From assembly GCA_015233895.1 (NCBI GenBank), contig JADFXG010000002.1:62001-126000 (forward strand): DNA of 64,000 bases, given 5' to 3'. Source of the DNA: Nitrospirota bacterium (GTDB lineage: Bacteria > Nitrospirota > Thermodesulfovibrionia > Thermodesulfovibrionales > Magnetobacteriaceae). Numbering within the stretch: the first letter of the stretch is position 1; the number at the start of each line of letters is the position of its first letter. The notes beneath the pieces are model-generated. The model worked only from the letters and a program-made list of their open reading frames with translations, was not told the origin of the DNA and ran no database searches. The position numbers and the translations under genes were made by a program. Positions 1-64,000 of this stretch are shown piece after piece.

Positions 1-37
1 GGAGCAGTTGTGATGCCCTCGTTGTAGTTTAGTGGCA

Positions 38-3000
38 ATGAGATTATTGAGAAATCTTTTTAAAATTGATCTGAACCGCATATCTCTGACACTAAAAATG
101 GCTCTTGTGTCAGTGCTGGTCGGTTTTATTGTAAGCGTTGCAGGTGGTTACGTACTCAGTAAAAACCTCAAAGCAGTGCTCAATGAACGGTTAACCGAAC
201 AGCTTACCAAAGTGGCGGCTGACAACAGAAGGGTTTTTGACAAGTTTTACATTGGCTTCCATCAGCAAGTACGCCTGTTTGTATCTCGCAGTGACTTTCT
301 AAATTATATTTCTAACGTAAAGTGGGACAATTCATCTGAGCCAATCATCCTGAAGGATGTTCCGCCGTGGGCTCCCCCTGCTTCAATGCTCCGGACATTT
401 CAGCAGTTTAGCTATCTGTTGTTGTTTGATGCAAATGGAAACCTGAGGGAATTCTTTCAAAATGATGCCAGACCTCCTTCTGTTGGCCTCTTAAAACAAA
501 ACTACTCACTTTTCTTGCAAATCAGTAACGACATCACAATGACAACATCCATAAGTGGAGAGCCATATGTCCTGTCCTCAAAGACTGTTTCAGATAATAA
601 AGGAAACACTCTTGCCACCCTGATGATGGTCGAACGTGTGGATTCGGATATGCTGCAGGTTCTCTACGGAACCGATGCGCCAGGAGTAATAGCGATTGTT
701 TCGTCAAAAGATTCAAAAGTAATAGTAAGCAATAAGCCCAATCTAATACCTCAGGGAACTACCTTCGACAACAATTTTAAAAAGAAATACACTTTTTTAG
801 GAAAGTCTTTCTTAGACTATGGAGATGTGGACTCGTGGTTAATGATTGTCTCTTTAATCTCCAATGAGGATGTGGAGAGCCTGGATCGCACTATCATGCT
901 TAGAACCAGGCTGTTGGGAATAGTAGGTGCGTCTTCCTTAATATTTTCTTTTGTAATCGTAATGATGTTTGCAATGAAAAAAATTTCACGTCTGAATCGT
1001 GAAATTACTGAGTTTTCAAAAGCGACAGGCGTAAACCTAAGTATGCAAAGCAATGCCGGCGACCAACTATTCCAACTTGAGAAGAGATTCAGGATGCTTT
1101 TAGATGAAATACTCATTTCGAGAAAAGAAATTGAAAATAAAAATGAAGAGTTAGAACTGAGAGTGGAGGAAAGAACTGAGGAGCTTGCTGCCGCTAATGA
1201 AGAGCTCTATGCCACTAATGAAGAGCTCAGTGCCACTAATGAAGAGCTCAGTGCCACTAATGAAGAACTTATTAATACAAACAATGTGTTAGAGCGTGAG
1301 GTATCGGAACGTAAGAAGGTTGAAGATGAGTTAGTAAAGGCAAAAGAGTCAGCAGAAGAGGCCAATAAAGCTAAGAGCACATTTTTAGCCAATATGAGCC
1401 ATGAGTTGCGCACCCCCATGAACGGTATCATAGGAATGACTAATCTGGCTCTGGACACACTCCTTGACAGCGACCAGAGGGAGTATTTAACCATAGTTAA
1501 AAACTCCTCAAACCATCTGCTTAACCTGATAAATGACGTATTGGATTACTCTAAAATAGAAGCCGGCAAAATGGAACTACAGGAGGCGGATTTTGATTTG
1601 TTTATAACTATAAAAACCACACTGGAACCTATGGTGATTACGGCAAACAACAAGGGAGTAAATCTAACAGTGGAGATTTCACCTGCAGTGCCGGCTTCAT
1701 TACAAGGAGATGCCGGAAGGCTGCGGCAGGTGTTGGTTAATCTTATCGGCAACTCTCTAAAGTTTACAGACAAAGGCAAAATTGAGTTGAAAGTGGATTT
1801 GGCTCAAAGAGTTTTAAAGACAGCTCAGCCCACTGATGAAAAAACTCAAATATTGTATTTCTCAATCTCTGATACAGGAATAGGTATTCCTAAAGAAAAC
1901 TTAGACGGAATTTTTGACAGCTTTAGCAGAGTAGAAAGTTTTTCAACCAAAAAATATGAAGGGACAGGGCTTGGGCTGGCAATAGTAAAAAAGGTTGTGG
2001 CAATGCTTGGTGGTGAGATATGGGTGGAGAGCGAATTAGGCAAAGGCAGTACCTTCTATTTCACGTCCAGATTTAAGGTATTATCAAAGCCTGCATCAGA
2101 CGTTGCACGCATAGAAAAGACTGCATTCAGACCTAAACGCATACTTGTAGTTGACAGTGATATATCTATAAGCAAAAAGATAGCCGAAATGATACGCAGT
2201 GATGGCTTCTATGTTGAAGTGGCCTCAGGCGGTTATGAGGCCTCAGGTATTCTCACATTTTCAACCATACAGTATGACATAGCCATTGTAGATTTCCAAC
2301 TTTCAGATATGGACGGCTTTGCATTTTCAAAAAATATGAAATCCATAGAGAAGTTGTCACATATCAAAGTGATTATGATGGTCTCAGCAGGCATAAAAGG
2401 AGATGACCTGCATTGCAGGGCTCTTGGCATTTCCGGGTACTTAGTTAAACCAATTTATAAGTCTGATTTAATTGCAATACTCTCTATGCTGATAGCTAAT
2501 TGGGAAAACCCTGAGGCACCGCTTTTGACTCGCCACACAGCGCTGGAATCAAGAAGTTCTCTTAATGTTTTATTAGCTGAGGATAATATCGTAAACCAGA
2601 CACTTGCAGTGAAACTTCTGGAAAAACACGGGATTAAGCCATCAGTTGCAGGAAACGGACTAGAGGCAACAGAGGCAACAGCTAAAACCCGCTTTGATCT
2701 CATTCTCATGGATATTCAGATGCCGGTGATGGATGGTTTAGAGGCGGCAAAGCATATAAGAAAATCACTGGACTGTGAGATAAATAAAGATGTGCCAATA
2801 ATAGCTATGACCGCTAACGCTCTCATAGGAGACAAGGAACGATGTATTGAAGCAGGGATGACAGATTATATTTCTAAGCCTATAGAGGCTGATGATTTAT
2901 ATGCACTAATTGAAAAGTACACCGCCTCCTGGCAGGCAAGGAGTGACACATCGTCTCTTAATCTTGAAGACAGATCGGATGATGTTTCCGCTTTACAGCA

Positions 3001-3391
3001 GCCTGCCCAAATCACATCTGAAACGTCATTAAATATAGCTAAAACCTTAAAGCGGGTAAAAAACGACGAGGGAATCCTCAGAGATATGTGGCAGGCGTTT
3101 GTAGAGGATGCTCCAAATCAGATAGCTTATCTTAAAACCCTGTTTGAAGCAAGAAATATAGAGGGGTTAAAACAACAAATCCATTTGATTAAAGGGATGT
3201 CCGCCAATGTTGGCGCCACAGCTCTTAACAGTGAATCTATAAGAACAGAGGCGGCACTTAAAAACATGAATGATAGCACTGAAGATGCAGAAAAAATACG
3301 AAGCTTTGTAGAAAATATACAATTTGAATCAGAGAAGGCTTTAAAGGATATGGCCACCTGTCTTTCACAACCTGTAGGCACAATTCGCTGA
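38..3391 (+). CDS. Membrane hybrid histidine kinase (HisKA-HATPase-REC-REC-HPt)
   Basis: A phosphorelay sensor. Seen: TM helix near residues 20-43, a periplasmic sensor region of about 245 residues, TM helix near 292-314, a HAMP-like segment and a long coiled coil. Then come the HisKA H-box with [10 protein letters not shown] (His about 455), HATPase N, D (DTGIGIP) and G (GTGLGLA) boxes, a first receiver (DFQLSDMDG), a second receiver ([15 protein letters not shown]) and a C-terminal HPt ([12 protein letters not shown], His about 1049). All phosphorelay residues look intact. Start: an ATG at 38 is preferred over an in-frame GTG at 32; no strong SD is visible. The coiled coil contains a 21-bp tandem repeat. 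No dedicated response regulator adjoins. The ligand is unknown. From the HisKA onward it is closely related to the kinase at 52668-56708. Confidence 0.93.
1190..1273 (+). repeat. Four 21-bp in-frame tandem repeats in a kinase coiled coil
   Basis: Four units of exactly 21 bp, based on GCCACTAATGAAGAGCTCAG plus T. Units two and three are identical; the first and last diverge slightly. Each unit encodes seven residues (A-T-N-E-E-L-S type), one coiled-coil heptad, between the HAMP-like region and the HisKA domain. Copy-number change would lengthen or shorten the signalling helix by whole heptads without altering frame. Confidence 0.9.
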
Positions 3392-3473
3392 TAAGGAAAA
3401 TACGTTACTGTGCCAAACGGCACCTTAAATTAATAACATCCATCTAAGCGTAGAATAAGAGAACTGAATTAAG

Positions 3474-4511
3474 TTAATAAACAGAGCCGCCGATAAAGTG
3501 GCAGTACTTACAGTTTATTCCATGTGTACAGTTTCCGGCCCATTTGGGTTCTTTGCCGTCAATCTCCGTTAGATACTGTTTGGCAGCGCGGTGACAGGGG
3601 TTTAACTTTAAACATTCCACAAGGTGTTTTCTTTCTTTTTTCAGCGTATAAAGGTGAAAGTGAGCGCCTGAGACCAGTTTCTTATTAAAACACTCCGCCG
3701 TTACCAGCTCAAACATCTCTATGGCCCTTTCCTCGCTGATACTTTTGATTCTCGTCACGCCGTTATAGTAGTCGGTCCAGCCTCTTTTGTTGCGTATGGT
3801 TTTAAATTGCTTAAGCTCCTCAATTTCCAAAAGTGTAGGGATGTAATCAGCCCATTTATGTGCAAAATATGCTGAATCTTTAATAAAGACGCTCATGTAA
3901 GACGGGTTTTTCTTGCGGTAATATTGATAGTTGTGGATTATCTCCAGATCAAGCACACTTGCAACCTTCTTACCCATCTGCCATGCCTGCATACAGATAT
4001 CCAGATCATGCTGGTATTTGTTATATTTGTCGTCAAAATAAAAACTCTTACAATCTCTCACAAACAACAGGGCACTGCAGAGTGTGGGCATATAGGCAGC
4101 GCTGCTTTTAATCTCATCGGGGTCGAGCATCTGATCGGTAAAGAGCCACGAAAGCCCGTCGCTGTCAATCCATATCCCGTCGTGGTTAGGCTCACCACTT
4201 TCAAACACATGGCGGCAACCCACAATGTCAGCTCCAAGAGCATCCGATACCTCATACACCCTCTCTAACCATCCGCTTTCGTATATTTCCACGTCATCAT
4301 CAAGAAAGACCACGTTCATACTGCGGTCGGCAGCATACCTAAGAATACGATTCATTACGGTTGGATGATTAAAGCTGCCGTCAAAGTTATTGTCCAGAAG
4401 GATAAACTCCGCACGGGTTAAATCCGTAGCCTTAACAGACCTCACAGCCCGCCGGGTTATCAGCCGGTTGTAGTTAGGGGTACACATCACTATAAGCGTA
4501 TCTTTTTTCAT
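3474..4511 (-). CDS. GT2-type glycosyltransferase with C-terminal Cys tail
   Basis: Probable family 2 (GT-A fold) glycosyltransferase. The N-terminus (VMCTPNYNRLITRRAVRSV) and the metal-binding acidic motif VVFLDDDVEIY near residues 88-98 fit the fold. The roughly 230-residue catalytic domain is followed by a helical, TPR-like stretch (CLKLNPCHRAAKQYL). An unusual tail follows with cysteines spaced C-x5-C-x2-C (CTHGINCKYC). The gene at 4516-5568 is a full-length paralog with the same tail. It is last in a minus-strand operon of three GT-like genes and a radical SAM gene, four bases after the preceding gene. Donor and acceptor sugars cannot be read from sequence. The upstream sigma-28-like promoter suggests a flagellar substrate (inference). 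Confidence 0.85.
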   Translation of the reverse strand: MKKDTLIVMCTPNYNRLITRRAVRSVKATDLTRAEFILLDNNFDGSFNHPTVMNRILRYAADRSMNVVFLDDDVEIYESGWLERVYEVSDALGADIVGCRHVFESGEPNHDGIWIDSDGLSWLFTDQMLDPDEIKSSAAYMPTLCSALLFVRDCKSFYFDDKYNKYQHDLDICMQAWQMGKKVASVLDLEIIHNYQYYRKKNPSYMSVFIKDSAYFAHKWADYIPTLLEIEELKQFKTIRNKRGWTDYYNGVTRIKSISEERAIEMFELVTAECFNKKLVSGAHFHLYTLKKERKHLVECLKLNPCHRAAKQYLTEIDGKEPKWAGNCTHGINCKYCHFIGGSVY

Positions 4512-4515
4512 AAGC

Positions 4516-5568
4516 TCACGTCAGAATATAGCATTTTCTGCAATCCACATACATATTACAATTATATTTTGACAGTTTTTCGCTCTCATTTCCCAATCTG
4601 TCTTTTAAGAGAGCTTTTGCCTTTTGATGACAAGGGTTATACTTAAGACAGTTTTCAAGATGAGATAGTTTTCCCTCAAGCTGATACAAGTGAAAATAAC
4701 TGTCTGACTTGTACTTTTCATTTATGCTCTCAGTCGCTACTTTTGTAAACAAACTGACAGAGAGTTCCTTATCAACAGTTTTCAGCCTTTCGGCTCGTAT
4801 AAGATAATGTTCGTAAGTCATGTGTCGCCATGTAATGGTTTCTGAAAACTCCTTAAATCTTACAAGTTCCGGGATTTCTAATAGTGTAGGGATATAAGAA
4901 GCCCATTTAGTAGAAAAATAACCTGAATCCTCATGAAACGTATCCCAGAAAGTTGGGTTTTTAAGCTCATAGTACTTAAGGTTGTGAATAATTTTCATCT
5001 CACGGTCACACGCAACTCTTGAGCCTTGCTGCCACGCCTGAATACAAATATCAATGTCATGATGGTACTTTATATAATTAACATCAAAGTAATACTTAGC
5101 AGGGTTTTTTACAAACATTACTGCACTGCAAAGTCCTGGCACATAAGCTGCGCCATTTATCACATACTTAGGTTCCATCACAAGATCATTGTACATCCAC
5201 GTACCGGTCTGTTTACACACAAAAATCCCTTCATGATTGAACGCTCCATTTTCATAAACATGCACTGAGCTTACAATGTCGGCTCCCATCGTCTCTGACA
5301 CCTCATGAAGGCGCTCTATCCAGTTGTAGTCATAGACCTCGATGTCATCGTCAAGGAATATGACGGTTTTTCCGGTTTCTGCCCCATACTTTAACATCCT
5401 GTTCATAACCGTGGGGTGATGAAAGCTCCTGTCGTAGTTATTGTCCAGAACTATAAACTCCGCTCTTTCTAAGTTGGTCTCTTTAACGGAACCTATAGCA
5501 CGCATGGAAATCATGCGGTTTACCGTTGGAGCACACATTACAACAATTGTATCTTTCATTGTTTTCAT
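4516..5568 (-). CDS. GT2-type glycosyltransferase, paralog with Cys tail
   Basis: Full-length paralog of the downstream glycosyltransferase. It has the same N-terminal strand (VVMCAPTVNRMISMRAIGSV), the DxD-type motif VIFLDDDIEVYD and a matching catalytic domain. The C-terminal helical segment (CLKYNPCHQKAKALL) and terminal C-x5-C-x2-C motif (CNMYVDCRKC) are also shared. The ATG at 5568 and a second in-frame ATG at 5559 are both possible; the second aligns better with the paralog. It sits between the radical SAM gene (24 bp away) and the other GT (4 bp). Probably a tandem duplicate that acts on a related acceptor. Confidence 0.85.
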   Translation of the reverse strand: MKTMKDTIVVMCAPTVNRMISMRAIGSVKETNLERAEFIVLDNNYDRSFHHPTVMNRMLKYGAETGKTVIFLDDDIEVYDYNWIERLHEVSETMGADIVSSVHVYENGAFNHEGIFVCKQTGTWMYNDLVMEPKYVINGAAYVPGLCSAVMFVKNPAKYYFDVNYIKYHHDIDICIQAWQQGSRVACDREMKIIHNLKYYELKNPTFWDTFHEDSGYFSTKWASYIPTLLEIPELVRFKEFSETITWRHMTYEHYLIRAERLKTVDKELSVSLFTKVATESINEKYKSDSYFHLYQLEGKLSHLENCLKYNPCHQKAKALLKDRLGNESEKLSKYNCNMYVDCRKCYILT

Positions 5569-5592
5569 AATATTATACTTATATTATTAAAA

Positions 5593-7701
5593 TTATTCAT
5601 CTACGATTTTTTTCTGTGTTCTGATAAACAGTATCGGGTCTTTAACAAAATCCCCTTCATAAGGAGTCATCTCATCGGTACCAAAACGACCGGCGTACTG
5701 ACTGGCAAAGCCGTCACATATAAACCCAAGGGCGCAGAAACGGCACTTATCACCTTGCTCAAAAGCAGTGTTTTTAAACTTATGCGCCTCTAAGAGGTGC
5801 ATCTCCTCCTCTGTATCAACAAGGTTTCTTATGACACGAGGAGTCTTTGGAGAGGGGTTTCTGGTTTTTTCAGAAAACCAGCTGCAGAAATCCCATTCGT
5901 GTGGGTCGTAGCTAAGTTGTGAGTAATTGTAGCATTTATTTTCGTGACCTTTCATCATGCAAAACGGGAAATACCTGACATTAGCCTCAAGCCCCACATG
6001 ATCGCAGTAGTCTAACGCCTCACGTAAGTACGGGCTTATATCACTGTGGTGCGCCTGAAAATCTATGTCCATTTTAAGAGTCCAGCCCTCAAATGGATTA
6101 TAGCTTATGAAATTAATAGCGCGCGCTCCGTGCTGATAACTAAATCTGGCAATATCTGTTAACTGTGTCTTATTAACGGCAGTCATTGTGCAATTGACCC
6201 GCCACTTAATAACGTGCTTCTGGAAATTTTCTACTGCCGAAACCACATGTTTCCAGCCGTCTTTTGATTTTGTAAGAAAGTCGTAAGTCTGCCCTATAGC
6301 ATGTACCGAACAGAGAAAATCATAAACTCCGGCTTCTTTTAATTTGAGCAAAGTCTCAACATTTGCTAAAGCTCTCATATTACTTATAAGCGTGGGTTTA
6401 AGGCCTATCTCATTACAATACTTAACTAACTCAATGATATGGGGATAAATCGTTGGCTCACCCCCTGTGATGTCAACACAATCGTTTTTGTACTCATTAC
6501 GGTATAAGTAGGCATCCTCTTTACATTCCTCAAGTGTGTGCCAGTTCTTAGCTGGGGTGTGGGCGTAGTAGCAAAATATACACTTAATATTACAAAGGTA
6601 ACCCACGTAGAGCACTGCCCGTTTGGTAAGTTTCCGGTCGGTTGTCGTCGTTAATTTATCAGAGGGCTTTATCTGAAGATCTCCTGTTTCATAATGGACA
6701 TCTTTAGATATTAACGTTGAATCATTTGATTTTACATTAGAATTATGCGTTACCAGACCATCGAAACCGATAACCGTTATTGTATCATAATGGACACTAA
6801 GCATCTCTTTAAGGTATTTTCTGACCTCAATTTCACGGCCTATCGGAGTTATTACAATAGTATCATATTCATTTATTGAATCTTTCAAACACTCCGTGTA
6901 ACGTATGGTATGGTTATGAAAAGGTTTTCCACAGAGCTCCTTATTTGCGTCAACTACAAGCTTAACACTTTCACCAAGCAGTGGGGCAAGTGCATTTGAT
7001 ATTGTTCCGGCACCGTAGAGAGCTATATTTTTTTTATTTTTTGATGCCGTAGCCAGCTCAAGGATGCTTAAAATAAAAGTGGTCATATTGTGCCGCTTGT
7101 ACAAGGGATGAGCTCTGGGGTTAAATTCAGGGAGGGAGCTGATGACAGCCGGCATTCTTAATTCCGGTACGTGTACGTTTACCATGGTTTTTTTCTCATG
7201 TTGCAGTATCGGGTCGCCAATAGCTGTCAGATTTTCCAAAAAAGCGGTATCAGGATTTTTGTTGTTGCCATCATTGCCGTTTTCACTTCTAAACCAATCA
7301 TTCAGGCCATACCTACAATGATATCGTACGATAAGTTCCATACACACAGATAAAATTGACAACTGTCCTTTGTCTTTAGAAAGTAAATACAGTCCTTTTG
7401 CACAGTCATCCTCACAACGCTTAATCATTTCCCACATTAGAGGAATGCTAATTGATTTCAGGTCAGGCACCCAAAATAAATAATCCACCCAGTAATTGAA
7501 ATCCTCAATCAGCGCCGCTTTCATAACCTCCTGCCGGCACCTGAGAGGGTCACTGTCGTAATACCAAAAACACCGGCACTCATAGCTAAAAAAATGTGAC
7601 ATTGCGGCATAGAGGTCATATATTTTAATAATATCCTCTGCTTTGGGCTCACTACTTAGGGGCAGCGCCAAAGCTATCCTTATTTCATAGGTTTTTTTCA
7701 T
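5593..7701 (-). CDS. Radical SAM/SPASM-like protein with internal Rossmann-like domain
   Basis: A 702-residue multidomain protein. Residues 1 to about 200 form an uncharacterised mostly helical region with several Cys. About 220-330 looks like a small Rossmann domain (IALYGAGTISNALAPLLG, then a sugar/nucleotide-binding-like pattern), as found at the end of some sugar methyltransferases. About 360-580 is a radical SAM core with C370-x3-C374-x2-C377 (CNIKCIFCYY) and the GGEP motif (DITGGEPTIYPH). The C-terminal 100 residues carry further cysteines (CSWFSEK; CRFCALGFIC), consistent with a SPASM-like auxiliary cluster. The gene lies inside the glycosyltransferase operon. It may modify a sugar, a glycoprotein or a peptide; the exact chemistry is not deducible. 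Confidence 0.85.
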   Translation of the reverse strand: MKKTYEIRIALALPLSSEPKAEDIIKIYDLYAAMSHFFSYECRCFWYYDSDPLRCRQEVMKAALIEDFNYWVDYLFWVPDLKSISIPLMWEMIKRCEDDCAKGLYLLSKDKGQLSILSVCMELIVRYHCRYGLNDWFRSENGNDGNNKNPDTAFLENLTAIGDPILQHEKKTMVNVHVPELRMPAVISSLPEFNPRAHPLYKRHNMTTFILSILELATASKNKKNIALYGAGTISNALAPLLGESVKLVVDANKELCGKPFHNHTIRYTECLKDSINEYDTIVITPIGREIEVRKYLKEMLSVHYDTITVIGFDGLVTHNSNVKSNDSTLISKDVHYETGDLQIKPSDKLTTTTDRKLTKRAVLYVGYLCNIKCIFCYYAHTPAKNWHTLEECKEDAYLYRNEYKNDCVDITGGEPTIYPHIIELVKYCNEIGLKPTLISNMRALANVETLLKLKEAGVYDFLCSVHAIGQTYDFLTKSKDGWKHVVSAVENFQKHVIKWRVNCTMTAVNKTQLTDIARFSYQHGARAINFISYNPFEGWTLKMDIDFQAHHSDISPYLREALDYCDHVGLEANVRYFPFCMMKGHENKCYNYSQLSYDPHEWDFCSWFSEKTRNPSPKTPRVIRNLVDTEEEMHLLEAHKFKNTAFEQGDKCRFCALGFICDGFASQYAGRFGTDEMTPYEGDFVKDPILFIRTQKKIVDE

Positions 7702-7721
7702 ATTTTCATTCCCAATTGGTT

Positions 7722-8402
7722 CTAAGACATCTTTAAGATTTTTATATCCTCATTTAAAAACAACTGTGCTTTAATGAAGTAACACCATTTGCTTCTAAAA
7801 TGCTCAAAGTCCTTTTCACCTGCCTCATCCCCTGTTAACAAACCATCTCCAGTTATCTCCAGTGTCATGGAGGCTGCAACCTTCTTTCCCTCTGACCATG
7901 TGTTGACACACATATCCGTCACGTATAGATTACCTTCAAAGTTTTCATCAATTTCAATCTTATCAGGGTGCATTATAAAGATAAGGCCCGGCGACACACC
8001 CGGCACGTACATAAATGGTAACGCAGGCTTGCCATCCTCCATTGCAACATGTGCAGCCTTATCGGTAAGATTGTAACCATAGATTCTCTTCTGTGTTTTT
8101 TCATTCAAATTTACACATCCCACTAAAGATGCGCCGGATAACTCCTGAGTGTTGGTGAGTTTATCAAGCCATGAGTAATCTTTAACCAAAACCCCGTTTT
8201 TAAGAATTACAACAGGCCTTCCATCGGCATAAGCCATGTAGGCCTTAATACGCCTTGAGAACGGCTCTTCATTATCATAGCCGCTGTCGGCTATAAAAAG
8301 TTCCGCCCTGGAAAGATCGGTCTTTTTTATATATTCAATGGTTTTTCTCGTAACCGGATGGTTTAAATCAAAGGTGCTTAGTATTATCAATATTTCTTTC
8401 AT
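7722..8402 (-). CDS. Truncated, motif-less glycosyltransferase-like protein
   Basis: First gene of the operon and related to the two downstream glycosyltransferases. The opening (ILIILSTFDLNHPVTRKTI), the SRAELFIADSGYD strand and the ending near HFRSKWCYFIKAQL all align with them. Two differences stand out. The acidic DDD motif that binds metal is replaced by K-N-G (VVILKNGVLVKDYSW). The protein also stops at 226 residues, lacking the helical region and Cys tail. It is therefore likely inactive as a transferase; a binding or regulatory subunit or a decaying paralog are options. The start is supported by a GGAG about 9 bases upstream. Confidence 0.75.
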   Translation of the reverse strand: MKEILIILSTFDLNHPVTRKTIEYIKKTDLSRAELFIADSGYDNEEPFSRRIKAYMAYADGRPVVILKNGVLVKDYSWLDKLTNTQELSGASLVGCVNLNEKTQKRIYGYNLTDKAAHVAMEDGKPALPFMYVPGVSPGLIFIMHPDKIEIDENFEGNLYVTDMCVNTWSEGKKVAASMTLEITGDGLLTGDEAGEKDFEHFRSKWCYFIKAQLFLNEDIKILKMS

Positions 8403-8440
8403 TAATTAACTCCGTTAAAAGTTTTTACATAGTTATTACT

Positions 8441-8467
8441 TTATCGGCATAAAAACCGTTTACCTTA
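8441..8467 (-). promoter_or_regulatory. Sigma-28 (FliA)-like promoter of the GT/radical SAM operon
   Basis: Read on the minus strand: TAAGGTAA, 11 bases, GCCGATAA. The -10 element matches the FliA consensus at all 8 positions. The -35 element matches TAAAGTTT at 5 of 8. The 11-base spacer is canonical. It ends 38 bases before the start codon of the first operon gene. No competing sigma-70 motif of similar quality lies closer. Consensus is from general knowledge of FliA promoters; transcription is not shown. Confidence 0.6.
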
Positions 8468-8535
8468 AAATCTTGCCAAAACATATCTAAATTATACCAA
8501 AAAAGCATCATAAGAAAAACATTTATCGGTGATTA

Positions 8536-9450
8536 TTAGAGGCTAAAAATATCTTTTAATGCGCTATCTATACCACTGTATTTAAAACTGAAACCATTTG
8601 AAAGAAGCTTTTGTGCAATGGCCCGCTGACCTTGTAACACCACAGTGCTGACCTCTCCCAATGCAAGCTTCAGAACAAACTCCGGCACTGAAGGCAGGAA
8701 ATAAAACTTGCCAAGGGCTGATGCCAGAGCACGTGAAAAATCACCATTGTTGACAGTTCCCGGTGAAGTACAATTTATCGGGCCTTCAATTTTATCGTTT
8801 CTGATGGCAAAAAGAAATATTTCAAGGAGGTCTTTTATATGTATCCACGGAAACCACTGCTTAGCGTTTCCTAACGGACTGCCAAGATTTAATTTAAAGG
8901 CAGGCAACATTGCCTTCAACGCACCTCCGCCTTTACCTAAAACAACACCAAATCGTGTTATAACGACTCTGATACCGGAACTTTTGGCTTTCATTGCTGA
9001 GGACTCCCACTCCTGTGCCGTCTTTGCTAAAAAACCTCTACCCGCCGGAGTGTTTTCGTAAACTAAATCCTGACCCGTGTCGCCGTAATAACCGGTAGCT
9101 GAGGTGCTTATTAAAACCGTCTTTTTACCTTCTCTGTGCCTGATAAGTGCATTGGTTAAGGAGCGGGTAGTAAACACTCTGCTTTCTCTTATTAGTTTTT
9201 TGGACTGCTCATTCCACCTTGTAAATATTGGGTAGCCTGCAAGGTTTATCGCAATATCACAATCGGAAACTGCGTCGTACCAACTACCCTCCTCCATGGG
9301 ATTCCCTTTGATAAGTGTAACACCACTGGGAAGCGGAGCACGGAGTTCACTTCTTCTTATTAGCGCAGTAACCTCAATTCCCTCATCCAGCAGCTTTCTA
9401 CAAAGTTCTCTACCTACAAAGCCTGTAGCGCCTGTAACAAATGCCCTCAT
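8536..9450 (-). CDS. TIGR01777/SDR39U1-family NAD(P)-dependent epimerase
   Basis: Atypical extended SDR. The N-terminal TGATGFVGRELCRKLL is the nucleotide-binding glycine motif. ISTSATGYYGDTG and the C-terminal helical region (a DUF1731-like segment with VLQGQRAIAQKLLSNGF) are the hallmarks of the TIGR01777 (YfcH/SDR39U1) family. The usual length is about 300 residues, as here (304). The physiological substrate of this family is unknown. It is a monocistronic-looking minus-strand gene upstream of the glycosylation operon and separated from it by that operon's promoter. Confidence 0.9.
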   Translation of the reverse strand: MRAFVTGATGFVGRELCRKLLDEGIEVTALIRRSELRAPLPSGVTLIKGNPMEEGSWYDAVSDCDIAINLAGYPIFTRWNEQSKKLIRESRVFTTRSLTNALIRHREGKKTVLISTSATGYYGDTGQDLVYENTPAGRGFLAKTAQEWESSAMKAKSSGIRVVITRFGVVLGKGGGALKAMLPAFKLNLGSPLGNAKQWFPWIHIKDLLEIFLFAIRNDKIEGPINCTSPGTVNNGDFSRALASALGKFYFLPSVPEFVLKLALGEVSTVVLQGQRAIAQKLLSNGFSFKYSGIDSALKDIFSL

Positions 9451-9636
9451 AATGTTATATTAACAAAAAAAGCACAACTAAAAAACACAATCGATAGATT
9501 ACTCACTTAGACACTATCCTCAAGCAGAAATGCTACATCCTTGCTTACGAGATTACACTACCGGTTACATAAGACAGGGGAAAGCCCTTTCACGAAATAA
9601 TTTAAGCGACATTATGTCTCATTTATCTCTCTCTTT

Positions 9637-11532
9637 TTACTCCGCATTGTAAGGTATTTTTGGTATTTTATTGTATTCATCGAGACAGATAATCTTCATT
9701 TTATCGCGGATTGCAATCATAATTTCATTCTTAAAGATCACCACTCCATTTTCTTTCCAGGGATTTTGTCCATTACAAGCTTGATCTACATTAAATTGGA
9801 TAAATGACTCATAATTTTTTCCACGTTTAAACATTTCAATTATAGATTTTGCAACATCTTTATCAAAATCAATACATTTATTTTTTCCTTTCTCCAGCCT
9901 TTTTTGTGCATCTTTTATATTATCAGTATTATTAGCGATTTTTAACTTACTGAATTTATTTATTAATACAGTCCAATTGTCATCTGTGTCCACATCCACC
10001 TTAGACTCATAATAGACATCTTTAATTTGCGTTTCGTTGTCATATATACATTTTACTTTAGCATCAGGTAAATAAGTACCTTGCAGTTCTGCTTTATATA
10101 AATCAGAGCCTTGCAGCTCAGCAGAATCTAAAAAAGCGCCTTGAAGTTTTGCAGAACTTAAATCAGCCCCTTGCAGGTGCGCTTCAAATAAATAAGCGCC
10201 TTGTAATACTGCATTAATTAAATTAGCACCTTGAAGATTCGCAGAACGTAAATCGGCGCCTTGTAGTTCAGTATCCGATAAAGCAGCGCCTTGCATTTCC
10301 GTTGTAGTTAAATCCGCTCCTTGCAGGTGCGCATAACGTATATTAGCGCCCTGCAGGTGCGATTCGTTTAAATTAGCTCCCTGTAGATTCGCAGAATTCA
10401 AATCAGCGCCTCTCAAAGAGGCTTCCCTTAAATCTGAATAAGAAAGATCTGCTTTGTTAAAATTGCCAAAGTCAAGATTCCGCCCTCTTAAATATACCCC
10501 TACGTAATCATTATTTAGCTTTCTTAAATATACGCTTATATTATCATTTTGGGCGTTTTCTTTATTTTTCACAACAGGCTTTATTTCCGGCAAATATAGG
10601 TTTCTATTGACTATGTTACTAAGTTTAATTTTAAATATCGGTTTAAAAAAAGTCTCACCTTTTATTTCCTCTTCATAGTTTACTTTTTTCGGAGAATCCC
10701 AATTACTTTTTTCTTTGCTTTTAAATGGAATCCATACTTCTTTTATAAAGGGTAACAATAATCTTTCATCATTTGTAACCGGTACCGATACAATATTAAA
10801 AACGAATATGCTTAACAGCACGGCAAATAGTATGTGTTTGCCATAATATTTCCCTGTATTCCGTATAAGCCCGGTAAGACCAGTCGATAAAAAAAACTTA
10901 ATAGGCTTACTTTCGGTTGGTTTTACTATATTAGGCCAGAAATACGCCAGAATTAAAAAATCGACTGCGAAAATTATATTATGTATCCCTGTGATAATTT
11001 TATCATGATAAGGAAGAAAAGTTTTACCAATCCAGAATAATATAAATAAAGGGTAAAAGTAGTATATCACCCATGTTATAAACCTTAGAGTCCACCTTAC
11101 CACATCTCTATCAACAACCGACGACCGGTAGTTGAAGATAAAAGGAAACATGGAGAGCTCCTTTTCCTTTTTTGCAGAATTTGTAAGTATGTCTTGTTTT
11201 TTAGCATGATTTATCCATTCATTCAATTTTCTCGAATGGAAATAGAGGTTTACGAGTATATTTGCATGAAAAATTAACACGGCAAAAGAAATAATCCAGT
11301 AAAACATTAAAAGTGGAACCTCGGCACTTATCGTAGGTAGTTTGACCTTGCTGTTTAGCATGAGAAGATTTAAGTCATCTGTTCCGTTAACGGTTATAAA
11401 AACGTAAGTAAAAAGGATTAATGCAGCAAAAAGAAAATTGCGGTTTTCCTTAGATGATTTCTCGACAGCTTCTTTTAAATCGTTATCGTCTTCATCGGTA
11501 ACGTCATTATTTGTTTCGTCTTCGATTTCCAT
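9637..11532 (-). CDS. Membrane-anchored pentapeptide-repeat protein
   Basis: The N-terminal half holds about five hydrophobic helices (near residues 35-55, 78-100, 155-175, 185-205 and 235-255). A soluble linker follows, then a pentapeptide-repeat solenoid of about 130 residues. Its dominant ten-residue period is LQGA-x-L-x-x-A-x (LQGANLNESHLQGANIRYAH). At DNA level this is a 30-bp period. A C-terminal domain of about 150 residues has no recognised family. The ATG at 11532, preceded by a GAGGG, is chosen over a TTG at 11544. Pentapeptide solenoids form right-handed beta-helices and often mediate protein contacts; the role here is unknown. It has no clear operon partner. Confidence 0.8.
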   Translation of the reverse strand: MEIEDETNNDVTDEDDNDLKEAVEKSSKENRNFLFAALILFTYVFITVNGTDDLNLLMLNSKVKLPTISAEVPLLMFYWIISFAVLIFHANILVNLYFHSRKLNEWINHAKKQDILTNSAKKEKELSMFPFIFNYRSSVVDRDVVRWTLRFITWVIYYFYPLFILFWIGKTFLPYHDKIITGIHNIIFAVDFLILAYFWPNIVKPTESKPIKFFLSTGLTGLIRNTGKYYGKHILFAVLLSIFVFNIVSVPVTNDERLLLPFIKEVWIPFKSKEKSNWDSPKKVNYEEEIKGETFFKPIFKIKLSNIVNRNLYLPEIKPVVKNKENAQNDNISVYLRKLNNDYVGVYLRGRNLDFGNFNKADLSYSDLREASLRGADLNSANLQGANLNESHLQGANIRYAHLQGADLTTTEMQGAALSDTELQGADLRSANLQGANLINAVLQGAYLFEAHLQGADLSSAKLQGAFLDSAELQGSDLYKAELQGTYLPDAKVKCIYDNETQIKDVYYESKVDVDTDDNWTVLINKFSKLKIANNTDNIKDAQKRLEKGKNKCIDFDKDVAKSIIEMFKRGKNYESFIQFNVDQACNGQNPWKENGVVIFKNEIMIAIRDKMKIICLDEYNKIPKIPYNAE

Positions 11533-11893
11533 TCTTACCCTCAATTTTGATCTATAAATTCAAAGCTACATAGCATAAACATATATTTCATCTAATGTCA
11601 AGCGAATTACTTTCCATTGAAATATCTTTCCATAAACTCTATTATAGCGAATGGAGTTCCCAGATAAAAGGATTTTTTGAGAAAAAATTTCAGGTTACAG
11701 AAGGACTACAATTTTTTATAATCCAAACACTTCATTTTCTCTAAAAAATCTCACATCCACAAAACCACCCTCTTAGATTTCCCTCTTATTGGCACTCACA
11801 ATGATAACCCCGTCTGCTTGAACCATTGTGGCAATCAGCATCTTTTGTTAACTAAGAGATAAGAGGCTTTGGTATTCATTTATTAATTTACGA
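11533..11893. other. Intergenic region without a supported gene
   Basis: AT-rich spacer between the pentapeptide gene and cas6. The only structure noticed is a 7-bp inverted repeat, CACAATG...CATTGTG, around 11797-11830. No CRISPR-type direct repeats with spacers and no intact reading frame with family features are visible. Confidence 0.5.
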
Positions 11894-12649
11894 TTAAACC
11901 TCCTTAGCCATGCCAAAACCGAGGTGGCAGTAATCGCCAAAGCCGGTATCATAACCAAACTTCAACAGTTCAGGTTCCCCGCTGACTTTAAACGGCGCAA
12001 CATAACCAAGAATTTCCCGTCTTTCATATCTTATTTTTTTATGAATTTTTCCTCTCTTTCTTGCCATATAATCTGAGTCAAATTCAAAGCTGAAATTAAT
12101 ATCGTCAATGATTTTTTTACCGGAAAATTCTTTATATTTTTTTATCAGGTTGATTTTTATTTTGTTGATAAAAGCTGAATCACCAAAACTCAGAAAATAA
12201 TTATCAATGATTTGTTTATTTAAGCCCTCTGTAGTAACTGTAATAGGCGACAGGGATGTAAACTTCATCTGCATGTCAAAAGCCGGCATCTTCATCTCAG
12301 ATATATCCAGAAGCTCAAAGCATATACCATCAAGGCTTATTCTCTGTATGGTTTTCAAATACCCGGCAAAATCATCAAGAAATTCCTCAACTGGTGACGA
12401 TACAAACCACTGCGCTGTTCCTTCAGAAAAGCTAATTCTGTGCTCTCTTACCTTGTAAGAGTCAAAGATTAGTTTTGAAAATGTGAATAGTTTAAAACCC
12501 TGGCACTTATCCACATTATTAACTACCGTGCCGTCATAGTTTTTTCCATAGAAATTCATCATAAAATCACTAAACCACGATCTCATCTTATGGTTATAGT
12601 CTATAGACATGACTCCGGCAGGATGACTAAAAATAAATCTTAACCTCAT
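11894..12649 (-). CDS. cas6: Cas6-family CRISPR RNA endoribonuclease (orphan)
   Basis: Cas6 cleaves precursor crRNA within repeats. Seen: the opening MRLRFIFSHPAGVMSIDYNH fits the first beta-strand and YNH/W-F segment of Cas6. The C-terminus carries the glycine-rich signature (YDTGFGDYCHLGFGMA) typical of the second RAMP fold. Length (251 aa) is normal. No cas1/cas2, effector gene or repeat array is found within several kilobases, so it is stand-alone in this window. It may serve an array elsewhere or be a remnant. Identification rests on motif recognition, not a search. Confidence 0.75.
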   Translation of the reverse strand: MRLRFIFSHPAGVMSIDYNHKMRSWFSDFMMNFYGKNYDGTVVNNVDKCQGFKLFTFSKLIFDSYKVREHRISFSEGTAQWFVSSPVEEFLDDFAGYLKTIQRISLDGICFELLDISEMKMPAFDMQMKFTSLSPITVTTEGLNKQIIDNYFLSFGDSAFINKIKINLIKKYKEFSGKKIIDDINFSFEFDSDYMARKRGKIHKKIRYERREILGYVAPFKVSGEPELLKFGYDTGFGDYCHLGFGMAKEV

Positions 12650-12913
12650 AAGCTACCCCTTTATAAAAGTATTATACGGCTCCTCACAAATAATATTGCA
12701 AGTTTAATGCCAAACAGTTTCATATTTATAAATACCTGTTTTTTATAGATAATACATTTCGCATGCCTGCATATTATGGTTTATTATACCTACAAGTGTG
12801 GCAATTTGTACATAGTAGTGTGGCTAAACTTCATAGCTATATGGTTAATCAACCACACTTTTAATGAAATTTACAGGTCTCTTTACCGGCAGATTTTCAT
12901 CGTAGTTGAAGTT

Positions 12914-13092
12914 GTGAAAAGATATGAACTTATACGAGAGATGGTAAGTTGTGGCTGCTATTTAAAACGCTATGTGAAAAATCACGATATTTATATTAAT
13001 CCACGAAATGGTAAAAAAGCGCCTGTACCCAGACATACGAAATTAAAGACAGCTTATATGTATTGATTTAAAAAAAACTTGAACTAAAATAA
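12914..13092 (+). pseudogene. hicA: hicA-like toxin gene, frameshifted
   Basis: HicA toxins are about 60-residue double-stranded-RNA-binding-fold mRNA interferases. From a GTG at 12914 the frame gives VKRYELIREMVSCGCYLKRY, then NHDIY and PVPRH: the catalytic-His region (NHDIY) and PVPRH motif of HicA. After PVPRHT the frame shifts. The related copy at 15755 has one extra G at this point and reads on to ...LKKQLELK-stop, while this copy ends in an unrelated tail at 13066. A further substitution would stop the restored frame. No intact HicB antitoxin is seen alongside. The gene is therefore considered dead. Confidence 0.75.
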
Positions 13093-13096
13093 CTTA
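13007..13096 (+). repeat. 90-bp direct repeat, left copy (3' part of hicA)
   Basis: From AATGGTAAAAAAGCGCCTGT to ACTTA this segment is repeated, with a few differences, at 15755-15845. Differences include one missing G after ACATACG and changes in the A-rich stretch near the end. The two copies bracket the DUF2157/GDYXXLXY module and a glnD fragment. Confidence 0.9.
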
Positions 13097-13097
13097 T

Positions 13098-13126
13098 TTG
13101 ACATTTCCTTTTTTATCTTTTATAAT
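13098..13126 (+). promoter_or_regulatory. Consensus sigma-70 promoter
   Basis: TTGACA at 13098-13103, a 17-base spacer, and TATAAT at 13121-13126: both hexamers match the sigma-70 consensus completely with the optimal spacing. It begins two bases after the left direct repeat and points at the DUF2157 gene, whose ATG is about 140 bases downstream. Confidence 0.75.
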
Positions 13127-13265
13127 CCAGCCGTAGGTGTTTAATTACGTTTTTTTAGGGGTGGAATTTGGTTATGAAGTATCTGATGCGTAATCAAAAC
13201 TGGCGTGATTTTTTGTGCTATACTAAATTATAGGATAATAAAAGTGTGGATAAATTCCAAAATAT

Positions 13266-13961
13266 ATGGTTGACCAAAAAGTTGTAGATTACATAAAAAC
13301 TTCCTTGGCGCAGGGTAAGACAAAGGAGGAGCTTTACAAGGAGCTCCTTGGACAAGGTTGTACTATTGAAATTATTCAGGAAAATTTCAACGCAATAAAC
13401 GCCGAGCAAGAAAAAGAAGATACATCAAAAAGAACAATCCGCATAATTGTAACGATTGGCGCCATTTTTGTTGGAGCCGGAATTTTTTCATTTATCGCCG
13501 CAAATTGGCAAGAGATGTCAAAACCATTAAAAATTGGGGTTATTCTTGTTTCAATGTTGGTATCTTACGGAATCGGTTGGTATCTCAAAGAAAAACTTAA
13601 TATGGAAAAAACCGGCTCGGCTTTGTTTTTGCTCGGCTCTATTATTTACGGTGCGGGAATATTTTTAGTGGCTCAAATGTTCCATACGCGAGCAAATTGG
13701 CCAGACGGTTTTATTTTGTGGATGTTTGGTGTTATTGCTGTCGCTTTCGCGTTAGAATCCTTCTCACATTTCTATCTTGCTATTCTTTTGGGATTCGTAG
13801 CAATGATTGGACACCCCATAGAAATTTTTACAGGAATTTTCGGCTACCAAGCTTTCTTATTAACTTCTTCATTTTTACTTTTGATTGTAACCATAGTAAC
13901 TTTTATTACCGGATGGATTATTAGAAAAAAAATGCCACCGGAGCTTAAAGAATTTTATTAA
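13266..13961 (+). CDS. DUF2157 domain membrane protein
   Basis: Predicted integral membrane protein of 231 residues. The N-terminal 45 residues are soluble and contain a short helical motif (VDYIKTSLAQGKTKEELYKE...GC). About six hydrophobic helices follow, starting with a DUF2157-type segment (IGAIFVGAGIFSFIAANW). It is the first gene of a three-gene unit whose last member is a GDYXXLXY protein; these families commonly co-occur, with no known function. The next gene begins 3 bases after the stop, so co-transcription is likely. No obvious SD precedes the ATG. The N-terminal helical motif resembles one seen often in Patescibacteria proteins (recollection, unverified). Confidence 0.8.
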   Translation: MVDQKVVDYIKTSLAQGKTKEELYKELLGQGCTIEIIQENFNAINAEQEKEDTSKRTIRIIVTIGAIFVGAGIFSFIAANWQEMSKPLKIGVILVSMLVSYGIGWYLKEKLNMEKTGSALFLLGSIIYGAGIFLVAQMFHTRANWPDGFILWMFGVIAVAFALESFSHFYLAILLGFVAMIGHPIEIFTGIFGYQAFLLTSSFLLLIVTIVTFITGWIIRKKMPPELKEFY

Positions 13962-13964
13962 ACT

Positions 13965-15074
13965 ATGTATATTTTTTATAGAATTTTTTCTTTCCTGCTT
14001 TGGCCAATTCTGATTATTGGTTTGATTGTTTTTTTCATCAGGAGAAGGCATAAAAAACTACATCCTTCTCAAAATAAAGAATGGTATTTACAATTTGCGC
14101 TATCAAAAGAGGACGCTGTAAGTCAATTATTTCTTTTGCTTTCTTTTTTCTTTCTCGGTGTTACTTTACTTGCTTTCAATCGTGACTTTGGCGAGCCAGT
14201 ATCATGGCGTGCTATTGTTTTTATTACATCGTCCGCTGGGCTTATCAGCGCATACTATTTAAAAACGATTTATACTTTGGTATTTAGTCTCGTAGGATTG
14301 ACAGGTTGGTGGGGAGCACAAGCCGCGCAGTGGATAGACGGAAAAAATATTAAGACATCCGCACTTTTTGCTGGTTTATCTTTGATTGCTCTTATTTTCT
14401 ATTCTCTTGGACATCTGCATGAAAAACAAATGAAGTTCAAGCGCTTCGCTCTTGTATATTTAGTTCTTGGAATCATTGCTGTTACCGGGGCTTTATTCTT
14501 TTTCTCAACAAAGCCCGGCATAGGTGTGATTGGGAAAATGGCAAAAGGTTCCTCATTCTTTGGCTCGTGGCAACTAACGTTATCTTTGTTCGTTTTTCTT
14601 ATTTCGTTAGTTGGAGCAACGCTTTATGCCGCGGCGCAAAAACTTTTATCATCTTTTGAATTACTTGCAGTTTTTGCTTTAACCTGTCTGTTTGGAACTA
14701 CCGCCTTGCTTCCTGCACAGACAATGTTTGTCCAAACAGGGCAATATTATTATTCGTATTATGGCGGCAATGAACTTTCAAGCACAGGTGTTTTATGGGC
14801 ACTTATCTATAATTTCGCAATATTTTTTGAATTACTCGGATTGATTTTTTCTGGTTATTTGCGCCGCGAAACTTGGCTTATCAATCTTAGCGCGTTATTT
14901 CTATTTCTACTTGTTATCGTTAAATACTTTGATTGGTTTTTTACTTTCCTGGATAAAAGCATTTTTTTTATTGGTGCGGGCATTCTTCTTTTCGTTGTCG
15001 GTTGGTTCATGGAAAAAGGCAGGAGATATATGATTTCAAATATCAAAGCTCAAGCGCAACAAATCCAGCAATAA
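13965..15074 (+). CDS. Polytopic membrane protein of the DUF2157/GDYXXLXY module
   Basis: 369 residues, almost entirely hydrophobic with about ten predicted helices separated by short polar loops (RRRHKKLHPSQNKEW; DGKNIK; RKE). The position between a DUF2157 protein and a GDYXXLXY protein is where DUF4401-type membrane proteins usually lie, so it is probably that class. No catalytic motif is visible. The final residues (KAQAQQIQQ) are polar. It overlaps nothing; the next gene starts 5 bases after its stop. Confidence 0.75.
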   Translation: MYIFYRIFSFLLWPILIIGLIVFFIRRRHKKLHPSQNKEWYLQFALSKEDAVSQLFLLLSFFFLGVTLLAFNRDFGEPVSWRAIVFITSSAGLISAYYLKTIYTLVFSLVGLTGWWGAQAAQWIDGKNIKTSALFAGLSLIALIFYSLGHLHEKQMKFKRFALVYLVLGIIAVTGALFFFSTKPGIGVIGKMAKGSSFFGSWQLTLSLFVFLISLVGATLYAAAQKLLSSFELLAVFALTCLFGTTALLPAQTMFVQTGQYYYSYYGGNELSSTGVLWALIYNFAIFFELLGLIFSGYLRRETWLINLSALFLFLLVIVKYFDWFFTFLDKSIFFIGAGILLFVVGWFMEKGRRYMISNIKAQAQQIQQ

Positions 15075-15079
15075 TTATT

Positions 15080-15631
15080 ATGACAAAACAAACAAAATTT
15101 ATATTGGCGATAGCATTGCAGGTGGTAATAATTTTCGCTATTATTATTTTCAAATTATCCGTTCTCACTAGTGGTACTGAAGTTATGCTTCGGATTGCCC
15201 CTGTTGATCCGCGGGATTTGTTGCGCGGCGACTATGCCACTTTTCAATATGATATTTCTAATCTTGAATCCTATTATTCTCGTGGCGAACAAATCAGAAA
15301 TGGTGATACTGTGTATGTTGTATTGCGACAATCTGGAAAATGTTGGATAGCACAAAATGTTCAAAAAAATAAACCGATAAGAAACAAATTATTTATCAAA
15401 GGGAAAGTTGACAGTGGCGGCACGGAAAGTCAAACCGACCAATTTTCATATCAGCGTTTTGGTGGCTCTCGTCTTCATATTGTATATGGGATTGAGCAAT
15501 ATTTTATTCCTGAAGGCAAGGGTCAAATTTTTAGTTTTTGGAATAAAAAGGCTGTCGCAATGGTTGCCATTGATGATAATGGCAATGCGGCACTTAAAAA
15601 AATTTACGTTGATGATAAACATTGGCCATAA
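15080..15631 (+). CDS. GDYXXLXY-family protein
   Basis: Membrane-anchored protein of 183 residues: an N-terminal TM helix (FILAIALQVVIIFAIIIF), then an extracytoplasmic domain. That domain opens with the family signature PVDPRDLLRGDYATFQYDIS (GDY-x-x-F-x-Y here, with F in place of the usual L). The ATG at 15080 is chosen because it places the TM helix at the N-terminus; a longer frame from 15002 overlaps the preceding gene. The family has no established function and is usually encoded beside DUF2157/DUF4401 proteins, as here. Confidence 0.85.
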   Translation: MTKQTKFILAIALQVVIIFAIIIFKLSVLTSGTEVMLRIAPVDPRDLLRGDYATFQYDISNLESYYSRGEQIRNGDTVYVVLRQSGKCWIAQNVQKNKPIRNKLFIKGKVDSGGTESQTDQFSYQRFGGSRLHIVYGIEQYFIPEGKGQIFSFWNKKAVAMVAIDDNGNAALKKIYVDDKHWP

Positions 15632-15665
15632 GTTCCGACCAACCAATGTAAATTTTTTAAAAACA

Positions 15666-15754
15666 CCCGCTGGTATCACTCTGCACCCGCGGCGGTTTTT
15701 ACTATCGGGGGCTACGGCAGATCGGAGCTTGCACCTTTTTCCGATGTGGATTTT
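15666..15754 (+). pseudogene. Fragment homologous to the 5' part of glnD
   Basis: The stretch encodes AAVFTIGGYGRSELAPFSDV, matching the nucleotidyltransferase motif of the intact GlnD (AVFAIGGYGRSELAPYSDVD) encoded about 490 bp downstream. By eye the last 53 bp match at roughly 80%, and there is one indel near the left end, so it is diverged rather than a fresh duplicate. It runs in frame straight into the hicA remnant that follows. The junction lies at AATG, a tetramer present at the corresponding point of both parents. Confidence 0.8.
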
Positions 15755-15845
15755 AATGGTAAAAAAGCGCCTGTACCCAGACATACGGAAATTAAAGACA
15801 GCTTATATGTATTGATAAAAAAACAACTTGAACTAAAATAACTTA
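15755..15845 (+). repeat. Direct repeat, right copy: intact-frame hicA C-terminus
   Basis: Right-hand copy of the 90-bp repeat at 13007-13096. Its frame is undamaged and encodes NGKKAPVPRHTEIKDSLYVL and IKKQLELK, then a stop at 15839-15841: a good HicA C-terminus. It has lost the N-terminal two-thirds of hicA and is fused to the glnD-like fragment instead. Confidence 0.85.
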
Positions 15846-16046
15846 AAGACATAGAGACGCTCTATTGCACCGCTTCATCGTAATGGTGTTGATTATCTAT
15901 AAAACATAGTATCGTAACCATTAACAGGGTCTTTTTACCACATTGTATAAATCTCACAGATTTATTATACCGAACAAATCAGATTTTAGGACTACTCAAC
16001 CCCAACATTTAGTCTTGATGTGGTAAAATACACGTTAACCTGATAT

Positions 16047-18566
16047 ATGGACTTTTTAAACGAACTCAGAGAGCTATTATCCAAAGGTTGCGGTGGGATT
16101 GAAATAGTTAAGCGCCACAGCGAACTTATGGATATATTTGTCAAAGAATCGGCACCTGCCGGTATCTCTGAGCAGCCTGTGGCGGTTTTTGCAATTGGCG
16201 GCTACGGCAGGTCTGAGCTTGCCCCGTATTCCGATGTGGATTTAATGTTTCTCATTAAAGACAGAGCAGACAGAGCTCAGATAGCTCTCGTTGAGGAGTT
16301 TTACTATAAACTCCTTGATAACCATATAAATATCAGCCACTCGGTCAGAACCGTCAGCGAATGTATTCAGGAATCAAGACTTGATCTCAGAACCCGCACA
16401 TCGCTGCTTGACGGCAGGTTTTTAACTGGAAACGAATCGTTTTCAAAGTTGTTTTTTGAAAAAATACACGTTGAGGCTCTAAGCAGAGGAAAACGCGCTT
16501 ACTTTACCGACAGAGTCAACGAAATGCGCAGACGCCTTGAGAAATACGGCACATCTCCGTTTATGTTAGAGCCTAACGTCAAAGAGTCTCAGGGCGGCCT
16601 CAGAGACGTTCACGACGCCCTGTGGATAGCTAAGACTATTCTTGATTTACACTGCCTCGAGGATTTAAAAAAGATCATGGATGACTATGATTTTAAAATC
16701 CTAACGGCTGCTTACGATTTCATTTTAAGAGTCAGGATTGCCCTTCATCTGGTTAGCGGCAGGGAAAACGATGTGCTGTCTTTCCACCTCCAAAGCGCTG
16801 TGGCGGCTCTCTTAGGCATCAGGCAGTCACGGTACTTTAGCGCCCCTGAAAGACTTATGAGGCTTTACTACCTAAGGGCGGCAACCTTGCGCACTGCCAC
16901 GGCCAAAGTCCGCAACATTGCAGGCTCTGTATTTCTTAAATTGCCGTGGCGATTCTTTAAGTCAAAAATAAACGGCACTTTTTCAACCGTTGGAAATAAA
17001 ATGATGCTAAACCGCCAGGTTTCCTTAAAACAAGAACCTCAGTTAATACTGGAAAGTTATGCACTATACAGCCGTATAGGAAAAGAATTTACTGGTTTTC
17101 TTAACGAACTGATAAAAAAACACCTCATCTGCGTAAACAGTAAATTAAGAACCGATAAAATTTCCACAGGTTATTTTCTCGATGTTCTTAAAGGGCAAAG
17201 AGTGTATGATACTCTGAAACTTATGCACGCTGACGGTGTGTTAGGCCGCTTCATACCGGAGTTTGGCGCTCTTAACTACCTTGTCGTGCACGAGCCCTAC
17301 CATATCTATACCGTGGATGAGCACTCACTCTATGCAATAAAAAACCTTGAGGAGCTGCTTAATCCTAAAAACTCCCGTCAGCGTAAAATCGGAGAAGTTT
17401 TTAAGACTTTTCCTGACAAACACCTCCTATACCTGACCCTTCTGCTACACGATATTGGAAAATCCAAAGGATATGCCCACTCTGCCGAGGGTTACAAAAA
17501 AATCAAACCGATACTCGAACGCCTTGGCCTTAAAAAACAAGACAGAGAGAATGTGGAATTTTTAGTTCGCTGTCACATCCTGATGTCAAAAACTGCATTC
17601 ACCAAAGACATTGAAGACCCTGAAACTCTTGCGGTTTTTGCAGATACCGTTAAAAATCAATATCTCCTTACCGCTATTTTTCTTGTGACTTACGCCGACA
17701 TATCTGCTGTAAACACCGAGTTTATGACTAACTGGAGGCTGGATCTTCTCGTTAAACTTTATAAGGATACCGAATGCCGCCTGAGAGACGGAAAGTGGGA
17801 AAACACCGAACTACTTCAGGCTCTGGCCAAACTGTTAGAACAACCCATGTACCACGGTATATTAAAAGAGGAAATTGAGGAGTTTATAAAGTCAGCACCG
17901 GAAAGGTACCTGTTTTTAAGTACCGGGGAAAAAATTCTCAAAGATTTTTTGTGGGTTAAGGAGTTTTCAGCCACGTCTCTAAAAGGCCATCCAGTTATCA
18001 GATTTGAACAAATGGCTGATACAACCACTGGACTGACTATTGTGGCTTTTGACAGAGCCGGACTTCTTGCCTCAATAGTAGGGGCACTTTCCAGCCGGAG
18101 ACTTAACATCCTTTCGTTAAGAACTTTTACCATGCAGTTTAAACCGCTTACAGAGGGTGATCTTGTTATAGACAAGTTTCAACTTTCAAATTACACATCA
18201 CTTTGGTGGGAGGGAATGGATGAGGTTCTTACGGATGAGTTGACACAGTACATAACAGGAAAGAAACTCCCTGAGCTTAAGCACTACCCACATAAAACCA
18301 GCAGGTTTTCACCCTTTGTGGATGTTGACAATGAAACATCGGCAGGGGTTACTGTTTTTGAGATAATGTCCTCTGACAGAATAGGGCTTCTTTATGATGT
18401 AACCCGGTTGTTTTCCAACCGTGGTATGAATATAATATCAGCGCTGGTAAACACTGAGTGGGAGATAGCCCACGACACTTTTTATGTGTCAGAGGGCGGG
18501 CAGAGCCTTACATCAGAGCAAATCCTGACTCTGACAGCAGAACTCTGGGATACACTTTCTTCTTAA
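16047..18566 (+). CDS. glnD: GlnD, bifunctional [protein-PII] uridylyltransferase/uridylyl-removing enzyme
   Basis: The nitrogen-status sensor that uridylylates and deuridylylates PII in response to glutamine. Domains in order: nucleotidyltransferase (GGYGRSELAPYSDVDLMF near residues 50-67, with the catalytic D-x-D), the PII-uridylyltransferase helical domain (ESQGGLRDVHDALW), HD phosphohydrolase (HEPYHIYTVDEHSLYAI; LLHDIGKSKG), and two ACT domains at the C-terminus (VAFDRAGLLASIVGALSS; MSSDRIGLLYDVTRLFSN). At 839 residues it is slightly shorter than the enterobacterial protein (about 890). All key motifs are intact. It leads a cluster with tamB 3 bases after its stop. Confidence 0.97.
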   Translation: MDFLNELRELLSKGCGGIEIVKRHSELMDIFVKESAPAGISEQPVAVFAIGGYGRSELAPYSDVDLMFLIKDRADRAQIALVEEFYYKLLDNHINISHSVRTVSECIQESRLDLRTRTSLLDGRFLTGNESFSKLFFEKIHVEALSRGKRAYFTDRVNEMRRRLEKYGTSPFMLEPNVKESQGGLRDVHDALWIAKTILDLHCLEDLKKIMDDYDFKILTAAYDFILRVRIALHLVSGRENDVLSFHLQSAVAALLGIRQSRYFSAPERLMRLYYLRAATLRTATAKVRNIAGSVFLKLPWRFFKSKINGTFSTVGNKMMLNRQVSLKQEPQLILESYALYSRIGKEFTGFLNELIKKHLICVNSKLRTDKISTGYFLDVLKGQRVYDTLKLMHADGVLGRFIPEFGALNYLVVHEPYHIYTVDEHSLYAIKNLEELLNPKNSRQRKIGEVFKTFPDKHLLYLTLLLHDIGKSKGYAHSAEGYKKIKPILERLGLKKQDRENVEFLVRCHILMSKTAFTKDIEDPETLAVFADTVKNQYLLTAIFLVTYADISAVNTEFMTNWRLDLLVKLYKDTECRLRDGKWENTELLQALAKLLEQPMYHGILKEEIEEFIKSAPERYLFLSTGEKILKDFLWVKEFSATSLKGHPVIRFEQMADTTTGLTIVAFDRAGLLASIVGALSSRRLNILSLRTFTMQFKPLTEGDLVIDKFQLSNYTSLWWEGMDEVLTDELTQYITGKKLPELKHYPHKTSRFSPFVDVDNETSAGVTVFEIMSSDRIGLLYDVTRLFSNRGMNIISALVNTEWEIAHDTFYVSEGGQSLTSEQILTLTAELWDTLSS

Positions 18567-18569
18567 CGA

Positions 18570-21500
18570 ATGGACGAAAATATTGATATAAAAATAAAAT
18601 CGTACAAGCGGCTTGTTATATGTTTACTTGCTTTTTTCACTTTGCTTTTAGTCACCCACATAATAGGCAGCGCATACCTGAAAGACAAATTAATACTGGA
18701 GATTAAAAAAACCCTGGGGCCTGATGTGGAGGTTAAAGACATGTACATTAAAGTGTTTCCACCCCATATCGGCATAAATGAGTTAACCGTAAAGGATGAA
18801 TTTGGCAAAACTGTACTACACATTTCAGATGCCGTTTTCCACATCCGTTTAATTCCTCTCCTTAGCAAAAAAATAGTCATACAGCGGGCATTTATAGATA
18901 ACCCCTCTGTGGATTTAGACTCTGAGTACATCAAAACCATAGCAAAACGCCTAAAGAAGGGCAGCGGTGGTAATACTCCTGAAATAATATCATTTCTTTT
19001 GAAAGATGTCAGAGTAAACGTTTCAGATAAGGATCGCAATGCCAGTTTATCCCTAAAAGAAATCAAAGGCCATCTTGATACGAGGCGCACCGAGCTTAGC
19101 CTAAAAGACATTAATCTAAACTACAGCGGTTTTAAAGGTGTTTTAGCTGCTGTTCCTTTTATCAATAGTATTACTATTAGCGGCAAACCTCTTGACAGCG
19201 GCTTTGAACTCAGTGAGTTTCGGTTAGAGAATCAAGGGGTGGATGTGAAACTTACCGGAGTCATTGACAGCAAAAAAAATGTACACCTGAGAACTGACTC
19301 TTCTTTAAAGTTGAACTATATAAAAACCCTTTTTGGCCTAAAAAATCCCGGCAAAGGACATCTTAAACTAACCGGCAGCATGGATTACGTTGATAAGGCA
19401 GTGTCGCTTAATTTGGATGTTGACGGGCATTTGTGGATTGAAACGTTTTTAGAGTTAATCCGGCAACGGGAGCCGATTATGGGTGAAACCGTTTTTAAGG
19501 GCAATATTCAGGGACCGTTAAAGACACTGACCGCTCACGGAACTGCTTCTATGCAACATGGCGGACAGTTTTACGGCATAGATGTTGATAATTTAACCTC
19601 AAGCATTGTTTACAAAGACTACAAACTTAAATTCTATGACGCCTCCGGAAATCTCTACAATGGCACTGCCACACATGCCGAGGTGGTGCTCAACATGCCT
19701 GTAGTTAATTACTTTACACTGGATGTCGAGGCTAAAGACGTTGACAGCAGCCCGATATTTAAACTGATTCACTGGGACCCTGGCCTTTCACCCGGTAAGA
19801 CAACCGGGAAAGTTCACCACGCAGGCAGGTACTTTAGCCCCGATGCCACCTTCAGATATGTGCGGCAAGCTCCGGCTAATGGGGAGCCTGACAATAAAGA
19901 CGTAATAAAACGGGTTGATGAGGTTACAGGAGATGTTAAAGTAGCAGATGAAAACGTGACAATTACCAATGTAAAAGTAAAAACAAAACTCAGTACCGGT
20001 ACAATAAACGGCACGTACAACATGAAAGACAAAACGATAAACTTAGCACTTGCGACATCAACAAAAGATGCAGCTGATTTTACCAGACCCTTCAGTGAAG
20101 ACTTACGGGGGATGGGGACATTTACCGGAGTGGTCACAGGCATTGGCAGTGACCCTAATGTTTCAGGCACAATAGCTTTGTCCTCCGGTTCAATTTTTGG
20201 ATATGCCTTCAACTACATGAACACTAAAGCCGATTATAATATGAAGAAACTGGTTCTGTCTGAAGGCGCATCCACAACCTATGGAGGCAAGTGCCAGTTT
20301 GGCGGCATAACTGAGTTTAAAGACCCTGCCTACCTGTTTGATCTAAGTAAACCAACGCTTAACATGGCATTTGCGTTTAATAACATCGACCTTGACAATT
20401 TAACTAAAAAATACCTTGAAATTGATAACTTAGGTGGAAACCTCAAAGGTGAATTTGATGTAAAAGGTAAGGCGGATAATCTAAAATACACAGGAGCTGC
20501 AAGTGTTTCAAGTCTGTCCTATAAAGGCATATCGGCAGGAGCGGCACAAACAAAATTTGCATACAATAAAGGCAGAATAACTCTCAGAGGGTTCTCTGTA
20601 AAAAAGGGCAGCTCCGAACTTTCATTAGACGGCTCAATTGCTAAAAGAGGACAAAACTGGATGGATAAAAGAAACTTCAGCTACGACATTGCCTCGTCAA
20701 AATGCCGCCTAAACGCAAAAGATATTCCGTTTTCCGAAAAACTTGGAGATACCTACTCTGAGTGTTCCATTAAAATGACAGGCACAGTGCTCAACCCTGA
20801 TCTGACATTTGAGGGCACTGTAAAAAGCACAGAGTATCCGGCATTAAAAGGCAAAATATCAGTTTTGGCTAAAAAACATGAGGCGTTTTTAACCGGAAAT
20901 CTTTTTGACAATAAACTTGGGCTTACCGGGCATGTAAACATGACCGGCAATAACGCGTGGTCTTTGCACAGTCAGTTTAAGCATGGTAACTACGAGTGGA
21001 TTGTCTCAAAACTTGCTAAGGCCACTATGCCTCATGATTTAAAACTTGTCCTTACCGGTGAGACCTCATTAAGCGGCAACAATAAAACCGTATCGGGACG
21101 CGTCGTACTTTCTGAGCTTAACCTATCCGGATACCGCTACAACGTATCAAACAACGGCAACATTGATTTTTCCTTAAATGATAATAAATTTACCATCAAC
21201 TCCTGCAGATTAAATGCAGGCGGAAGCGGATTTAAGATAACCGGTGACATCGAAGCAGGGAAACGCTACAATCTTGCAATAACCGGCCAACCGGAACTTA
21301 ATCTGCTAAAGAGTGAATCTGAAAAAATAAGCTGGCTAAACGGCAAAGCTGATATTGCCCTCGCTGTAACCGGTGAGTGGGCAAAACCACAGATATCCGG
21401 AGGGTTTAACATATCAAACGGCTCACTTGGAATTAAGGGGTTCCGGTACTTTTTAAGTAATATAGAAAGTGATATATATTTTGAAAGCAACAGGGTTGTT

Positions 21501-22487
21501 GTAAAGAAACTCTCCACAAAAATAGGTGGCGGAGCAATAACTGCAAGCGGTGTAGGTTACATGGACGGTTTTAACATGAAAAAATTCTATATTGACGGAG
21601 TTGCAGAAAACGTTCCGGCAAATATGGGAGAGGGTTTTACCATGAAATTCGGCGGGCTGTTTCTCTATAGCGGCAACCTGAAAAAACAAACTCTCTCAGG
21701 CGATCTTAATGTCTCCGCCGCCAGATACACTAAGAGTCTCTACTGGCAGGACCTTATCTTTGAAAAAACCTCATCCGCTTCTCAGGTTAATCCATTTCTG
21801 AAAAATCTCGAATTTAATGTAAACGTAACGGGTGACAAAAACATCGTGATTGACAATAATGTTGCCGAATCTAATGTCAAATTAGACCTTCAATTAAAAG
21901 GAGACGTAACAAAACCAGTTATTTACGGCAGGATGTCAGCAACAGGCGGAAAACTGTTTTTCAAAGACAATGAATTCAGACTGCAGACGGCAAACATTGA
22001 TTTTGCGGGCACGCCTGATATAAATCCATACATAAACATAGTGTCTGAGAGCACAGTTAAAAACTATAACGTAAAACTCATGATGAGCGGTCAGCTTAAG
22101 CGTTTCGATCTTTCCCTGTCCTCTACCCCGCCTCTGAAAGAGGCGGCAATTTTAGCTCTTTTTACCGGTTCTGGCGGCTCAAAAGGAGCAACATCCATTC
22201 TGGCTGCTAAATATCAGGGGCTTATTGAGGAAAGAATAAAAAACATCACCGGTTTAAACCGCGTTGACGTTGTCCCTTACGATGAGAAAATCTCGTTAAC
22301 CCCGCAGATTACCGTATCAAAGAAACTATTAGACGATAACTTAAATGTAACCCTGACATCCGGAGTTACAAAAGGTGAAATAATTAAGGTAGAATACAAA
22401 CTTAAAAAAGGCGTCTCCCTGGTCGGAGAAAGAAACGAACACGGAAATGTAGGCGGGGACGTTAAATTCAGGTTTGAGTTTAAATGA
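18570..22487 (+). CDS. tamB: TamB/AsmA-like translocation and assembly module protein (DUF490)
   Basis: Large periplasm-spanning protein anchored by one N-terminal TM helix (residues about 12-34). A long series of repetitive amphipathic beta-strands follows, with an AsmA-like N-terminal part. The C-terminal TamB domain (roughly the last 350 residues) includes the LYWQDLIF region, NPYINIVSES and DLSLSSTPPLKEAAILALFT, motifs typical of that domain. Known TamB proteins bridge inner and outer membranes and are implicated in lipid transport and outer-membrane protein biogenesis. The next gene, an Omp85 barrel protein, overlaps it by 4 bp (ATGA), implying translational coupling and a functional partnership. 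Confidence 0.93.
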   Translation: MDENIDIKIKSYKRLVICLLAFFTLLLVTHIIGSAYLKDKLILEIKKTLGPDVEVKDMYIKVFPPHIGINELTVKDEFGKTVLHISDAVFHIRLIPLLSKKIVIQRAFIDNPSVDLDSEYIKTIAKRLKKGSGGNTPEIISFLLKDVRVNVSDKDRNASLSLKEIKGHLDTRRTELSLKDINLNYSGFKGVLAAVPFINSITISGKPLDSGFELSEFRLENQGVDVKLTGVIDSKKNVHLRTDSSLKLNYIKTLFGLKNPGKGHLKLTGSMDYVDKAVSLNLDVDGHLWIETFLELIRQREPIMGETVFKGNIQGPLKTLTAHGTASMQHGGQFYGIDVDNLTSSIVYKDYKLKFYDASGNLYNGTATHAEVVLNMPVVNYFTLDVEAKDVDSSPIFKLIHWDPGLSPGKTTGKVHHAGRYFSPDATFRYVRQAPANGEPDNKDVIKRVDEVTGDVKVADENVTITNVKVKTKLSTGTINGTYNMKDKTINLALATSTKDAADFTRPFSEDLRGMGTFTGVVTGIGSDPNVSGTIALSSGSIFGYAFNYMNTKADYNMKKLVLSEGASTTYGGKCQFGGITEFKDPAYLFDLSKPTLNMAFAFNNIDLDNLTKKYLEIDNLGGNLKGEFDVKGKADNLKYTGAASVSSLSYKGISAGAAQTKFAYNKGRITLRGFSVKKGSSELSLDGSIAKRGQNWMDKRNFSYDIASSKCRLNAKDIPFSEKLGDTYSECSIKMTGTVLNPDLTFEGTVKSTEYPALKGKISVLAKKHEAFLTGNLFDNKLGLTGHVNMTGNNAWSLHSQFKHGNYEWIVSKLAKATMPHDLKLVLTGETSLSGNNKTVSGRVVLSELNLSGYRYNVSNNGNIDFSLNDNKFTINSCRLNAGGSGFKITGDIEAGKRYNLAITGQPELNLLKSESEKISWLNGKADIALAVTGEWAKPQISGGFNISNGSLGIKGFRYFLSNIESDIYFESNRVVVKKLSTKIGGGAITASGVGYMDGFNMKKFYIDGVAENVPANMGEGFTMKFGGLFLYSGNLKKQTLSGDLNVSAARYTKSLYWQDLIFEKTSSASQVNPFLKNLEFNVNVTGDKNIVIDNNVAESNVKLDLQLKGDVTKPVIYGRMSATGGKLFFKDNEFRLQTANIDFAGTPDINPYINIVSESTVKNYNVKLMMSGQLKRFDLSLSSTPPLKEAAILALFTGSGGSKGATSILAAKYQGLIEERIKNITGLNRVDVVPYDEKISLTPQITVSKKLLDDNLNVTLTSGVTKGEIIKVEYKLKKGVSLVGERNEHGNVGGDVKFRFEFK

Positions 22488-25195
22488 AAAAACTGACATC
22501 TAAAATAATAGCTATCACCATGATTTTTATTATAACTCTTATGCTGATAAATCCACACAGTGCGCTCTCTCTGGTAAATAAACCCTTTACTGTAACCAAA
22601 GTAGTCCTATCCGGCCTAAACAGCCTTGATGAAACTGAATTTCTCCACATACTTAACATACACGAGGGAGACACCGCAGATGAAAATAAAATCAGAGAGG
22701 GTATAAAAGCTCTTTTTAAAAAAGGGCTCTTTGATGATCTGAAAATCTATGGCAACCCAAGCACAGGTGTTCTGACTGTGGCAGTTGAGGAAAGGCCTAT
22801 AATAAACGATGTGGAGATAGCAGTCAGCGGCAATCTGAGTAAGAAAGTAATCAAAGAGGCTTTTATTCTTAAAGAGGGTATGCAGTACAATGAGGACACT
22901 CTGAGAGCGGCTGTCAAAAAGCTTACCGATAACATAATTGAAAAGGGATTTCCCGGGGCTTTCGTAGAAGCTATTCCTCCTGCTTATGATAAAACACATG
23001 GCAAAGTTAAAATCCTCCTTAACGTAAAAACAGGAGAGCCGTTAAAGATAAAAAAAATTATTATAAATGATGGGCAATCACAGTTTACCGATCTTTTGAA
23101 CATTAATGAGGGTGACATCTATGACAAACAAGCTGTTGAGAGCAAACTCAATGAGCTTAAAAAGAAACTGGCAAAACAGGGGTATTACAACCCTGATGTG
23201 AAGCTTTTTTCTTTTAACCCTGCCGATGGCACGCTTGTAATAGAGATAAAAACCGGCAAGAAGCTCCTTGTTACGTTTAAGGGTAATGAGTTTTTTTCAA
23301 CAAAGAAATTAAACAAGGAGATGCCGTTTCTTGAATATGGAGGGGTTGGTCCCGACATAGCCGAGGAGGCTAAACAATCCATTGTCACGTTATACCACCA
23401 AAAAGGTTATATAGACGTCAGCGTTTCCTATGAGTTACTGCAAAAAAGCGAAGAGGTGGAAATTGCATACACCATTTCAGAGGGTAAAAAGCATAAAGTT
23501 GACAATATTATATTTACCGGCATAACTCAGGACGTTAAAAAGTTAAAATCTGTGCTATACACAAAGGAGGGAGAGGCTTTTAATCCCGATGTTACAGAGG
23601 ATGATAAGACGGCTCTTTTAGATTACTACAGGGGCATTGGCTTTTTTTCTGTAAAGGTGACAGAGATATTCCCAATTACAGATACAGACAAGGGAGCGGT
23701 GACACTACAGATTCACATTGAGGAGGGACAGAGGCTTATTATTGGCCAGATTAAAGTCACAGGTGAAGAGTCTCTCAAAGAAGCCGATCTTTTGGCGCTT
23801 ATAAAAATACCCGAAAAAACTCCCTATTCCGAACAAGATGTCTTTGATGCAAGGCAGGCACTGCTTTCGTACTTAAAACAACACGGCTATGCAAACGGAG
23901 ACGTAAAGGTCAGCTACGAAACAGACTCATCTGCCCAGACAACTCTGATTTTCCATATAACCGAGGGAAATAAATACTACTTTGGAAACACTCTTGTCAG
24001 GGGCAATGTAAAAGTAAAGTGGGAGCTGTTTCAAAGGATAATAAAGCACGTTAGCGGTGAGCCGTTTGATGTTAGTAAGGTCAACAGAGAGATGTCAGAC
24101 CTCTACAGAACCGGATTGTTCACAAGTGTGGACGTTGAGTATGCTGACCATGAGGATGGACTAAGGGATGTAGTGTTTCATGTTGTGGAGGGCAAAGCTG
24201 GAGTGGTAGAGTATGGGCTTGGCTATGGGGAATATGACGGACTGAGGGGGTTTGTAAATGTAAAATATATCAATCTTGATGGGATGAACAGACAGTTATC
24301 GTTAAACACAAAGGTAAGTATGATTGAACGTAAAGTCTCATTAAACTATTATGAACCATGGTTTATGAAAGCTGTTTTGCCCTTTTCTGCGACAATATCA
24401 TATGAGGGACGAAACGAAAAAAACTTTGACACTATGGAGATCAACTACCGGGTGCAAAAATACACGGCAGCCATCGGCGTGGAAAAAGAGCTTTCTGAGT
24501 CGCTGAAGGGTAAGCTGTTCTACGAGTTTAACTGGGTAAAAACGTGGGATGTGCAGCCTGATGTGATATTGTCTCATGAGGATAGCGGAACACTGGCTAT
24601 AAGCAGTATAGTGCCATCAGTGGTGTTTGACAACAGGGACAATCCGCTTGAACCGACAGCAGGTTTTACAGGGGGGATTAATCTGAAATTGGCAAGCAAA
24701 GTGCTTTTATCAGAAACAGACTTTATAAAGCTTTCCGGTTATGTTAATTACTACTTAGGGCTTACAAAGGGGCTGGTACTTGCCACATCTTTAAGGAGCG
24801 GCATTGGGCAGGGCTGGAGCGACACAGTGAATTTACCCATAATAGAGAGGTATTTTCTGGGAGGCGGCACTACAGTTCGCGGCTTCGGGCAGGATAATAT
24901 GGGGCCAAAGGGAGCAAACGGGGATCCAACCGGAGGAAATGCCTTTTTAATGAGTAACCTTGAATTCAGAATACGCATTACAGACTCGCTTGGACTGGTG
25001 TTATTTAGTGACACTGGTAATGTTTGGCCGCAGTTGAATCAGTATAGTTTGGACGACATAAATTATACAGCTGGAGGCGGTTTGAGATATAATACCCCTG
25101 TGGGGCCGCTCAGACTGGACTATGGGTACAAACTAAACCGTAAGGAAAATGAGTCGCCGGGCAGGTTTTACTTTAGCATTGGCCAGGCATTTTAA
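22484..25195 (+). CDS. Omp85-family outer membrane assembly protein with about seven POTRA repeats
   Basis: BamA/TamA-type protein. Signal peptide at residues 1 to about 28. Then about 530 residues divide into seven POTRA-like units, beginning near FTVTKVVLSGL, IINDVEIAVSG, LKIKKIIINDG, LLVTFKGNEFF, KVDNIIFTGI, IIGQIKVTGE and YYFGNTLVRGN. The beta-barrel begins near residue 575 and contains the L6 motif TTVRGFGQDN. It ends in the expected aromatic residue (FSIGQAF). Known BamA has five POTRAs and TamA three, so seven is unusual. Coupling to tamB argues for TamA-like work, but this may be the general BamA; the sequence alone does not decide, so no symbol is given. Confidence 0.9.
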   Translation: MKKLTSKIIAITMIFIITLMLINPHSALSLVNKPFTVTKVVLSGLNSLDETEFLHILNIHEGDTADENKIREGIKALFKKGLFDDLKIYGNPSTGVLTVAVEERPIINDVEIAVSGNLSKKVIKEAFILKEGMQYNEDTLRAAVKKLTDNIIEKGFPGAFVEAIPPAYDKTHGKVKILLNVKTGEPLKIKKIIINDGQSQFTDLLNINEGDIYDKQAVESKLNELKKKLAKQGYYNPDVKLFSFNPADGTLVIEIKTGKKLLVTFKGNEFFSTKKLNKEMPFLEYGGVGPDIAEEAKQSIVTLYHQKGYIDVSVSYELLQKSEEVEIAYTISEGKKHKVDNIIFTGITQDVKKLKSVLYTKEGEAFNPDVTEDDKTALLDYYRGIGFFSVKVTEIFPITDTDKGAVTLQIHIEEGQRLIIGQIKVTGEESLKEADLLALIKIPEKTPYSEQDVFDARQALLSYLKQHGYANGDVKVSYETDSSAQTTLIFHITEGNKYYFGNTLVRGNVKVKWELFQRIIKHVSGEPFDVSKVNREMSDLYRTGLFTSVDVEYADHEDGLRDVVFHVVEGKAGVVEYGLGYGEYDGLRGFVNVKYINLDGMNRQLSLNTKVSMIERKVSLNYYEPWFMKAVLPFSATISYEGRNEKNFDTMEINYRVQKYTAAIGVEKELSESLKGKLFYEFNWVKTWDVQPDVILSHEDSGTLAISSIVPSVVFDNRDNPLEPTAGFTGGINLKLASKVLLSETDFIKLSGYVNYYLGLTKGLVLATSLRSGIGQGWSDTVNLPIIERYFLGGGTTVRGFGQDNMGPKGANGDPTGGNAFLMSNLEFRIRITDSLGLVLFSDTGNVWPQLNQYSLDDINYTAGGGLRYNTPVGPLRLDYGYKLNRKENESPGRFYFSIGQAF

Positions 25196-25217
25196 TGGGA
25201 GGTTTTCTTCTAAAGAT

Positions 25218-25721
25218 ATGTTGATTAAAAGAGTGTTTTTGGCTTATTTACTATCTGCAGTACTGTTAACTGGCGTGTCTTTTGCCGAGGACGTTTTGTT
25301 AGACTCGGTTGCAGCCTTTGTGAATGATACGGCAATAACGTATAGTGAATTTGAAAGGAAATACGAGGAGGCGGAAAGAGCCTCCGGTGCTGCAAATATT
25401 CCAATGTTAGGCAAAACAGACATCATTAACACGATGATTAACAAGGTGCTGCTTAAGAGTATGGCTATTGCCATGAAACTAACCGGTAAAGATGATGACG
25501 AATTAATTGCTAAGTTTATAGAGATAAAGGTTCGCTCCTATGCAATAGTCAGGGAGGAGGATATAGAGCGTTTTTGCAAGGAAAACAACGTTAAAGCAGA
25601 AAACGATGAGGAAAGAAAAAAGATCGAGACATATCTTATCGAAGAAGATGTAAACAAACGGCTAAAAACACTGATAGAAGAACTTAGGTCTAAGTCATAT
25701 ATAAAGATTTATGTCAAATAA
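25218..25721 (+). CDS. SurA N-terminal-domain-like periplasmic protein
   Basis: 167 residues with a signal peptide (MLIKRVFLAYLLSAVLLTGV...A). The mature start DSVAAFVNDTAITYSEFERK is typical of SurA/parvulin chaperone N-domains. The PPIase (rotamase) domain is absent; after the helical region the protein ends with charged helices. It probably acts as a periplasmic chaperone-like protein beside the Omp85/TamB pair. The ATG at 25218 is preferred over an upstream ATG at 25149 because it starts exactly at the signal peptide and avoids overlap with the preceding gene. Confidence 0.75.
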   Translation: MLIKRVFLAYLLSAVLLTGVSFAEDVLLDSVAAFVNDTAITYSEFERKYEEAERASGAANIPMLGKTDIINTMINKVLLKSMAIAMKLTGKDDDELIAKFIEIKVRSYAIVREEDIERFCKENNVKAENDEERKKIETYLIEEDVNKRLKTLIEELRSKSYIKIYVK

Positions 25722-25749
25722 AGACAGGGGGACGTAAACCGCCTTGATT

Positions 25750-26511
25750 CTAACCAACGAAATAAATCACAGCAACTATTGCCCCTGTAAACACAACAAT
25801 ACGGCGCAATGTTGATGGCTTAATCCAGCCTGCCAACCGGCCACCCAACACCCCTCCAGCAAGCGCACATACAGCCATAACAATTGCGGCAGACCATACG
25901 ACCTTTCCGGAAAACAGGAAAAAGATTGCTGCAGCAATATTAATGCTAAACGAGACCGCCTGCTTTAGGGCATTCAGGCGGGTAAACGACTCCTCCAGCA
26001 CAAGTCCAAGTACCGCAAGCACAATAACACTAACTCCGGCTCCGAAATAGCCTCCATAAACAGCAGCTGGAATGACCGGCAATATAACCCATGCGTCGTG
26101 TATGGTAACTGCCCCGGTGTGGCCTGAACGGGATAGTACCCAGGCACGCAATTTGTCCTGAAAAGCCAATAACACCACAGCCATAAGAATCAAAAAAGGC
26201 ACAAGTTTTCTAAAGGCGTGTTCACCAGTTTTTAAAAGCAACACTCCACCAACAATACCGCCTATCAGGCTAACCGGAATTAACAGCCCTAATCTGAACA
26301 ACTGGCCTCGCAGCTCCTTCATCTGTGCAAATGTCGCACCAAGGTAGCCAGGGCAAAGAGCTATCGTATTTGTGATGTTGGCAGCAACGGCAGGCACACC
26401 CACAGCGGTAAGCACAGGGAATGTGATAAGCGTTCCCCCGCCAGCAAGTGCATTGACCGCACCTCCTAATATTGCTGCCAATCCCACTAAAAGTAAATCT
26501 ACCGCACTCAT
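25750..26511 (-). CDS. TauE/SafE-family sulfite exporter-like permease
   Basis: Polytopic membrane protein of 253 residues with about eight helices in two related halves. The first opens with [20 protein letters not shown] and [15 protein letters not shown], and the second contains [18 protein letters not shown], both hallmark glycine-rich segments of TauE/SafE. The family exports or imports sulfur-containing or small organic anions; the substrate is not predictable. It is convergent with the SurA-like gene and next to an outer membrane protein gene on the same strand. Confidence 0.92.
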
Positions 26512-26571
26512 ATCTGTATCAAGATATGGTGGTTAGCTGTGGTTCATGGGTAATAATCACAGTTTACCGAT

Positions 26572-27363
26572 TTAGAACTTTACGCCGGCTTCAAAAAAAG
26601 GCCCGCTGAATGACGTTGCACTATCCACGTCACTGATGTTGACTTTCAAATATTCGTATCGATAGCCCACTCCCAAGAGAAGTGGCCTCACAGGGCTGTA
26701 TCTGGCTGCTATACTTAAATCCACAAGGCTACCCGTTGAACCAGCAGTTATAGCGCGCACCTCCCCCTCAAATGAAAGCTGTTGAACCGGTTTCACTTGC
26801 ACGCCTGCATACAACATCGGCACGGGGATGGTCAGAGTTTTAGAAGCACTCAGGGCTCCCTGGCTTATCTCAGCTTTGTCGGCAGTAATTTTCACGTCTA
26901 TTCCGAGATCTACATTTAAAACGTTATTGGTAGCCACTTTTAAGTATGGAATCCCCCAATAAAGCGCTATGTCGTATTGGTCGGTCTGCAGGTTAGAATT
27001 AAACGGTATTCCTCCCGTAAAAGTTTTGCCGCCATAGGAGAAGCTGACTGTCTTATAGCCATCTGCGGAAAATCTGATTGGAGTCATCATCAAATAAAAG
27101 TTGGGCACATAGGAGCCCGGTGTAGTAAGCTTGAACCTTCCAAACAATCGTGTCTGAGTATCATACTTTAAGTCGTTATTAACGTCCAGTGACGTCCCCA
27201 TGTATGACACGTGGCCGCCCGGGTCCTCAATTATGACCCCAAGCGTAGCCTCGACCCCAAATCCAGTTAAATCATCTGCAAAAGCCGCAGGCAAATGAAT
27301 TGATACAAACATCAGAAGAACCGCCGTTAATAAAGCCATTGTTTTAACAGTTTTCAAAACCAT
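26572..27363 (-). CDS. Outer membrane beta-barrel protein (TIGR04219-like)
   Basis: 263 residues with a clear signal peptide (MVLKTVKTMALLTAVLLMFV...AFA). Alternating beta-strand pattern and a terminal phenylalanine (FFEAGVKF) mark an outer-membrane barrel. The opening of the mature protein (GFGVEATLGVIIEDPGGHVS) and the overall layout resemble TIGR04219 outer membrane proteins. The ATG at 27363 is chosen: an AAGGAG lies about 7 bases upstream and it begins the signal peptide. An upstream in-frame start would add 17 non-signal residues. Confidence 0.8.
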   Translation of the reverse strand: MVLKTVKTMALLTAVLLMFVSIHLPAAFADDLTGFGVEATLGVIIEDPGGHVSYMGTSLDVNNDLKYDTQTRLFGRFKLTTPGSYVPNFYLMMTPIRFSADGYKTVSFSYGGKTFTGGIPFNSNLQTDQYDIALYWGIPYLKVATNNVLNVDLGIDVKITADKAEISQGALSASKTLTIPVPMLYAGVQVKPVQQLSFEGEVRAITAGSTGSLVDLSIAARYSPVRPLLLGVGYRYEYLKVNISDVDSATSFSGPFFEAGVKF

Positions 27364-27417
27364 ATGCTTTCTCCTTAAAAGTAAGTTATGCGGCCTGTCT
27401 GCCGCTAATACCAAGTC

Positions 27418-27671
27418 GAGACCGTTGCAAAAATATTATAACACCAAAGTTGAGTTCAAAAATATAACAAAATGTTATAGAAAAAGGATGAGATTGCCAC
27501 ACCCCCTGCGGGGGTTCGCAATGACGGCGTGGGCTGTGCGTGGGCGTACCTATCCGTCATTACGAGGAGCGATAGCGACGTGGTAATCTCATCATTATTA
27601 TATTTTAGGCTGCTACTCGGTATTAATTGGGAAATACTTTTCCCCCATTTTGGGAATTTTGCAACGGTCTC
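27418..27671. mobile_element. MITE-like element 1: 12-bp terminal inverted repeats around a hairpin pair
   Basis: Terminal inverted repeats GAGACCGTTGCA (27418-27429) and TGCAACGGTCTC (27660-27671) enclose 254 bp that encode nothing. Inside are two REP-like arms in opposite orientation, 27486-27526 and 27556-27594. Both are variants of GAGATTGCCAC...GCAATGACG, one with a GC-rich CCCCCTGCGGGGG core and one with a CGCTATCGCTCCT core. AAGTC flanks both ends (27413-27417 and 27672-27676), a possible 5-bp target duplication. The same architecture recurs at 40201-40498. Confidence 0.65.
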
Positions 27672-27676
27672 AAGTC

Positions 27677-27780
27677 GCATTCTATCGCCTAACTTTGTTG
27701 GCATCGTCAAAAGCTCCTCAACGTCTCCCCTAAAGGGGAATCCCCTGTAAGGGGACGCTTCTGACTGCTACCCGGTATAA
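27677..27780 (+). repeat. Dispersed hairpin-rich repeat, copy 1
   Basis: Starts GCATTCTATCGCCTAAC, continues through a conserved stretch GTCAAAAGCTCCTCAACG, a palindromic core of CCCCT/AGGGG blocks, and ends CTTCTGACTGCTACCCGGTA. Related copies lie at 40061-40196 (inverted), 41749-41866 and, partially, 45944-45990. It directly abuts MITE-like element 1. Confidence 0.85.
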
Positions 27781-27884
27781 GTTCATGGACGAGTTTAACA
27801 TCCATATGACTTTTTTGTAAACTAAAAACTACCACCGCCAGTCGTTAAAACAGCAGGATTCACTTGTATATTACTTGTGTTTTC

Positions 27885-28517
27885 TCATTTTGCTTTCTTT
27901 GCAAGGAATTCCCTGCCTTTGCCCACATCCGTATTGACGGGAACATTTTTGGCACAGAGCGGGCACTCCGCCTCGTCCCACGACTCAAGTGCCACATTGA
28001 TGAGCGTAAATAGCTTTGGCGGATTTGCCACGTCGCCTGGCTTTATACCGCCACGGTTACAGAGGACTCCGAGACCGATGACCTCACCACCGAAATTGCC
28101 AGTCGCCTCTATCACCTTCTTTACAGAGCCGCCTGTGGTCAGCACGTCCTCCAACACAAGAGCTTTCCTTCCAGCAATGATTTTGTCGTAGCCACGCTTA
28201 ATAACAAAACCGCCGTCTTCGGTCTTCTCCGCATAGACAGCTAAGACCTCACGTCCTGTGATTTCAGAAAGATGGTGTGCCGTCCACTGTGAGAGAATGA
28301 CCCCTCCAATAGCCGGAGCAATTACTACTTCTACGCCGTCATCTGCAAAATTCTTTGCAAACAGTTTGCACAAGTCCGATATTAGACTTGTATGCGGATA
28401 GAGCGCATCCTTGTTGACATAGGCACTGCCATGCCTGCCTGATGTATAAACGATATGGCTGTTTTTTATTACTGCCCCGATATTTTCAAGCAACTTCAGA
28501 ACATCTGATTCTTTCAT
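27885..28517 (-). CDS. pyrE: Orotate phosphoribosyltransferase
   Basis: Converts orotate and PRPP to OMP in pyrimidine synthesis. The PRPP-binding motif is visible (KALVLEDVLTTGGSVKKV), with the N-terminal SGRHGSAYVNKD segment and IAPAIGGVILSQW. 210 residues is normal for the family. The C-terminus has a CPLC pair followed by KNVPVNTDVGKGREF. It is the last gene of pyrD-pyrF-pyrE on the minus strand, 12 bp after pyrF, so almost certainly co-transcribed. Confidence 0.95.
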   Translation of the reverse strand: MKESDVLKLLENIGAVIKNSHIVYTSGRHGSAYVNKDALYPHTSLISDLCKLFAKNFADDGVEVVIAPAIGGVILSQWTAHHLSEITGREVLAVYAEKTEDGGFVIKRGYDKIIAGRKALVLEDVLTTGGSVKKVIEATGNFGGEVIGLGVLCNRGGIKPGDVANPPKLFTLINVALESWDEAECPLCAKNVPVNTDVGKGREFLAKKAK

Positions 28518-28529
28518 TATTTCACCTTC

Positions 28530-29237
28530 CTATAAAACGGCTGAGATTTCCTCGGCAATTCGCTTAACTGCATCCACAGGTGAACCGACAAGCGTGGGCG
28601 GTTTAGTGATGGGGCGGCCAATGACCAGAGCTGTCGCTCCCGCCTTTATTGCCTCAGAGGGCGTCATAATTCTTTTCTGGTCTCCGGCAGATGCCCACTT
28701 TGGACGAACACCAGGGGTGATTGTCATCAAACCGTTAAGCTCTTTCTGCAATCCAAGAAGCTCCAGCTCCTGCGGTGAGCAAATGATGCCGTCACAACCA
28801 GCCAGACATGCGTCACGTGCCAACTGTAACACCTTGGCCTTATACGGTCCGCCGAAAATCAGGTGGGCATTGCTCTCCCCCAGTGAGGTAAGAACCGTGA
28901 CTGCTAACACAAGAGAGGTCCCCTTGTTGGCAACAGCAGACATCATTGCTTCAACACCAGCCGAGGCGTGTACTGTAAACATCCTGACGTTTAGTCCGGC
29001 AACAGCCTTAGTTGCAGAGCCAATGGTATTGGGGATGTCGTTGAACTTGCCGTCATAGAAGACCTGGCCGCCCAGTGAATGGACAAACTCCACTACCTGC
29101 GGAGCACCTACGGCAGTCAGCAGCTCAAGCCCAACCTTGAAACATCCGACATATGGAGCAAGGCTTTCCACGAGGGTTTTAGCTTTGTCCAAACTATCCA
29201 CATCCAAAGCTACGATAATCCTGTCCTTTACATCCAC
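28530..29237 (-). CDS. pyrF: Orotidine 5'-phosphate decarboxylase
   Basis: Decarboxylates OMP to UMP. The family signatures are present: RIIVALDVDSLDKA at the N-terminus and the catalytic D-x-K-x-x-D (VFYDGKFNDIPNTI). The phosphate-binding C-terminal segments follow (TPGVRPKW; ALVIGRPITK). Two GTG starts are possible. The one at 29237 sits 8 bases from a GGAGG (29246-29250) and is preferred over 29243, which is too close. It lies between pyrD and pyrE in a compact operon. Confidence 0.95.
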   Translation of the reverse strand: MDVKDRIIVALDVDSLDKAKTLVESLAPYVGCFKVGLELLTAVGAPQVVEFVHSLGGQVFYDGKFNDIPNTIGSATKAVAGLNVRMFTVHASAGVEAMMSAVANKGTSLVLAVTVLTSLGESNAHLIFGGPYKAKVLQLARDACLAGCDGIICSPQELELLGLQKELNGLMTITPGVRPKWASAGDQKRIMTPSEAIKAGATALVIGRPITKPPTLVGSPVDAVKRIAEEISAVL

Positions 29238-29259
29238 TACCACAACCTCCTTTTTTGAT

Positions 29260-30213
29260 TTACTTGGTATAAATCTGTTTTGCCCGTTTTATGATACCCA
29301 CCACTTTCCAGGGTCGAAGGATTACCACACTACCAAGTGCAATGGCGTCAGCTCCGTGCTGATGTAAAAAGTTCACATCTGCCTCCTTAAGAATTCCGCC
29401 GCCACCGATAATTGGAACGGTAAGTCCGCTTTTTTTTGCTTCAGAAATCCAGCTTGCAACGACAGGCAGCAGTGGATAACCTGAAAGCCCGCCACCTCCC
29501 AGATGTTTAAGTGGGGATTCCAGCTTGCCGAAAATTCCCGCCCAGTCAATTTTTTCCGGCAGCTGCCCCCAGGGAATCGTGTTGGACACTGTGATGGCAT
29601 CGCACAATCCTGAACCAGTGATTCGTATAACCGCATCAAGAGGGGTCAAAGCATTGATTTTTAGAACCACGGGAACGCCAAGATTAGAGAATGCCTCAAG
29701 TTGGTCTAAAGCATCGTCAATAAGCTTTGACGTGTCGTGCGAAGTGTTTGGGCAGGAGATGTTTAGCTCCAGCCCAATTTTGGCGTGGAAATTAGGAAGC
29801 TCCCTTGTAAGAATTCTCGCAAACCTCTTTGCCTCTTCAACCCGTTCTTCTTTGGTTTCAGCTACTGCCATAAAAGAAATAAGAAATGGATTGTTTCTTT
29901 TCTGCCATAATTTTTGTGAAAATAGATGCTCAGCGCCAGGACCGCTTAGCCCAACTGAATTCAAAACAACCCCCTTTACAGGATAAACACGGATGCAGTC
30001 AGGAAGCAGAGACTTAGGTTGAAAATTAGCATCCAACTCCATATTTCCCTTTCGGTAGTCTATAGTTGTAGTTTTTGAAACGAATGTTACTCCGCTTAAG
30101 TTCAGACCAAACAGCATCTTGAAAAACCTGTGGAACCTCCAGCCCTCGCCAAAAAAGTTCAAAGCTCCCGATGCCACAAAAACGCTTCCGAAGTTGATTC
30201 CCCGTAAAATCAA
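29260..30213 (-). CDS. pyrD: Dihydroorotate dehydrogenase-like flavoprotein
   Basis: TIM-barrel flavoenzyme that oxidises dihydroorotate. Motifs seen: LELNISCPNTSHD with the class-1-type catalytic cysteine, VVLKINALTP, ITVSNTIPWG, and the C-terminal phosphate-binding VPIIGGGGI...GADAIALGSVVIL. At 317 residues it fits the family. It differs from textbook PyrD in the N-terminal third, so it may be a divergent branch, but linkage to pyrF and pyrE supports the role. The start is TTG at 30213 with a GGGAG about 8 bases upstream. Confidence 0.88.
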   Translation of the reverse strand: MILRGINFGSVFVASGALNFFGEGWRFHRFFKMLFGLNLSGVTFVSKTTTIDYRKGNMELDANFQPKSLLPDCIRVYPVKGVVLNSVGLSGPGAEHLFSQKLWQKRNNPFLISFMAVAETKEERVEEAKRFARILTRELPNFHAKIGLELNISCPNTSHDTSKLIDDALDQLEAFSNLGVPVVLKINALTPLDAVIRITGSGLCDAITVSNTIPWGQLPEKIDWAGIFGKLESPLKHLGGGGLSGYPLLPVVASWISEAKKSGLTVPIIGGGGILKEADVNFLHQHGADAIALGSVVILRPWKVVGIIKRAKQIYTK

Positions 30214-30320
30214 AGCCTTTTCTCCCTTGTAGTATTTATTTTACCCTAAATGGCGGCTGGTCACGGTTTTTTGGGGGAGTATAAAATAATAATATCTTTC
30301 GTAATCAAGCACTTAACAAA

Positions 30321-30393
30321 TAGTCCCAACGGGAATCGAACCCGTGTCTTAGCCTTGAGAGGGCTATGTCCTGGACCGCTAGACGATGGGACC
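30321..30393 (-). tRNA. tRNA-Glu (anticodon CTC)
   Basis: Read on the minus strand, the acceptor GGTCCCA pairs with TGGGACT. The D-arm CGTCTAGCGGTCCAGGAC is typical for tRNA-Glu, the anticodon stem TAGCC/GGCTA encloses CTCTCAA (anticodon CTC), and the T-arm CGGGTTCGATTCCCG is complete. CCA is not encoded. It lies 16 bases from the tRNA-Gln. Confidence 0.95.
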
Positions 30394-30409
30394 ACATTTC
30401 TTAAACACA

Positions 30410-30480
30410 CTGGGGAGAGAGGACTCGAACCCCTACAGGCAGATCCAGAATCTGCTGTCCTGCCATTAGACGACTCCCCA
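30410..30480 (-). tRNA. tRNA-Gln (anticodon CTG)
   Basis: On the minus strand, the acceptor TGGGGAG pairs with CTCCCCA with a G discriminator, the D-arm GTCTAATGGCAGGAC is normal, and the anticodon stem GCAGA/TCTGC encloses TTCTGGA (anticodon CTG). The T-arm is AGGGGTTCGAGTCCTCT. CCA is not encoded. It probably forms one transcription unit with the tRNA-Glu downstream of it. Confidence 0.95.
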
Positions 30481-30539
30481 TCTGGCATCTATCTAAGCTA
30501 ACAGATTTTAACTTCTTTAGTCAAACACCAATCTGTAAA

Positions 30540-31814
30540 TTATACTTTGCCCACAGGTGTACTGTAAATCGGATACTTGTTACAAAGCACCTCTACACGC
30601 CTGCGTTGAGTTTCCATATTGCCGGCATCAGCGTGGTTTTTTAGTGTGCTATCTATTATATCGGCTACCTCCTCCATGTCAGAGTCCATAAGTCCTCTTG
30701 TTGTCATAGCCGGAGTGCCAAGACGAATGCCGCTTGTCACAGTAGCTGGCTTATCATCATATGGGATGGAGTTTTTATTTAATGTGATACCAGCCAAATC
30801 AAGCACTTGCTCAGCCAGTGCCCCTGTTATATTTTTATTTCTTAAATCAACCAGCATAAGGTGCGTGTCTGTGCCGTCAGAGATTATCTTGTAGCCTCTT
30901 TTCATCAGCTCAGAAGCGAGTCTTGAGGCGTTTTTTACCACGTTTCTTTGGTAGCCGTTAAACTCTGCAGTTAATGCCTCCTTAAATGCCACCGCTTTGG
31001 CTGCTATCACGTGCATAAGAGGGCCGCCTTGTATGCCGGGAAAAATGATTTTATCAAGCGCCTTGGCATATTCCCCTTTGCACATAACCATGCCGCCCCT
31101 TGGGCCCCGTAATGTCTTATGCGTTGAGGTTGTCACAAAATCAGCATACTTTACCGGCGAGGGATGAACACCGGCTGCTATCAGCCCGGCTATGTGAGCA
31201 ATATCAGCCATGAAATATGCCCCTACCTCTTTAGCTATGGAGGAAAACTCGGCAAAATCTATGGTTCGAGAGTAGGCGCTTGCCCCTGCCACTATCATCT
31301 TTGGTTTGCACTCTTTAGCCAACCGTCTTACCTCTTCATAATCTATGTAACCGGTCTCTTTGTCAACGCCATAAAAGTTGGTCTTATATAACATGCCTGA
31401 AAAACTTACCGACGCACCGTGTGTCAGATGCCCGCCGTGTCTTAAATCCATGCCGAGAATAGTATCACCTGGTTTTAAGACAGTAAAAAAACCCCCCATA
31501 TTGGCCGATGAGCCGGAGTGCGCCTGTACATTAACGTGCTCAGCGCCAAAGAGCTCCTTTGCTCGCGCTATGGCAAGTGATTCAACAATATCCATGTACT
31601 GGCAGCCGCCGTAGTATCGCTTATAGGGGTACCCCTCAGCATACTTATTTGTAAGCACTGACCCCTGCGCCTCCATCACGGCATAGCTTGCATAATTTTC
31701 CGATGCTATCATAAGAAGTTTGTCATTCTCTCTGGCAAACTCCCCGCAGATTGCATCATATACCTCAGGGTCAATACGCTTTATCGCCTCATAATCACAG
31801 TCAAACCTATCCAT
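30540..31814 (-). CDS. glyA: Serine hydroxymethyltransferase
   Basis: PLP enzyme that converts serine and tetrahydrofolate to glycine and 5,10-methylene-THF. Seen: the N-terminal [16 protein letters not shown], the substrate region [15 protein letters not shown], the PLP-lysine motif [15 protein letters not shown], and the C-terminal [14 protein letters not shown]. Length (424) is close to the family standard of about 415-420. The start overlaps the end of rpiB by 8 bp, so the two are translationally coupled in an rpiB-glyA operon, an order common in bacteria. Confidence 0.97.
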
Positions 31815-32259
31815 CTTTAACGCTGTCCTCTATGTTTTTTAGTTTTTGAAGTCTTCTCTGATGCCGTCCGCCCTCATACGGAGTGTCAAGCCAGACGCGC
31901 AACATTTCCAACGCAAGCTCTTGTGCAGTTACCCTGGCTCCTAAAACCAACACATTGGAATCGTTATGTTCACGGCTCAAAATGGCTGTTTGCACATCAT
32001 TACACAGAGCCGCCCTAATTCCGTTAAACTTGTTTGCAACTATAGACATTCCTATGCCGGTTCCACAGATCAATATCCCTCGCTGTGCCTTACCGCTTGA
32101 TACCATCTGTGCCGCCATCTGCCCAAAGTCAGGGTAATCAACAGAATCACAACTGTTTGTGCCGACATCTGCTACCTCAAGTCCTAAACGAGCTAACTCA
32201 GTCTTTATCGCTTCTTTCAATTGCAGACCGGCATGGTCACACCCTATCGCTATTTTCAT
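31807..32259 (-). CDS. rpiB: Ribose 5-phosphate isomerase B
   Basis: Interconverts ribose 5-phosphate and ribulose 5-phosphate. The RpiB/LacAB signatures are all present: [17 protein letters not shown] at the start, the [20 protein letters not shown] catalytic loop and [16 protein letters not shown]. The ATG at 32259 is preferred over an in-frame GTG at 32271 because it begins exactly at the conserved first beta-strand. First gene of the rpiB-glyA operon. Confidence 0.95.
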
Positions 32260-32420
32260 GTAGTTTTCCACTTTGCCCTATACATGATTATCATATACAA
32301 CTATAATTTTTTCTGTCAAGGATTCTATATTATTTTACTCTCCTTTACATAAAATGTTCCTTATAAATACCGTACAAAAAAAAATAACTCTCTGAGCAGT
32401 TACAATATTTAAACCATAAC

Positions 32421-32429
32421 TGGTATAAT
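32421..32429 (+). promoter_or_regulatory. Extended -10 promoter element before the rml operon
   Basis: TGGTATAAT is an extended -10 (TGn plus TATAAT). The best-placed upstream hexamer (TACAAT at 32401) is a poor -35, as is common for extended -10 promoters. A leader of about 60 nt would precede the rmlA start at 32495. Confidence 0.45.
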
Positions 32430-32494
32430 AGGCTGTTTGTTAGAACACTATTGATGTTTTTGAATAAAAACGTTATGAAAGGATTGTACATTAA

Positions 32495-33562
32495 ATGAAA
32501 GCACTCATATTAAGCGGCGGACAGGGAACGAGGCTGCGCCCCCTCACTCACACAATTGCCAAACAGTTGGTGCCTGTTGCCGGAAAACCGATATTATGGT
32601 ATGTGTTAAACCATATTGCTGAGGCAAAAATTAAAGATACTGGAGTTATTATCTCTCCTGAGACAGGCCAGCACGTCAAAGATTATATAATGGATGGCGC
32701 ACAGTGGGGACTGAAACCCAGGTTCATCGTGCAGAAAAAACCGGAGGGACTTGCTCATGCCGTTTTAACGGCAAGAAATTTTCTCAAAAATGATGATTTT
32801 GTTATGTATCTTGGTGATAACCTCCTAAGCGAGGGCGTAAAGAGCGCCATAGATCGGTTTAAAAAGAAAAAATCTGAAGCACTAATATTTCTAAAACGCG
32901 TGGATGACCCTAAGCGTTTTGGCGTAGCCCGCCTTGACGCTGACGGAAAGGTTGTGGAATTAATAGAAAAACCTGAAAATCCTCCATCTAATTTTGCCCT
33001 TGTTGGTGTTTATATCTTTACAAATAAAATATTTGACGCTATAGCAAGAATAAAACCCTCAAGGCGCGGTGAGTTGGAAATCACGGATGCTATTCAGGAA
33101 TTAATAAACATGGGACATGCTGTGGATAGCCAGGTGCTGGATGGGTGGTGGCTGGATACCGGTAAAAAGGACGATCTCCTTGAGGCTAACACCATAGTGC
33201 TGGATGAGTATGTAAAGTATGATATTGCAGGTGAAGTGGATAAATTAAGCCGCATTATAGGGCGGGTTACGATAGAGGCTGGCACTGTGGTCATAAACAG
33301 CCACATGCGAGGTCCAATTAAAATAGGTAAAAACGCAAGAATTGAAAATTCCTTTATCGGCCCACACACAAGCATAGGAGACGGCGCAGCTATTAAGGAC
33401 TCAGCCATAGAGCACTCGGTGATACTCAGTGATTCCGTAATTGAGGGCATAGAGCGCCTTGAGGACAGTCTTATAGGGCGCAATGCAAGGGTTTTTAAAA
33501 ACATGCATCGTCATAAGGCACTGAGGCTTATGATTAGTGACGATACAGTGGTGGAGGTTTAA
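32495..33562 (+). CDS. rmlA: Glucose-1-phosphate thymidylyltransferase, long form
   Basis: Forms dTDP-glucose from dTTP and glucose 1-phosphate. Motifs: MKALILSGGQGTRLRPLTHT (nucleotide-binding loop), MYLGDNLL, EKPENPPSNFALVGVYIF and DGWWLDTGK. Beyond the catalytic domain of about 240 residues there is a left-handed beta-helix C-terminal region (GPIKIGKNARIENSFIGPHT), making it the long RmlA type (355 aa) seen in many bacteria and archaea. First gene of a six-gene plus-strand nucleotide-sugar operon. Confidence 0.93.
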   Translation: MKALILSGGQGTRLRPLTHTIAKQLVPVAGKPILWYVLNHIAEAKIKDTGVIISPETGQHVKDYIMDGAQWGLKPRFIVQKKPEGLAHAVLTARNFLKNDDFVMYLGDNLLSEGVKSAIDRFKKKKSEALIFLKRVDDPKRFGVARLDADGKVVELIEKPENPPSNFALVGVYIFTNKIFDAIARIKPSRRGELEITDAIQELINMGHAVDSQVLDGWWLDTGKKDDLLEANTIVLDEYVKYDIAGEVDKLSRIIGRVTIEAGTVVINSHMRGPIKIGKNARIENSFIGPHTSIGDGAAIKDSAIEHSVILSDSVIEGIERLEDSLIGRNARVFKNMHRHKALRLMISDDTVVEV

Positions 33563-33566
33563 CAGA

Positions 33567-34028
33567 ATGTACAAAGATGGCAATATCGAAGGGGTTACGA
33601 TTAAAGAGTTACGGTTTTTTAATGATGCACGCGGATGGCTTGCCGAAATTTACAGAACAGATGAACTGCCGGAGGGTTTAACACCTGTGATGTCTTACAT
33701 TTCAATGACTAAACCCGGTGTTGCCAGAGGTCCGCACGAACACGTTGAGCAGACCGATATTTTTATATTTCTGACTAATTTCACACTTTATCTGTGGGAT
33801 AGAAGAGAACACTCTCCGACTCATAAAAACAGGATTGTACTAAGGGATTCAAAAAATAAAATAGTAGTCGTGCCACCGGGAGTTGTGCATGCTTACAAAA
33901 ATGCTGACACCGTGGACGGTATGGTCATAAACCTCCCCGACAGGCTGTACGCCGGAAAGGGCAAGAAGGAACCGGTAGATGAAATCCGGTGGGAGGATAG
34001 TGATGACAGCCCGTATAAACTTGATTAA
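33567..34028 (+). CDS. RmlC/WxcM-type sugar epimerase-isomerase cupin
   Basis: 153-residue cupin related to dTDP-4-dehydrorhamnose 3,5-epimerase. Seen: IKELRFFNDARGWLAEIYRT, the RGPHEHVEQTDIF region carrying cupin histidines, and the later VVVPPGVVHAYKNADT segment. It is shorter and more divergent than classic RmlC (about 180 residues) and lacks the usual RGLHYQ form (RGPHEH instead). It may therefore act as a divergent 3,5-epimerase or a 3,4-ketoisomerase. Context between rmlA and rmlB supports a role on dTDP-4-keto-6-deoxyglucose. ATG at 33567, 4 bases after rmlA. Confidence 0.8.
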   Translation: MYKDGNIEGVTIKELRFFNDARGWLAEIYRTDELPEGLTPVMSYISMTKPGVARGPHEHVEQTDIFIFLTNFTLYLWDRREHSPTHKNRIVLRDSKNKIVVVPPGVVHAYKNADTVDGMVINLPDRLYAGKGKKEPVDEIRWEDSDDSPYKLD

Positions 34029-34040
34029 GGGGGCCATAGA

Positions 34041-35039
34041 ATGAAAATTCTTGTAACCGGAGGCTGTGGCTTTATAGGATCTAATTTTATCAGACATATG
34101 CTTACAAAATATCCTGATTATGAAATAGTAAACCTTGATGCCCTGACTTATGCCGGAAATATAGACAATCTCAGGGATTTGGACACAAAACGGTTGCGCA
34201 CCGTTACCGGTTCAATAGTCAATGCAGACATTGTCAGCTCGATAACAAAAGAGGTTGATGCTGTTGTTAACTTTGCTGCCGAAAGCCACGTAGATCGCTC
34301 AATAGAAAACGCAAAGCCGTTTCTTGAAACTAATATTATTGGGCTTCAAACGCTTCTTGACTCTGCCATGAAAGCCTCAAACATTAAACGCTTTGTACAT
34401 CTGTCAACCGATGAGGTCTATGGCAGCCTTGAGACCGAAGACGGTAAGTTTACCGAGACCACCCCGCTTGACCCGCGTTCCCCATACTCGGCATCAAAGG
34501 CGGCTGGAGACTTACTCCTCAGAGCATATAACAAAACCTACGGCTATACTGCTATTATGGTAAGACCCTCAAACAACTACGGCCCTAGACAGTTTCCGGA
34601 AAAACTGATCCCGCTTATGATTACTAACTTAATGGAGGGCGCCCCTGTGCCGGTTTATGGAGAGGGAGCAAATGTCAGAGACTGGCTGTTTGTCCTGGAT
34701 AACTGCGAGGCTATTGATACCATACTTCATAAAGGAAAAGATGGCGAGGTATATAATGTGGGGGGGGATTGTGAACGGAAAAACATAGATATAGTAAAAG
34801 CTGCCCTAAGGGTAATGGGTAAGGACGAATCTCACATTAAATATGTAAAGGACAGACCCGGGCATGACTTCAGATATGCTCTGGATAACTCAAAGATAAC
34901 ACGAGAGCTTGGCTGGAAACCAACAGTGAAAATTGAAGATGGCATAGTAAAAACCATTGAGTGGTACATGGAAAATAAATGGTGGTGGCAGCCGCTTAAG
35001 AGCCGTCTCACCGCAGAAAGCGGAGGATTTTGGAAATGA
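34041..35039 (+). CDS. rmlB: dTDP-glucose 4,6-dehydratase
   Basis: Extended SDR that converts dTDP-glucose to dTDP-4-keto-6-deoxyglucose. Seen: NAD motif TGGCGFIGSNFIRHML, NFAAESHVDRSIENA, the catalytic STDEVYGSLE segment with the S/T-D-E triad, and the Y-x3-K pair (SPYSASKAAGDLL). RPSNNYGPRQFPEKLIPLM is diagnostic for RmlB. Length 332 fits. Its stop overlaps the rmlD start (ATGA). Confidence 0.96.
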   Translation: MKILVTGGCGFIGSNFIRHMLTKYPDYEIVNLDALTYAGNIDNLRDLDTKRLRTVTGSIVNADIVSSITKEVDAVVNFAAESHVDRSIENAKPFLETNIIGLQTLLDSAMKASNIKRFVHLSTDEVYGSLETEDGKFTETTPLDPRSPYSASKAAGDLLLRAYNKTYGYTAIMVRPSNNYGPRQFPEKLIPLMITNLMEGAPVPVYGEGANVRDWLFVLDNCEAIDTILHKGKDGEVYNVGGDCERKNIDIVKAALRVMGKDESHIKYVKDRPGHDFRYALDNSKITRELGWKPTVKIEDGIVKTIEWYMENKWWWQPLKSRLTAESGGFWK

Positions 35040-35902
35040 ACATAATGGTTGTTGGCGCAGGCGGAATGCTTTCAAGCGATCTTGTGCCATATTTAAATGA
35101 AACTGGCCACACCTGTAAAGGATTTACTATAGATGAACTCGATATTACTAATATTAACGCCATAAGGGACTCTGTTGATAAGCTCAAACCTGATGTTGTA
35201 GTTAATTGTGCCGCATATACAAATGTTGATAAGGCTGAAACTGAACGTGACCTTGCTATGATAATTAATGCTCTCGGCGTCCAAAACCTCTGTATCGTTT
35301 GTAACGAAAGGGATATTCCCCTGTGTCATATAAGCACGGATTACGTGTTTGGAGGGCCGGGCTGCCCAACAAAGAAAACTCCTTACAATCCTTTTGATGA
35401 AACAGCGCCGGTGGATCACTACGGTTTTACAAAACTTGCCGGTGAAAAGTACGTAACCTGGCTCTTAAATAAGTTTTACATTATCAGAACCAGCTGGCTT
35501 TACGGGAAATTTGGCAATAACTTTGTTAAGACAATGCTGAGGCTCTCGCGCCAAAGGAGTGAGCTTACCGTGGTGGCCGACCAGACAGGCTCTCCTACGT
35601 GGACTGTCAGCTTATCAGAGGGAATAAGATGTGTGGTAGAAAGCGGCAAATTCGGCATCTATCACGTAACGGATGAGACAGACGGAGGTATTAGTTGGCA
35701 TCGTTTTGCCGTAGAGATACTAAAACTCAAAGGGATAACCACTCCTGTCAGAGCAATAACGACAGCAGAGTTTCCCACAGCAGCCAAAAGACCGGCATAT
35801 TCAGTCCTTGACCTTAGCCAAACTGTGCTTTGTACAGGGTTTAAACCCGTCAGATGGGAAACGGCACTGGAGAATTATCTTAAAATTGATACGGACGCCT
35901 AA
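35036..35902 (+). CDS. rmlD: dTDP-4-dehydrorhamnose reductase
   Basis: SDR that makes the last reduction to dTDP-L-rhamnose. Motifs: VVGAGGMLSSDLVPYL, NCAAYTNVDKAE, ISTDYVFGG, HYGFTKLAGEKYV (catalytic Y-x3-K), and RTSWLYGKFGNNFVKTM. The ATG at 35036 overlaps the rmlB stop by 4 bp, which implies translational coupling; an earlier TTG at 35030 is less likely. Two downstream genes make a different sugar nucleotide. Confidence 0.94.
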   Translation: MNIMVVGAGGMLSSDLVPYLNETGHTCKGFTIDELDITNINAIRDSVDKLKPDVVVNCAAYTNVDKAETERDLAMIINALGVQNLCIVCNERDIPLCHISTDYVFGGPGCPTKKTPYNPFDETAPVDHYGFTKLAGEKYVTWLLNKFYIIRTSWLYGKFGNNFVKTMLRLSRQRSELTVVADQTGSPTWTVSLSEGIRCVVESGKFGIYHVTDETDGGISWHRFAVEILKLKGITTPVRAITTAEFPTAAKRPAYSVLDLSQTVLCTGFKPVRWETALENYLKIDTDA

Positions 35903-35906
35903 GTAG

Positions 35907-35925
35907 GGGCGAATGATATTCGCCC
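35907..35925. repeat. Palindrome between rmlD and glf
   Basis: GGGCGAAT-GAT-ATTCGCCC is a perfect 8-bp inverted repeat, followed at once by ATTTGCAAAT and a further ATTCGCCC half-site. It would form a short hairpin in the operon mRNA. There is no T-run, so it is not a convincing terminator; a mobile REP-like unit or an mRNA stabiliser is possible. Confidence 0.6.
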
Positions 35926-35964
35926 ATTTGCAAATGGCATTCGCCCATCAGGGGAGAGGTACTT

Positions 35965-37068
35965 TTGCCGGAAAGATATGATTTTCTTGTAGTAGGTGCT
36001 GGTTTTGCAGGATCTGTAAGCGCTGAAAGGCTTGCCTCTAAACTTAATAAAAAAGTCCTGCTTGTTGAAAAACGCGGTCATATTGGCGGCAATTCCTATG
36101 ATTTCTATGATGATGCCGGGATTTTGGTTCACAAGTATGGAGCACATTGCTTTCACACAAACTACGATGATGTGTGGGATTATGTAAGAAGTTTTGGAGA
36201 GTTTAACAATTATGTCCACAGAGTACGCACCTGTGTTGACGGAAAAATACTGCCAATTCCGATAAACCTCACCACTGTAAACGCATTGATGGGTAAACAG
36301 TTTTCGGAGGCTGAACTCAGAGAGTATTTTGAATCTGTGCGTGTAAGGGTGCCAGAGATCAGAAACTCACGTGATGTTGTCGTATCGGTAGTGGGGGAGT
36401 ATTTCTACGAAAAGTTTTTTAAAAACTACACATTTAAACAGTGGGGGGTATATCCTGATGCACTCTCCCCTGAGGTGACAAGCAGAATCCCAATCAGGTA
36501 TGACACCAATGACAGGTACTTTAATGATAAACACCAGGGGATGCCAAAAGAGGGATTTTTTAAACTGTTTGAAAAGATTCTTGACCATAAAAACATAACA
36601 CTGGTAACGAACACCGACTATAAGGATGTTTTAGAGAGCGTGAAATTTGATAAAATTGTTTATACCGGGCCTGTGGATTATTTCTTTGACCATGTACACG
36701 GCAAACTCCCTTACCGAAGCCAGAGTTTTGAGTTTGAAACACACGACACAGAGTACTTTCAGGAGGTGGCGGTGGTAAATTATCCAAACGACTTCCGTTA
36801 CACAAAAATAACCGAAAGTAAGCACTTTACGTACCAAAAACATCCCCAAACGACAATAGTTAAAGAGTACCCTGAGGCAGAGGGAGAGCCCTACTACCCG
36901 ATGCCTATGGAAAACGCAAAAAAACAATATGAGCGTTACGCAAAAGAAGCAGAGAAATTAAAAACCGTGTATTTTGCAGGACGCCTTGCTCAGTACCGGT
37001 ACTACAACATGGATCAGGCAATAAAGCAAGCTCTTGACCTTGTAGGAACAATAGCTAAAGGAGAGTGA
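35965..37068 (+). CDS. glf: UDP-galactopyranose mutase
   Basis: FAD enzyme that isomerises UDP-galactopyranose to UDP-galactofuranose. Motifs: N-terminal FAD dinucleotide loop (FLVVGAGFAGSVSAERLA), KRGHIGGNSYD, YGAHCFHTN, and the C-terminal GRLAQYRYYNMDQAI, all diagnostic of Glf. Length 367 is standard. The start is a TTG at 35965, supported by a strong GGGGAGAGG ending about 5 bases upstream; no in-frame ATG lies nearby. It implies galactofuranose in surface glycans. Confidence 0.96.
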   Translation: MPERYDFLVVGAGFAGSVSAERLASKLNKKVLLVEKRGHIGGNSYDFYDDAGILVHKYGAHCFHTNYDDVWDYVRSFGEFNNYVHRVRTCVDGKILPIPINLTTVNALMGKQFSEAELREYFESVRVRVPEIRNSRDVVVSVVGEYFYEKFFKNYTFKQWGVYPDALSPEVTSRIPIRYDTNDRYFNDKHQGMPKEGFFKLFEKILDHKNITLVTNTDYKDVLESVKFDKIVYTGPVDYFFDHVHGKLPYRSQSFEFETHDTEYFQEVAVVNYPNDFRYTKITESKHFTYQKHPQTTIVKEYPEAEGEPYYPMPMENAKKQYERYAKEAEKLKTVYFAGRLAQYRYYNMDQAIKQALDLVGTIAKGE

Positions 37069-37070
37069 AA

Positions 37071-38033
37071 ATGAAAATACTTGTGACAGGAGGCGCCGGA
37101 TTTATTGGTTCAAACGTAGTGGATGGCTACATTAATGAGGGGCATGAGGTCGTTATCATTGATAATTTAAGTACCGGCAAGGTAGAAAATATAAATAAAA
37201 AGGCAAATTTTTATCTGATGGATTTATGCTCCAAAGAATGTTCAAAAGTCTTTGAGATAGAAAAACCTGACGTAGTAAATCATCATGGGGCGCAGATGTC
37301 AGTGCCTGCCTCAGTAAATGACCCGATGTTTGATGCAAACGTAAATATTTTAGGATTTCTAAACATTGTTGAACTCTCTGTAAAGTTTAGTGTAAAGAAG
37401 TTTATTTTTATATCCTCCGGCGGTGCTGTTTATGGTGAGGCAGGAGATACTCCTTCTGCTGAGACATCTCCTGTAACTCCTCTTTCGCCATACGCAATAA
37501 CCAAACTAACTGCCGAGTATTATTTGAATTTTTATCGCCACCAATATGGGCTTAATTACACGGTATTAAGATATGCCAATATTTTTGGGCAAAGACAAAC
37601 GCCGCATGCTGAGGCAGGGGTTGTCGCTATTTTTATGGAAAAACTTATTTCCGGCACAGTGCCTGTGATTTATAGTTTTCCGGATGAACCGGACGGCATG
37701 ATACGAGACTACTGTTATGTGAAAGACGTGGTAAGGGCAAATGTGACAGCGCTGACAAAGGGCACTGGGCAAGTGGTAAACATAGGCACCTCAGTTGAGA
37801 CAACAACTGGAGAGCTTTACCGAACCATACTTGAGTGTGCACGGCAAAACGGATATGCCAAAGAAGACAGATTTAGTGTACCTGTAAAGGGGCCGGCGCG
37901 CCCCGGTGATTTAAGAAAAAGCACCTTAAACATTTCTAAGGCTGAAGAGGTGCTCGGCTGGAAACCACTGTATGCTTTAAAGTCAGGGCTTTCCGAAACG
38001 TTTGACTTCTACATGGGAAAACAATCTGAGTAA
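37071..38033 (+). CDS. UDP-glucose 4-epimerase-like NAD-dependent epimerase
   Basis: Extended SDR: TGGAGFIGSNVVDGYI, HHGAQMSVPASVNDP, ISSGGAVYGE and catalytic SPYAITKLTAEYY (Y-x3-K). The pattern NHHGAQ-x-SV and LRYANIFGQRQTPHAEAG resembles GalE-type UDP-hexose 4-epimerases. Position directly after glf makes UDP-galactose supply the logical role: GalE makes UDP-Galp and Glf converts it to UDP-Galf. ATG at 37071 with GGAG 7 bases upstream; an in-frame GTG at 37065 is too close to it. Exact substrate not proven. Confidence 0.88.
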   Translation: MKILVTGGAGFIGSNVVDGYINEGHEVVIIDNLSTGKVENINKKANFYLMDLCSKECSKVFEIEKPDVVNHHGAQMSVPASVNDPMFDANVNILGFLNIVELSVKFSVKKFIFISSGGAVYGEAGDTPSAETSPVTPLSPYAITKLTAEYYLNFYRHQYGLNYTVLRYANIFGQRQTPHAEAGVVAIFMEKLISGTVPVIYSFPDEPDGMIRDYCYVKDVVRANVTALTKGTGQVVNIGTSVETTTGELYRTILECARQNGYAKEDRFSVPVKGPARPGDLRKSTLNISKAEEVLGWKPLYALKSGLSETFDFYMGKQSE

Positions 38034-38040
38034 CCTCTCA

Positions 38041-39933
38041 TTACATATCTTCCTGTAGCGATTGTGTTTGATGTTCATACACCACTACCTTATTTCTGCC
38101 GCTTTCTTTGGCTTTATAGAGTGCTGCATCAGCGTATTTTACACACTGCCAAAACTTATCCCCATGAGTCAGATACTCACTGACGCCGATACTCACTGTG
38201 CGTTGCAGCACCTCCCCTGAAATCTCTATAATTTCATCCTGAACTTTCTGTCTTATCTTTTCAGCCAGTTCTAAAGATTTTCCCGCCGCAACATCTACTA
38301 AAAGCACTATAATTTCCTCCCCGCCATATCGTACTACGATGTCAGAGTTCCTTATGGTGTTTTTTATAAGCACTGCAATTCTCTTAAGCACCTGATCTCC
38401 TGCGTCGTGGCCATAGGTGTCATTAACCTGTTTAAAGAAATCTATATCAATCATCAAAATACCAAGGAGAGTACATCTTCTTACAGCCTGTGAGCAAAGG
38501 TTGGTACTAACCTCATCAAGGTACCGTCTATTGTATAAACCTGTCAATTGATCCACTAATGACTGCTCTCTGAGAAGTTCCATAAAGGTCTTTGCCTCTA
38601 ACACCGGCTCACCCTCCAACAAATAACTCTTAATGTATGGGAGCACACCAGTAACTTCATCCACTCTGTCATTGTTATAAACTATCTGTAACACATCTCC
38701 AACCTGGCCACCAATATAGACCGGTATACAGAAATGTCCATTGTGTGCTTTAAGCTCACTATTTCCAGTGCAGAAATGAGGGCAAATGACCGGAAAATCC
38801 CTAGAATCTACCATAGTACCGGTTCTGTTTGCCCTGCACTCATGTGCATTAGCTGTGATTAAATTACTACACCATAAGACATTATTATCTCCATATGATT
38901 GAGACACATCACTACGCGCAGATATGGTAGTGATTGTATTATTGCGTTGTGTGACCTCGTAGATTGAGTACTCAGTAATCCCAAACGTATTAAGAATTTG
39001 CTCAAGCCTTGTAAATATCTCTGTTTTTTTCTGGTCCTTTTCTATCGTTCTTTTAAAATTATATATATTAATCAACATATCAACAGTCTTAGATGTATCT
39101 TTTAGTGCATTTCCCGAACCTGCCACTTGATAACCTATAAGCAGAGATACTTTATGATTTATTAAAGACAGGGCCTGAGAGAGATTTTCCACCATGGTAT
39201 TAAAACCTCTTGCAACATCCCCTGCCTCATCAATTAGCCGCACAGCCAGACGTTCAGTGAAATCCCCCTCCTGGGCTTTTTCAAATCCTGACCTGAGTTT
39301 TTTAAATAACTCTGTGTAGGGGTTAAAAAAAACATAGATTATGTACAGAGTGCAAAAGGAAAAAATCAGGGAAACTACCATCATATAGGACATAGTAGTG
39401 GTACCCTCTTTACGCTGGTTTGTCAAATCCATAACGATGCTGACAGCGCCAAGTACCTCACCCTCTTTAGCCTTATGGCAGTTCATACATTTAACCTGTT
39501 CCAACATTGTAGCTTTGTAAGGGATTACGAGTCTGTACTGAACTATCGAGGGATTCTCACTTAACTGAGATTTTAAAATACCGGTTTCAAGAACTTCTTT
39601 TTCTATCAGGCTGGTGGTATTGCTGACTTCTTTTAAATTTCCAAACTGGGCAACCACACCCTTCCCCCTTATGATTCTGACTTCTTTAAGGCCGCGTGCG
39701 TATTTTATCCTGTCTATAAACACATCTCTTTTGTCGTACACACCAAGGACCATAAAAGATGTTATCGTATCCCTTATTAACTCTGCTACTGACATCGCTT
39801 TCTCCTTGGCTGTATCAAGACTTAACGCTCGGAAACTCACAAACACTATCCCCTGCACTACTATAGACATAATGATAAAGGAAATCACTATCCTGATAAG
39901 GAGTTTGGTTTTTATTGATTTTATTGGTCTCAT
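38041..39933 (-). CDS. Diguanylate cyclase with periplasmic CxxCH heme motif, HAMP and GAF
   Basis: Signalling protein of 630 residues. TM helix near 11-33; periplasmic domain of about 150 residues with a single c-type heme motif C149-x2-C152-H153 (CMNCHKA) just before the second TM (about 183-205); HAMP (about 206-260). Then a GAF-like domain with a run of Cys/His (CPHFCTGN...HNGHFCIPV), and a GGDEF domain with TGLYNRRYL, DIDFFKQVNDTYGHDAGD and YGGEEIIVLL. The signature is GGEE followed by I rather than F; the acidic residues are kept, so activity is likely. A redox or gas-ligand input to cyclic-di-GMP is inferred. Convergent with the galE-like gene. Confidence 0.88.
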   Translation of the reverse strand: MRPIKSIKTKLLIRIVISFIIMSIVVQGIVFVSFRALSLDTAKEKAMSVAELIRDTITSFMVLGVYDKRDVFIDRIKYARGLKEVRIIRGKGVVAQFGNLKEVSNTTSLIEKEVLETGILKSQLSENPSIVQYRLVIPYKATMLEQVKCMNCHKAKEGEVLGAVSIVMDLTNQRKEGTTTMSYMMVVSLIFSFCTLYIIYVFFNPYTELFKKLRSGFEKAQEGDFTERLAVRLIDEAGDVARGFNTMVENLSQALSLINHKVSLLIGYQVAGSGNALKDTSKTVDMLINIYNFKRTIEKDQKKTEIFTRLEQILNTFGITEYSIYEVTQRNNTITTISARSDVSQSYGDNNVLWCSNLITANAHECRANRTGTMVDSRDFPVICPHFCTGNSELKAHNGHFCIPVYIGGQVGDVLQIVYNNDRVDEVTGVLPYIKSYLLEGEPVLEAKTFMELLREQSLVDQLTGLYNRRYLDEVSTNLCSQAVRRCTLLGILMIDIDFFKQVNDTYGHDAGDQVLKRIAVLIKNTIRNSDIVVRYGGEEIIVLLVDVAAGKSLELAEKIRQKVQDEIIEISGEVLQRTVSIGVSEYLTHGDKFWQCVKYADAALYKAKESGRNKVVVYEHQTQSLQEDM

Positions 39934-40060
39934 TTGTTTGTATCTATAGTTTCAGATTGCAAAGATTTTTTATTAGTAACATTAGTATAGAGATTATATT
40001 ACCATGTTCTAAAAAGTAAAGTAAATTATCGAAATTAGGATCTCCAATTAATACAAAGTT

Positions 40061-40196
40061 GCAGTCAGAAGCGTCCCCTAAAGGTGAGTCCCCTTGGCGG
40101 CAAGGAAAGACGCATCCCCTTACAGGGGATTCCCCTTTTTAGGGGAGACGTTGAGGAGCTTTTGACGATGCCAACGATGTTAGGCGAGTGAATGCA
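40061..40196 (-). repeat. Dispersed hairpin-rich repeat, copy 2 (inverted)
   Basis: Inverted copy of the repeat at 27677-27780, with the same ends (GCATTC... and ...GCTTCTGACTGC). It has a longer core containing both the CCCCT/AGGGG palindromes and a CTTTCCTTGCCGCC block shared with the copy at 41749. It abuts MITE-like element 2 exactly as copy 1 abuts element 1. Confidence 0.85.
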
Positions 40197-40200
40197 GCTT

Positions 40201-40498
40201 GAGACCGTTGCATAATTCGATATTTTGAATTTTCACAATAAAAAAACTCTTATAGCGATATGCATAATTACGTTCATTATTTTTAAAGGCTGAGATTGCC
40301 ACGTCGCTATCGCTCCTCGCAATGACGAATAAAAAACACAGTAAAAACTATTATTTATCGTCATTGCGAGCCCCCGCAGGGGGCGTGGCAATCTCATCCT
40401 TTTAAATAATCAATATGAATATCTTTTTGAATTTTGGTATATTTACAATTGTGTTTTTTGTAAAGTTTTGGCTGAAAAATGATTTTTGCAACGGTCTC
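40201..40498. mobile_element. MITE-like element 2
   Basis: GAGACCGTTGCA (40201-40212) and TGCAACGGTCTC (40487-40498) bracket 298 non-coding bp. Two opposed REP-like arms lie inside: 40291-40327 with the CGCTATCGCTCCT core and 40359-40399 with the CCCCCGCAGGGGG core, the mirror arrangement of element 1. Flanks show only a partial (3 of 5) direct repeat. No transposase is encoded, so movement would need one in trans. Confidence 0.65.
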
Positions 40499-40549
40499 TA
40501 CTTGGTAAAACTTGATGTTTTCGCTCTAACTTTGTAATATACAAATTGA

Positions 40550-41275
40550 ATGAGGGTACTAAGCATAGATACGTCAACGGCAGTAGGCGGTGTTGCCGTC
40601 TTTGACTCTGACAGAGGTCTTTTGGCAGAAATGAGGGTAAATCTTATACCTAAAAAAAACACCCACTCAGAAAAACTGATGCCTGCCATTGACTATATCC
40701 TTAAAGAATCTGACACCGCACTGAGCGCTGTTGATGCCTATGTTGCGGCTGCAGGCCCGGGCTCTTTTACAGGCTTAAGGGTAGGAATAAACACGGTAAA
40801 AGGGTTTGCCCTTGTTACCGGTAAACCTGTTATTTCGATATCCACTTTTGAAGGACTTGCTCTGAATTTCCCATTTGCCAAATATCCTGTCTGCATCTTG
40901 CTTGACGCAAGAAAAGAGGATATTTACGGCGCCGCATATTCCATAGGAAACAGTGGCAGTTTAGATGAGATTGTAACGTGTGGAGTTTATAAAATTGGTG
41001 AGATTTGTGAAAAATTAGCCGGAGAGAAAAAAGTTATTTTTACCGGCGATGCCTCCATTCTATACAAAGATAAGTTACAAGAGCTGACTGATGATAACGC
41101 CATTTTTGCCGGCATTGAACACCACTACATATCACCGGCTGCCCTAGCGGCTTACGGACTAAAAAAACTACAATCCGGAGCAATTTGTGATGCTAAGTCA
41201 TTTAAACCATTATATCTTAAACGGCCACAAGGGGTAACCCCAGGCGGCAGAGGGGTTAGCAACCCCAAGCACTAA
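40550..41275 (+). CDS. tsaB: tRNA threonylcarbamoyladenosine biosynthesis protein TsaB
   Basis: Partner of TsaD in t6A37 tRNA modification. Seen: VLSIDTSTAVGGVAVFDSDR (ASKHA phosphate-1 motif) and VDAYVAAAGPGSFTGLRVGI, diagnostic for TsaB. Length 241 is normal. The last roughly 12 residues (GVTPGGRGVSNPKH) look like a non-conserved extension. It is followed 12 bp later by rimI, a very common pairing. Confidence 0.95.
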   Translation: MRVLSIDTSTAVGGVAVFDSDRGLLAEMRVNLIPKKNTHSEKLMPAIDYILKESDTALSAVDAYVAAAGPGSFTGLRVGINTVKGFALVTGKPVISISTFEGLALNFPFAKYPVCILLDARKEDIYGAAYSIGNSGSLDEIVTCGVYKIGEICEKLAGEKKVIFTGDASILYKDKLQELTDDNAIFAGIEHHYISPAALAAYGLKKLQSGAICDAKSFKPLYLKRPQGVTPGGRGVSNPKH

Positions 41276-41287
41276 GGATAACAACTC

Positions 41288-41764
41288 ATGGCTAAAAAAA
41301 ATATTCAAACCATTATCCGTACTATGGACTACAGTGACGTTGCAAGAGTAGGCGCTATAGAGAAACTCTCTTTCCCCAGTCCGTGGACTGAGCGGTCATT
41401 TAAACATGAGCTGGAAAATGATTATTCAATAAATTATGTGGTTTCTCACCTTGATGTGATTATTGGCTATCTGTGTGCACAGGAGATACTTGATGAGGCA
41501 CAAATCCTAAAGCTTGCAGTACTGACAGAGTTCAGAAGATGCGGTATAGGCACTGCCCTTCTTAACGCACTTTTCATGACTTTAAAGCAGCATAACTTTT
41601 CAGGCAAGATATTCCTTGAGGCAAGAGTTTCAAATGCCGCTGCAATTGAATTCTATAAAAAACATGATTTTAGATTACTGCATATCAGAAAGGATTACTA
41701 TGATAAACCAGTGGAAGACGCTCTTGTCATGATGTTGGATACCAAGCAGCATTCAATCGCCTAA
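41288..41764 (+). CDS. rimI: Ribosomal protein S18-alanine N-acetyltransferase
   Basis: GNAT acetyltransferase. Seen: IRTMDYSDVARVGAIEKLSF, PWTERSFKHEL, the acetyl-CoA loop LTEFRRCGIGTALLNAL, LEARVSNAAAIEFYKKHDF and RLLHIRKDYYDKPVEDALVM, all RimI features. The gene follows tsaB with little space. The final residues QHSIA and the stop codon are encoded by the left edge of a dispersed repeat (41749-41866), so that repeat has replaced the native end of the gene. Confidence 0.92.
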   Translation: MAKKNIQTIIRTMDYSDVARVGAIEKLSFPSPWTERSFKHELENDYSINYVVSHLDVIIGYLCAQEILDEAQILKLAVLTEFRRCGIGTALLNALFMTLKQHNFSGKIFLEARVSNAAAIEFYKKHDFRLLHIRKDYYDKPVEDALVMMLDTKQHSIA

Positions 41765-41866
41765 CTTCGTTGACATGCGTCAAAAGCTCCTCAACGTACT
41801 AAAAGTACGCCTGCGTCGCTTTCTCCTTGCCGCCTTGTTATGCTTCTGACTGCTACTCGGTATTAG
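41749..41866 (+). repeat. Dispersed hairpin-rich repeat, copy 3, overlapping the rimI stop
   Basis: GCATTCAATCGCCTAACTTC through GCTTCTGACTGCTACTCGGT plus ATTAG, with the same arms as copies 1 and 2. Its core differs: CGTACTAAAAGTACG hairpin plus a TTCTCCTTGCCGCC block instead of the CCCCT/AGGGG palindromes. It supplies the last codons and stop of rimI. Confidence 0.85.
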
Positions 41867-41987
41867 CCAACTTTTAATTGACAAAGCAAACCAAAATAAT
41901 GTAGCATAACTGACAATGAGTGATGGATTTCTATAGCAACGATCTTTTTTGCTAAATTACATAACAAAAGGACTTTTTGGCGGCTAA

Positions 41988-42686
41988 ATGTTTGCAATAG
42001 TGGTGTTTCCGGGCAGTAACTGTGACCATGACTGTTATCACGTGCTAAAGCACGTATGTGGTGCTGATGTAAAATTTGTATGGCATAAGGAGACAGCTAT
42101 AGGGAGTAACGTTAAAGTTGTCATACTTCCAGGTGGGTTTTCACACGGTGATTATCTGCGAGCCGGTGCGATAGCTGGGTTTTCACCTATAATGTCAGCG
42201 GTATCTGAGTTTGCCGCAAATGGCGGAGGTGTAATAGGTATATGTAACGGTTTTCAGATACTGCTTGAGGCAGGACTTTTGCCGGGAGCTATGTTAAGAA
42301 ACAAAAACCTGAAGTTTATCTGTAAAGACGTTTACATAAAAGTTAAAAACACAAATACGGCGTTTACCTCCGTTTTCAGAGAAGGGCAAGTCCTGAAAAT
42401 CCCCATAGCCCATGCCGAGGGTAATTACTATGCCGATACGGCAACTCTTAACAGGTTGAAAGAACATAACGGTATTGCTTTTACCTACTGTCAAAATGAC
42501 GGAGAGGAGAATGATGCCGCAAATCCTAACGGTGCAGTTCTAAATATAGCAGGGATTACCAACTCCGCCGGTAATGTTGTTGGTATGATGCCTCACCCTG
42601 AGAGGTGTTCTGAGGAAATACTCGGAAATACCGATGGCAGGGCGATTTTTGAATCTGCCTTGCAGTTTGTAAAAAACAAGCTCTAA
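41988..42686 (+). CDS. purQ: Phosphoribosylformylglycinamidine synthase subunit PurQ
   Basis: Glutamine amidotransferase subunit of FGAM synthase in purine synthesis. Class I amidotransferase triad region: nucleophile Cys in [18 protein letters not shown], His and Glu in [27 protein letters not shown] and [17 protein letters not shown] are PurQ-specific. 232 residues is normal. purL and purS are not adjacent. It is followed 11 bp later by an SPFH protein gene. Confidence 0.96.
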
Positions 42687-42697
42687 GAGGAGGTCAT

Positions 42698-43546
42698 ATG
42701 CCAGGAGGTATTTTTGACGGTTTTGAACCTAAAATCCAGAAGCCGGTTTTTAAGAAGAGTTACCTGTTTGTTCTTTTAATAATAATAGGATTTTTTGTTC
42801 TTCTTGCAATAAATCCTTTTGTCACTATAGGGGCAGGTGAAAGAGGTGTCGTGCTTAACTTCGGGGCCGTGCAGCCACTGGTTCTTAGCGAGGGAATTCA
42901 TGTGGTAATCCCTGTGGTGCAGAAGGTGATAAAAATGGACGTAAAGGTACACAAAGCACAGACAAACGCTGAGGCCTCATCACGTGACCTGCAAGAGGTT
43001 ACCACAGTGATAGCGATTAACTATCACATACTGCCTGATAAGGCAAATATGATTTATCAAAGCATTGGTATGAGCTACAAGGAAAGAGTCATAGACCCTG
43101 CCATACAAGAGGTAGTAAAGGCAGTGGCTGCCACATATACAGCAGAGGAGTTAATAACCAAAAGACCCATCGTAAGCGCAGCGATGAAAGACGGTCTCAT
43201 GGAACGGCTACACAAGCATTTTATCATTGTGGATGAGGTTTCTATAGTCAATTTCGCATTTTCAAAGCTCTTTATGGAGGCCATTGAGTCTAAACAGACG
43301 GCTGAGCAGTTGGCTCTAAAAGCAGCACGTGATCTTGACAGAATAAAAATAGAAGCTGAACAGAAAATCACACAGGCAAAGGCTGAGGCTGAGGCTTTAA
43401 GACTCCAAAAAGAAAACATCTCGCCCGATCTTATCAAGTTAAGAAGAATTGAAGCCACTATGAAGGCTATAGACAAGTGGAACGGTATAATGCCTAAGGT
43501 TACCACTCAAACCATGCCGTTTATTGATGCAACAAACACGGAATAA
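42698..43546 (+). CDS. Prohibitin/SPFH (band 7) membrane protein
   Basis: N-terminal TM helix (about residues 22-43, LFVLLIIIGFFVLLAI). SPFH domain from about 45 to 210 (IGAGERGVVLNFGAVQPLVL; LQEVTTVIAINYHI; ESKQTAEQLALKAARDLDRI), then a coiled coil rich in K, E and A. The arrangement matches bacterial prohibitin homologs, which form ring-like scaffolds at the inner membrane and often control FtsH-type proteases. An AGGAGG lies upstream of the ATG. Its end overlaps selA by 20 bp, implying co-transcription. Confidence 0.9.
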   Translation: MPGGIFDGFEPKIQKPVFKKSYLFVLLIIIGFFVLLAINPFVTIGAGERGVVLNFGAVQPLVLSEGIHVVIPVVQKVIKMDVKVHKAQTNAEASSRDLQEVTTVIAINYHILPDKANMIYQSIGMSYKERVIDPAIQEVVKAVAATYTAEELITKRPIVSAAMKDGLMERLHKHFIIVDEVSIVNFAFSKLFMEAIESKQTAEQLALKAARDLDRIKIEAEQKITQAKAEAEALRLQKENISPDLIKLRRIEATMKAIDKWNGIMPKVTTQTMPFIDATNTE

Positions 43547-44921
43547 TGCATTACGAGGGCTTCCTTCGGTTGATAAATTACTCCAATCGGAGGAGGCCCA
43601 AAAGTGGCTGAAAGAGTATCCACGCAGAGTTGTTCTAAAAGCTATTAGAGAAGTTCTTGAGGAAAGACGCTCAGAGCTTCTTTCCGGCAACGCTGAAAAC
43701 GAGATCTCCCGTAACATATCTTATGCAATAGAAGAAAAACTCTCAGAAAGCGGCTCTTTTAGCCTAAGACCTGTGATAAATGCTACCGGCATAGTCATAC
43801 ACACCAATCTTGGCAGAGCGCCACTTAGTGACAAAACCCTTAAACACCTGGCCACTATTGCCTCAGGGTACTCTAACCTTGAGTACGACCTAAAGACAGG
43901 CAGCAGGGGTAAGCGGCATGTCCATTTAACCACACTCCTTAAGGAACTGACCGGTGCTGAGGATGCTATGGTGGTAAATAACAATGCGGCGGCCGTGTTT
44001 TTGGCTCTTACGGCACTGACATCTTTAAAAAAAGAGGTGATTGTCTCACGCGGAGAGCTGATAGAAATAGGCGGCTCCTTTCGCATTCCAGATATAATGG
44101 CCGCAGGGGGCGCCATACTTAAAGAAATCGGTACGACCAATAAAACTCATCTCTATGACTACGAAAACGCTATCACTGAAAACACAGGGCTGATTTTAAA
44201 AGTACATCGCTCTAATTTCAAAATTAGCGGATTTACCGAGGAGGTAGAAACAGCAGATTTAGTAAAACTGGCATCAAAGACATCGAAAATCCTGATGTAT
44301 GATCTTGGCAGCGGCTGTCTTATTGATCTTAGGCCATGGGGGATACACTCAGAGCCAGTAGTAAGTGAGGTAGTTAAAACCGGAGTTGATATAGTAACAT
44401 TTAGCGGAGATAAACTCCTTGGAGGCCCACAGTGCGGAGTTATAGCAGGCAAACAAAAGCACATAGAATCATTGAGAAAACATCCGCTTGCACGGGCTCT
44501 CAGAGTGGATAAATTTACAATATCTGCGATGGAGGCAGTCCTCATGGAATATGTATATGGAGATGATATAATTAAAAACATCCCGATTCTTGAAATGCTT
44601 CTGTGTGATCCAGATACAATAAAAGAGCGTGCTCTTAAAATCGAGGAGGGATTAAAAACGCTCCCAAATTTTACCGTAACCATCAGGGAGGATGATTCAG
44701 AAGCCGGAGGAGGATCTCTACCCGGTGTTAAATTTAAAACTTACACGGTACTGCTCAAACACTCAGAAATATCGGCTGAGCAATTGCAAAAACTGTTGAG
44801 AATTGCTAAAACTCCGCTTATAGGCCGGATTAAGGACGACACTCTGATACTGGATGTCAGAACCATATTTGACAGCCAGTTACAAGAGATAATAGAGATA
44901 TTCAGACAGATTGATAAGTAA
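43527..44921 (+). CDS. selA: L-seryl-tRNA(Sec) selenium transferase
   Basis: PLP enzyme that converts Ser-tRNA(Sec) to Sec-tRNA(Sec). Family features: LRGLPSVDKLLQSEEAQKWL at the N-terminus, INATGIVIHTNLGRAPLS, VVNNNAAAVFLAL and the PLP-lysine motif FSGDKLLGGPQCGVIAGK. C-terminal TPLIGRIKDDTLILDVRT follows. Length 464 is standard. ATG at 43527 overlaps the end of the SPFH gene. selB, selC and selD are not in this window, but selA implies that the organism decodes UGA as selenocysteine. Confidence 0.96.
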   Translation: MQQTRNNALRGLPSVDKLLQSEEAQKWLKEYPRRVVLKAIREVLEERRSELLSGNAENEISRNISYAIEEKLSESGSFSLRPVINATGIVIHTNLGRAPLSDKTLKHLATIASGYSNLEYDLKTGSRGKRHVHLTTLLKELTGAEDAMVVNNNAAAVFLALTALTSLKKEVIVSRGELIEIGGSFRIPDIMAAGGAILKEIGTTNKTHLYDYENAITENTGLILKVHRSNFKISGFTEEVETADLVKLASKTSKILMYDLGSGCLIDLRPWGIHSEPVVSEVVKTGVDIVTFSGDKLLGGPQCGVIAGKQKHIESLRKHPLARALRVDKFTISAMEAVLMEYVYGDDIIKNIPILEMLLCDPDTIKERALKIEEGLKTLPNFTVTIREDDSEAGGGSLPGVKFKTYTVLLKHSEISAEQLQKLLRIAKTPLIGRIKDDTLILDVRTIFDSQLQEIIEIFRQIDK

Positions 44922-44960
44922 TATAGACGTATCACTAAAGTAACAAATTATTTTGCCTTA

Positions 44961-45935
44961 TCAAGTGTATAATTCCGTTTCCTTCATGTATAACTCACTG
45001 GTGTATCTGAGCATGTAGAAGTTATCGGTAAAATTGTTCTTGTCAGGACTGAGTGTGTCGCCTTTGAGGAGTTTTATCATATACCTTGGTGTGTCGGCAC
45101 CAGCCTCAATCCCAAGAGCCGCACCTCCTCCATATCTTGGATTAACTTCTATAAAAAGCACCCTGCCATTTTCTAAAAAACACTGTATAGTATTATGCCC
45201 GATAAGGTTAAGTTCTTTAGCAAGTCTTGTGGACTCAGTGATTATCTTTTTATCTGACTGAGTTTTAGAGACATACGACTCACCGCCAAAAACCATAATC
45301 CGCACCCTTGGCACTACTGAAATAACATTTCCTGATAGATCGGAAAACAAGTCAACCGTGTACTCTGGGGCGTCAATGTACTTTTGAATTATATAGTCAT
45401 CTCCTGATATTGAAATAAACATCTTGAGCTCATCCAACGAGTTGATTTTAGCGGTGTTTGCCCCACCCTTTCCCCGTGTCGGCTTAATGAAAAGCGGAAA
45501 ATCAATCTTGTCAGGAGTATTATTAGTTATATCAGCATCATAGGTTGTGGGAGTGTTAAACCCGTGTTGGTTACAAAAGGCGATAAACATTTTCTTATCC
45601 TGACAGATGTTAATAGTTGACGATGAGGCTGTCATTATATAAATTCCCTCTGTCTGGAAATTGTCCCTGACCTTAGAAAAAATGGGAAGCTCCTCATCTC
45701 TTGTTGGTATGATAAGACTGATTTGATTTGATTTGCACAGTGATAAAAGTGAACTAATAAATGCTGGGTCTGAGTCCTTTAGACAAAGGGAATGTTTATC
45801 AGCAAAGTAAAGTGCAGGCGCATTGGGACTAATATCAATTGCATAAACCACTCCTCCACCCTCAAGAGCCAGCGCCTTCTGAAAAGCCTTAATGAGCCAT
45901 ACTTTTTTTGAGGCGCTTGTTATCAGAACATTCAT
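44961..45935 (-). CDS. ATP-grasp family ligase
   Basis: Carbamoyl-phosphate-synthase-like ATP-grasp protein. N-terminal pre-grasp Rossmann domain (VLITSASKKVWLIKAFQKAL), then the ATP-grasp fold with FPLFIKPTRGKGGANTAKI and the Mg-binding end FIEVNPRYGGGAALGIEAG. Such proteins couple a carboxylate to an amine via an acyl phosphate; the substrates are unknown. Two starts are possible: ATG at 45935 (chosen, aligns with the first strand) or an ATG at 45947 that falls inside a dispersed-repeat fragment. Convergent with selA. Confidence 0.85.
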   Translation of the reverse strand: MNVLITSASKKVWLIKAFQKALALEGGGVVYAIDISPNAPALYFADKHSLCLKDSDPAFISSLLSLCKSNQISLIIPTRDEELPIFSKVRDNFQTEGIYIMTASSSTINICQDKKMFIAFCNQHGFNTPTTYDADITNNTPDKIDFPLFIKPTRGKGGANTAKINSLDELKMFISISGDDYIIQKYIDAPEYTVDLFSDLSGNVISVVPRVRIMVFGGESYVSKTQSDKKIITESTRLAKELNLIGHNTIQCFLENGRVLFIEVNPRYGGGAALGIEAGADTPRYMIKLLKGDTLSPDKNNFTDNFYMLRYTSELYMKETELYT

Positions 45936-45943
45936 ATCAGGCC

Positions 45944-45990
45944 GCATTCAATCGCCTGGCTTCATTAGCACTGTCAAAAAACCCCTCAAC
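45944..45990 (+). repeat. Partial copy of the dispersed hairpin-rich repeat
   Basis: GCATTCAATCGCCTGGCTTC then CTGTCAAAAA and CCTCAAC match the left arm of the repeats at 27677 and 41749. The core and right arm are missing. It lies between the divergent-facing ends of the ATP-grasp and SulP genes. Confidence 0.7.
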
Positions 45991-46007
45991 TTAGTCTTTG
46001 TCATTAA

Positions 46008-47771
46008 TTAGCTCTCTAAAATCTTGTTAGCGTCGCACTCCCAGAACACTCTATGGTGACATTCATGGCAAAGATTCTTGTTCACATTCGTTACTATCTC
46101 TCTGAGAGCCTCCTCTTCACTGTCAAAAATGTGATCTTGCCCAATTTCATCTAAAGCGCCACTTTTTCTTATGATCGCCATTACTACTGAGGTTAGCTTA
46201 CAAAAAAACAATTCTATACCTTTTCTCCTGTACTCTTTAACTACATTAACCACTGTTTCCACACCCATGAGATCTATGAAGTTGATGTTGCTGCAAATAA
46301 TCAGTATCTTGTTCTGTGTCGGTGTGTATGAATGAATGGCGGAGATTTGTTTTTGAACGTGGTTCATAGCAGCGAAGTAGAGGTCGCCCTCTATTCGCAT
46401 GATACCGAATTGGGAGCACTGCGGCAGATACGGATCGGTTACAAATTGCCTTCCGGTTGGGTTCGGGACACGAGGTAACACCCTCGGCCTTGCCGTCTTA
46501 TTCAGATACAGGCAGATAGAAAGAAGAGCTCCCACGTATATAGCAAATTCCAGCTCCAAAAACAGTGTTGCAAGAAATGTTACGCCCATTATTGACGTGT
46601 CTTGCTTTGACAGGTGTATAGTCCTCACTATGTGGTGGAAGTCTATAAGGTTATATGCTACAACTAAAATTACTGCCGCCATTGCCGCTATCGGCAGATA
46701 GGCCGCAAATTTTACCACAAAAATCAATATGAACATAAGCCATGCGGCGGCACAAATAGCCGCAAAGGGTGTCTTTGCTCCAGCTGCGTAATTAACTCCG
46801 CTTCTCGTAAAAGACCCCGAGGAGGCATAAGAAGACAGAAACGCCCCTACCATGTTTGACAGCCCCTGGCCAATGAACTCCTGGTTAGCTTCTATGTTTT
46901 GGCCGGACTTCAGTGCTACGGAACGCGCTATGGAGACTGCCTCCATGATGCCTAACATCGCTATGGCCATGGCTGAGGGCGACAGTGCGTGTATGCTTTT
47001 AAAGGAAAGATCGGGTAGCGCAAGGGGTGGAATTGCCGAGGGAAGGGCACCAATAACAAGGACTCCTTTTTCGTACCAGCCCAGAGTATAGTTTAAAATG
47101 CCAGCCACTAACATCCCTATAAGCATGCCAGGCCACTTCGGCCTGAAATTACGTATGCCTATCACCACCACAAGCGTAACGGCTGCTATAATTAGCGAAT
47201 AGAGGTGGTAATGGGAGACGTTTTCGTAAAGGAGTTTCATGTTTTCGGTAAAATGGGCAGCGTTTTTGTATCTCAGACCAAAGACATGCTTAAGCTGGCT
47301 GACACCGATAAGTATGGCCGCCCCTGTTGTAAACCCTGTCACAACGGAGTGGGACACGAAATCTACGAGTCCTCCCAGATTGACGACACCAAGAGCGAAT
47401 TGCATAACGCCTGCCATAAGCGTAAGAAGCATTACCAGTTTGATGTATTGAGCAGAGGAGGGTTCTGCCATAACCGACACTGTGCTGAATATGACCAGTG
47501 AAATGGCCGTCGTGGGACCTGAGATAAGATGACGTGAAGAGCCAAAGAGTGCTGCAATAACTGCCGGCACCATAGCTGTATAAAGTCCGTATTGTGGGGG
47601 CATGCCAGCTATCATAGCAAAAGCAACACCCTGAGGCAGCACCACTACCGCCCCTGTTAGTCCCGCAAAGAGATCCAACCTCCACGTATCTTTTACCTCA
47701 TGTATCCATTTAAGAAATGGAAACGCTTTGGTTAACCACACACTACAGTACCTGATGTTATCTACCCTCAT
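46008..47771 (-). CDS. SulP-family anion transporter with STAS domain
   Basis: 587 residues. The transmembrane domain (about 12-14 helices) begins with the family signature DLFAGLTGAVVVLPQGVAFA and GMPPQYGLYTAMVPAVIAAL. A C-terminal cytoplasmic STAS domain (about 450-560; IMRIEGDLYFAAMNHVQKQI, ICSNINFIDLMGVETVVNVV) follows, then a His/Cys-containing tail (NLCHECHHRVFWECD). SulP proteins carry sulfate, bicarbonate or other anions; the ion here is not predictable. Its start overlaps the stop of the universal stress protein gene by 4 bp, so the two are coupled. Confidence 0.94.
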   Translation of the reverse strand: MRVDNIRYCSVWLTKAFPFLKWIHEVKDTWRLDLFAGLTGAVVVLPQGVAFAMIAGMPPQYGLYTAMVPAVIAALFGSSRHLISGPTTAISLVIFSTVSVMAEPSSAQYIKLVMLLTLMAGVMQFALGVVNLGGLVDFVSHSVVTGFTTGAAILIGVSQLKHVFGLRYKNAAHFTENMKLLYENVSHYHLYSLIIAAVTLVVVIGIRNFRPKWPGMLIGMLVAGILNYTLGWYEKGVLVIGALPSAIPPLALPDLSFKSIHALSPSAMAIAMLGIMEAVSIARSVALKSGQNIEANQEFIGQGLSNMVGAFLSSYASSGSFTRSGVNYAAGAKTPFAAICAAAWLMFILIFVVKFAAYLPIAAMAAVILVVAYNLIDFHHIVRTIHLSKQDTSIMGVTFLATLFLELEFAIYVGALLSICLYLNKTARPRVLPRVPNPTGRQFVTDPYLPQCSQFGIMRIEGDLYFAAMNHVQKQISAIHSYTPTQNKILIICSNINFIDLMGVETVVNVVKEYRRKGIELFFCKLTSVVMAIIRKSGALDEIGQDHIFDSEEEALREIVTNVNKNLCHECHHRVFWECDANKILES

Positions 47772-48700
47772 CTGACCACCATTACGGAGTTTTCAGCATT
47801 TAAAACAATGTTAAAAGAAGTGCCTCCCATAAAAAAGCGCCTTAAACCACCTTCATCGTTGGCTGCCACCACTATGACGGAATACTTTCGTCCATAGTCA
47901 ACTATCTTTTCCACAGGGTCACCTGTTACCACTATGCTTTCTTGACTTTCATAACCGAGTTCCTTAAGCCTTTTTAACCCCTCGGCTATTATGTTTTTAT
48001 GGGAGGATTCATCCCCGGGGGTTGGTGCTACTGATATAAGGGAAACCTTATAGGAGCAGAGGGAGGCTGTTATGAAGTCTTTAAGCATCATTTCATAACT
48101 ACGCTCGCTGCCATCGAGACAGATCAGGTGTCCATGCACCTCTTGTAGGTCTCTGGCAACTAAGACTGAGCACGGCGCATGCACTACCACTTTTTGTACC
48201 TCAGATGATACGAAAACCCGGCCTAAACTACGCTTAAACTTAGACGCTCCTATGATTATAAGCCCATAAGCACCTCCGTGCGCCTCGTCCAGTATTTCGG
48301 CAGCTACGTTGTGGCTACTTTTGAGCTTTAGGTTTATCTTTTGGCCTAAACGAGTCTTGTAACATATCTGAAAGTTGTTTAGATGATCTCCGTCGAAATA
48401 TCTAACGACGTCTTCAGTCCAGATTCCGCTCATCCACTCATAGCTTACAAGAGCCTGTCTTGCCTCCTCCAGATACCTGAGTTCTGCCACTGACATGCCC
48501 CAGTTAGTGGCATTGCTGTTTGTGCCGGGAGAAGGAGAATAGTTAATGTCGTGGTTATCGCCGGTTCGTATGTGGAGTATAGTTATCTCAGCACCAGTAC
48601 CGCTGCCTAACCTTGCTCCATAATGTATGCCCTTAAGCGATTCTGCAGAGCCGTCTATACAGATAAGCACTTTGAATCCGGATTTTTTTTCGGTTGCCAT
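47768..48700 (-). CDS. Tandem universal stress protein (two UspA domains)
   Basis: Two consecutive UspA domains. The first is about residues 8-185 (FKVLICIDGSAESLKGIHYG ... GLIIIGASKFKRSLGRVFVS). The second is about 190-310 (GHLICLDGSERSYEMM ... VSVIVVAANDEGGLRRFF-type ending with the nucleotide-binding glycine motif MGGTSFNIVLNAENSVMVVR). The ATG at 48700 with a GAGG 5 bases upstream is preferred over a GTG at 48733. Coupling with a SulP transporter is a recurrent arrangement and suggests it tunes transport or responds to energy status (inference). Confidence 0.88.
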   Translation of the reverse strand: MATEKKSGFKVLICIDGSAESLKGIHYGARLGSGTGAEITILHIRTGDNHDINYSPSPGTNSNATNWGMSVAELRYLEEARQALVSYEWMSGIWTEDVVRYFDGDHLNNFQICYKTRLGQKINLKLKSSHNVAAEILDEAHGGAYGLIIIGASKFKRSLGRVFVSSEVQKVVVHAPCSVLVARDLQEVHGHLICLDGSERSYEMMLKDFITASLCSYKVSLISVAPTPGDESSHKNIIAEGLKRLKELGYESQESIVVTGDPVEKIVDYGRKYSVIVVAANDEGGLRRFFMGGTSFNIVLNAENSVMVVR

Positions 48701-48830
48701 CATATCCTCGTAATCACGAATATGGCCTCGCACGATATTTTTAAAACTGATGATAATTCCTGATTACTCTTCATAAAATATACCCCCCTCCTTTATTCGT
48801 TCGCTGCTATTATAACTTTTCTCTCACCTT

Positions 48831-49811
48831 TTATTTTTGCAACGGTCTTTGGCATCGCAGGAGTTCTTTTTCATACTCTATAATCTGCTCAAGGCCTTTC
48901 AACAGGGACGTCTCCGGCGCCCAGCCTGTAAGTGTGCTCAACTTTGTTATATCTGCCATGCTTGCCTCATATTGCTCAATCTGTCCCATGTCTTTCGATT
49001 GCTTTACAGGAATTAGTAAGGAAAGCGAATTAATAACCTCCCCAATGGATGTACTGGTGCCGCTGCCAAGATTAACAGTGCCACATCCATCATTGGAAAG
49101 AAACAGGCGATAAAGGCCAAGAGCCACATCCTGAGCATATATAAAATCAAATCTGTTTTGACGGTTATACACGTGTATTTCTTCATCTCTTAGCGCAGCT
49201 CTGGTCCATCTGGATATAACATCCCTTGAGCCTCTGCCATAAACCCTGTATATTCTTGCATTTATAAAACGCAAGTCAGGCGATATGTACTCATGTATAA
49301 ACTCAAGTTCTTTTTCGGTATAAAATTTGGAGGCACCTGTGATATTTCTTGGATTTAAAGGGCTGTCCTCGTTTAAAGCAACAGGGGCAGACTGATGTTC
49401 ACACATATAGATATCTGGCATATAAATAAGATAAGAAGATGCAAGCACAAACACCTTAAGTGAGGGGATTTCTCTTACGAGATCAACAATCCTGTGGCTT
49501 AGCAGCGTGTTTTCATTCCAGTTTGTGTTCCAAAACTGAGGGGACTCCTTTGATCTTTCAAACACCGCGGCAAGGTGAAATATGGCAGAGGGGTTAAAGT
49601 CAATCAAGTCCGTTAAGGAATCCGTGGAAAGATCAGCTACCAGATGCCTGAGTTTTGGATTATTCAGCGACAGGAGCTCAACTTTTTTAGCAGGCAGCGG
49701 GTTTTTATCAACAGATAGAACTGTGAAATTATTGTTTAACAGAACTGACAGGAGTTCGCATCCTATTACTCCTGCTCCACCTGTAACAAGCACACGTTGG
49801 TTTTCTTTCAT
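48831..49811 (-). CDS. Extended SDR epimerase/dehydratase-like protein lacking the catalytic Tyr
   Basis: NAD-dependent epimerase fold: TGGAGVIGCELLSVLL, IFHLAAVFERSKES, VLASSYLIYMPDIY, NARIYRVYGRGSRDVISRW. The position normally held by the catalytic Y-x3-K reads T-G-A-S-K (PRNITGASKFYTEKELEF): the Lys is present but Thr replaces Tyr. It may be inactive, act as a binding protein, or use Y at a shifted position (FYTEK). The last codons overlap a solo copy of the TGCAACGGTCT terminal repeat at 48838-48848. Substrate unknown; nearby genes give no pathway. Confidence 0.8.
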   Translation of the reverse strand: MKENQRVLVTGGAGVIGCELLSVLLNNNFTVLSVDKNPLPAKKVELLSLNNPKLRHLVADLSTDSLTDLIDFNPSAIFHLAAVFERSKESPQFWNTNWNENTLLSHRIVDLVREIPSLKVFVLASSYLIYMPDIYMCEHQSAPVALNEDSPLNPRNITGASKFYTEKELEFIHEYISPDLRFINARIYRVYGRGSRDVISRWTRAALRDEEIHVYNRQNRFDFIYAQDVALGLYRLFLSNDGCGTVNLGSGTSTSIGEVINSLSLLIPVKQSKDMGQIEQYEASMADITKLSTLTGWAPETSLLKGLEQIIEYEKELLRCQRPLQK

Positions 49812-49873
49812 AACTAAGAGTTATTTCGGCATTTTGATGAAACTTGTTTAGCCTTCAGCCATAGTTAACACAC

Positions 49874-49901
49874 TAAAGTTTCTAAATTATTATGCCGAGA
49901 G
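49874..49901 (+). promoter_or_regulatory. Sigma-28-like promoter before the EF-hand-like gene
   Basis: TAAAGTTT (49874-49881, full match to the FliA -35), 12 bases, GCCGAGAG (49894-49901, 6 of 8 match to GCCGATAA). It is 75 bases upstream of the chosen ATG. A second copy of the same design lies at 51072. Confidence 0.6.
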
Positions 49902-49976
49902 AAAAATTAGATGTTGGGGGTTGTAGGGATTTTCTTTTTATTAAAGCTGTACTGAAAAAACATGGGGGGAAATAAC

Positions 49977-51068
49977 ATGGAAATAACATCGTCTAATATC
50001 AATCTGAGTTCAAACTCATCTTCTCTGGAAAAATATGAACACACGGAGAACATGTCTTTTTGGACAAACACCGGATCAAACGGCACAGCCAACAGTCCCA
50101 CTAATAACCAACCTGCAAAAGACACAGTTACTCTTTCTACAGACAGCCTGGCATTACTGGATGCAAAGAAGAGCTCTGTCAACAAAAATGAGCAGGTTGA
50201 TAATAATCTCGACCCAGGTTTATCAGGTGATCTTAGATACCTGATTCTCAAACTCATTCTTGAAAAAATAACTGGTAATAAGATTGATTTATCAAACATA
50301 AGTGATACTGCCAGTGGAAATCAGCAACCGCAGGATTCAGCACCTCCGGAAACTCAGCAAGCGCAAGCCAGCCCCGCCCCCAACTCACAACAACCGCAGC
50401 AGTGGGCTCTTAGTTACTCATCAAAAGATGTACACTATGAAAAGCAGGACTATGCCTTTAACGCTAAAGGAATCATAAAAACTAAAGACGGACAGGATAT
50501 TAAATTCTCCATTGGCGTCAACATGAGTTATGAACACTCATCTGAAACCTCTGCGTCATTATCTGCAGGAAATGTCAAACTAAGTGACCCACTGGTGATA
50601 AACTTCGGAGGCAATGCTGCTGATCTAACCGGAGGAACTTTTAACTTTGACCTTAACTCTAACGGTAAGGATGTAAAAATGCCAATGACAGGCCAGGGTA
50701 GTGGTTATCTTGCTTTAGATTTAAATCATGATGGTGTGATTAATACCGGAAAAGAGCTATTTGGGCCTACAAGCGGTAATGGGTTTTCAGAACTTTCTGC
50801 TTATGATGAAGATAATAATAAATGGATAGATGAAAAAGATTCTGTTTTTAATAAGTTATCGGTGTTGAAGAAATCTCCAAATGGTGACACTGTTCTAAGT
50901 AGTTTAAAAGATAACGGAGTGGCAGCAATTTACCTTGGCAACATAGGCGGGCAGTTTAATTATAAGGACGGAGCAGGGAATTTGCTCGGACGATTGTCCA
51001 GTATGGGTTTATACACAAAAAATGATGGAACTGTCGGCACAGTAGAGCAGGTTGACGTGCACACGTAA
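49977..51068 (+). CDS. EF-hand-like/VCBS-type protein, probably flagellum-associated
   Basis: No named family recognised with certainty. 363 residues: a low-complexity N-terminus rich in S, N, T and Q (with DTVTLSTDSLALL, reminiscent of flagellar FlgM/hook-length proteins), a Q/P-rich linker, then a C-terminal domain. That domain carries two Asp-rich loops, DLNHDGVINTGKELFG and YDEDNNKWIDEKDSVF, typical of EF-hand-like calcium-binding repeats in secreted proteins. No signal peptide is seen. The ATG at 49977, with GGGGGG just upstream, is preferred to one at 49962. A sigma-28-like promoter upstream and fliW downstream suggest a flagellar regulon member. Confidence 0.7.
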   Translation: MEITSSNINLSSNSSSLEKYEHTENMSFWTNTGSNGTANSPTNNQPAKDTVTLSTDSLALLDAKKSSVNKNEQVDNNLDPGLSGDLRYLILKLILEKITGNKIDLSNISDTASGNQQPQDSAPPETQQAQASPAPNSQQPQQWALSYSSKDVHYEKQDYAFNAKGIIKTKDGQDIKFSIGVNMSYEHSSETSASLSAGNVKLSDPLVINFGGNAADLTGGTFNFDLNSNGKDVKMPMTGQGSGYLALDLNHDGVINTGKELFGPTSGNGFSELSAYDEDNNKWIDEKDSVFNKLSVLKKSPNGDTVLSSLKDNGVAAIYLGNIGGQFNYKDGAGNLLGRLSSMGLYTKNDGTVGTVEQVDVHT

Positions 51069-51071
51069 CTC

Positions 51072-51099
51072 TAAAGTTTTTGAAATTTTTTACCGAATA
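51072..51099 (+). promoter_or_regulatory. Sigma-28-like promoter before fliW
   Basis: TAAAGTTT (51072-51079), 12 bases, ACCGAATA (51092-51099; CCGA conserved). It has the same -35 and spacer as the element at 49874. It lies just after the stop of the EF-hand-like gene and about 190 bases before fliW. Confidence 0.45.
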
Positions 51100-51286
51100 A
51101 ATATATGGCGGATGGGGAGGGGAGAAATTTGGGATAAAGTAGGGGAATTTATGGATTAGGAGGTACTTGACACTATATATGTTAACTTACTTACATAATC
51201 ATGATATTCAATATACTTGTGTTGATTATGTATAATGTGTTATTATTAAAGTGCAAGTATTGTACTACAGAACTTATGGAGGCATA

Positions 51287-51727
51287 ATGAAGCTCAGTAC
51301 AACAAGGTTTGGAGTGGTTGAGGTTGAGGACGGCAAGGTTATCAACTTTCCCAGGGGTCTGATAGGTTTTAAAGACTTAACGAGGTATTGCGTGTTGCCA
51401 CATAAGGATCCTATAAAGTGGCTTCACTCTGCTGATGACCCTGATTTAGCCTTTATGGTGTCAAACCCATTTGAGTTTTTCCCTGAGTACTCGTTTAAAG
51501 TAGAAGACTTTGTTGAAGAATACTTGGGCTGTTATAGTGTCGCTGATGTCTTAGTGTTTGTAATTTTAACAGTTAACGATAACAAACTGTATGCTAACTT
51601 AAAATCACCTATAATAATAAATACGTCAAATATGAGGGGTGCTCACTTAGTGTTAAGTGACGATACAATACCAGTCAGAACATTGGTGACATCTCCTGTT
51701 GCCACACAACGGGCAGCGTATTACTGA
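51287..51727 (+). CDS. fliW: Flagellar assembly factor FliW
   Basis: FliW binds flagellin and antagonises CsrA, coupling flagellin translation to filament assembly. Seen: VEDGKVINFPRGLIGFKDLT, the DPDLAFMVSNPFEFFPEYSF region, ADVLVFVILTVN and NLKSPIIINTSNMRGAHLVL, all characteristic. 146 residues is normal. ATG at 51287 with GGAGG 6 bases upstream is chosen over a frame opening at 51251. csrA, usually adjacent, is not found here. A TATAAT at 51231 could give an additional promoter. Confidence 0.95.
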   Translation: MKLSTTRFGVVEVEDGKVINFPRGLIGFKDLTRYCVLPHKDPIKWLHSADDPDLAFMVSNPFEFFPEYSFKVEDFVEEYLGCYSVADVLVFVILTVNDNKLYANLKSPIIINTSNMRGAHLVLSDDTIPVRTLVTSPVATQRAAYY

Positions 51728-51779
51728 TTTAATGCAGCACATAATAAATAGCCCTTAGCTTTGCAGGGGGGTGATGAAC

Positions 51780-52607
51780 ATGAGTATGGATAGTGTAAGT
51801 TTTACAGGTTACGGAAACCAGAAATATACCAGCGGATGGAACTTAGAAGACCCCGGCAGCGGAACCTCAACCAGTAACACCAATAAAAGTGCCACAGGCG
51901 CAGACGGCTCTTCTCAAGCCGCTAATAACCAGAGTCAGGGCAGCGGTGAGGTTAAAGATAAGGTAACAATAGGGGGCAACAAGGGTGGGCAGAGCAAAGA
52001 ACAACAGGCACAAGCAGACCGTGAAATCCAGAAATTAAAGCAAAGAGACCAGGATGTAAGAGCACATGAATTAGCGCACCAGTCTGTAGGCGGCCGTTAT
52101 GCCGGTGCACCGCACTATGAATATCAAACCGGACCGGACGGTAAAAAGTATGCTGTCGGTGGCGAGGTTTCTATAGACACATCTGATGAAAAGGATCCAG
52201 AGGCTACAGTACAAAAAATGAGGCAGGTACAAGCCTCAGCGCTTGCTCCTGCTGACCCCTCGGCACAGGATATGAAAGTGGCAGCAGAGGCCGCGCAAAA
52301 AGAGGCCACTGCCCAGCAGGAGGTCACTCAGGAAAAATCCGGCTCATCAGGAAAAACTGCGTCCGGAAAAGATCAATCTAAAAGTGCAACCAACACTAAT
52401 GGAACTACTAAAGACAGTGCTCAGACACAAGGTAATATCAGCCTGCCAGGCGGAAGTACCGGAGCTGAGAAATCTAAAAATATCTCTGAAACCTCACAAC
52501 CATCTAAAAATGCTGCCAACAATTTTTCTAATAACACAGCCGTAACTGCCTATACTCAACACACCGCCGGAATGCAGATAAGCTCTAAAATTTCAATCTA
52601 CGCTTAA
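51780..52607 (+). CDS. SprA-related/putative metalloprotease CJM1_0395-type protein (HELAH)
   Basis: 275 residues. Low-complexity N-terminus, then a conserved central domain with EIQKLKQRDQDVRAHELAHQ: a zinc-protease-like H-E-L-A-H. GGRYAGAPHYEYQTGPDGKK, YAVGGEVSIDTSDEKDPEAT and ASALAPADPSAQDMKVAAEA follow, together marking the SprA-related family. The C-terminus is S/T/N-rich. There is no signal peptide. Of the clustered starts (GTG 51771, ATG 51774, ATG 51780) the last has the best distance to AGGGGGG. The family is often encoded near flagellar genes; here it follows fliW by 52 bp. Confidence 0.82.
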   Translation: MSMDSVSFTGYGNQKYTSGWNLEDPGSGTSTSNTNKSATGADGSSQAANNQSQGSGEVKDKVTIGGNKGGQSKEQQAQADREIQKLKQRDQDVRAHELAHQSVGGRYAGAPHYEYQTGPDGKKYAVGGEVSIDTSDEKDPEATVQKMRQVQASALAPADPSAQDMKVAAEAAQKEATAQQEVTQEKSGSSGKTASGKDQSKSATNTNGTTKDSAQTQGNISLPGGSTGAEKSKNISETSQPSKNAANNFSNNTAVTAYTQHTAGMQISSKISIYA

Positions 52608-52667
52608 TGTTACGAGGTGCTTTGAAATGGTTGAGGAAAACATAGACACATAATTACATATAACTTT

Positions 52668-55600
52668 TCAGAGAATTTCACCTGCAGGTTTTGAAAGACA
52701 GGTTTTCATGTCTTGTAAAGCCTTCTCTGATTCAAATTGTATATTTTCTATAAAGGTACGTATTTGCGCATTTTCATCAACAGTATCATTTATTTTTGAG
52801 AGTGCTACCTCCATTCTGAAAGCTTCACTTTTAAGAGCTGTGGCGCCCACACTGGCAGACATTCCCTTAATCAAGTGGATTTGTTTCTTTAATCCTTCGA
52901 CATTTTTTGCGTCAAACAGTTTTTTAAGAAAAACTATTTGCTTTGGCGCATCATCTATAAACGCCACCCACATATCTCTGAGAATTCTCTCATCGTTATT
53001 AACCCTCTTTAATGTTTTCACTATATTTAATGACATAGCAGATGTCCTCTGGGCAGGAGGCTGAAAATCTACAAGCTCTGCATCTGAAATATCATCAGGG
53101 GTGGGTTCCTGTTTGCCAGCCATTGTTTCAAACCTTGTCAGGTTGGAGGCAGTGTATTTGTCAATTAATGCATACAAATCATCAGCCTCCATAGGTTTTG
53201 AAATATAATCTGTCATTCCGGCTTCAAGACAACGTTCTTTATCTCCTGTAAGAGCATTCGCTGTCATTGCAATTATAGGTACATCTTTATTTATCTCACA
53301 TTCTTTTGCAGTTCTTATATGCTTTGTTGCTTCTAAACCATCCATCTCCGGCATCTGCACATCCATGAGGACAAGATCAAAACTGGCTTTAGCCAGTATT
53401 TTTACTGCCTCCAATCCGGTTACTGCAACTACCGGCATAATCCCTCGTTTTTGCAGAACCTTGACTGCAAGTGTTTGGTTTACTATATTATCCTCCGCTA
53501 ACAAAATATTAAGAGACCTTTTTGACCTTTGCATCATATGACGAGTCAGAAGCGGCGCCAGAGGGTTATCCCAATTCTCTATTATCATAGAAAGTATTTC
53601 TTTTAAGTCAGATTTATAAATTGGTTTAACCATATAACCGCCAATACCCAGCTCACGGCATTTTGCATCATCTCCTTTCAAACCTGCTGATACAAGCATT
53701 ATTACTTTAACCTGTGACAGTTTCTCTGTAAATTTCATGTTTTTTGAAAATGCAAAGCCATCCATATCGGAGAGTTGGAAATCCAAAATTACTATTTCAT
53801 ATTCCTTAGTTGAATAGTTAAGCATACCGAATGCTTCAAAACCGCTTGAAGCAATATCAACATAAAACCCCTCGCTTCTTAGCATGTCGGCTATTTTTTT
53901 GTTTTCGGACGTGTTGCTGCCTACTGCAAGTATGTTTTTAGTCCTGAATTCAATCCTCTCCATATTTGTGGCACTTGTGGCAGGTTGTGTCAATACTGAA
54001 AACTTAACAGTGAAATGAAACGTACTGCCCTTTCCCAACTCACTTTCCACCCATATATCGCCGCCAAGCATTGTCACAACCTTTTTTACAATTGCAAGTC
54101 CAAGCCCTGTTCCTTCATATTTTTTGGCCGCGGTATCTTCTAACATGGTAAAACTGTCAAATATCACGTCCAACTTTTCTGTGGGAATTCCTATTCCGGT
54201 ATCAGAGATTGAAAAATGTAATATCTGTGTTTTTCCTTCACCGGGAGACACTGCTTGTAATACCTGCTGAGCCAAATCCACTTTCAACTCTATCTTGCCA
54301 TGTTCTGTAAACTTTATTGAGTTGCCGGCAAGATTAACCAACACCTGCCTCAACTTTCCAGCATCGCCTTTTAATGCTGTTGGCACATCTGGTGAAATTT
54401 CAACACTAAATTTTATTCCTCTGTTTGTTGCCGTAATGGCCAAGGGTTCTATTGTGGTTTTTATTGTTTTAAATAAATCAAAATCAACTTCTTTTATTTC
54501 CAGCTTGCCAGCTTCTATTTTAGAAAAATCCAATATGTCGTTTATCAGATTAAGCAGATGCGTTGACGAGTTTTTAACTATGGTCAGATACTCCCTTTGT
54601 TCAGAGTCAAGAAGAGTATCCAGCGCAAGGTTAGTCATTCCAATTATCCCGTTCATTGGAGTACGAAACTCATGGCTCATGCTGGCTAAAAATGTGCTTT
54701 TTGACCTGTTTGCCGCCTCAGCTAATTCTTTTGCTTTAAGTAATTCATTTTCAATTTGTTTACGTTCCGATATCTCATCAATCAGCTTATTGTTAGAGTC
54801 GGTAAGTTCAATAGTTCTTTCATCCACTCTAATTTCCAATTCTTTATTTTTGTTTCTTATCTCATTCTCTTGTAGACGTAATTGCTGTATTGCATCTTGT
54901 AATTTATCTTCTACTATTTTACGTTCAATTATTCCAGCCACAGCATTTGCTACAGAAGTTAGGCAGTTCTCTTCTAATTCATTTCGTTTATGTCCTTCAA
55001 TGGTATATAGGTTTATAACGCCTAACACCTTCTCTCTTGATATTATAGGAACACAATAATGTCCATGATTTTGCATATCCTCGAATGTTATATCATGCTC
55101 AACATCTAACGATGATTTAAATATCATTTTACCTGTTTCGGCAGCACGTCCACACAGGCATTTTCCTACCGGCAGGTAACTACAGGAGTTAAATAGTTCT
55201 GAAGAGACTCCTTTATGAGCTTTCATTACAAGAATATCTGGATTATCTTCCATTAAAAAGATACAGCCAGTAGATTTTTCTGAAAGCCATGATATAGTGC
55301 TGATTATTTCAAGTATCTCTTGTAACTGCTCTTTTAATGAAATCGGTTCAAGAGATACTAACAATATCTGATTTATCACGGATTGTATTAAGTAATTATT
55401 TATTATCTTTTCCTCAGCTTCTTTACGAACCATTACTCCTGCTATGGTATTTGCCACGCTTTTCAGGAAATCCTCTTCACTTTTGTTTCTTACATGTCCA
55501 TCGTTTAAATAAATATTAATAATCCCGAAAAGTCTATCTTCTAAAATAATAGGTACACAATAATGACCATGTGACAGCATATTTTTGTATTTAATAGAAT

Positions 55601-56708
55601 GTTCATTTTCTATACAATCAGATGAAAATACTACATCTCTTGTGTAAGCACACATACCACACAGGCATTTACCGTATGGCAATGATGAGCACGTTGTCTG
55701 TTGTTCATCAGAAAAACCCTGAGACACAGTAAGTTCAAGCATACGGGATTTTTCATCAGTAATGAAAATAGCGCCTTTTGAATGTATTGAAACCCACGAA
55801 TTTTTCATTATAAGCTCTAATATCATTTGCAACTGTATCCGGAGGGAGTCGGATGATAACGATATTTTTAGAATAGAGTTTACAATATTTCGGGTTTTAA
55901 TATTTTGTTTAATATTTATTTCTCTCCTATTTAACTGTTCTACCGTTTCCTGAAGTTTTTTCCTTGATTCATAATTTAATAGTTTAATCACTCCAACCAT
56001 AGAGAAGGCTATAATAAAAGCACTGATTGCTCTGAACACTTGAACCGGCATATGCACATAAGTCAGAAAACTATCGGTATTAAGCATATTTGCAGGAAAG
56101 AAATTACCTTTAGGTACGATAAATCCTGCTAAAAAACCATATATAAAAAAAAATATTGCTGATAGTAAAAAATATCTATCAAGCTTTAAAATTTTAATCA
56201 GAGTCTCTTCTTTACAATAGTACCTAAAACCCACTGTAATCATGATGGCTCCTGGTAAAGCCAGAAAATACCTTGTTAATATTTGTACCACCTTTAAAGA
56301 TTCCTGGGATTTGTACGAAATTATAAAAATAATCGTTAATAGAGCAGGCAATAACCACCATTTTAAATATTTCTGAAGGTTTTTCAGCAAAATGTTTTCA
56401 CAAATTATTAATGTTCTTCTCCCAAACTCAAATAAGAAACAAAAAGATAATACAAGGCAAAACAAACTCAAAGATTTTAAAATTAGATGTGTCGGATGTA
56501 TAAACGATAGCATATCAAGACATTCGTTTGCACCATGAATTAAAGCAAAGGCTGTTAATAACCACAGGATTTTTGATAACTTAAACTGATTGTCATTTTT
56601 GGGCTGTACAAGTATAGAAATGCCCATAAATATAAAGACAAATCCATAGGCTAGAAATACATAGTCCATATTACTCTTAAAAAATTGTTGTAATGAATCC
56701 AAATCCAT
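52668..56708 (-). CDS. Hybrid histidine kinase: 7TM, two GAF, HisKA-HATPase, degenerate REC, REC, HPt
   Basis: 1346 residues. About seven TM helices span residues 14-245. Two GAF domains follow (about 270-420 and 440-590), each with the signature GKCLCG and HGHYCVPI. Then a coiled coil, HisKA ([10 protein letters not shown], His679), HATPase (DTGIGIP, GTGLGLA), first receiver, second receiver ([15 protein letters not shown]) and C-terminal HPt ([12 protein letters not shown]). The first receiver keeps its phosphoacceptor region ([10 protein letters not shown]) but has lost the Mg-binding acidic pair (ILAVGSN). From HisKA to the end it parallels the kinase at 38-3391, so the two share a recent ancestor with swapped sensor modules. 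Confidence 0.93.
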
Positions 56709-56857
56709 TTCCCTCTTTACGCACTTACATACTGAAAATTGTAGGAAGAGTACTTAATACCATATCAACACTCTTATACTGCAAAACCAATATCTGTTTA
56801 ATTTATCTTTCTCTTCAGCAACACTTCCATGTTTGTCATAATGATAAAAGTCATGTT

Positions 56858-57145
56858 TTATTTCTCATTGTAGGGTGTGTCCGCAGCATTTATATCTTTT
56901 AACTCTTCTACTTTATTCTTGATGTACCATTGCTCCAGGCTTTTTAAAGCGTATCTCTGCAGTGCTACCAACGCTGTTACAGTTCGTAGGTTATAGGCTT
57001 CTTTAAATTTAACCTCAGCATCATTAACCTTGAAGGTTCTGGCTATATATTCCCACAGCATGGCTTCAAATTCACCACTCAATTTGGTGATAGATGCATA
57101 CTCGCTTGTTTTAATCTCTATATCGGTTGGTTGTATCTTAACCAT
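56858..57145 (-). CDS. Small uncharacterised helical protein
   Basis: 95 residues, no family recognised. Predicted mostly alpha-helical (VTALVALQRYALKSLEQWYI), no signal peptide or TM helix, mixed charge. Start codon ATG at 57145. It stands alone between the hybrid kinase and the accessory island. Coding is supported by balanced amphipathic composition only, so confidence is moderate. Confidence 0.5.
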   Translation of the reverse strand: MVKIQPTDIEIKTSEYASITKLSGEFEAMLWEYIARTFKVNDAEVKFKEAYNLRTVTALVALQRYALKSLEQWYIKNKVEELKDINAADTPYNEK

Positions 57146-57561
57146 GGGTTACAATAATTCATCCACCTTCTTGTACAGTTATTTCACCTAAATTCATCAT
57201 TTAACATACTGTAACACAAAGCCTTTATAAATATCTGTCCCAGTCCGAAATGTTAAAAACACCCATGTGTCTGCGCAAACCTTAAAAGACATAAAAGGTG
57301 TGGGGAGTGTAGATACATCAACATAGGTCGCTATGACAATGCGGCATAAAAGAAAAGGATTGGTTAAAAGATAAGGATTTACGGATTTAGGATTGATAAA
57401 AAAATCAGTTGACCCAAGCCGACCAGTATATGTATGATAGCACTGTCCAGACTCGAAATGCTTTCTCAGGTGATCGACATCACCGTAACAGATGGGCAGT
57501 TTCACTGGATACGCACCACATTGCAAGATATTGTTACATTATAATAGAGGAGGTAAAAATT
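57146..57561. other. Intergenic region upstream of the GC-rich gene
   Basis: No gene is supported. The minus strand at 57197-57400 has an open frame ending in plausible residues (FKVCADTWVFLTFRTGTDI), but nothing conserved is recognised. A promoter-like motif lies at 57409-57438. Confidence 0.4.
57409..57438 (+). promoter_or_regulatory. Sigma-70-like promoter for the GC-rich gene
   Basis: TTGACC (57409-57414), an 18-base spacer, and TATGAT (57433-57438) preceded by TG, giving an extended -10. About 120 bases upstream of the start codon at 57562. Confidence 0.45.
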
Positions 57562-58248
57562 ATGTCTGATAATGCTCATCTTGAGTTCAAGCCGCTCGAC
57601 GACAACGACACGCGGAAGCTTCTTCTGGCCGCCATAGCGAAGGACATTGAGCCTGTAACGTTGCCCGAGGACGTGACGACCGTGCAGGTCGCCGAGCTGC
57701 CATTCTACGAAGAGTTCAAGTGCTACGCCATATCGGACACGACACTGCCACATCCCAACACTCGCTACGCGCTCTACAAGCCGGGCGACTTCCACCGAAT
57801 GAACTGGACGAACCCACCGATCTACTACGTGAACGAAATAGCTCCGATTAAGCTCGACCGCGATACCGTCGCTCCATATGCGAGGTTCTTTTTTCATTTC
57901 GTGCGCGGCCAGCTCGGACGTTTCATCATTGTGGAGAAACCGGAGGATGTCGTGTGGCTGAACAACGCCAGCACCAAGGAAAAAGACGACGTCGCCAAAA
58001 ACCTGATGCAGCTGACCTACAAGGGCATCGGGCGCGACAACCTCTTCACGCTCACGGCCACGGTAGTCTTCAAAAATGCGCTGTTCCGGACTGACATCAA
58101 GATCGCGCCCTTCGAGATGGAGGTGTTCGACTCCGAGACGGGCGAGCCAGAGCACTTCAGCATCGGCCAACAGAAACTGACCAATGAAAATCTGCTGTTG
58201 GAGGACCTGAACATCCCCATCGACCCCCCGCCGGGCGAATTTGGGTAG
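57562..58248 (+). CDS. GC-rich protein of unknown function, probably acquired
   Basis: 228 residues. Strong SD (GAGGAGG, 7 bases before ATG 57562). No family recognised. It is soluble with no signal peptide. Composition differs sharply from the surroundings: one 60-base stretch (57601-57660) has 34 G/C, against 24 in a comparable line of the next gene (58801-58860), and C/G is favoured at third positions. Recognisable sub-segments are YALYKPGDFHRMNWTNPPIY and FHFVRGQLGRFIIVEKPEDV. It ends in a proline-rich tail (PIDPPPGEFG). Recent horizontal transfer is the simplest reading. It sits beside, but converges on, the DUF4062/STAND pair. Confidence 0.75.
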   Translation: MSDNAHLEFKPLDDNDTRKLLLAAIAKDIEPVTLPEDVTTVQVAELPFYEEFKCYAISDTTLPHPNTRYALYKPGDFHRMNWTNPPIYYVNEIAPIKLDRDTVAPYARFFFHFVRGQLGRFIIVEKPEDVVWLNNASTKEKDDVAKNLMQLTYKGIGRDNLFTLTATVVFKNALFRTDIKIAPFEMEVFDSETGEPEHFSIGQQKLTNENLLLEDLNIPIDPPPGEFG

Positions 58249-58310
58249 AACCCTGCGTCAGCAGAGGCAACAAAGTCCCCGTCAAGAATCTCATTTAAGC
58301 GAGGGATAGA

Positions 58311-58385
58311 ATGAAGCGCTTCGACATACAGAAAAGCATGGTCGATTTTGGGCTTTTTCCTTATGGAAACGCACCATTGTCTTGA
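58311..58385 (+). pseudogene. Possible truncated gene start after the GC-rich gene
   Basis: A GAGGGATAG precedes an ATG at 58311, giving 24 codons (MKRFDIQKSMVDFGLFPYGN then APLS) before a stop. It begins within the GC-rich tract and ends where composition returns to the local norm. It may be the first codons of a second operon gene cut off at the edge of the transferred segment. Weak evidence. Confidence 0.3.
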
Positions 58386-58434
58386 TTTCTAACCGCAATT
58401 TTTAGGATTCTTAACATATATGGCATATGGATTT

Positions 58435-61400
58435 CTATGTCTGAGCATCCGTAAGCATCTGTCGTGCATTGGCAAGTCCTTCTATATTCGGAGCAGCACG
58501 CTCAAGCAGGTTCAGGTCAATAAGAGCCAGTTTAACGACGCCTTTTGCTGAACATATTGTAAGTGCCTTACGATAGGTCTCAAGAGACGCCTGGCTATCT
58601 CCGCTTGCAAGCAATGCCAGAGCAAGTTTATAGAGCTGTTTAAAGAGATCCGGCGTCTTTTCCAGAATCTCCCGGCAAATAGAGATTCCGCGCTTTATGG
58701 AATCTTCGGCATCTGCGGACTTGCCTTTTTCGAGCAAAAGTAAACCTAATAGAACAGCACTTTGACAGTTATCAAGGGGGTACTCTAATTTCAAAGACTC
58801 ACGGTAATATTGTTCAGCATCACTCAGGTTGGAGTGGTAATGAAAGGCATATGCAAGATTTAAAAGAACATATGAGATTTGCACATAATCCTCAACGTTT
58901 TTTGCGATCTCAAGCGCTTGCAAAAAATATTCGACTGATTTATTAAAATCCTCTTCTATAAAGCAGACATAGCCAATGTTACCAAGAGTCTCTACTTCAC
59001 CACGCTTGTACCCAGCCTCTCTGGCTATTGACAAAGCCTGCTCATAGTAGTCAATTGCCTTGCGTGTTTCGCCGAGATTTGAATAGACAATGCCAAGTCT
59101 ATCAAGCCACCATCCTTCAACGCTCCTTTCCTTAATCTCTCTAGCTATCGCTAAAGCCTGCTCATAGTAGTCAATTGCCTTGCGTGTTTCGCCGAGAACC
59201 GAATAAGCATCACCAAAGTTACCAAGCAGTGTTCCTTCAAATTTCATCTCCCCAATCTCTCTGGCTAGAGCTAAGGCCTGCTCATAGTATTCAGTTGCCT
59301 TGCGTGGATCGCCTTTCTTAAAACAAGCACTGCCAAGACTGCCAAGCTGGTATCCTTTAAGGCGCTTGTCCTCAATCTCTCTGGCTAGAGTTAAAGCCTG
59401 CTCATAGTAGTCAAATGCCTTTTGTGTTTCACCTTTATTAAAATAAGCACTGCCAAGACTGCCAAGCCACCATCTTTCATGGCAACTGCCACCATCCTCT
59501 CTGGCTATAGATAAAGCCTGTTCAAAGTATTCAATTGCCCTGTATGTTTCGCCGAGATTCGCATAGGCAGTGCCAAAGTAAAGAAAGTTTGCACAAATAG
59601 CACCTTTATTGTTGTCGTTTACGATCTTGAGTGCTTGTTCCAAACACAAGAGAGACTTATACTTCCTGCCTATATCCATATATACTAAACTAAGATAGCT
59701 GAGGTTCACTATATTAAGATATATGTCTTTTAATTTTCCGATAAGTTGTTCGCGCTTTGCGATCACAGTTTCATGATATCCCCAGCGTTGCAGGTATTTG
59801 TAATCTATGCTATCTAACACGCTTTCTGCCTTTTCATATTGCCCGGCGCGCATCAGATGGTCAATCTCCTGCAATTGGGGCTCAAGGTCATTGATTGTTC
59901 CCCACTCTTCAGGTTTTAGCTGCTTTTCCCTGAAGAACTCTGCCGCCTTTTGATGAAACCACGAACGGGTAGGCAAGACGGCTTTTTCATCCTTGCCTTT
60001 ACCATTATCCGATGTTTCACTCTCAGGGATCCTCTCATAGACACATGACCTTATAACCGGTTGCATGTCATAATAGTCATTGTCAAGGATTATGAGGCAG
60101 TTCCAAATAAGACGCGCCAATATAGCCGTTAAATCTTGTTCTTTTATATGAGGGAGTAGGTAGTTAATAGCCTCCAGCGGTGTTGATTTCGAAAATATTG
60201 ATAATGCCGATAAAGCAAGGCGGGCATCTTGAGATAAGCCCTCGATCTGTTGCGAAATAAGTTTTTTAAGTCCCTTTTCGACATTACGATCATGAAAGTC
60301 AAACTCCAGAAACAAATTGTCATCTTTAAGAATATTGACTAGCTTTCTACCAGGATAATGGGCGCGAAGGTATCCAATCATTGATACTAGAGCCGCGGGA
60401 ATGCAATGGACTCGCTTCACAAAAGCCCGCAGCACCTCTTCGTCCTCGTCATCAAGGCCGCATTTGGCACCTTCCTCCTTTAGATAGTCTATCGCATAAT
60501 CCTCCGGCAGTCCTTCGAGGTCTATCGATTTGATTTTCTGGCTTCCATTAAACTTTGGTATTGCCCGGCTGGTAACGATCAACCTGACGTTATGCTTTAT
60601 AGCTGCTGCGGCTTCCAGAAAATCACGAACTTCGGCATCCTTTATGCTATCATCGGTGTCAAGCAGGTCTTCGAAGTTGTCCATAACGAGCCATACAGTA
60701 CCAACTTTGCTAAGCTCTTTGAAAAAAAACTGCAGTTTTCCGGTAGATGTCATCTTGCTTGCGTAAGCGTCCTCAAATTCATCCTTTTTCCCTGCTATTT
60801 CGCCGGCCCCGTCAAATATTTTACCCAGGATATTCTTTTCCTCCTTAGCGCATTTAATGTACAATATCCCATGGACGTCATCGGCTTCTATGCTGGTTCT
60901 GGGCGCTATCTCATTGAGCACCCTTGTGACCAGTTCTGTCTTGCCATAGCCTCCCGGAGCTATGATCACAACAAGTCGATTGTCATCGCTACGAAGGCAG
61001 TGCAAGATCGTGCCCAGCTTATCTTCACGATCTTTAAACAACCCGCTAAGCTGCGGGAGTAGTATAGGGATTCGATCACACTTGTCTGATTTCGGGAGTG
61101 GAGGGATTGGATCACACTTGTCTACTTTCGGAGCTTCTGGTGGCTTTGGTGGAAGTTTATCAATCGCATAAATTACTTTATTTGCAAGATCTTTGGGAGT
61201 AGTAAAAAATTTAAGTGATTTTTCGAGCTTGAATTCATTTCTCAATGCGTTGATGCGCAATTGATCTTGTGCGTCACCAAAGTGTCTGTGATGCCAGTCC
61301 TTTTTTTCGTCAAGCAAAAAAATTAGTGTTGATTTACCTGCATCTGCTGCTTTCCTGTATTCGAGTTCAGTTATTGATTTGCCATAACCGGGAGGAATGA

Positions 61401-61623
61401 AACCGTAACGCCATGCAAATATTCCAACATAGATATCGCATCTGCTTACATCAGCAAGACATTTATCAACAGGCCGTTTGTCATCCGATACATAATTTTC
61501 CATGAATATAGGATCGGTTTGGATCTTTTCCAGTTCCTTAATTACCGCAGCACGATGTTTTTTCAAATCATCAATAGTTGATGAGACATACACCTTTTTT
61601 AAATAAGATGATTCGGCACTCAT
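58435..61623 (-). CDS. DUF4062-STAND NTPase-TPR protein (NLR-like)
   Basis: 1062 residues. Residues about 8-155 are a DUF4062 domain (KKVYVSSTIDDLKKHRAAVI; CDIYVGIFAWRYGFIPPGYG; ITELEYRKA). About 200-480 is a STAND-class NTPase: Walker A APGGYGKTELV (Lys228), Walker B VWLVMDNFEDLLD and an RLIVTSRAIP sensor-like strand. A winged-helix-like linker follows. About 640-1040 holds TPRs of 40-residue period (GETRKAIDYYEQALAIAREI type). STAND proteins with TPRs typically sense a ligand, oligomerise and fire an N-terminal effector. The start overlaps the end of the upstream DUF4062 gene by 4 bp. A role in conflict or phage defence is inferred, not shown. Confidence 0.85.
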   Translation of the reverse strand: MSAESSYLKKVYVSSTIDDLKKHRAAVIKELEKIQTDPIFMENYVSDDKRPVDKCLADVSRCDIYVGIFAWRYGFIPPGYGKSITELEYRKAADAGKSTLIFLLDEKKDWHHRHFGDAQDQLRINALRNEFKLEKSLKFFTTPKDLANKVIYAIDKLPPKPPEAPKVDKCDPIPPLPKSDKCDRIPILLPQLSGLFKDREDKLGTILHCLRSDDNRLVVIIAPGGYGKTELVTRVLNEIAPRTSIEADDVHGILYIKCAKEEKNILGKIFDGAGEIAGKKDEFEDAYASKMTSTGKLQFFFKELSKVGTVWLVMDNFEDLLDTDDSIKDAEVRDFLEAAAAIKHNVRLIVTSRAIPKFNGSQKIKSIDLEGLPEDYAIDYLKEEGAKCGLDDEDEEVLRAFVKRVHCIPAALVSMIGYLRAHYPGRKLVNILKDDNLFLEFDFHDRNVEKGLKKLISQQIEGLSQDARLALSALSIFSKSTPLEAINYLLPHIKEQDLTAILARLIWNCLIILDNDYYDMQPVIRSCVYERIPESETSDNGKGKDEKAVLPTRSWFHQKAAEFFREKQLKPEEWGTINDLEPQLQEIDHLMRAGQYEKAESVLDSIDYKYLQRWGYHETVIAKREQLIGKLKDIYLNIVNLSYLSLVYMDIGRKYKSLLCLEQALKIVNDNNKGAICANFLYFGTAYANLGETYRAIEYFEQALSIAREDGGSCHERWWLGSLGSAYFNKGETQKAFDYYEQALTLAREIEDKRLKGYQLGSLGSACFKKGDPRKATEYYEQALALAREIGEMKFEGTLLGNFGDAYSVLGETRKAIDYYEQALAIAREIKERSVEGWWLDRLGIVYSNLGETRKAIDYYEQALSIAREAGYKRGEVETLGNIGYVCFIEEDFNKSVEYFLQALEIAKNVEDYVQISYVLLNLAYAFHYHSNLSDAEQYYRESLKLEYPLDNCQSAVLLGLLLLEKGKSADAEDSIKRGISICREILEKTPDLFKQLYKLALALLASGDSQASLETYRKALTICSAKGVVKLALIDLNLLERAAPNIEGLANARQMLTDAQT
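59041..59557 (-). repeat. 120-bp tandem TPR-coding repeats
   Basis: The same TPR helix is encoded at exact 120-bp intervals, with matching blocks at 59041, 59161, 59281, 59401 and 59521. The first two share 37 identical bases. This indicates expansion of the array by duplication of 40-codon units. Confidence 0.85.
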
Positions 61624-62132
61624 AGTCCCTGTTCCTCCTTTTGCTGACCATCTGGTGGCCTTTGATACTTACCAACCGCAGTCATTACCTTAATTGCAAG
61701 ATCTTGGGGATCAGTAAAAAAGTTACACGTTGTGACGAGCTTGAGTTTACTTCTCAATTCGTTGATGCGCGATTCATCTTGTGCGTCACCGCAGTATTCG
61801 TCAGGCAAGCAGACATTTTCGTCGAGCGTGAATATCAACGTTGGAATCTTTAAATCGATTGCTTTCCTGTATTCGAGTTCAGTAAATGATTTGTAATAAC
61901 CTTCAGGAATGTCACCGTAACACCTTCCAAAGATCCCAACGTAAATGTCGCAGTTACTTACATCCTCAAGACATTGCTCAATAGGAGATTTGCTCGCCGC
62001 TACATATTTTTCCATACAGACCAGTCTGGTTTCCATCTTCTCCAGTGCGTCTATCAGCTCAGCACGATATCTCTTCAAGTCATTAGAAGTTGATGAAATA
62101 TACACTGATAAATCATGTTTTTTTGTACTCAT
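61620..62132 (-). CDS. Stand-alone DUF4062 protein
   Basis: 170 residues that are essentially only a DUF4062 domain, paralogous to the N-terminus of the next gene. Shared elements include VYISSTSNDLKRYRAELIDA, CDIYVGIFGRCYGDIPEGYY, FTELEYRKAI, GDAQDESRINELR and FFTDPQDLAIKVM. The ATG at 62132 with GGGAGGA just upstream is preferred to a start at 62159. Its stop overlaps the start of the STAND gene (ATGA). DUF4062 is, as I recall, placed with TIR-like folds; if so this would be a second effector-like or adaptor subunit made in fixed ratio with the STAND protein. Confidence 0.82.
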   Translation of the reverse strand: MSTKKHDLSVYISSTSNDLKRYRAELIDALEKMETRLVCMEKYVAASKSPIEQCLEDVSNCDIYVGIFGRCYGDIPEGYYKSFTELEYRKAIDLKIPTLIFTLDENVCLPDEYCGDAQDESRINELRSKLKLVTTCNFFTDPQDLAIKVMTAVGKYQRPPDGQQKEEQGL

Positions 62133-62257
62133 TTGTCCTCCCATAAGACTGATACGCAAATCACCTGCCCTCGTTTTGCTTAGCGTTTACAATATTAATA
62201 AAACATATTATCACTTTCTGATAATGTGTGTAAAGAAAGGGGCTGTTAAAGTGTGAG

Positions 62258-62569
62258 TTGTTGGGTTTGCCACGGTCAAGTTATTATTATAAATCAAGGG
62301 GTAACTCTGCTTATAACGTTATGCTGATGAATATTATAGACAAACAATACACAGAGAGGCCATTTTATGGAGTACGACGTATGACGGTATTCTTAAAGCG
62401 TTGTGGCCATAGTATAAACCATAAGCGTGTAGCAAGGCTAATTTGCTTAATGGGACTGGAGGCTATATACCCTAAAAGAAAACTAAGTCGAAAGGACAAG
62501 GAGCATATAATATATCCATACCTACTGAAGGAGCTGGAAATAACAAGGAGTAATCAGACAACAAAGTAG
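62258..62569 (+). mobile_element. IS3-family transposase (OrfB) N-terminal remnant
   Basis: Encodes LGLPRSSYYYKSRG, then RPFYGVRRMTVFLKRCGHSI and YPKRKLSRKD...IIYPYLLKELEITRSNQT. This is the HTH_21-type N-terminal third of IS3-family OrfB. The next expected block (the integrase catalytic D-D-E core after SNQ-x-W-x-x-D) is missing; sequence changes abruptly at about 62565 to a phage gene. OrfA and terminal repeats are not visible. Non-functional. Confidence 0.85.
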
Positions 62570-62729
62570 AAATCGGCACGCCTCTGGATTATGGGGCTAT
62601 CCAACAATTCGGGGGTAAGGCAGGGAGGAATAAGCGAGTTAACCTGCACGTCTATTTCTCATGATTCAGGATGAGGATGTTGTTTTGATTAGCAAAGAAT
62701 TAAAAGACTATTTAGAGGGGATTACTTAA
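62566..62729 (+). pseudogene. Phage virion morphogenesis (Mu gpG-like) gene remnant, frameshifted
   Basis: The frame from 62566 reads VEIGTPLDYGAIQQFGGKAG then RNKRVNL, the typical core of phage virion-morphogenesis/tail-completion proteins (YGAIQQFGGKAGR). At about 62642 one base is missing. The continuation in another frame is PARLFLMIQDEDVVLISKEL and ends at TAA 62727-62729, matching the family's usual PARPYL-x-I-x-x-ED pattern. It is the C-terminal fragment of a former prophage gene. Confidence 0.7.
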
Positions 62730-62985
62730 AAAACTTAAAAAGAGCGAAGATAATTCCTATTTGGCTTGCCCAAAATATAAACAACCATCTTAATGTTTCA
62801 GATTTGGATTTTTCTATCTCTGCTTTTACAGATTCTATTTTGATTTCAAGATTTGATATATCTTCTTTTGTCGCAAGCCCCTTTTTTGCTTCTGTATCAA
62901 TTTTATTAATCACCTCAACAAAAGCATCAGTGCCCTCATCGCCTAATTTCTCTCTTAAAGGCCTTGGAATCGTTATTACTGTCAT
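62722..62985 (-). CDS. Small coiled-coil membrane protein (LA_3696/CCDC90-like)
   Basis: 87 residues: a conserved N-terminus (MTVITIPRPLREKLGDEGTD), then a coiled coil (LATKEDISNLEIKIESVKAE) and one C-terminal TM helix (WLFIFWASQIGIIFALFKFF). This matches the small LA_3696-type/DUF1640-like proteins with a coiled coil and a membrane tail. Function unknown. These are frequent as multi-copy small genes in bacteria. The end overlaps the phage remnant on the other strand. Confidence 0.75.
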   Translation of the reverse strand: MTVITIPRPLREKLGDEGTDAFVEVINKIDTEAKKGLATKEDISNLEIKIESVKAEIEKSKSETLRWLFIFWASQIGIIFALFKFFK

Positions 62986-63141
62986 AACTTCTATATCACG
63001 CTAAAAATTTCCTGTCATCACCCTTGACAATTCCCTATCGGAGTGGCTAAAGGGTAATTTCTATAGTCAACAATGGTCAACAGCCCTTTTTAAAAACTCC
63101 TCAGAGAATCTTTATAGAATGGCTAATTAAAAGGTAATAGC

Positions 63142-63218
63142 TGGTGCCCTCTGCGAGATTCGAACTCACGACCCCAGGATTAGGAATCCTGTGCTCTATC
63201 CTACTGAGCTAAGAGGGC
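63142..63218 (-). tRNA. tRNA-Arg (anticodon CCT)
   Basis: Minus strand: acceptor GCCCTCT pairs with AGAGGGC, with the CCA end encoded. The D-arm is GCTCAGTAGGATAGAGC, the anticodon stem CAGGA/TCCTG encloses TTCCTAA (anticodon CCT), and the T-arm GTGAGTTCGAATCTCGC is typical. Its 3' end faces the island with the IS and phage remnants, so it is a plausible integration site. No duplicated 3'-end att sequence was found. Confidence 0.96.
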
Positions 63219-63394
63219 TGCCCACGAAAGTTTACATGTTTTTTGTTTTTATTGTCAAATTAAATTGCAGCTTTGATTTTCTCACAGTTACTACTATGGG
63301 CAGCATTTGTTATCTAACTTTTTTCTGCTAAATATGCTAACATAGCTCAGTTTAACTTTTAATATTAAATTTTACTTTAGAATGCGATAAGAAA

Positions 63395-64000
63395 ATGATT
63401 AAACGGCTACTTTTAAAAAAAGACATAAATTCGCTTTTATCAGGGGCATTCGATGAGTCCACTGGGCTCAAAAGAGCGCTGAGTACCTTTGAGTTGGTTT
63501 CACTCGGTGTGGGTGGAATTGTAGGGGCAGGCATTTTTGTGTTGACAGGTAATGCCGCAGCCCAGTATGCAGGGCCTGCTGTGACGCTGTCTTTTTTGCT
63601 TGCGCTTGTGGCCTGTGGTTTTGCAGGGTTTTGTTATGCAGAGCTTGCCTCTATGATACCGGTTGCAGGGAGCGCTTACACGTATGCCTATGCCTCTATG
63701 GGCGAATTTATAGCGTGGATAATTGGCTGGGACCTCATCCTTGAATACTTCCTCGGTGCTACCACAGTAGCCATAGGCTGGTCAGGTTACGTTGTCAGTT
63801 TCCTGAAAGACTTAGATATCACTTTTCCCAAAAAACTAAGCGGACCTCTCATTTCTTATGATGCCACGCTGCATAGTTGGCATTTAACCGGAAATATCTT
63901 TAATTTACCTGCCTTTACCATTATATTTATAGTAACCATCCTGCTGATTACCGGCATAAGAGCCTCATCACGAGCCAACACTGCTATTGTGGTAATAAAG
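63395..64000 (+). CDS. APC-family amino acid permease (3' end beyond window)
   Basis: An uninterrupted frame from ATG 63395 to the window edge (202 codons) encodes FDESTGLKRALSTFELVSLG, VGGIVGAGIFVLTGNAAAQY, CYAELASMIPVAGSAYTYAY and GWDLILEYFLGATTVAIGWS. These are the first helices and hallmark GAGIF segment of cationic-amino-acid-transporter-like APC permeases. Partial at the right edge. No operon partner is visible. Confidence 0.92.
   Translation, partial: MIKRLLLKKDINSLLSGAFDESTGLKRALSTFELVSLGVGGIVGAGIFVLTGNAAAQYAGPAVTLSFLLALVACGFAGFCYAELASMIPVAGSAYTYAYASMGEFIAWIIGWDLILEYFLGATTVAIGWSGYVVSFLKDLDITFPKKLSGPLISYDATLHSWHLTGNIFNLPAFTIIFIVTILLITGIRASSRANTAIVVIK

Follow-up and report, generated by a model that had tools for sequence, protein, structure and literature searches.

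Introduction

The usual explanation of flagellin glycans combines nonulosonic-acid pathways with simple sugar transfer. Two described systems come closest to the locus studied here. In Shewanella oneidensis, the sfmABCDE genes have a FliA box 57 bp upstream, and their deletion shifts the mass of flagellin (PMC3765264). FliB is a flagellin lysine methylase carrying a 4Fe-4S cluster; it has no characterised protein domain, and 5'-deoxyadenosine was not detected (PMC8598068). A FliA box in front of a flagellin-modification operon (PMC3765264) and a 4Fe-4S flagellin methylase (PMC8598068) are thus already known.

We have analysed a four-gene operon located in a 64-kb stretch of a Nitrospirota genome (the window, by which the whole stretch is meant). 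It is similar to sfmABCDE in having a FliA consensus shortly upstream of genes for cytoplasmic modification (PMC3765264). The two differ in content: sfm codes for a PseI-like protein and other enzymes, and the words "radical" and "glycosyltransferase" do not occur in the paper (PMC3765264), whereas the products of the operon described here are GT2-type enzymes plus a radical SAM protein, with no PseI homologue among them. With FliB it shares the proposed involvement of 4Fe-4S and SAM chemistry in post-translational flagellin modification (PMC8598068); unlike FliB, the protein of this operon has the canonical CX3CX2C motif of radical SAM proteins as well as domains of the sugar-handling type, and its gene lies in an operon with glycosyltransferases. 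The new element is that a FliA box is combined here with a canonical radical SAM protein whose three-domain build is unusual. A literature search that covered few of the subscription journals found no paper linking radical SAM enzymes to flagellin glycosylation.

Operon Organization and Glycosyltransferases

The operon contains four ORFs transcribed in the same direction and separated by gaps of 20, 24, and 4 bp. In order of transcription, these are:

7722..8402, minus strand: GT1, 226 aa, degenerate relative of GT2-type glycosyltransferases
5593..7701, minus strand: radical SAM protein, 702 aa
4516..5568, minus strand: GT2, 350 aa, GT2-type glycosyltransferase with a DDD motif and a Cys-containing C-terminus
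3474..4511, minus strand: GT3, 345 aa, GT2-type glycosyltransferase with a DDD motif (PF00535, 4.2e-6)

GT3 scores over the Pfam cut-off for PF00535. GT2, GT3 and their orthologues keep the DDD motif (EDD in one of them), the second acidic motif and the His of PF00535 glycosyltransferases, from which GT2 and GT3 differ by an extra C-terminal region with a Cys-rich tail. GT1 is homologous to GT2 and GT3, but the catalytic motifs of PF00535 glycosyltransferases are missing from it: KNG replaces DDD, and the second acidic motif and the terminal His are absent. The preliminary description had counted three GT2-like proteins in the operon; this holds for GT2 and GT3, whereas GT1 has lost the catalytic motifs and matched no Pfam family. 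Since GT1-type and GT3-type genes co-occur in two gene sets, GT1 is suggested to be a non-catalytic partner. Downstream of the operon, two congeners carry genes for another radical SAM/SPASM protein, for a DUF354 protein and for an unknown protein of 300 aa (L064, 2443-5540; L065, 2728-5819).

The Radical SAM Protein

The 702-aa protein matches the Pfam radical SAM family (PF04055, 2.4e-17). Its CX3CX2C motif (C370, C374, and C377) is invariant in 13 homologues, as are several C-terminal cysteines. It had been described as radical SAM/SPASM-like, and only the first half of this label was upheld by Pfam: no match to SPASM (PF13186) was obtained along the 702 residues, the C-terminal region containing a CX2CX5C motif instead.

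Three domains were distinguished in the protein: a pseudo GT-A fold (residues 1-173), a Rossmann-like domain (residues 206-319) and the radical SAM core (residues 350-702). The predicted fold of the core resembles viperin and BlsE (Z 16-17), with a viperin-like structure (9dfn) at Z 17.5 and 3.5 A over 238 residues; tetraether lipid synthase, SuiB and SkfB are also among its structural neighbours. A fold search with the whole protein detected only this core. The N-terminal half was folded alone (pLDDT 78.5). In this model, residues 1-173 resemble GT-A glycosyltransferases (GtrB, Z 12.3, 2.8 A over 137 residues; hyaluronan synthases, Z 12), and residues 198-319 resemble the C-terminal domain of sugar C3-methyltransferases (KijD1, Z 11.9; TcaB9, Z 11). 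We consider the first domain a putative pseudo-glycosyltransferase because its sequence is not conserved at the acidic-motif position. Profile comparison between this N-terminal domain and the operon's own glycosyltransferases found nothing; its likeness to GT-A enzymes is one of predicted structure.

BlsE (a cytosylglucuronate decarboxylase), DesII (acting on a TDP-sugar) and viperin all use nucleotides or nucleotide sugars as substrates. The 702-aa protein is like them in core fold and shows weak profile similarity to them, but identity is about 10-22 percent, no family match exceeds the cut-off, and its extra N-terminal half has no counterpart in any of the three. In other Nitrospirota, one protein combines a GT2-like start with a radical SAM core of the same type (L126, 7458-9275; L127, 2340-4157); the DDD motif of this GT2-like start is apparently intact, and the gene lies in a polysaccharide-type cluster.

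A Sigma-28-Type Promoter Box Precedes the Operon

The preliminary description had reported a sigma-28-type box with 11-base spacing 38 bp before the first gene, and this was borne out. The box TAAGGTAA-ACGGTTTTTAT-GCCGATAA lies at 8467-8441 on the minus strand, 38 bp 5' of the GT1 ATG at 8402; the published consensus is TAAAGTTT-n11-GCCGATAA (PMC2859248). The features read in this region are:

8460..8467, minus strand: -35 octamer TAAGGTAA, 5/8 of the consensus TAAAGTTT, separated from the -10 by the 11-base spacer ACGGTTTTTAT
8441..8448, minus strand: -10 octamer GCCGATAA, exact consensus match (8/8)
8410..8413, minus strand: GGAG, likely ribosome binding site of GT1
8491..8499, minus strand: TGGTATAAT, which may be an extended -10 belonging to a second promoter, of the sigma-70 type

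The imperfect -35 octamer is a point against a late flagellar role for the operon. TGGTATAAT is located about 23 bp further upstream than the sigma-28 box, and a TATAAT is also present upstream of the operon in G087, G089 and G076. A sigma-70 scan of the promoter region gave no excess over shuffles, and TGGTATAAT was not reported by it because no -35 qualifies. The conserved upstream TATAAT, likewise a point against the late flagellar role, could leave room for a second sigma-70 promoter providing extra basal or constitutive expression.

A bare count of mismatches does not separate the box from chance, since the consensus with up to three mismatches occurs at 115 sites in the genome and a reversed control at 119. 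The informative positions were therefore fixed, and a weight matrix was used. With TAARNT-N13-GCCGATAA, a motif scan of the genome gave five matches in 3.7 Mb against none in the control. Three of the four matches other than that of the operon precede late flagellar or flagellar-type genes. The four are:

own genome: match before a flagellin trio
own genome: perfect match before flaG-fliD-fliS
contig 24 (C24): perfect match before a gene for a 256-aa protein
window 3470-3496, plus strand: match antisense to GT3, inside its 3' end

The last one was rejected as a promoter, being a by-product of the GT3 coding sequence (codons Phe-Ile-Gly). With a weight matrix built from sigma-28 sites other than that of the operon, the operon box was the top-ranked position on both strands of the 64-kb window, and no site as good was found in 4 Mb of Markov sequence.

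Conservation of the Box in Related Genomes

Within the genus, three genomes hold a full-length orthologue of the radical SAM gene, as do four genomes of another genus of the family. G088 was left out of the box reading because a contig end cuts the start of its operon. Absence of the motif before orthologous operons had been named as evidence that would overturn control by FliA; the box was found before GT1 in all six readable operons, in two genera, with a spacer of N11 in G087 and G089 and of N12 in G074, G075, G076, and G077. The upstream neighbour gene is different in every operon-bearing genome read. In the first genus (own genome, G087, and G089), three-way identity reaches 7/8 in the -10 and 6/8 in the other octamer, against 8/50 in upstream DNA; in the second genus, four-way identity is 6/8 and 5/8 in the octamers against 2/50 in upstream DNA.

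A matrix score of at least 11.5, a threshold chosen after seeing the data and applied to related genomes, was reached by 7/7 upstream regions of the operon (own included) and by 2/156 other upstream regions. Counting only two lineages, the enrichment has a p of about 5e-4. Of the two high-scoring control regions, one precedes the gene at window 49962, a neighbour of fliW, and could be a genuine target of FliA. In the more distant homologues of G078, G072, L041, and L042 the box was not found directly before the genes, which is a point against the late flagellar role.

FliA itself is encoded in the genome that holds the window (TIGR02479 over cut-off at C21:11056) and was found in 8/8 operon-bearing genomes searched. 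In the same genome, flgM is preceded by TAAAGAAT-N12-GCCGATAA, and a box is also present on C20, before the gene for a 143-aa protein that belongs to no known family. Among the flagellin genes of the Nitrospirota family, one group has sigma-28 promoters and the other has promoters of the sigma-54 type (TGGCAC-N5-TTGC type boxes); this split is seen at L079 and L080 (own contigs 37 and 2), L131, L133, and L137-L145. The motif is shared by the flagellin trio, flaG-fliD-fliS and flgM, but not by all flagellins: some in the own genome have sigma-54-type promoters and no box, which again counts against a late flagellar role of the operon. Judged from the retention of the box before six orthologous operons and its agreement with the flagellin and flgM boxes of the same genome, FliA control of the operon, as proposed in the preliminary description, is very likely.

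Flagellar and Sugar-Pathway Neighbourhoods of Paralogues and Distant Homologues

The operon itself is not next to flagellar genes, and its homologues outside the family are located in exopolysaccharide-type clusters; both are points against a late flagellar role. Since flagellin is present in 19/19 genomes of the family, with or without the operon, co-occurrence of operon and flagellin is uninformative. Further evidence came from an alignment search of the family for glycosyltransferases, in which a second set of GT1-type and GT3-type genes was found in the second genus. In G075, the paralogous GT1 and GT3 pair starts 1.1 kb from a TPR-GT-flagellin-flaG-fliD-fliS locus; after the pair come a B12-binding radical SAM gene, a gene for a glycosyltransferase and a radical SAM/SPASM gene (L231, 13178-18202). 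In G074, the distance from the pair to flgE is 1.5 kb, the cluster also holding fliK, fliI, and fliG; the GT3-type paralogue has a sigma-28-like box of its own (score 18.0). The product of the radical SAM/SPASM gene at L231 has a Rossmann-like start.

Homologues consisting of a single glycosyltransferase and a radical SAM protein adjoin PseI in L042 and lie close to PseB/PseC in G072. NeuB-type synthases are present in the own genome. PF01973 (MAF-type flagellin glycosyltransferase) had no match in it; among the control genomes, this family matched only in archaea. The proposal of flagellar glycosylation in the preliminary description thereby gained indirect support, from the paralogous pairs at the flagellin locus of G075 and in the fliG-to-flgE cluster of G074 and from distant homologues by pseudaminic-acid genes. 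A flagellar target of the operon is probable.

Proposed Function and Alternative Explanations

We favour, as the likelier account although with clear reservations, a late flagellar operon that would build a radically modified glycan on flagellin or on another filament protein. The promoter box and its conservation, the operon structure, the protein families, the predicted folds and the flagellar neighbourhood of the paralogues can all be read from the sequences; the target, the sugar and the reaction we infer. In the proposed pathway, FliA (sigma-28) would be freed after hook completion and exit of FlgM, and RNA polymerase with FliA would then transcribe the whole four-gene operon along with flagellin. 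Of its products, GT2 and GT3 would transfer sugars, with GT1 as a catalytically dead partner of GT3. The pseudo-glycosyltransferase and Rossmann-like domains of the radical SAM protein would hold the sugar or nucleotide sugar, and its 4Fe-4S/SAM core would modify it; methylation, deoxygenation and oxidation are examples of such a change. The resulting glycan would be carried by flagellin or by a different protein of the filament.

A more specific version, that a radical SAM protein with built-in domains of the pseudo-glycosyltransferase and sugar-methyltransferase types alters the flagellin glycan under FliA timing in this Nitrospirota family, is put forward tentatively, as something that could well prove wrong. 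If true, it would add radical chemistry, timed by FliA, to flagellar decoration and would provide a concrete set of genes. It would also be a first hint of filament glycosylation in the Nitrospirota family that holds Candidatus Magnetocorallium, for which no such report was found in the literature searched.

The operon might also be driven by FliA while its glycan goes onto another product of late flagellar assembly, such as the cap, a hook-associated protein, a chemoreceptor, the stator or a cell-surface polymer. Genes of this kind belong to FliA regulons, the box is also located before the non-flagellin genes on C24 and C20, and the exopolysaccharide-type surroundings of homologues outside the family would fit. 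This is nevertheless unlikely given the paralogous glycosyltransferase pairs at the G075 and G074 flagellar loci, and because operons of this kind usually act on filament proteins.

About equally improbable is that the radical SAM protein modifies residues of flagellin directly, in the manner of FliB, with the glycosyltransferases building on or beside the modified site. 4Fe-4S/SAM chemistry on flagellin has a precedent in FliB (PMC8598068), and SuiB and SkfB, which neighbour the core in structure, modify peptides. The N-terminal half, by contrast, is like sugar-handling folds and not like a peptide-recognition domain, distant homologues encoded in polysaccharide-type clusters have a GT2 domain fused to them, and the protein has no Pfam SPASM match.

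Transcription by a housekeeping sigma factor from the upstream TATAAT, for a surface or envelope glycan and with the sigma-28 box as a chance or minor element, would agree with TGGTATAAT, with the TATAAT of the three relatives and with the lack of genome-wide enrichment by simple mismatch count, but is very unlikely, since the box is kept in all six readable relatives of two genera where upstream genes differ and the rest is little conserved, is found in 7/7 operon regions against 2/156 others, and the glycosyltransferase paralogues lie at flagellar loci.

Other Features of the Window

Two further sigma-28-like boxes were found on the plus strand of the window, one at 49874-49901 preceding an ORF of 368 aa (49962-51068) whose family is unknown and the other at 51072-51099 before fliW (51251-51727). 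A direct repeat of about 90 bp (13007-13096 and 15755-15845, blocks 93-95 percent identical) flanks the genes at 13266-15631. The window also codes for two large hybrid histidine kinases (32-3391 and 52668-56708), whose C-terminal halves are related.
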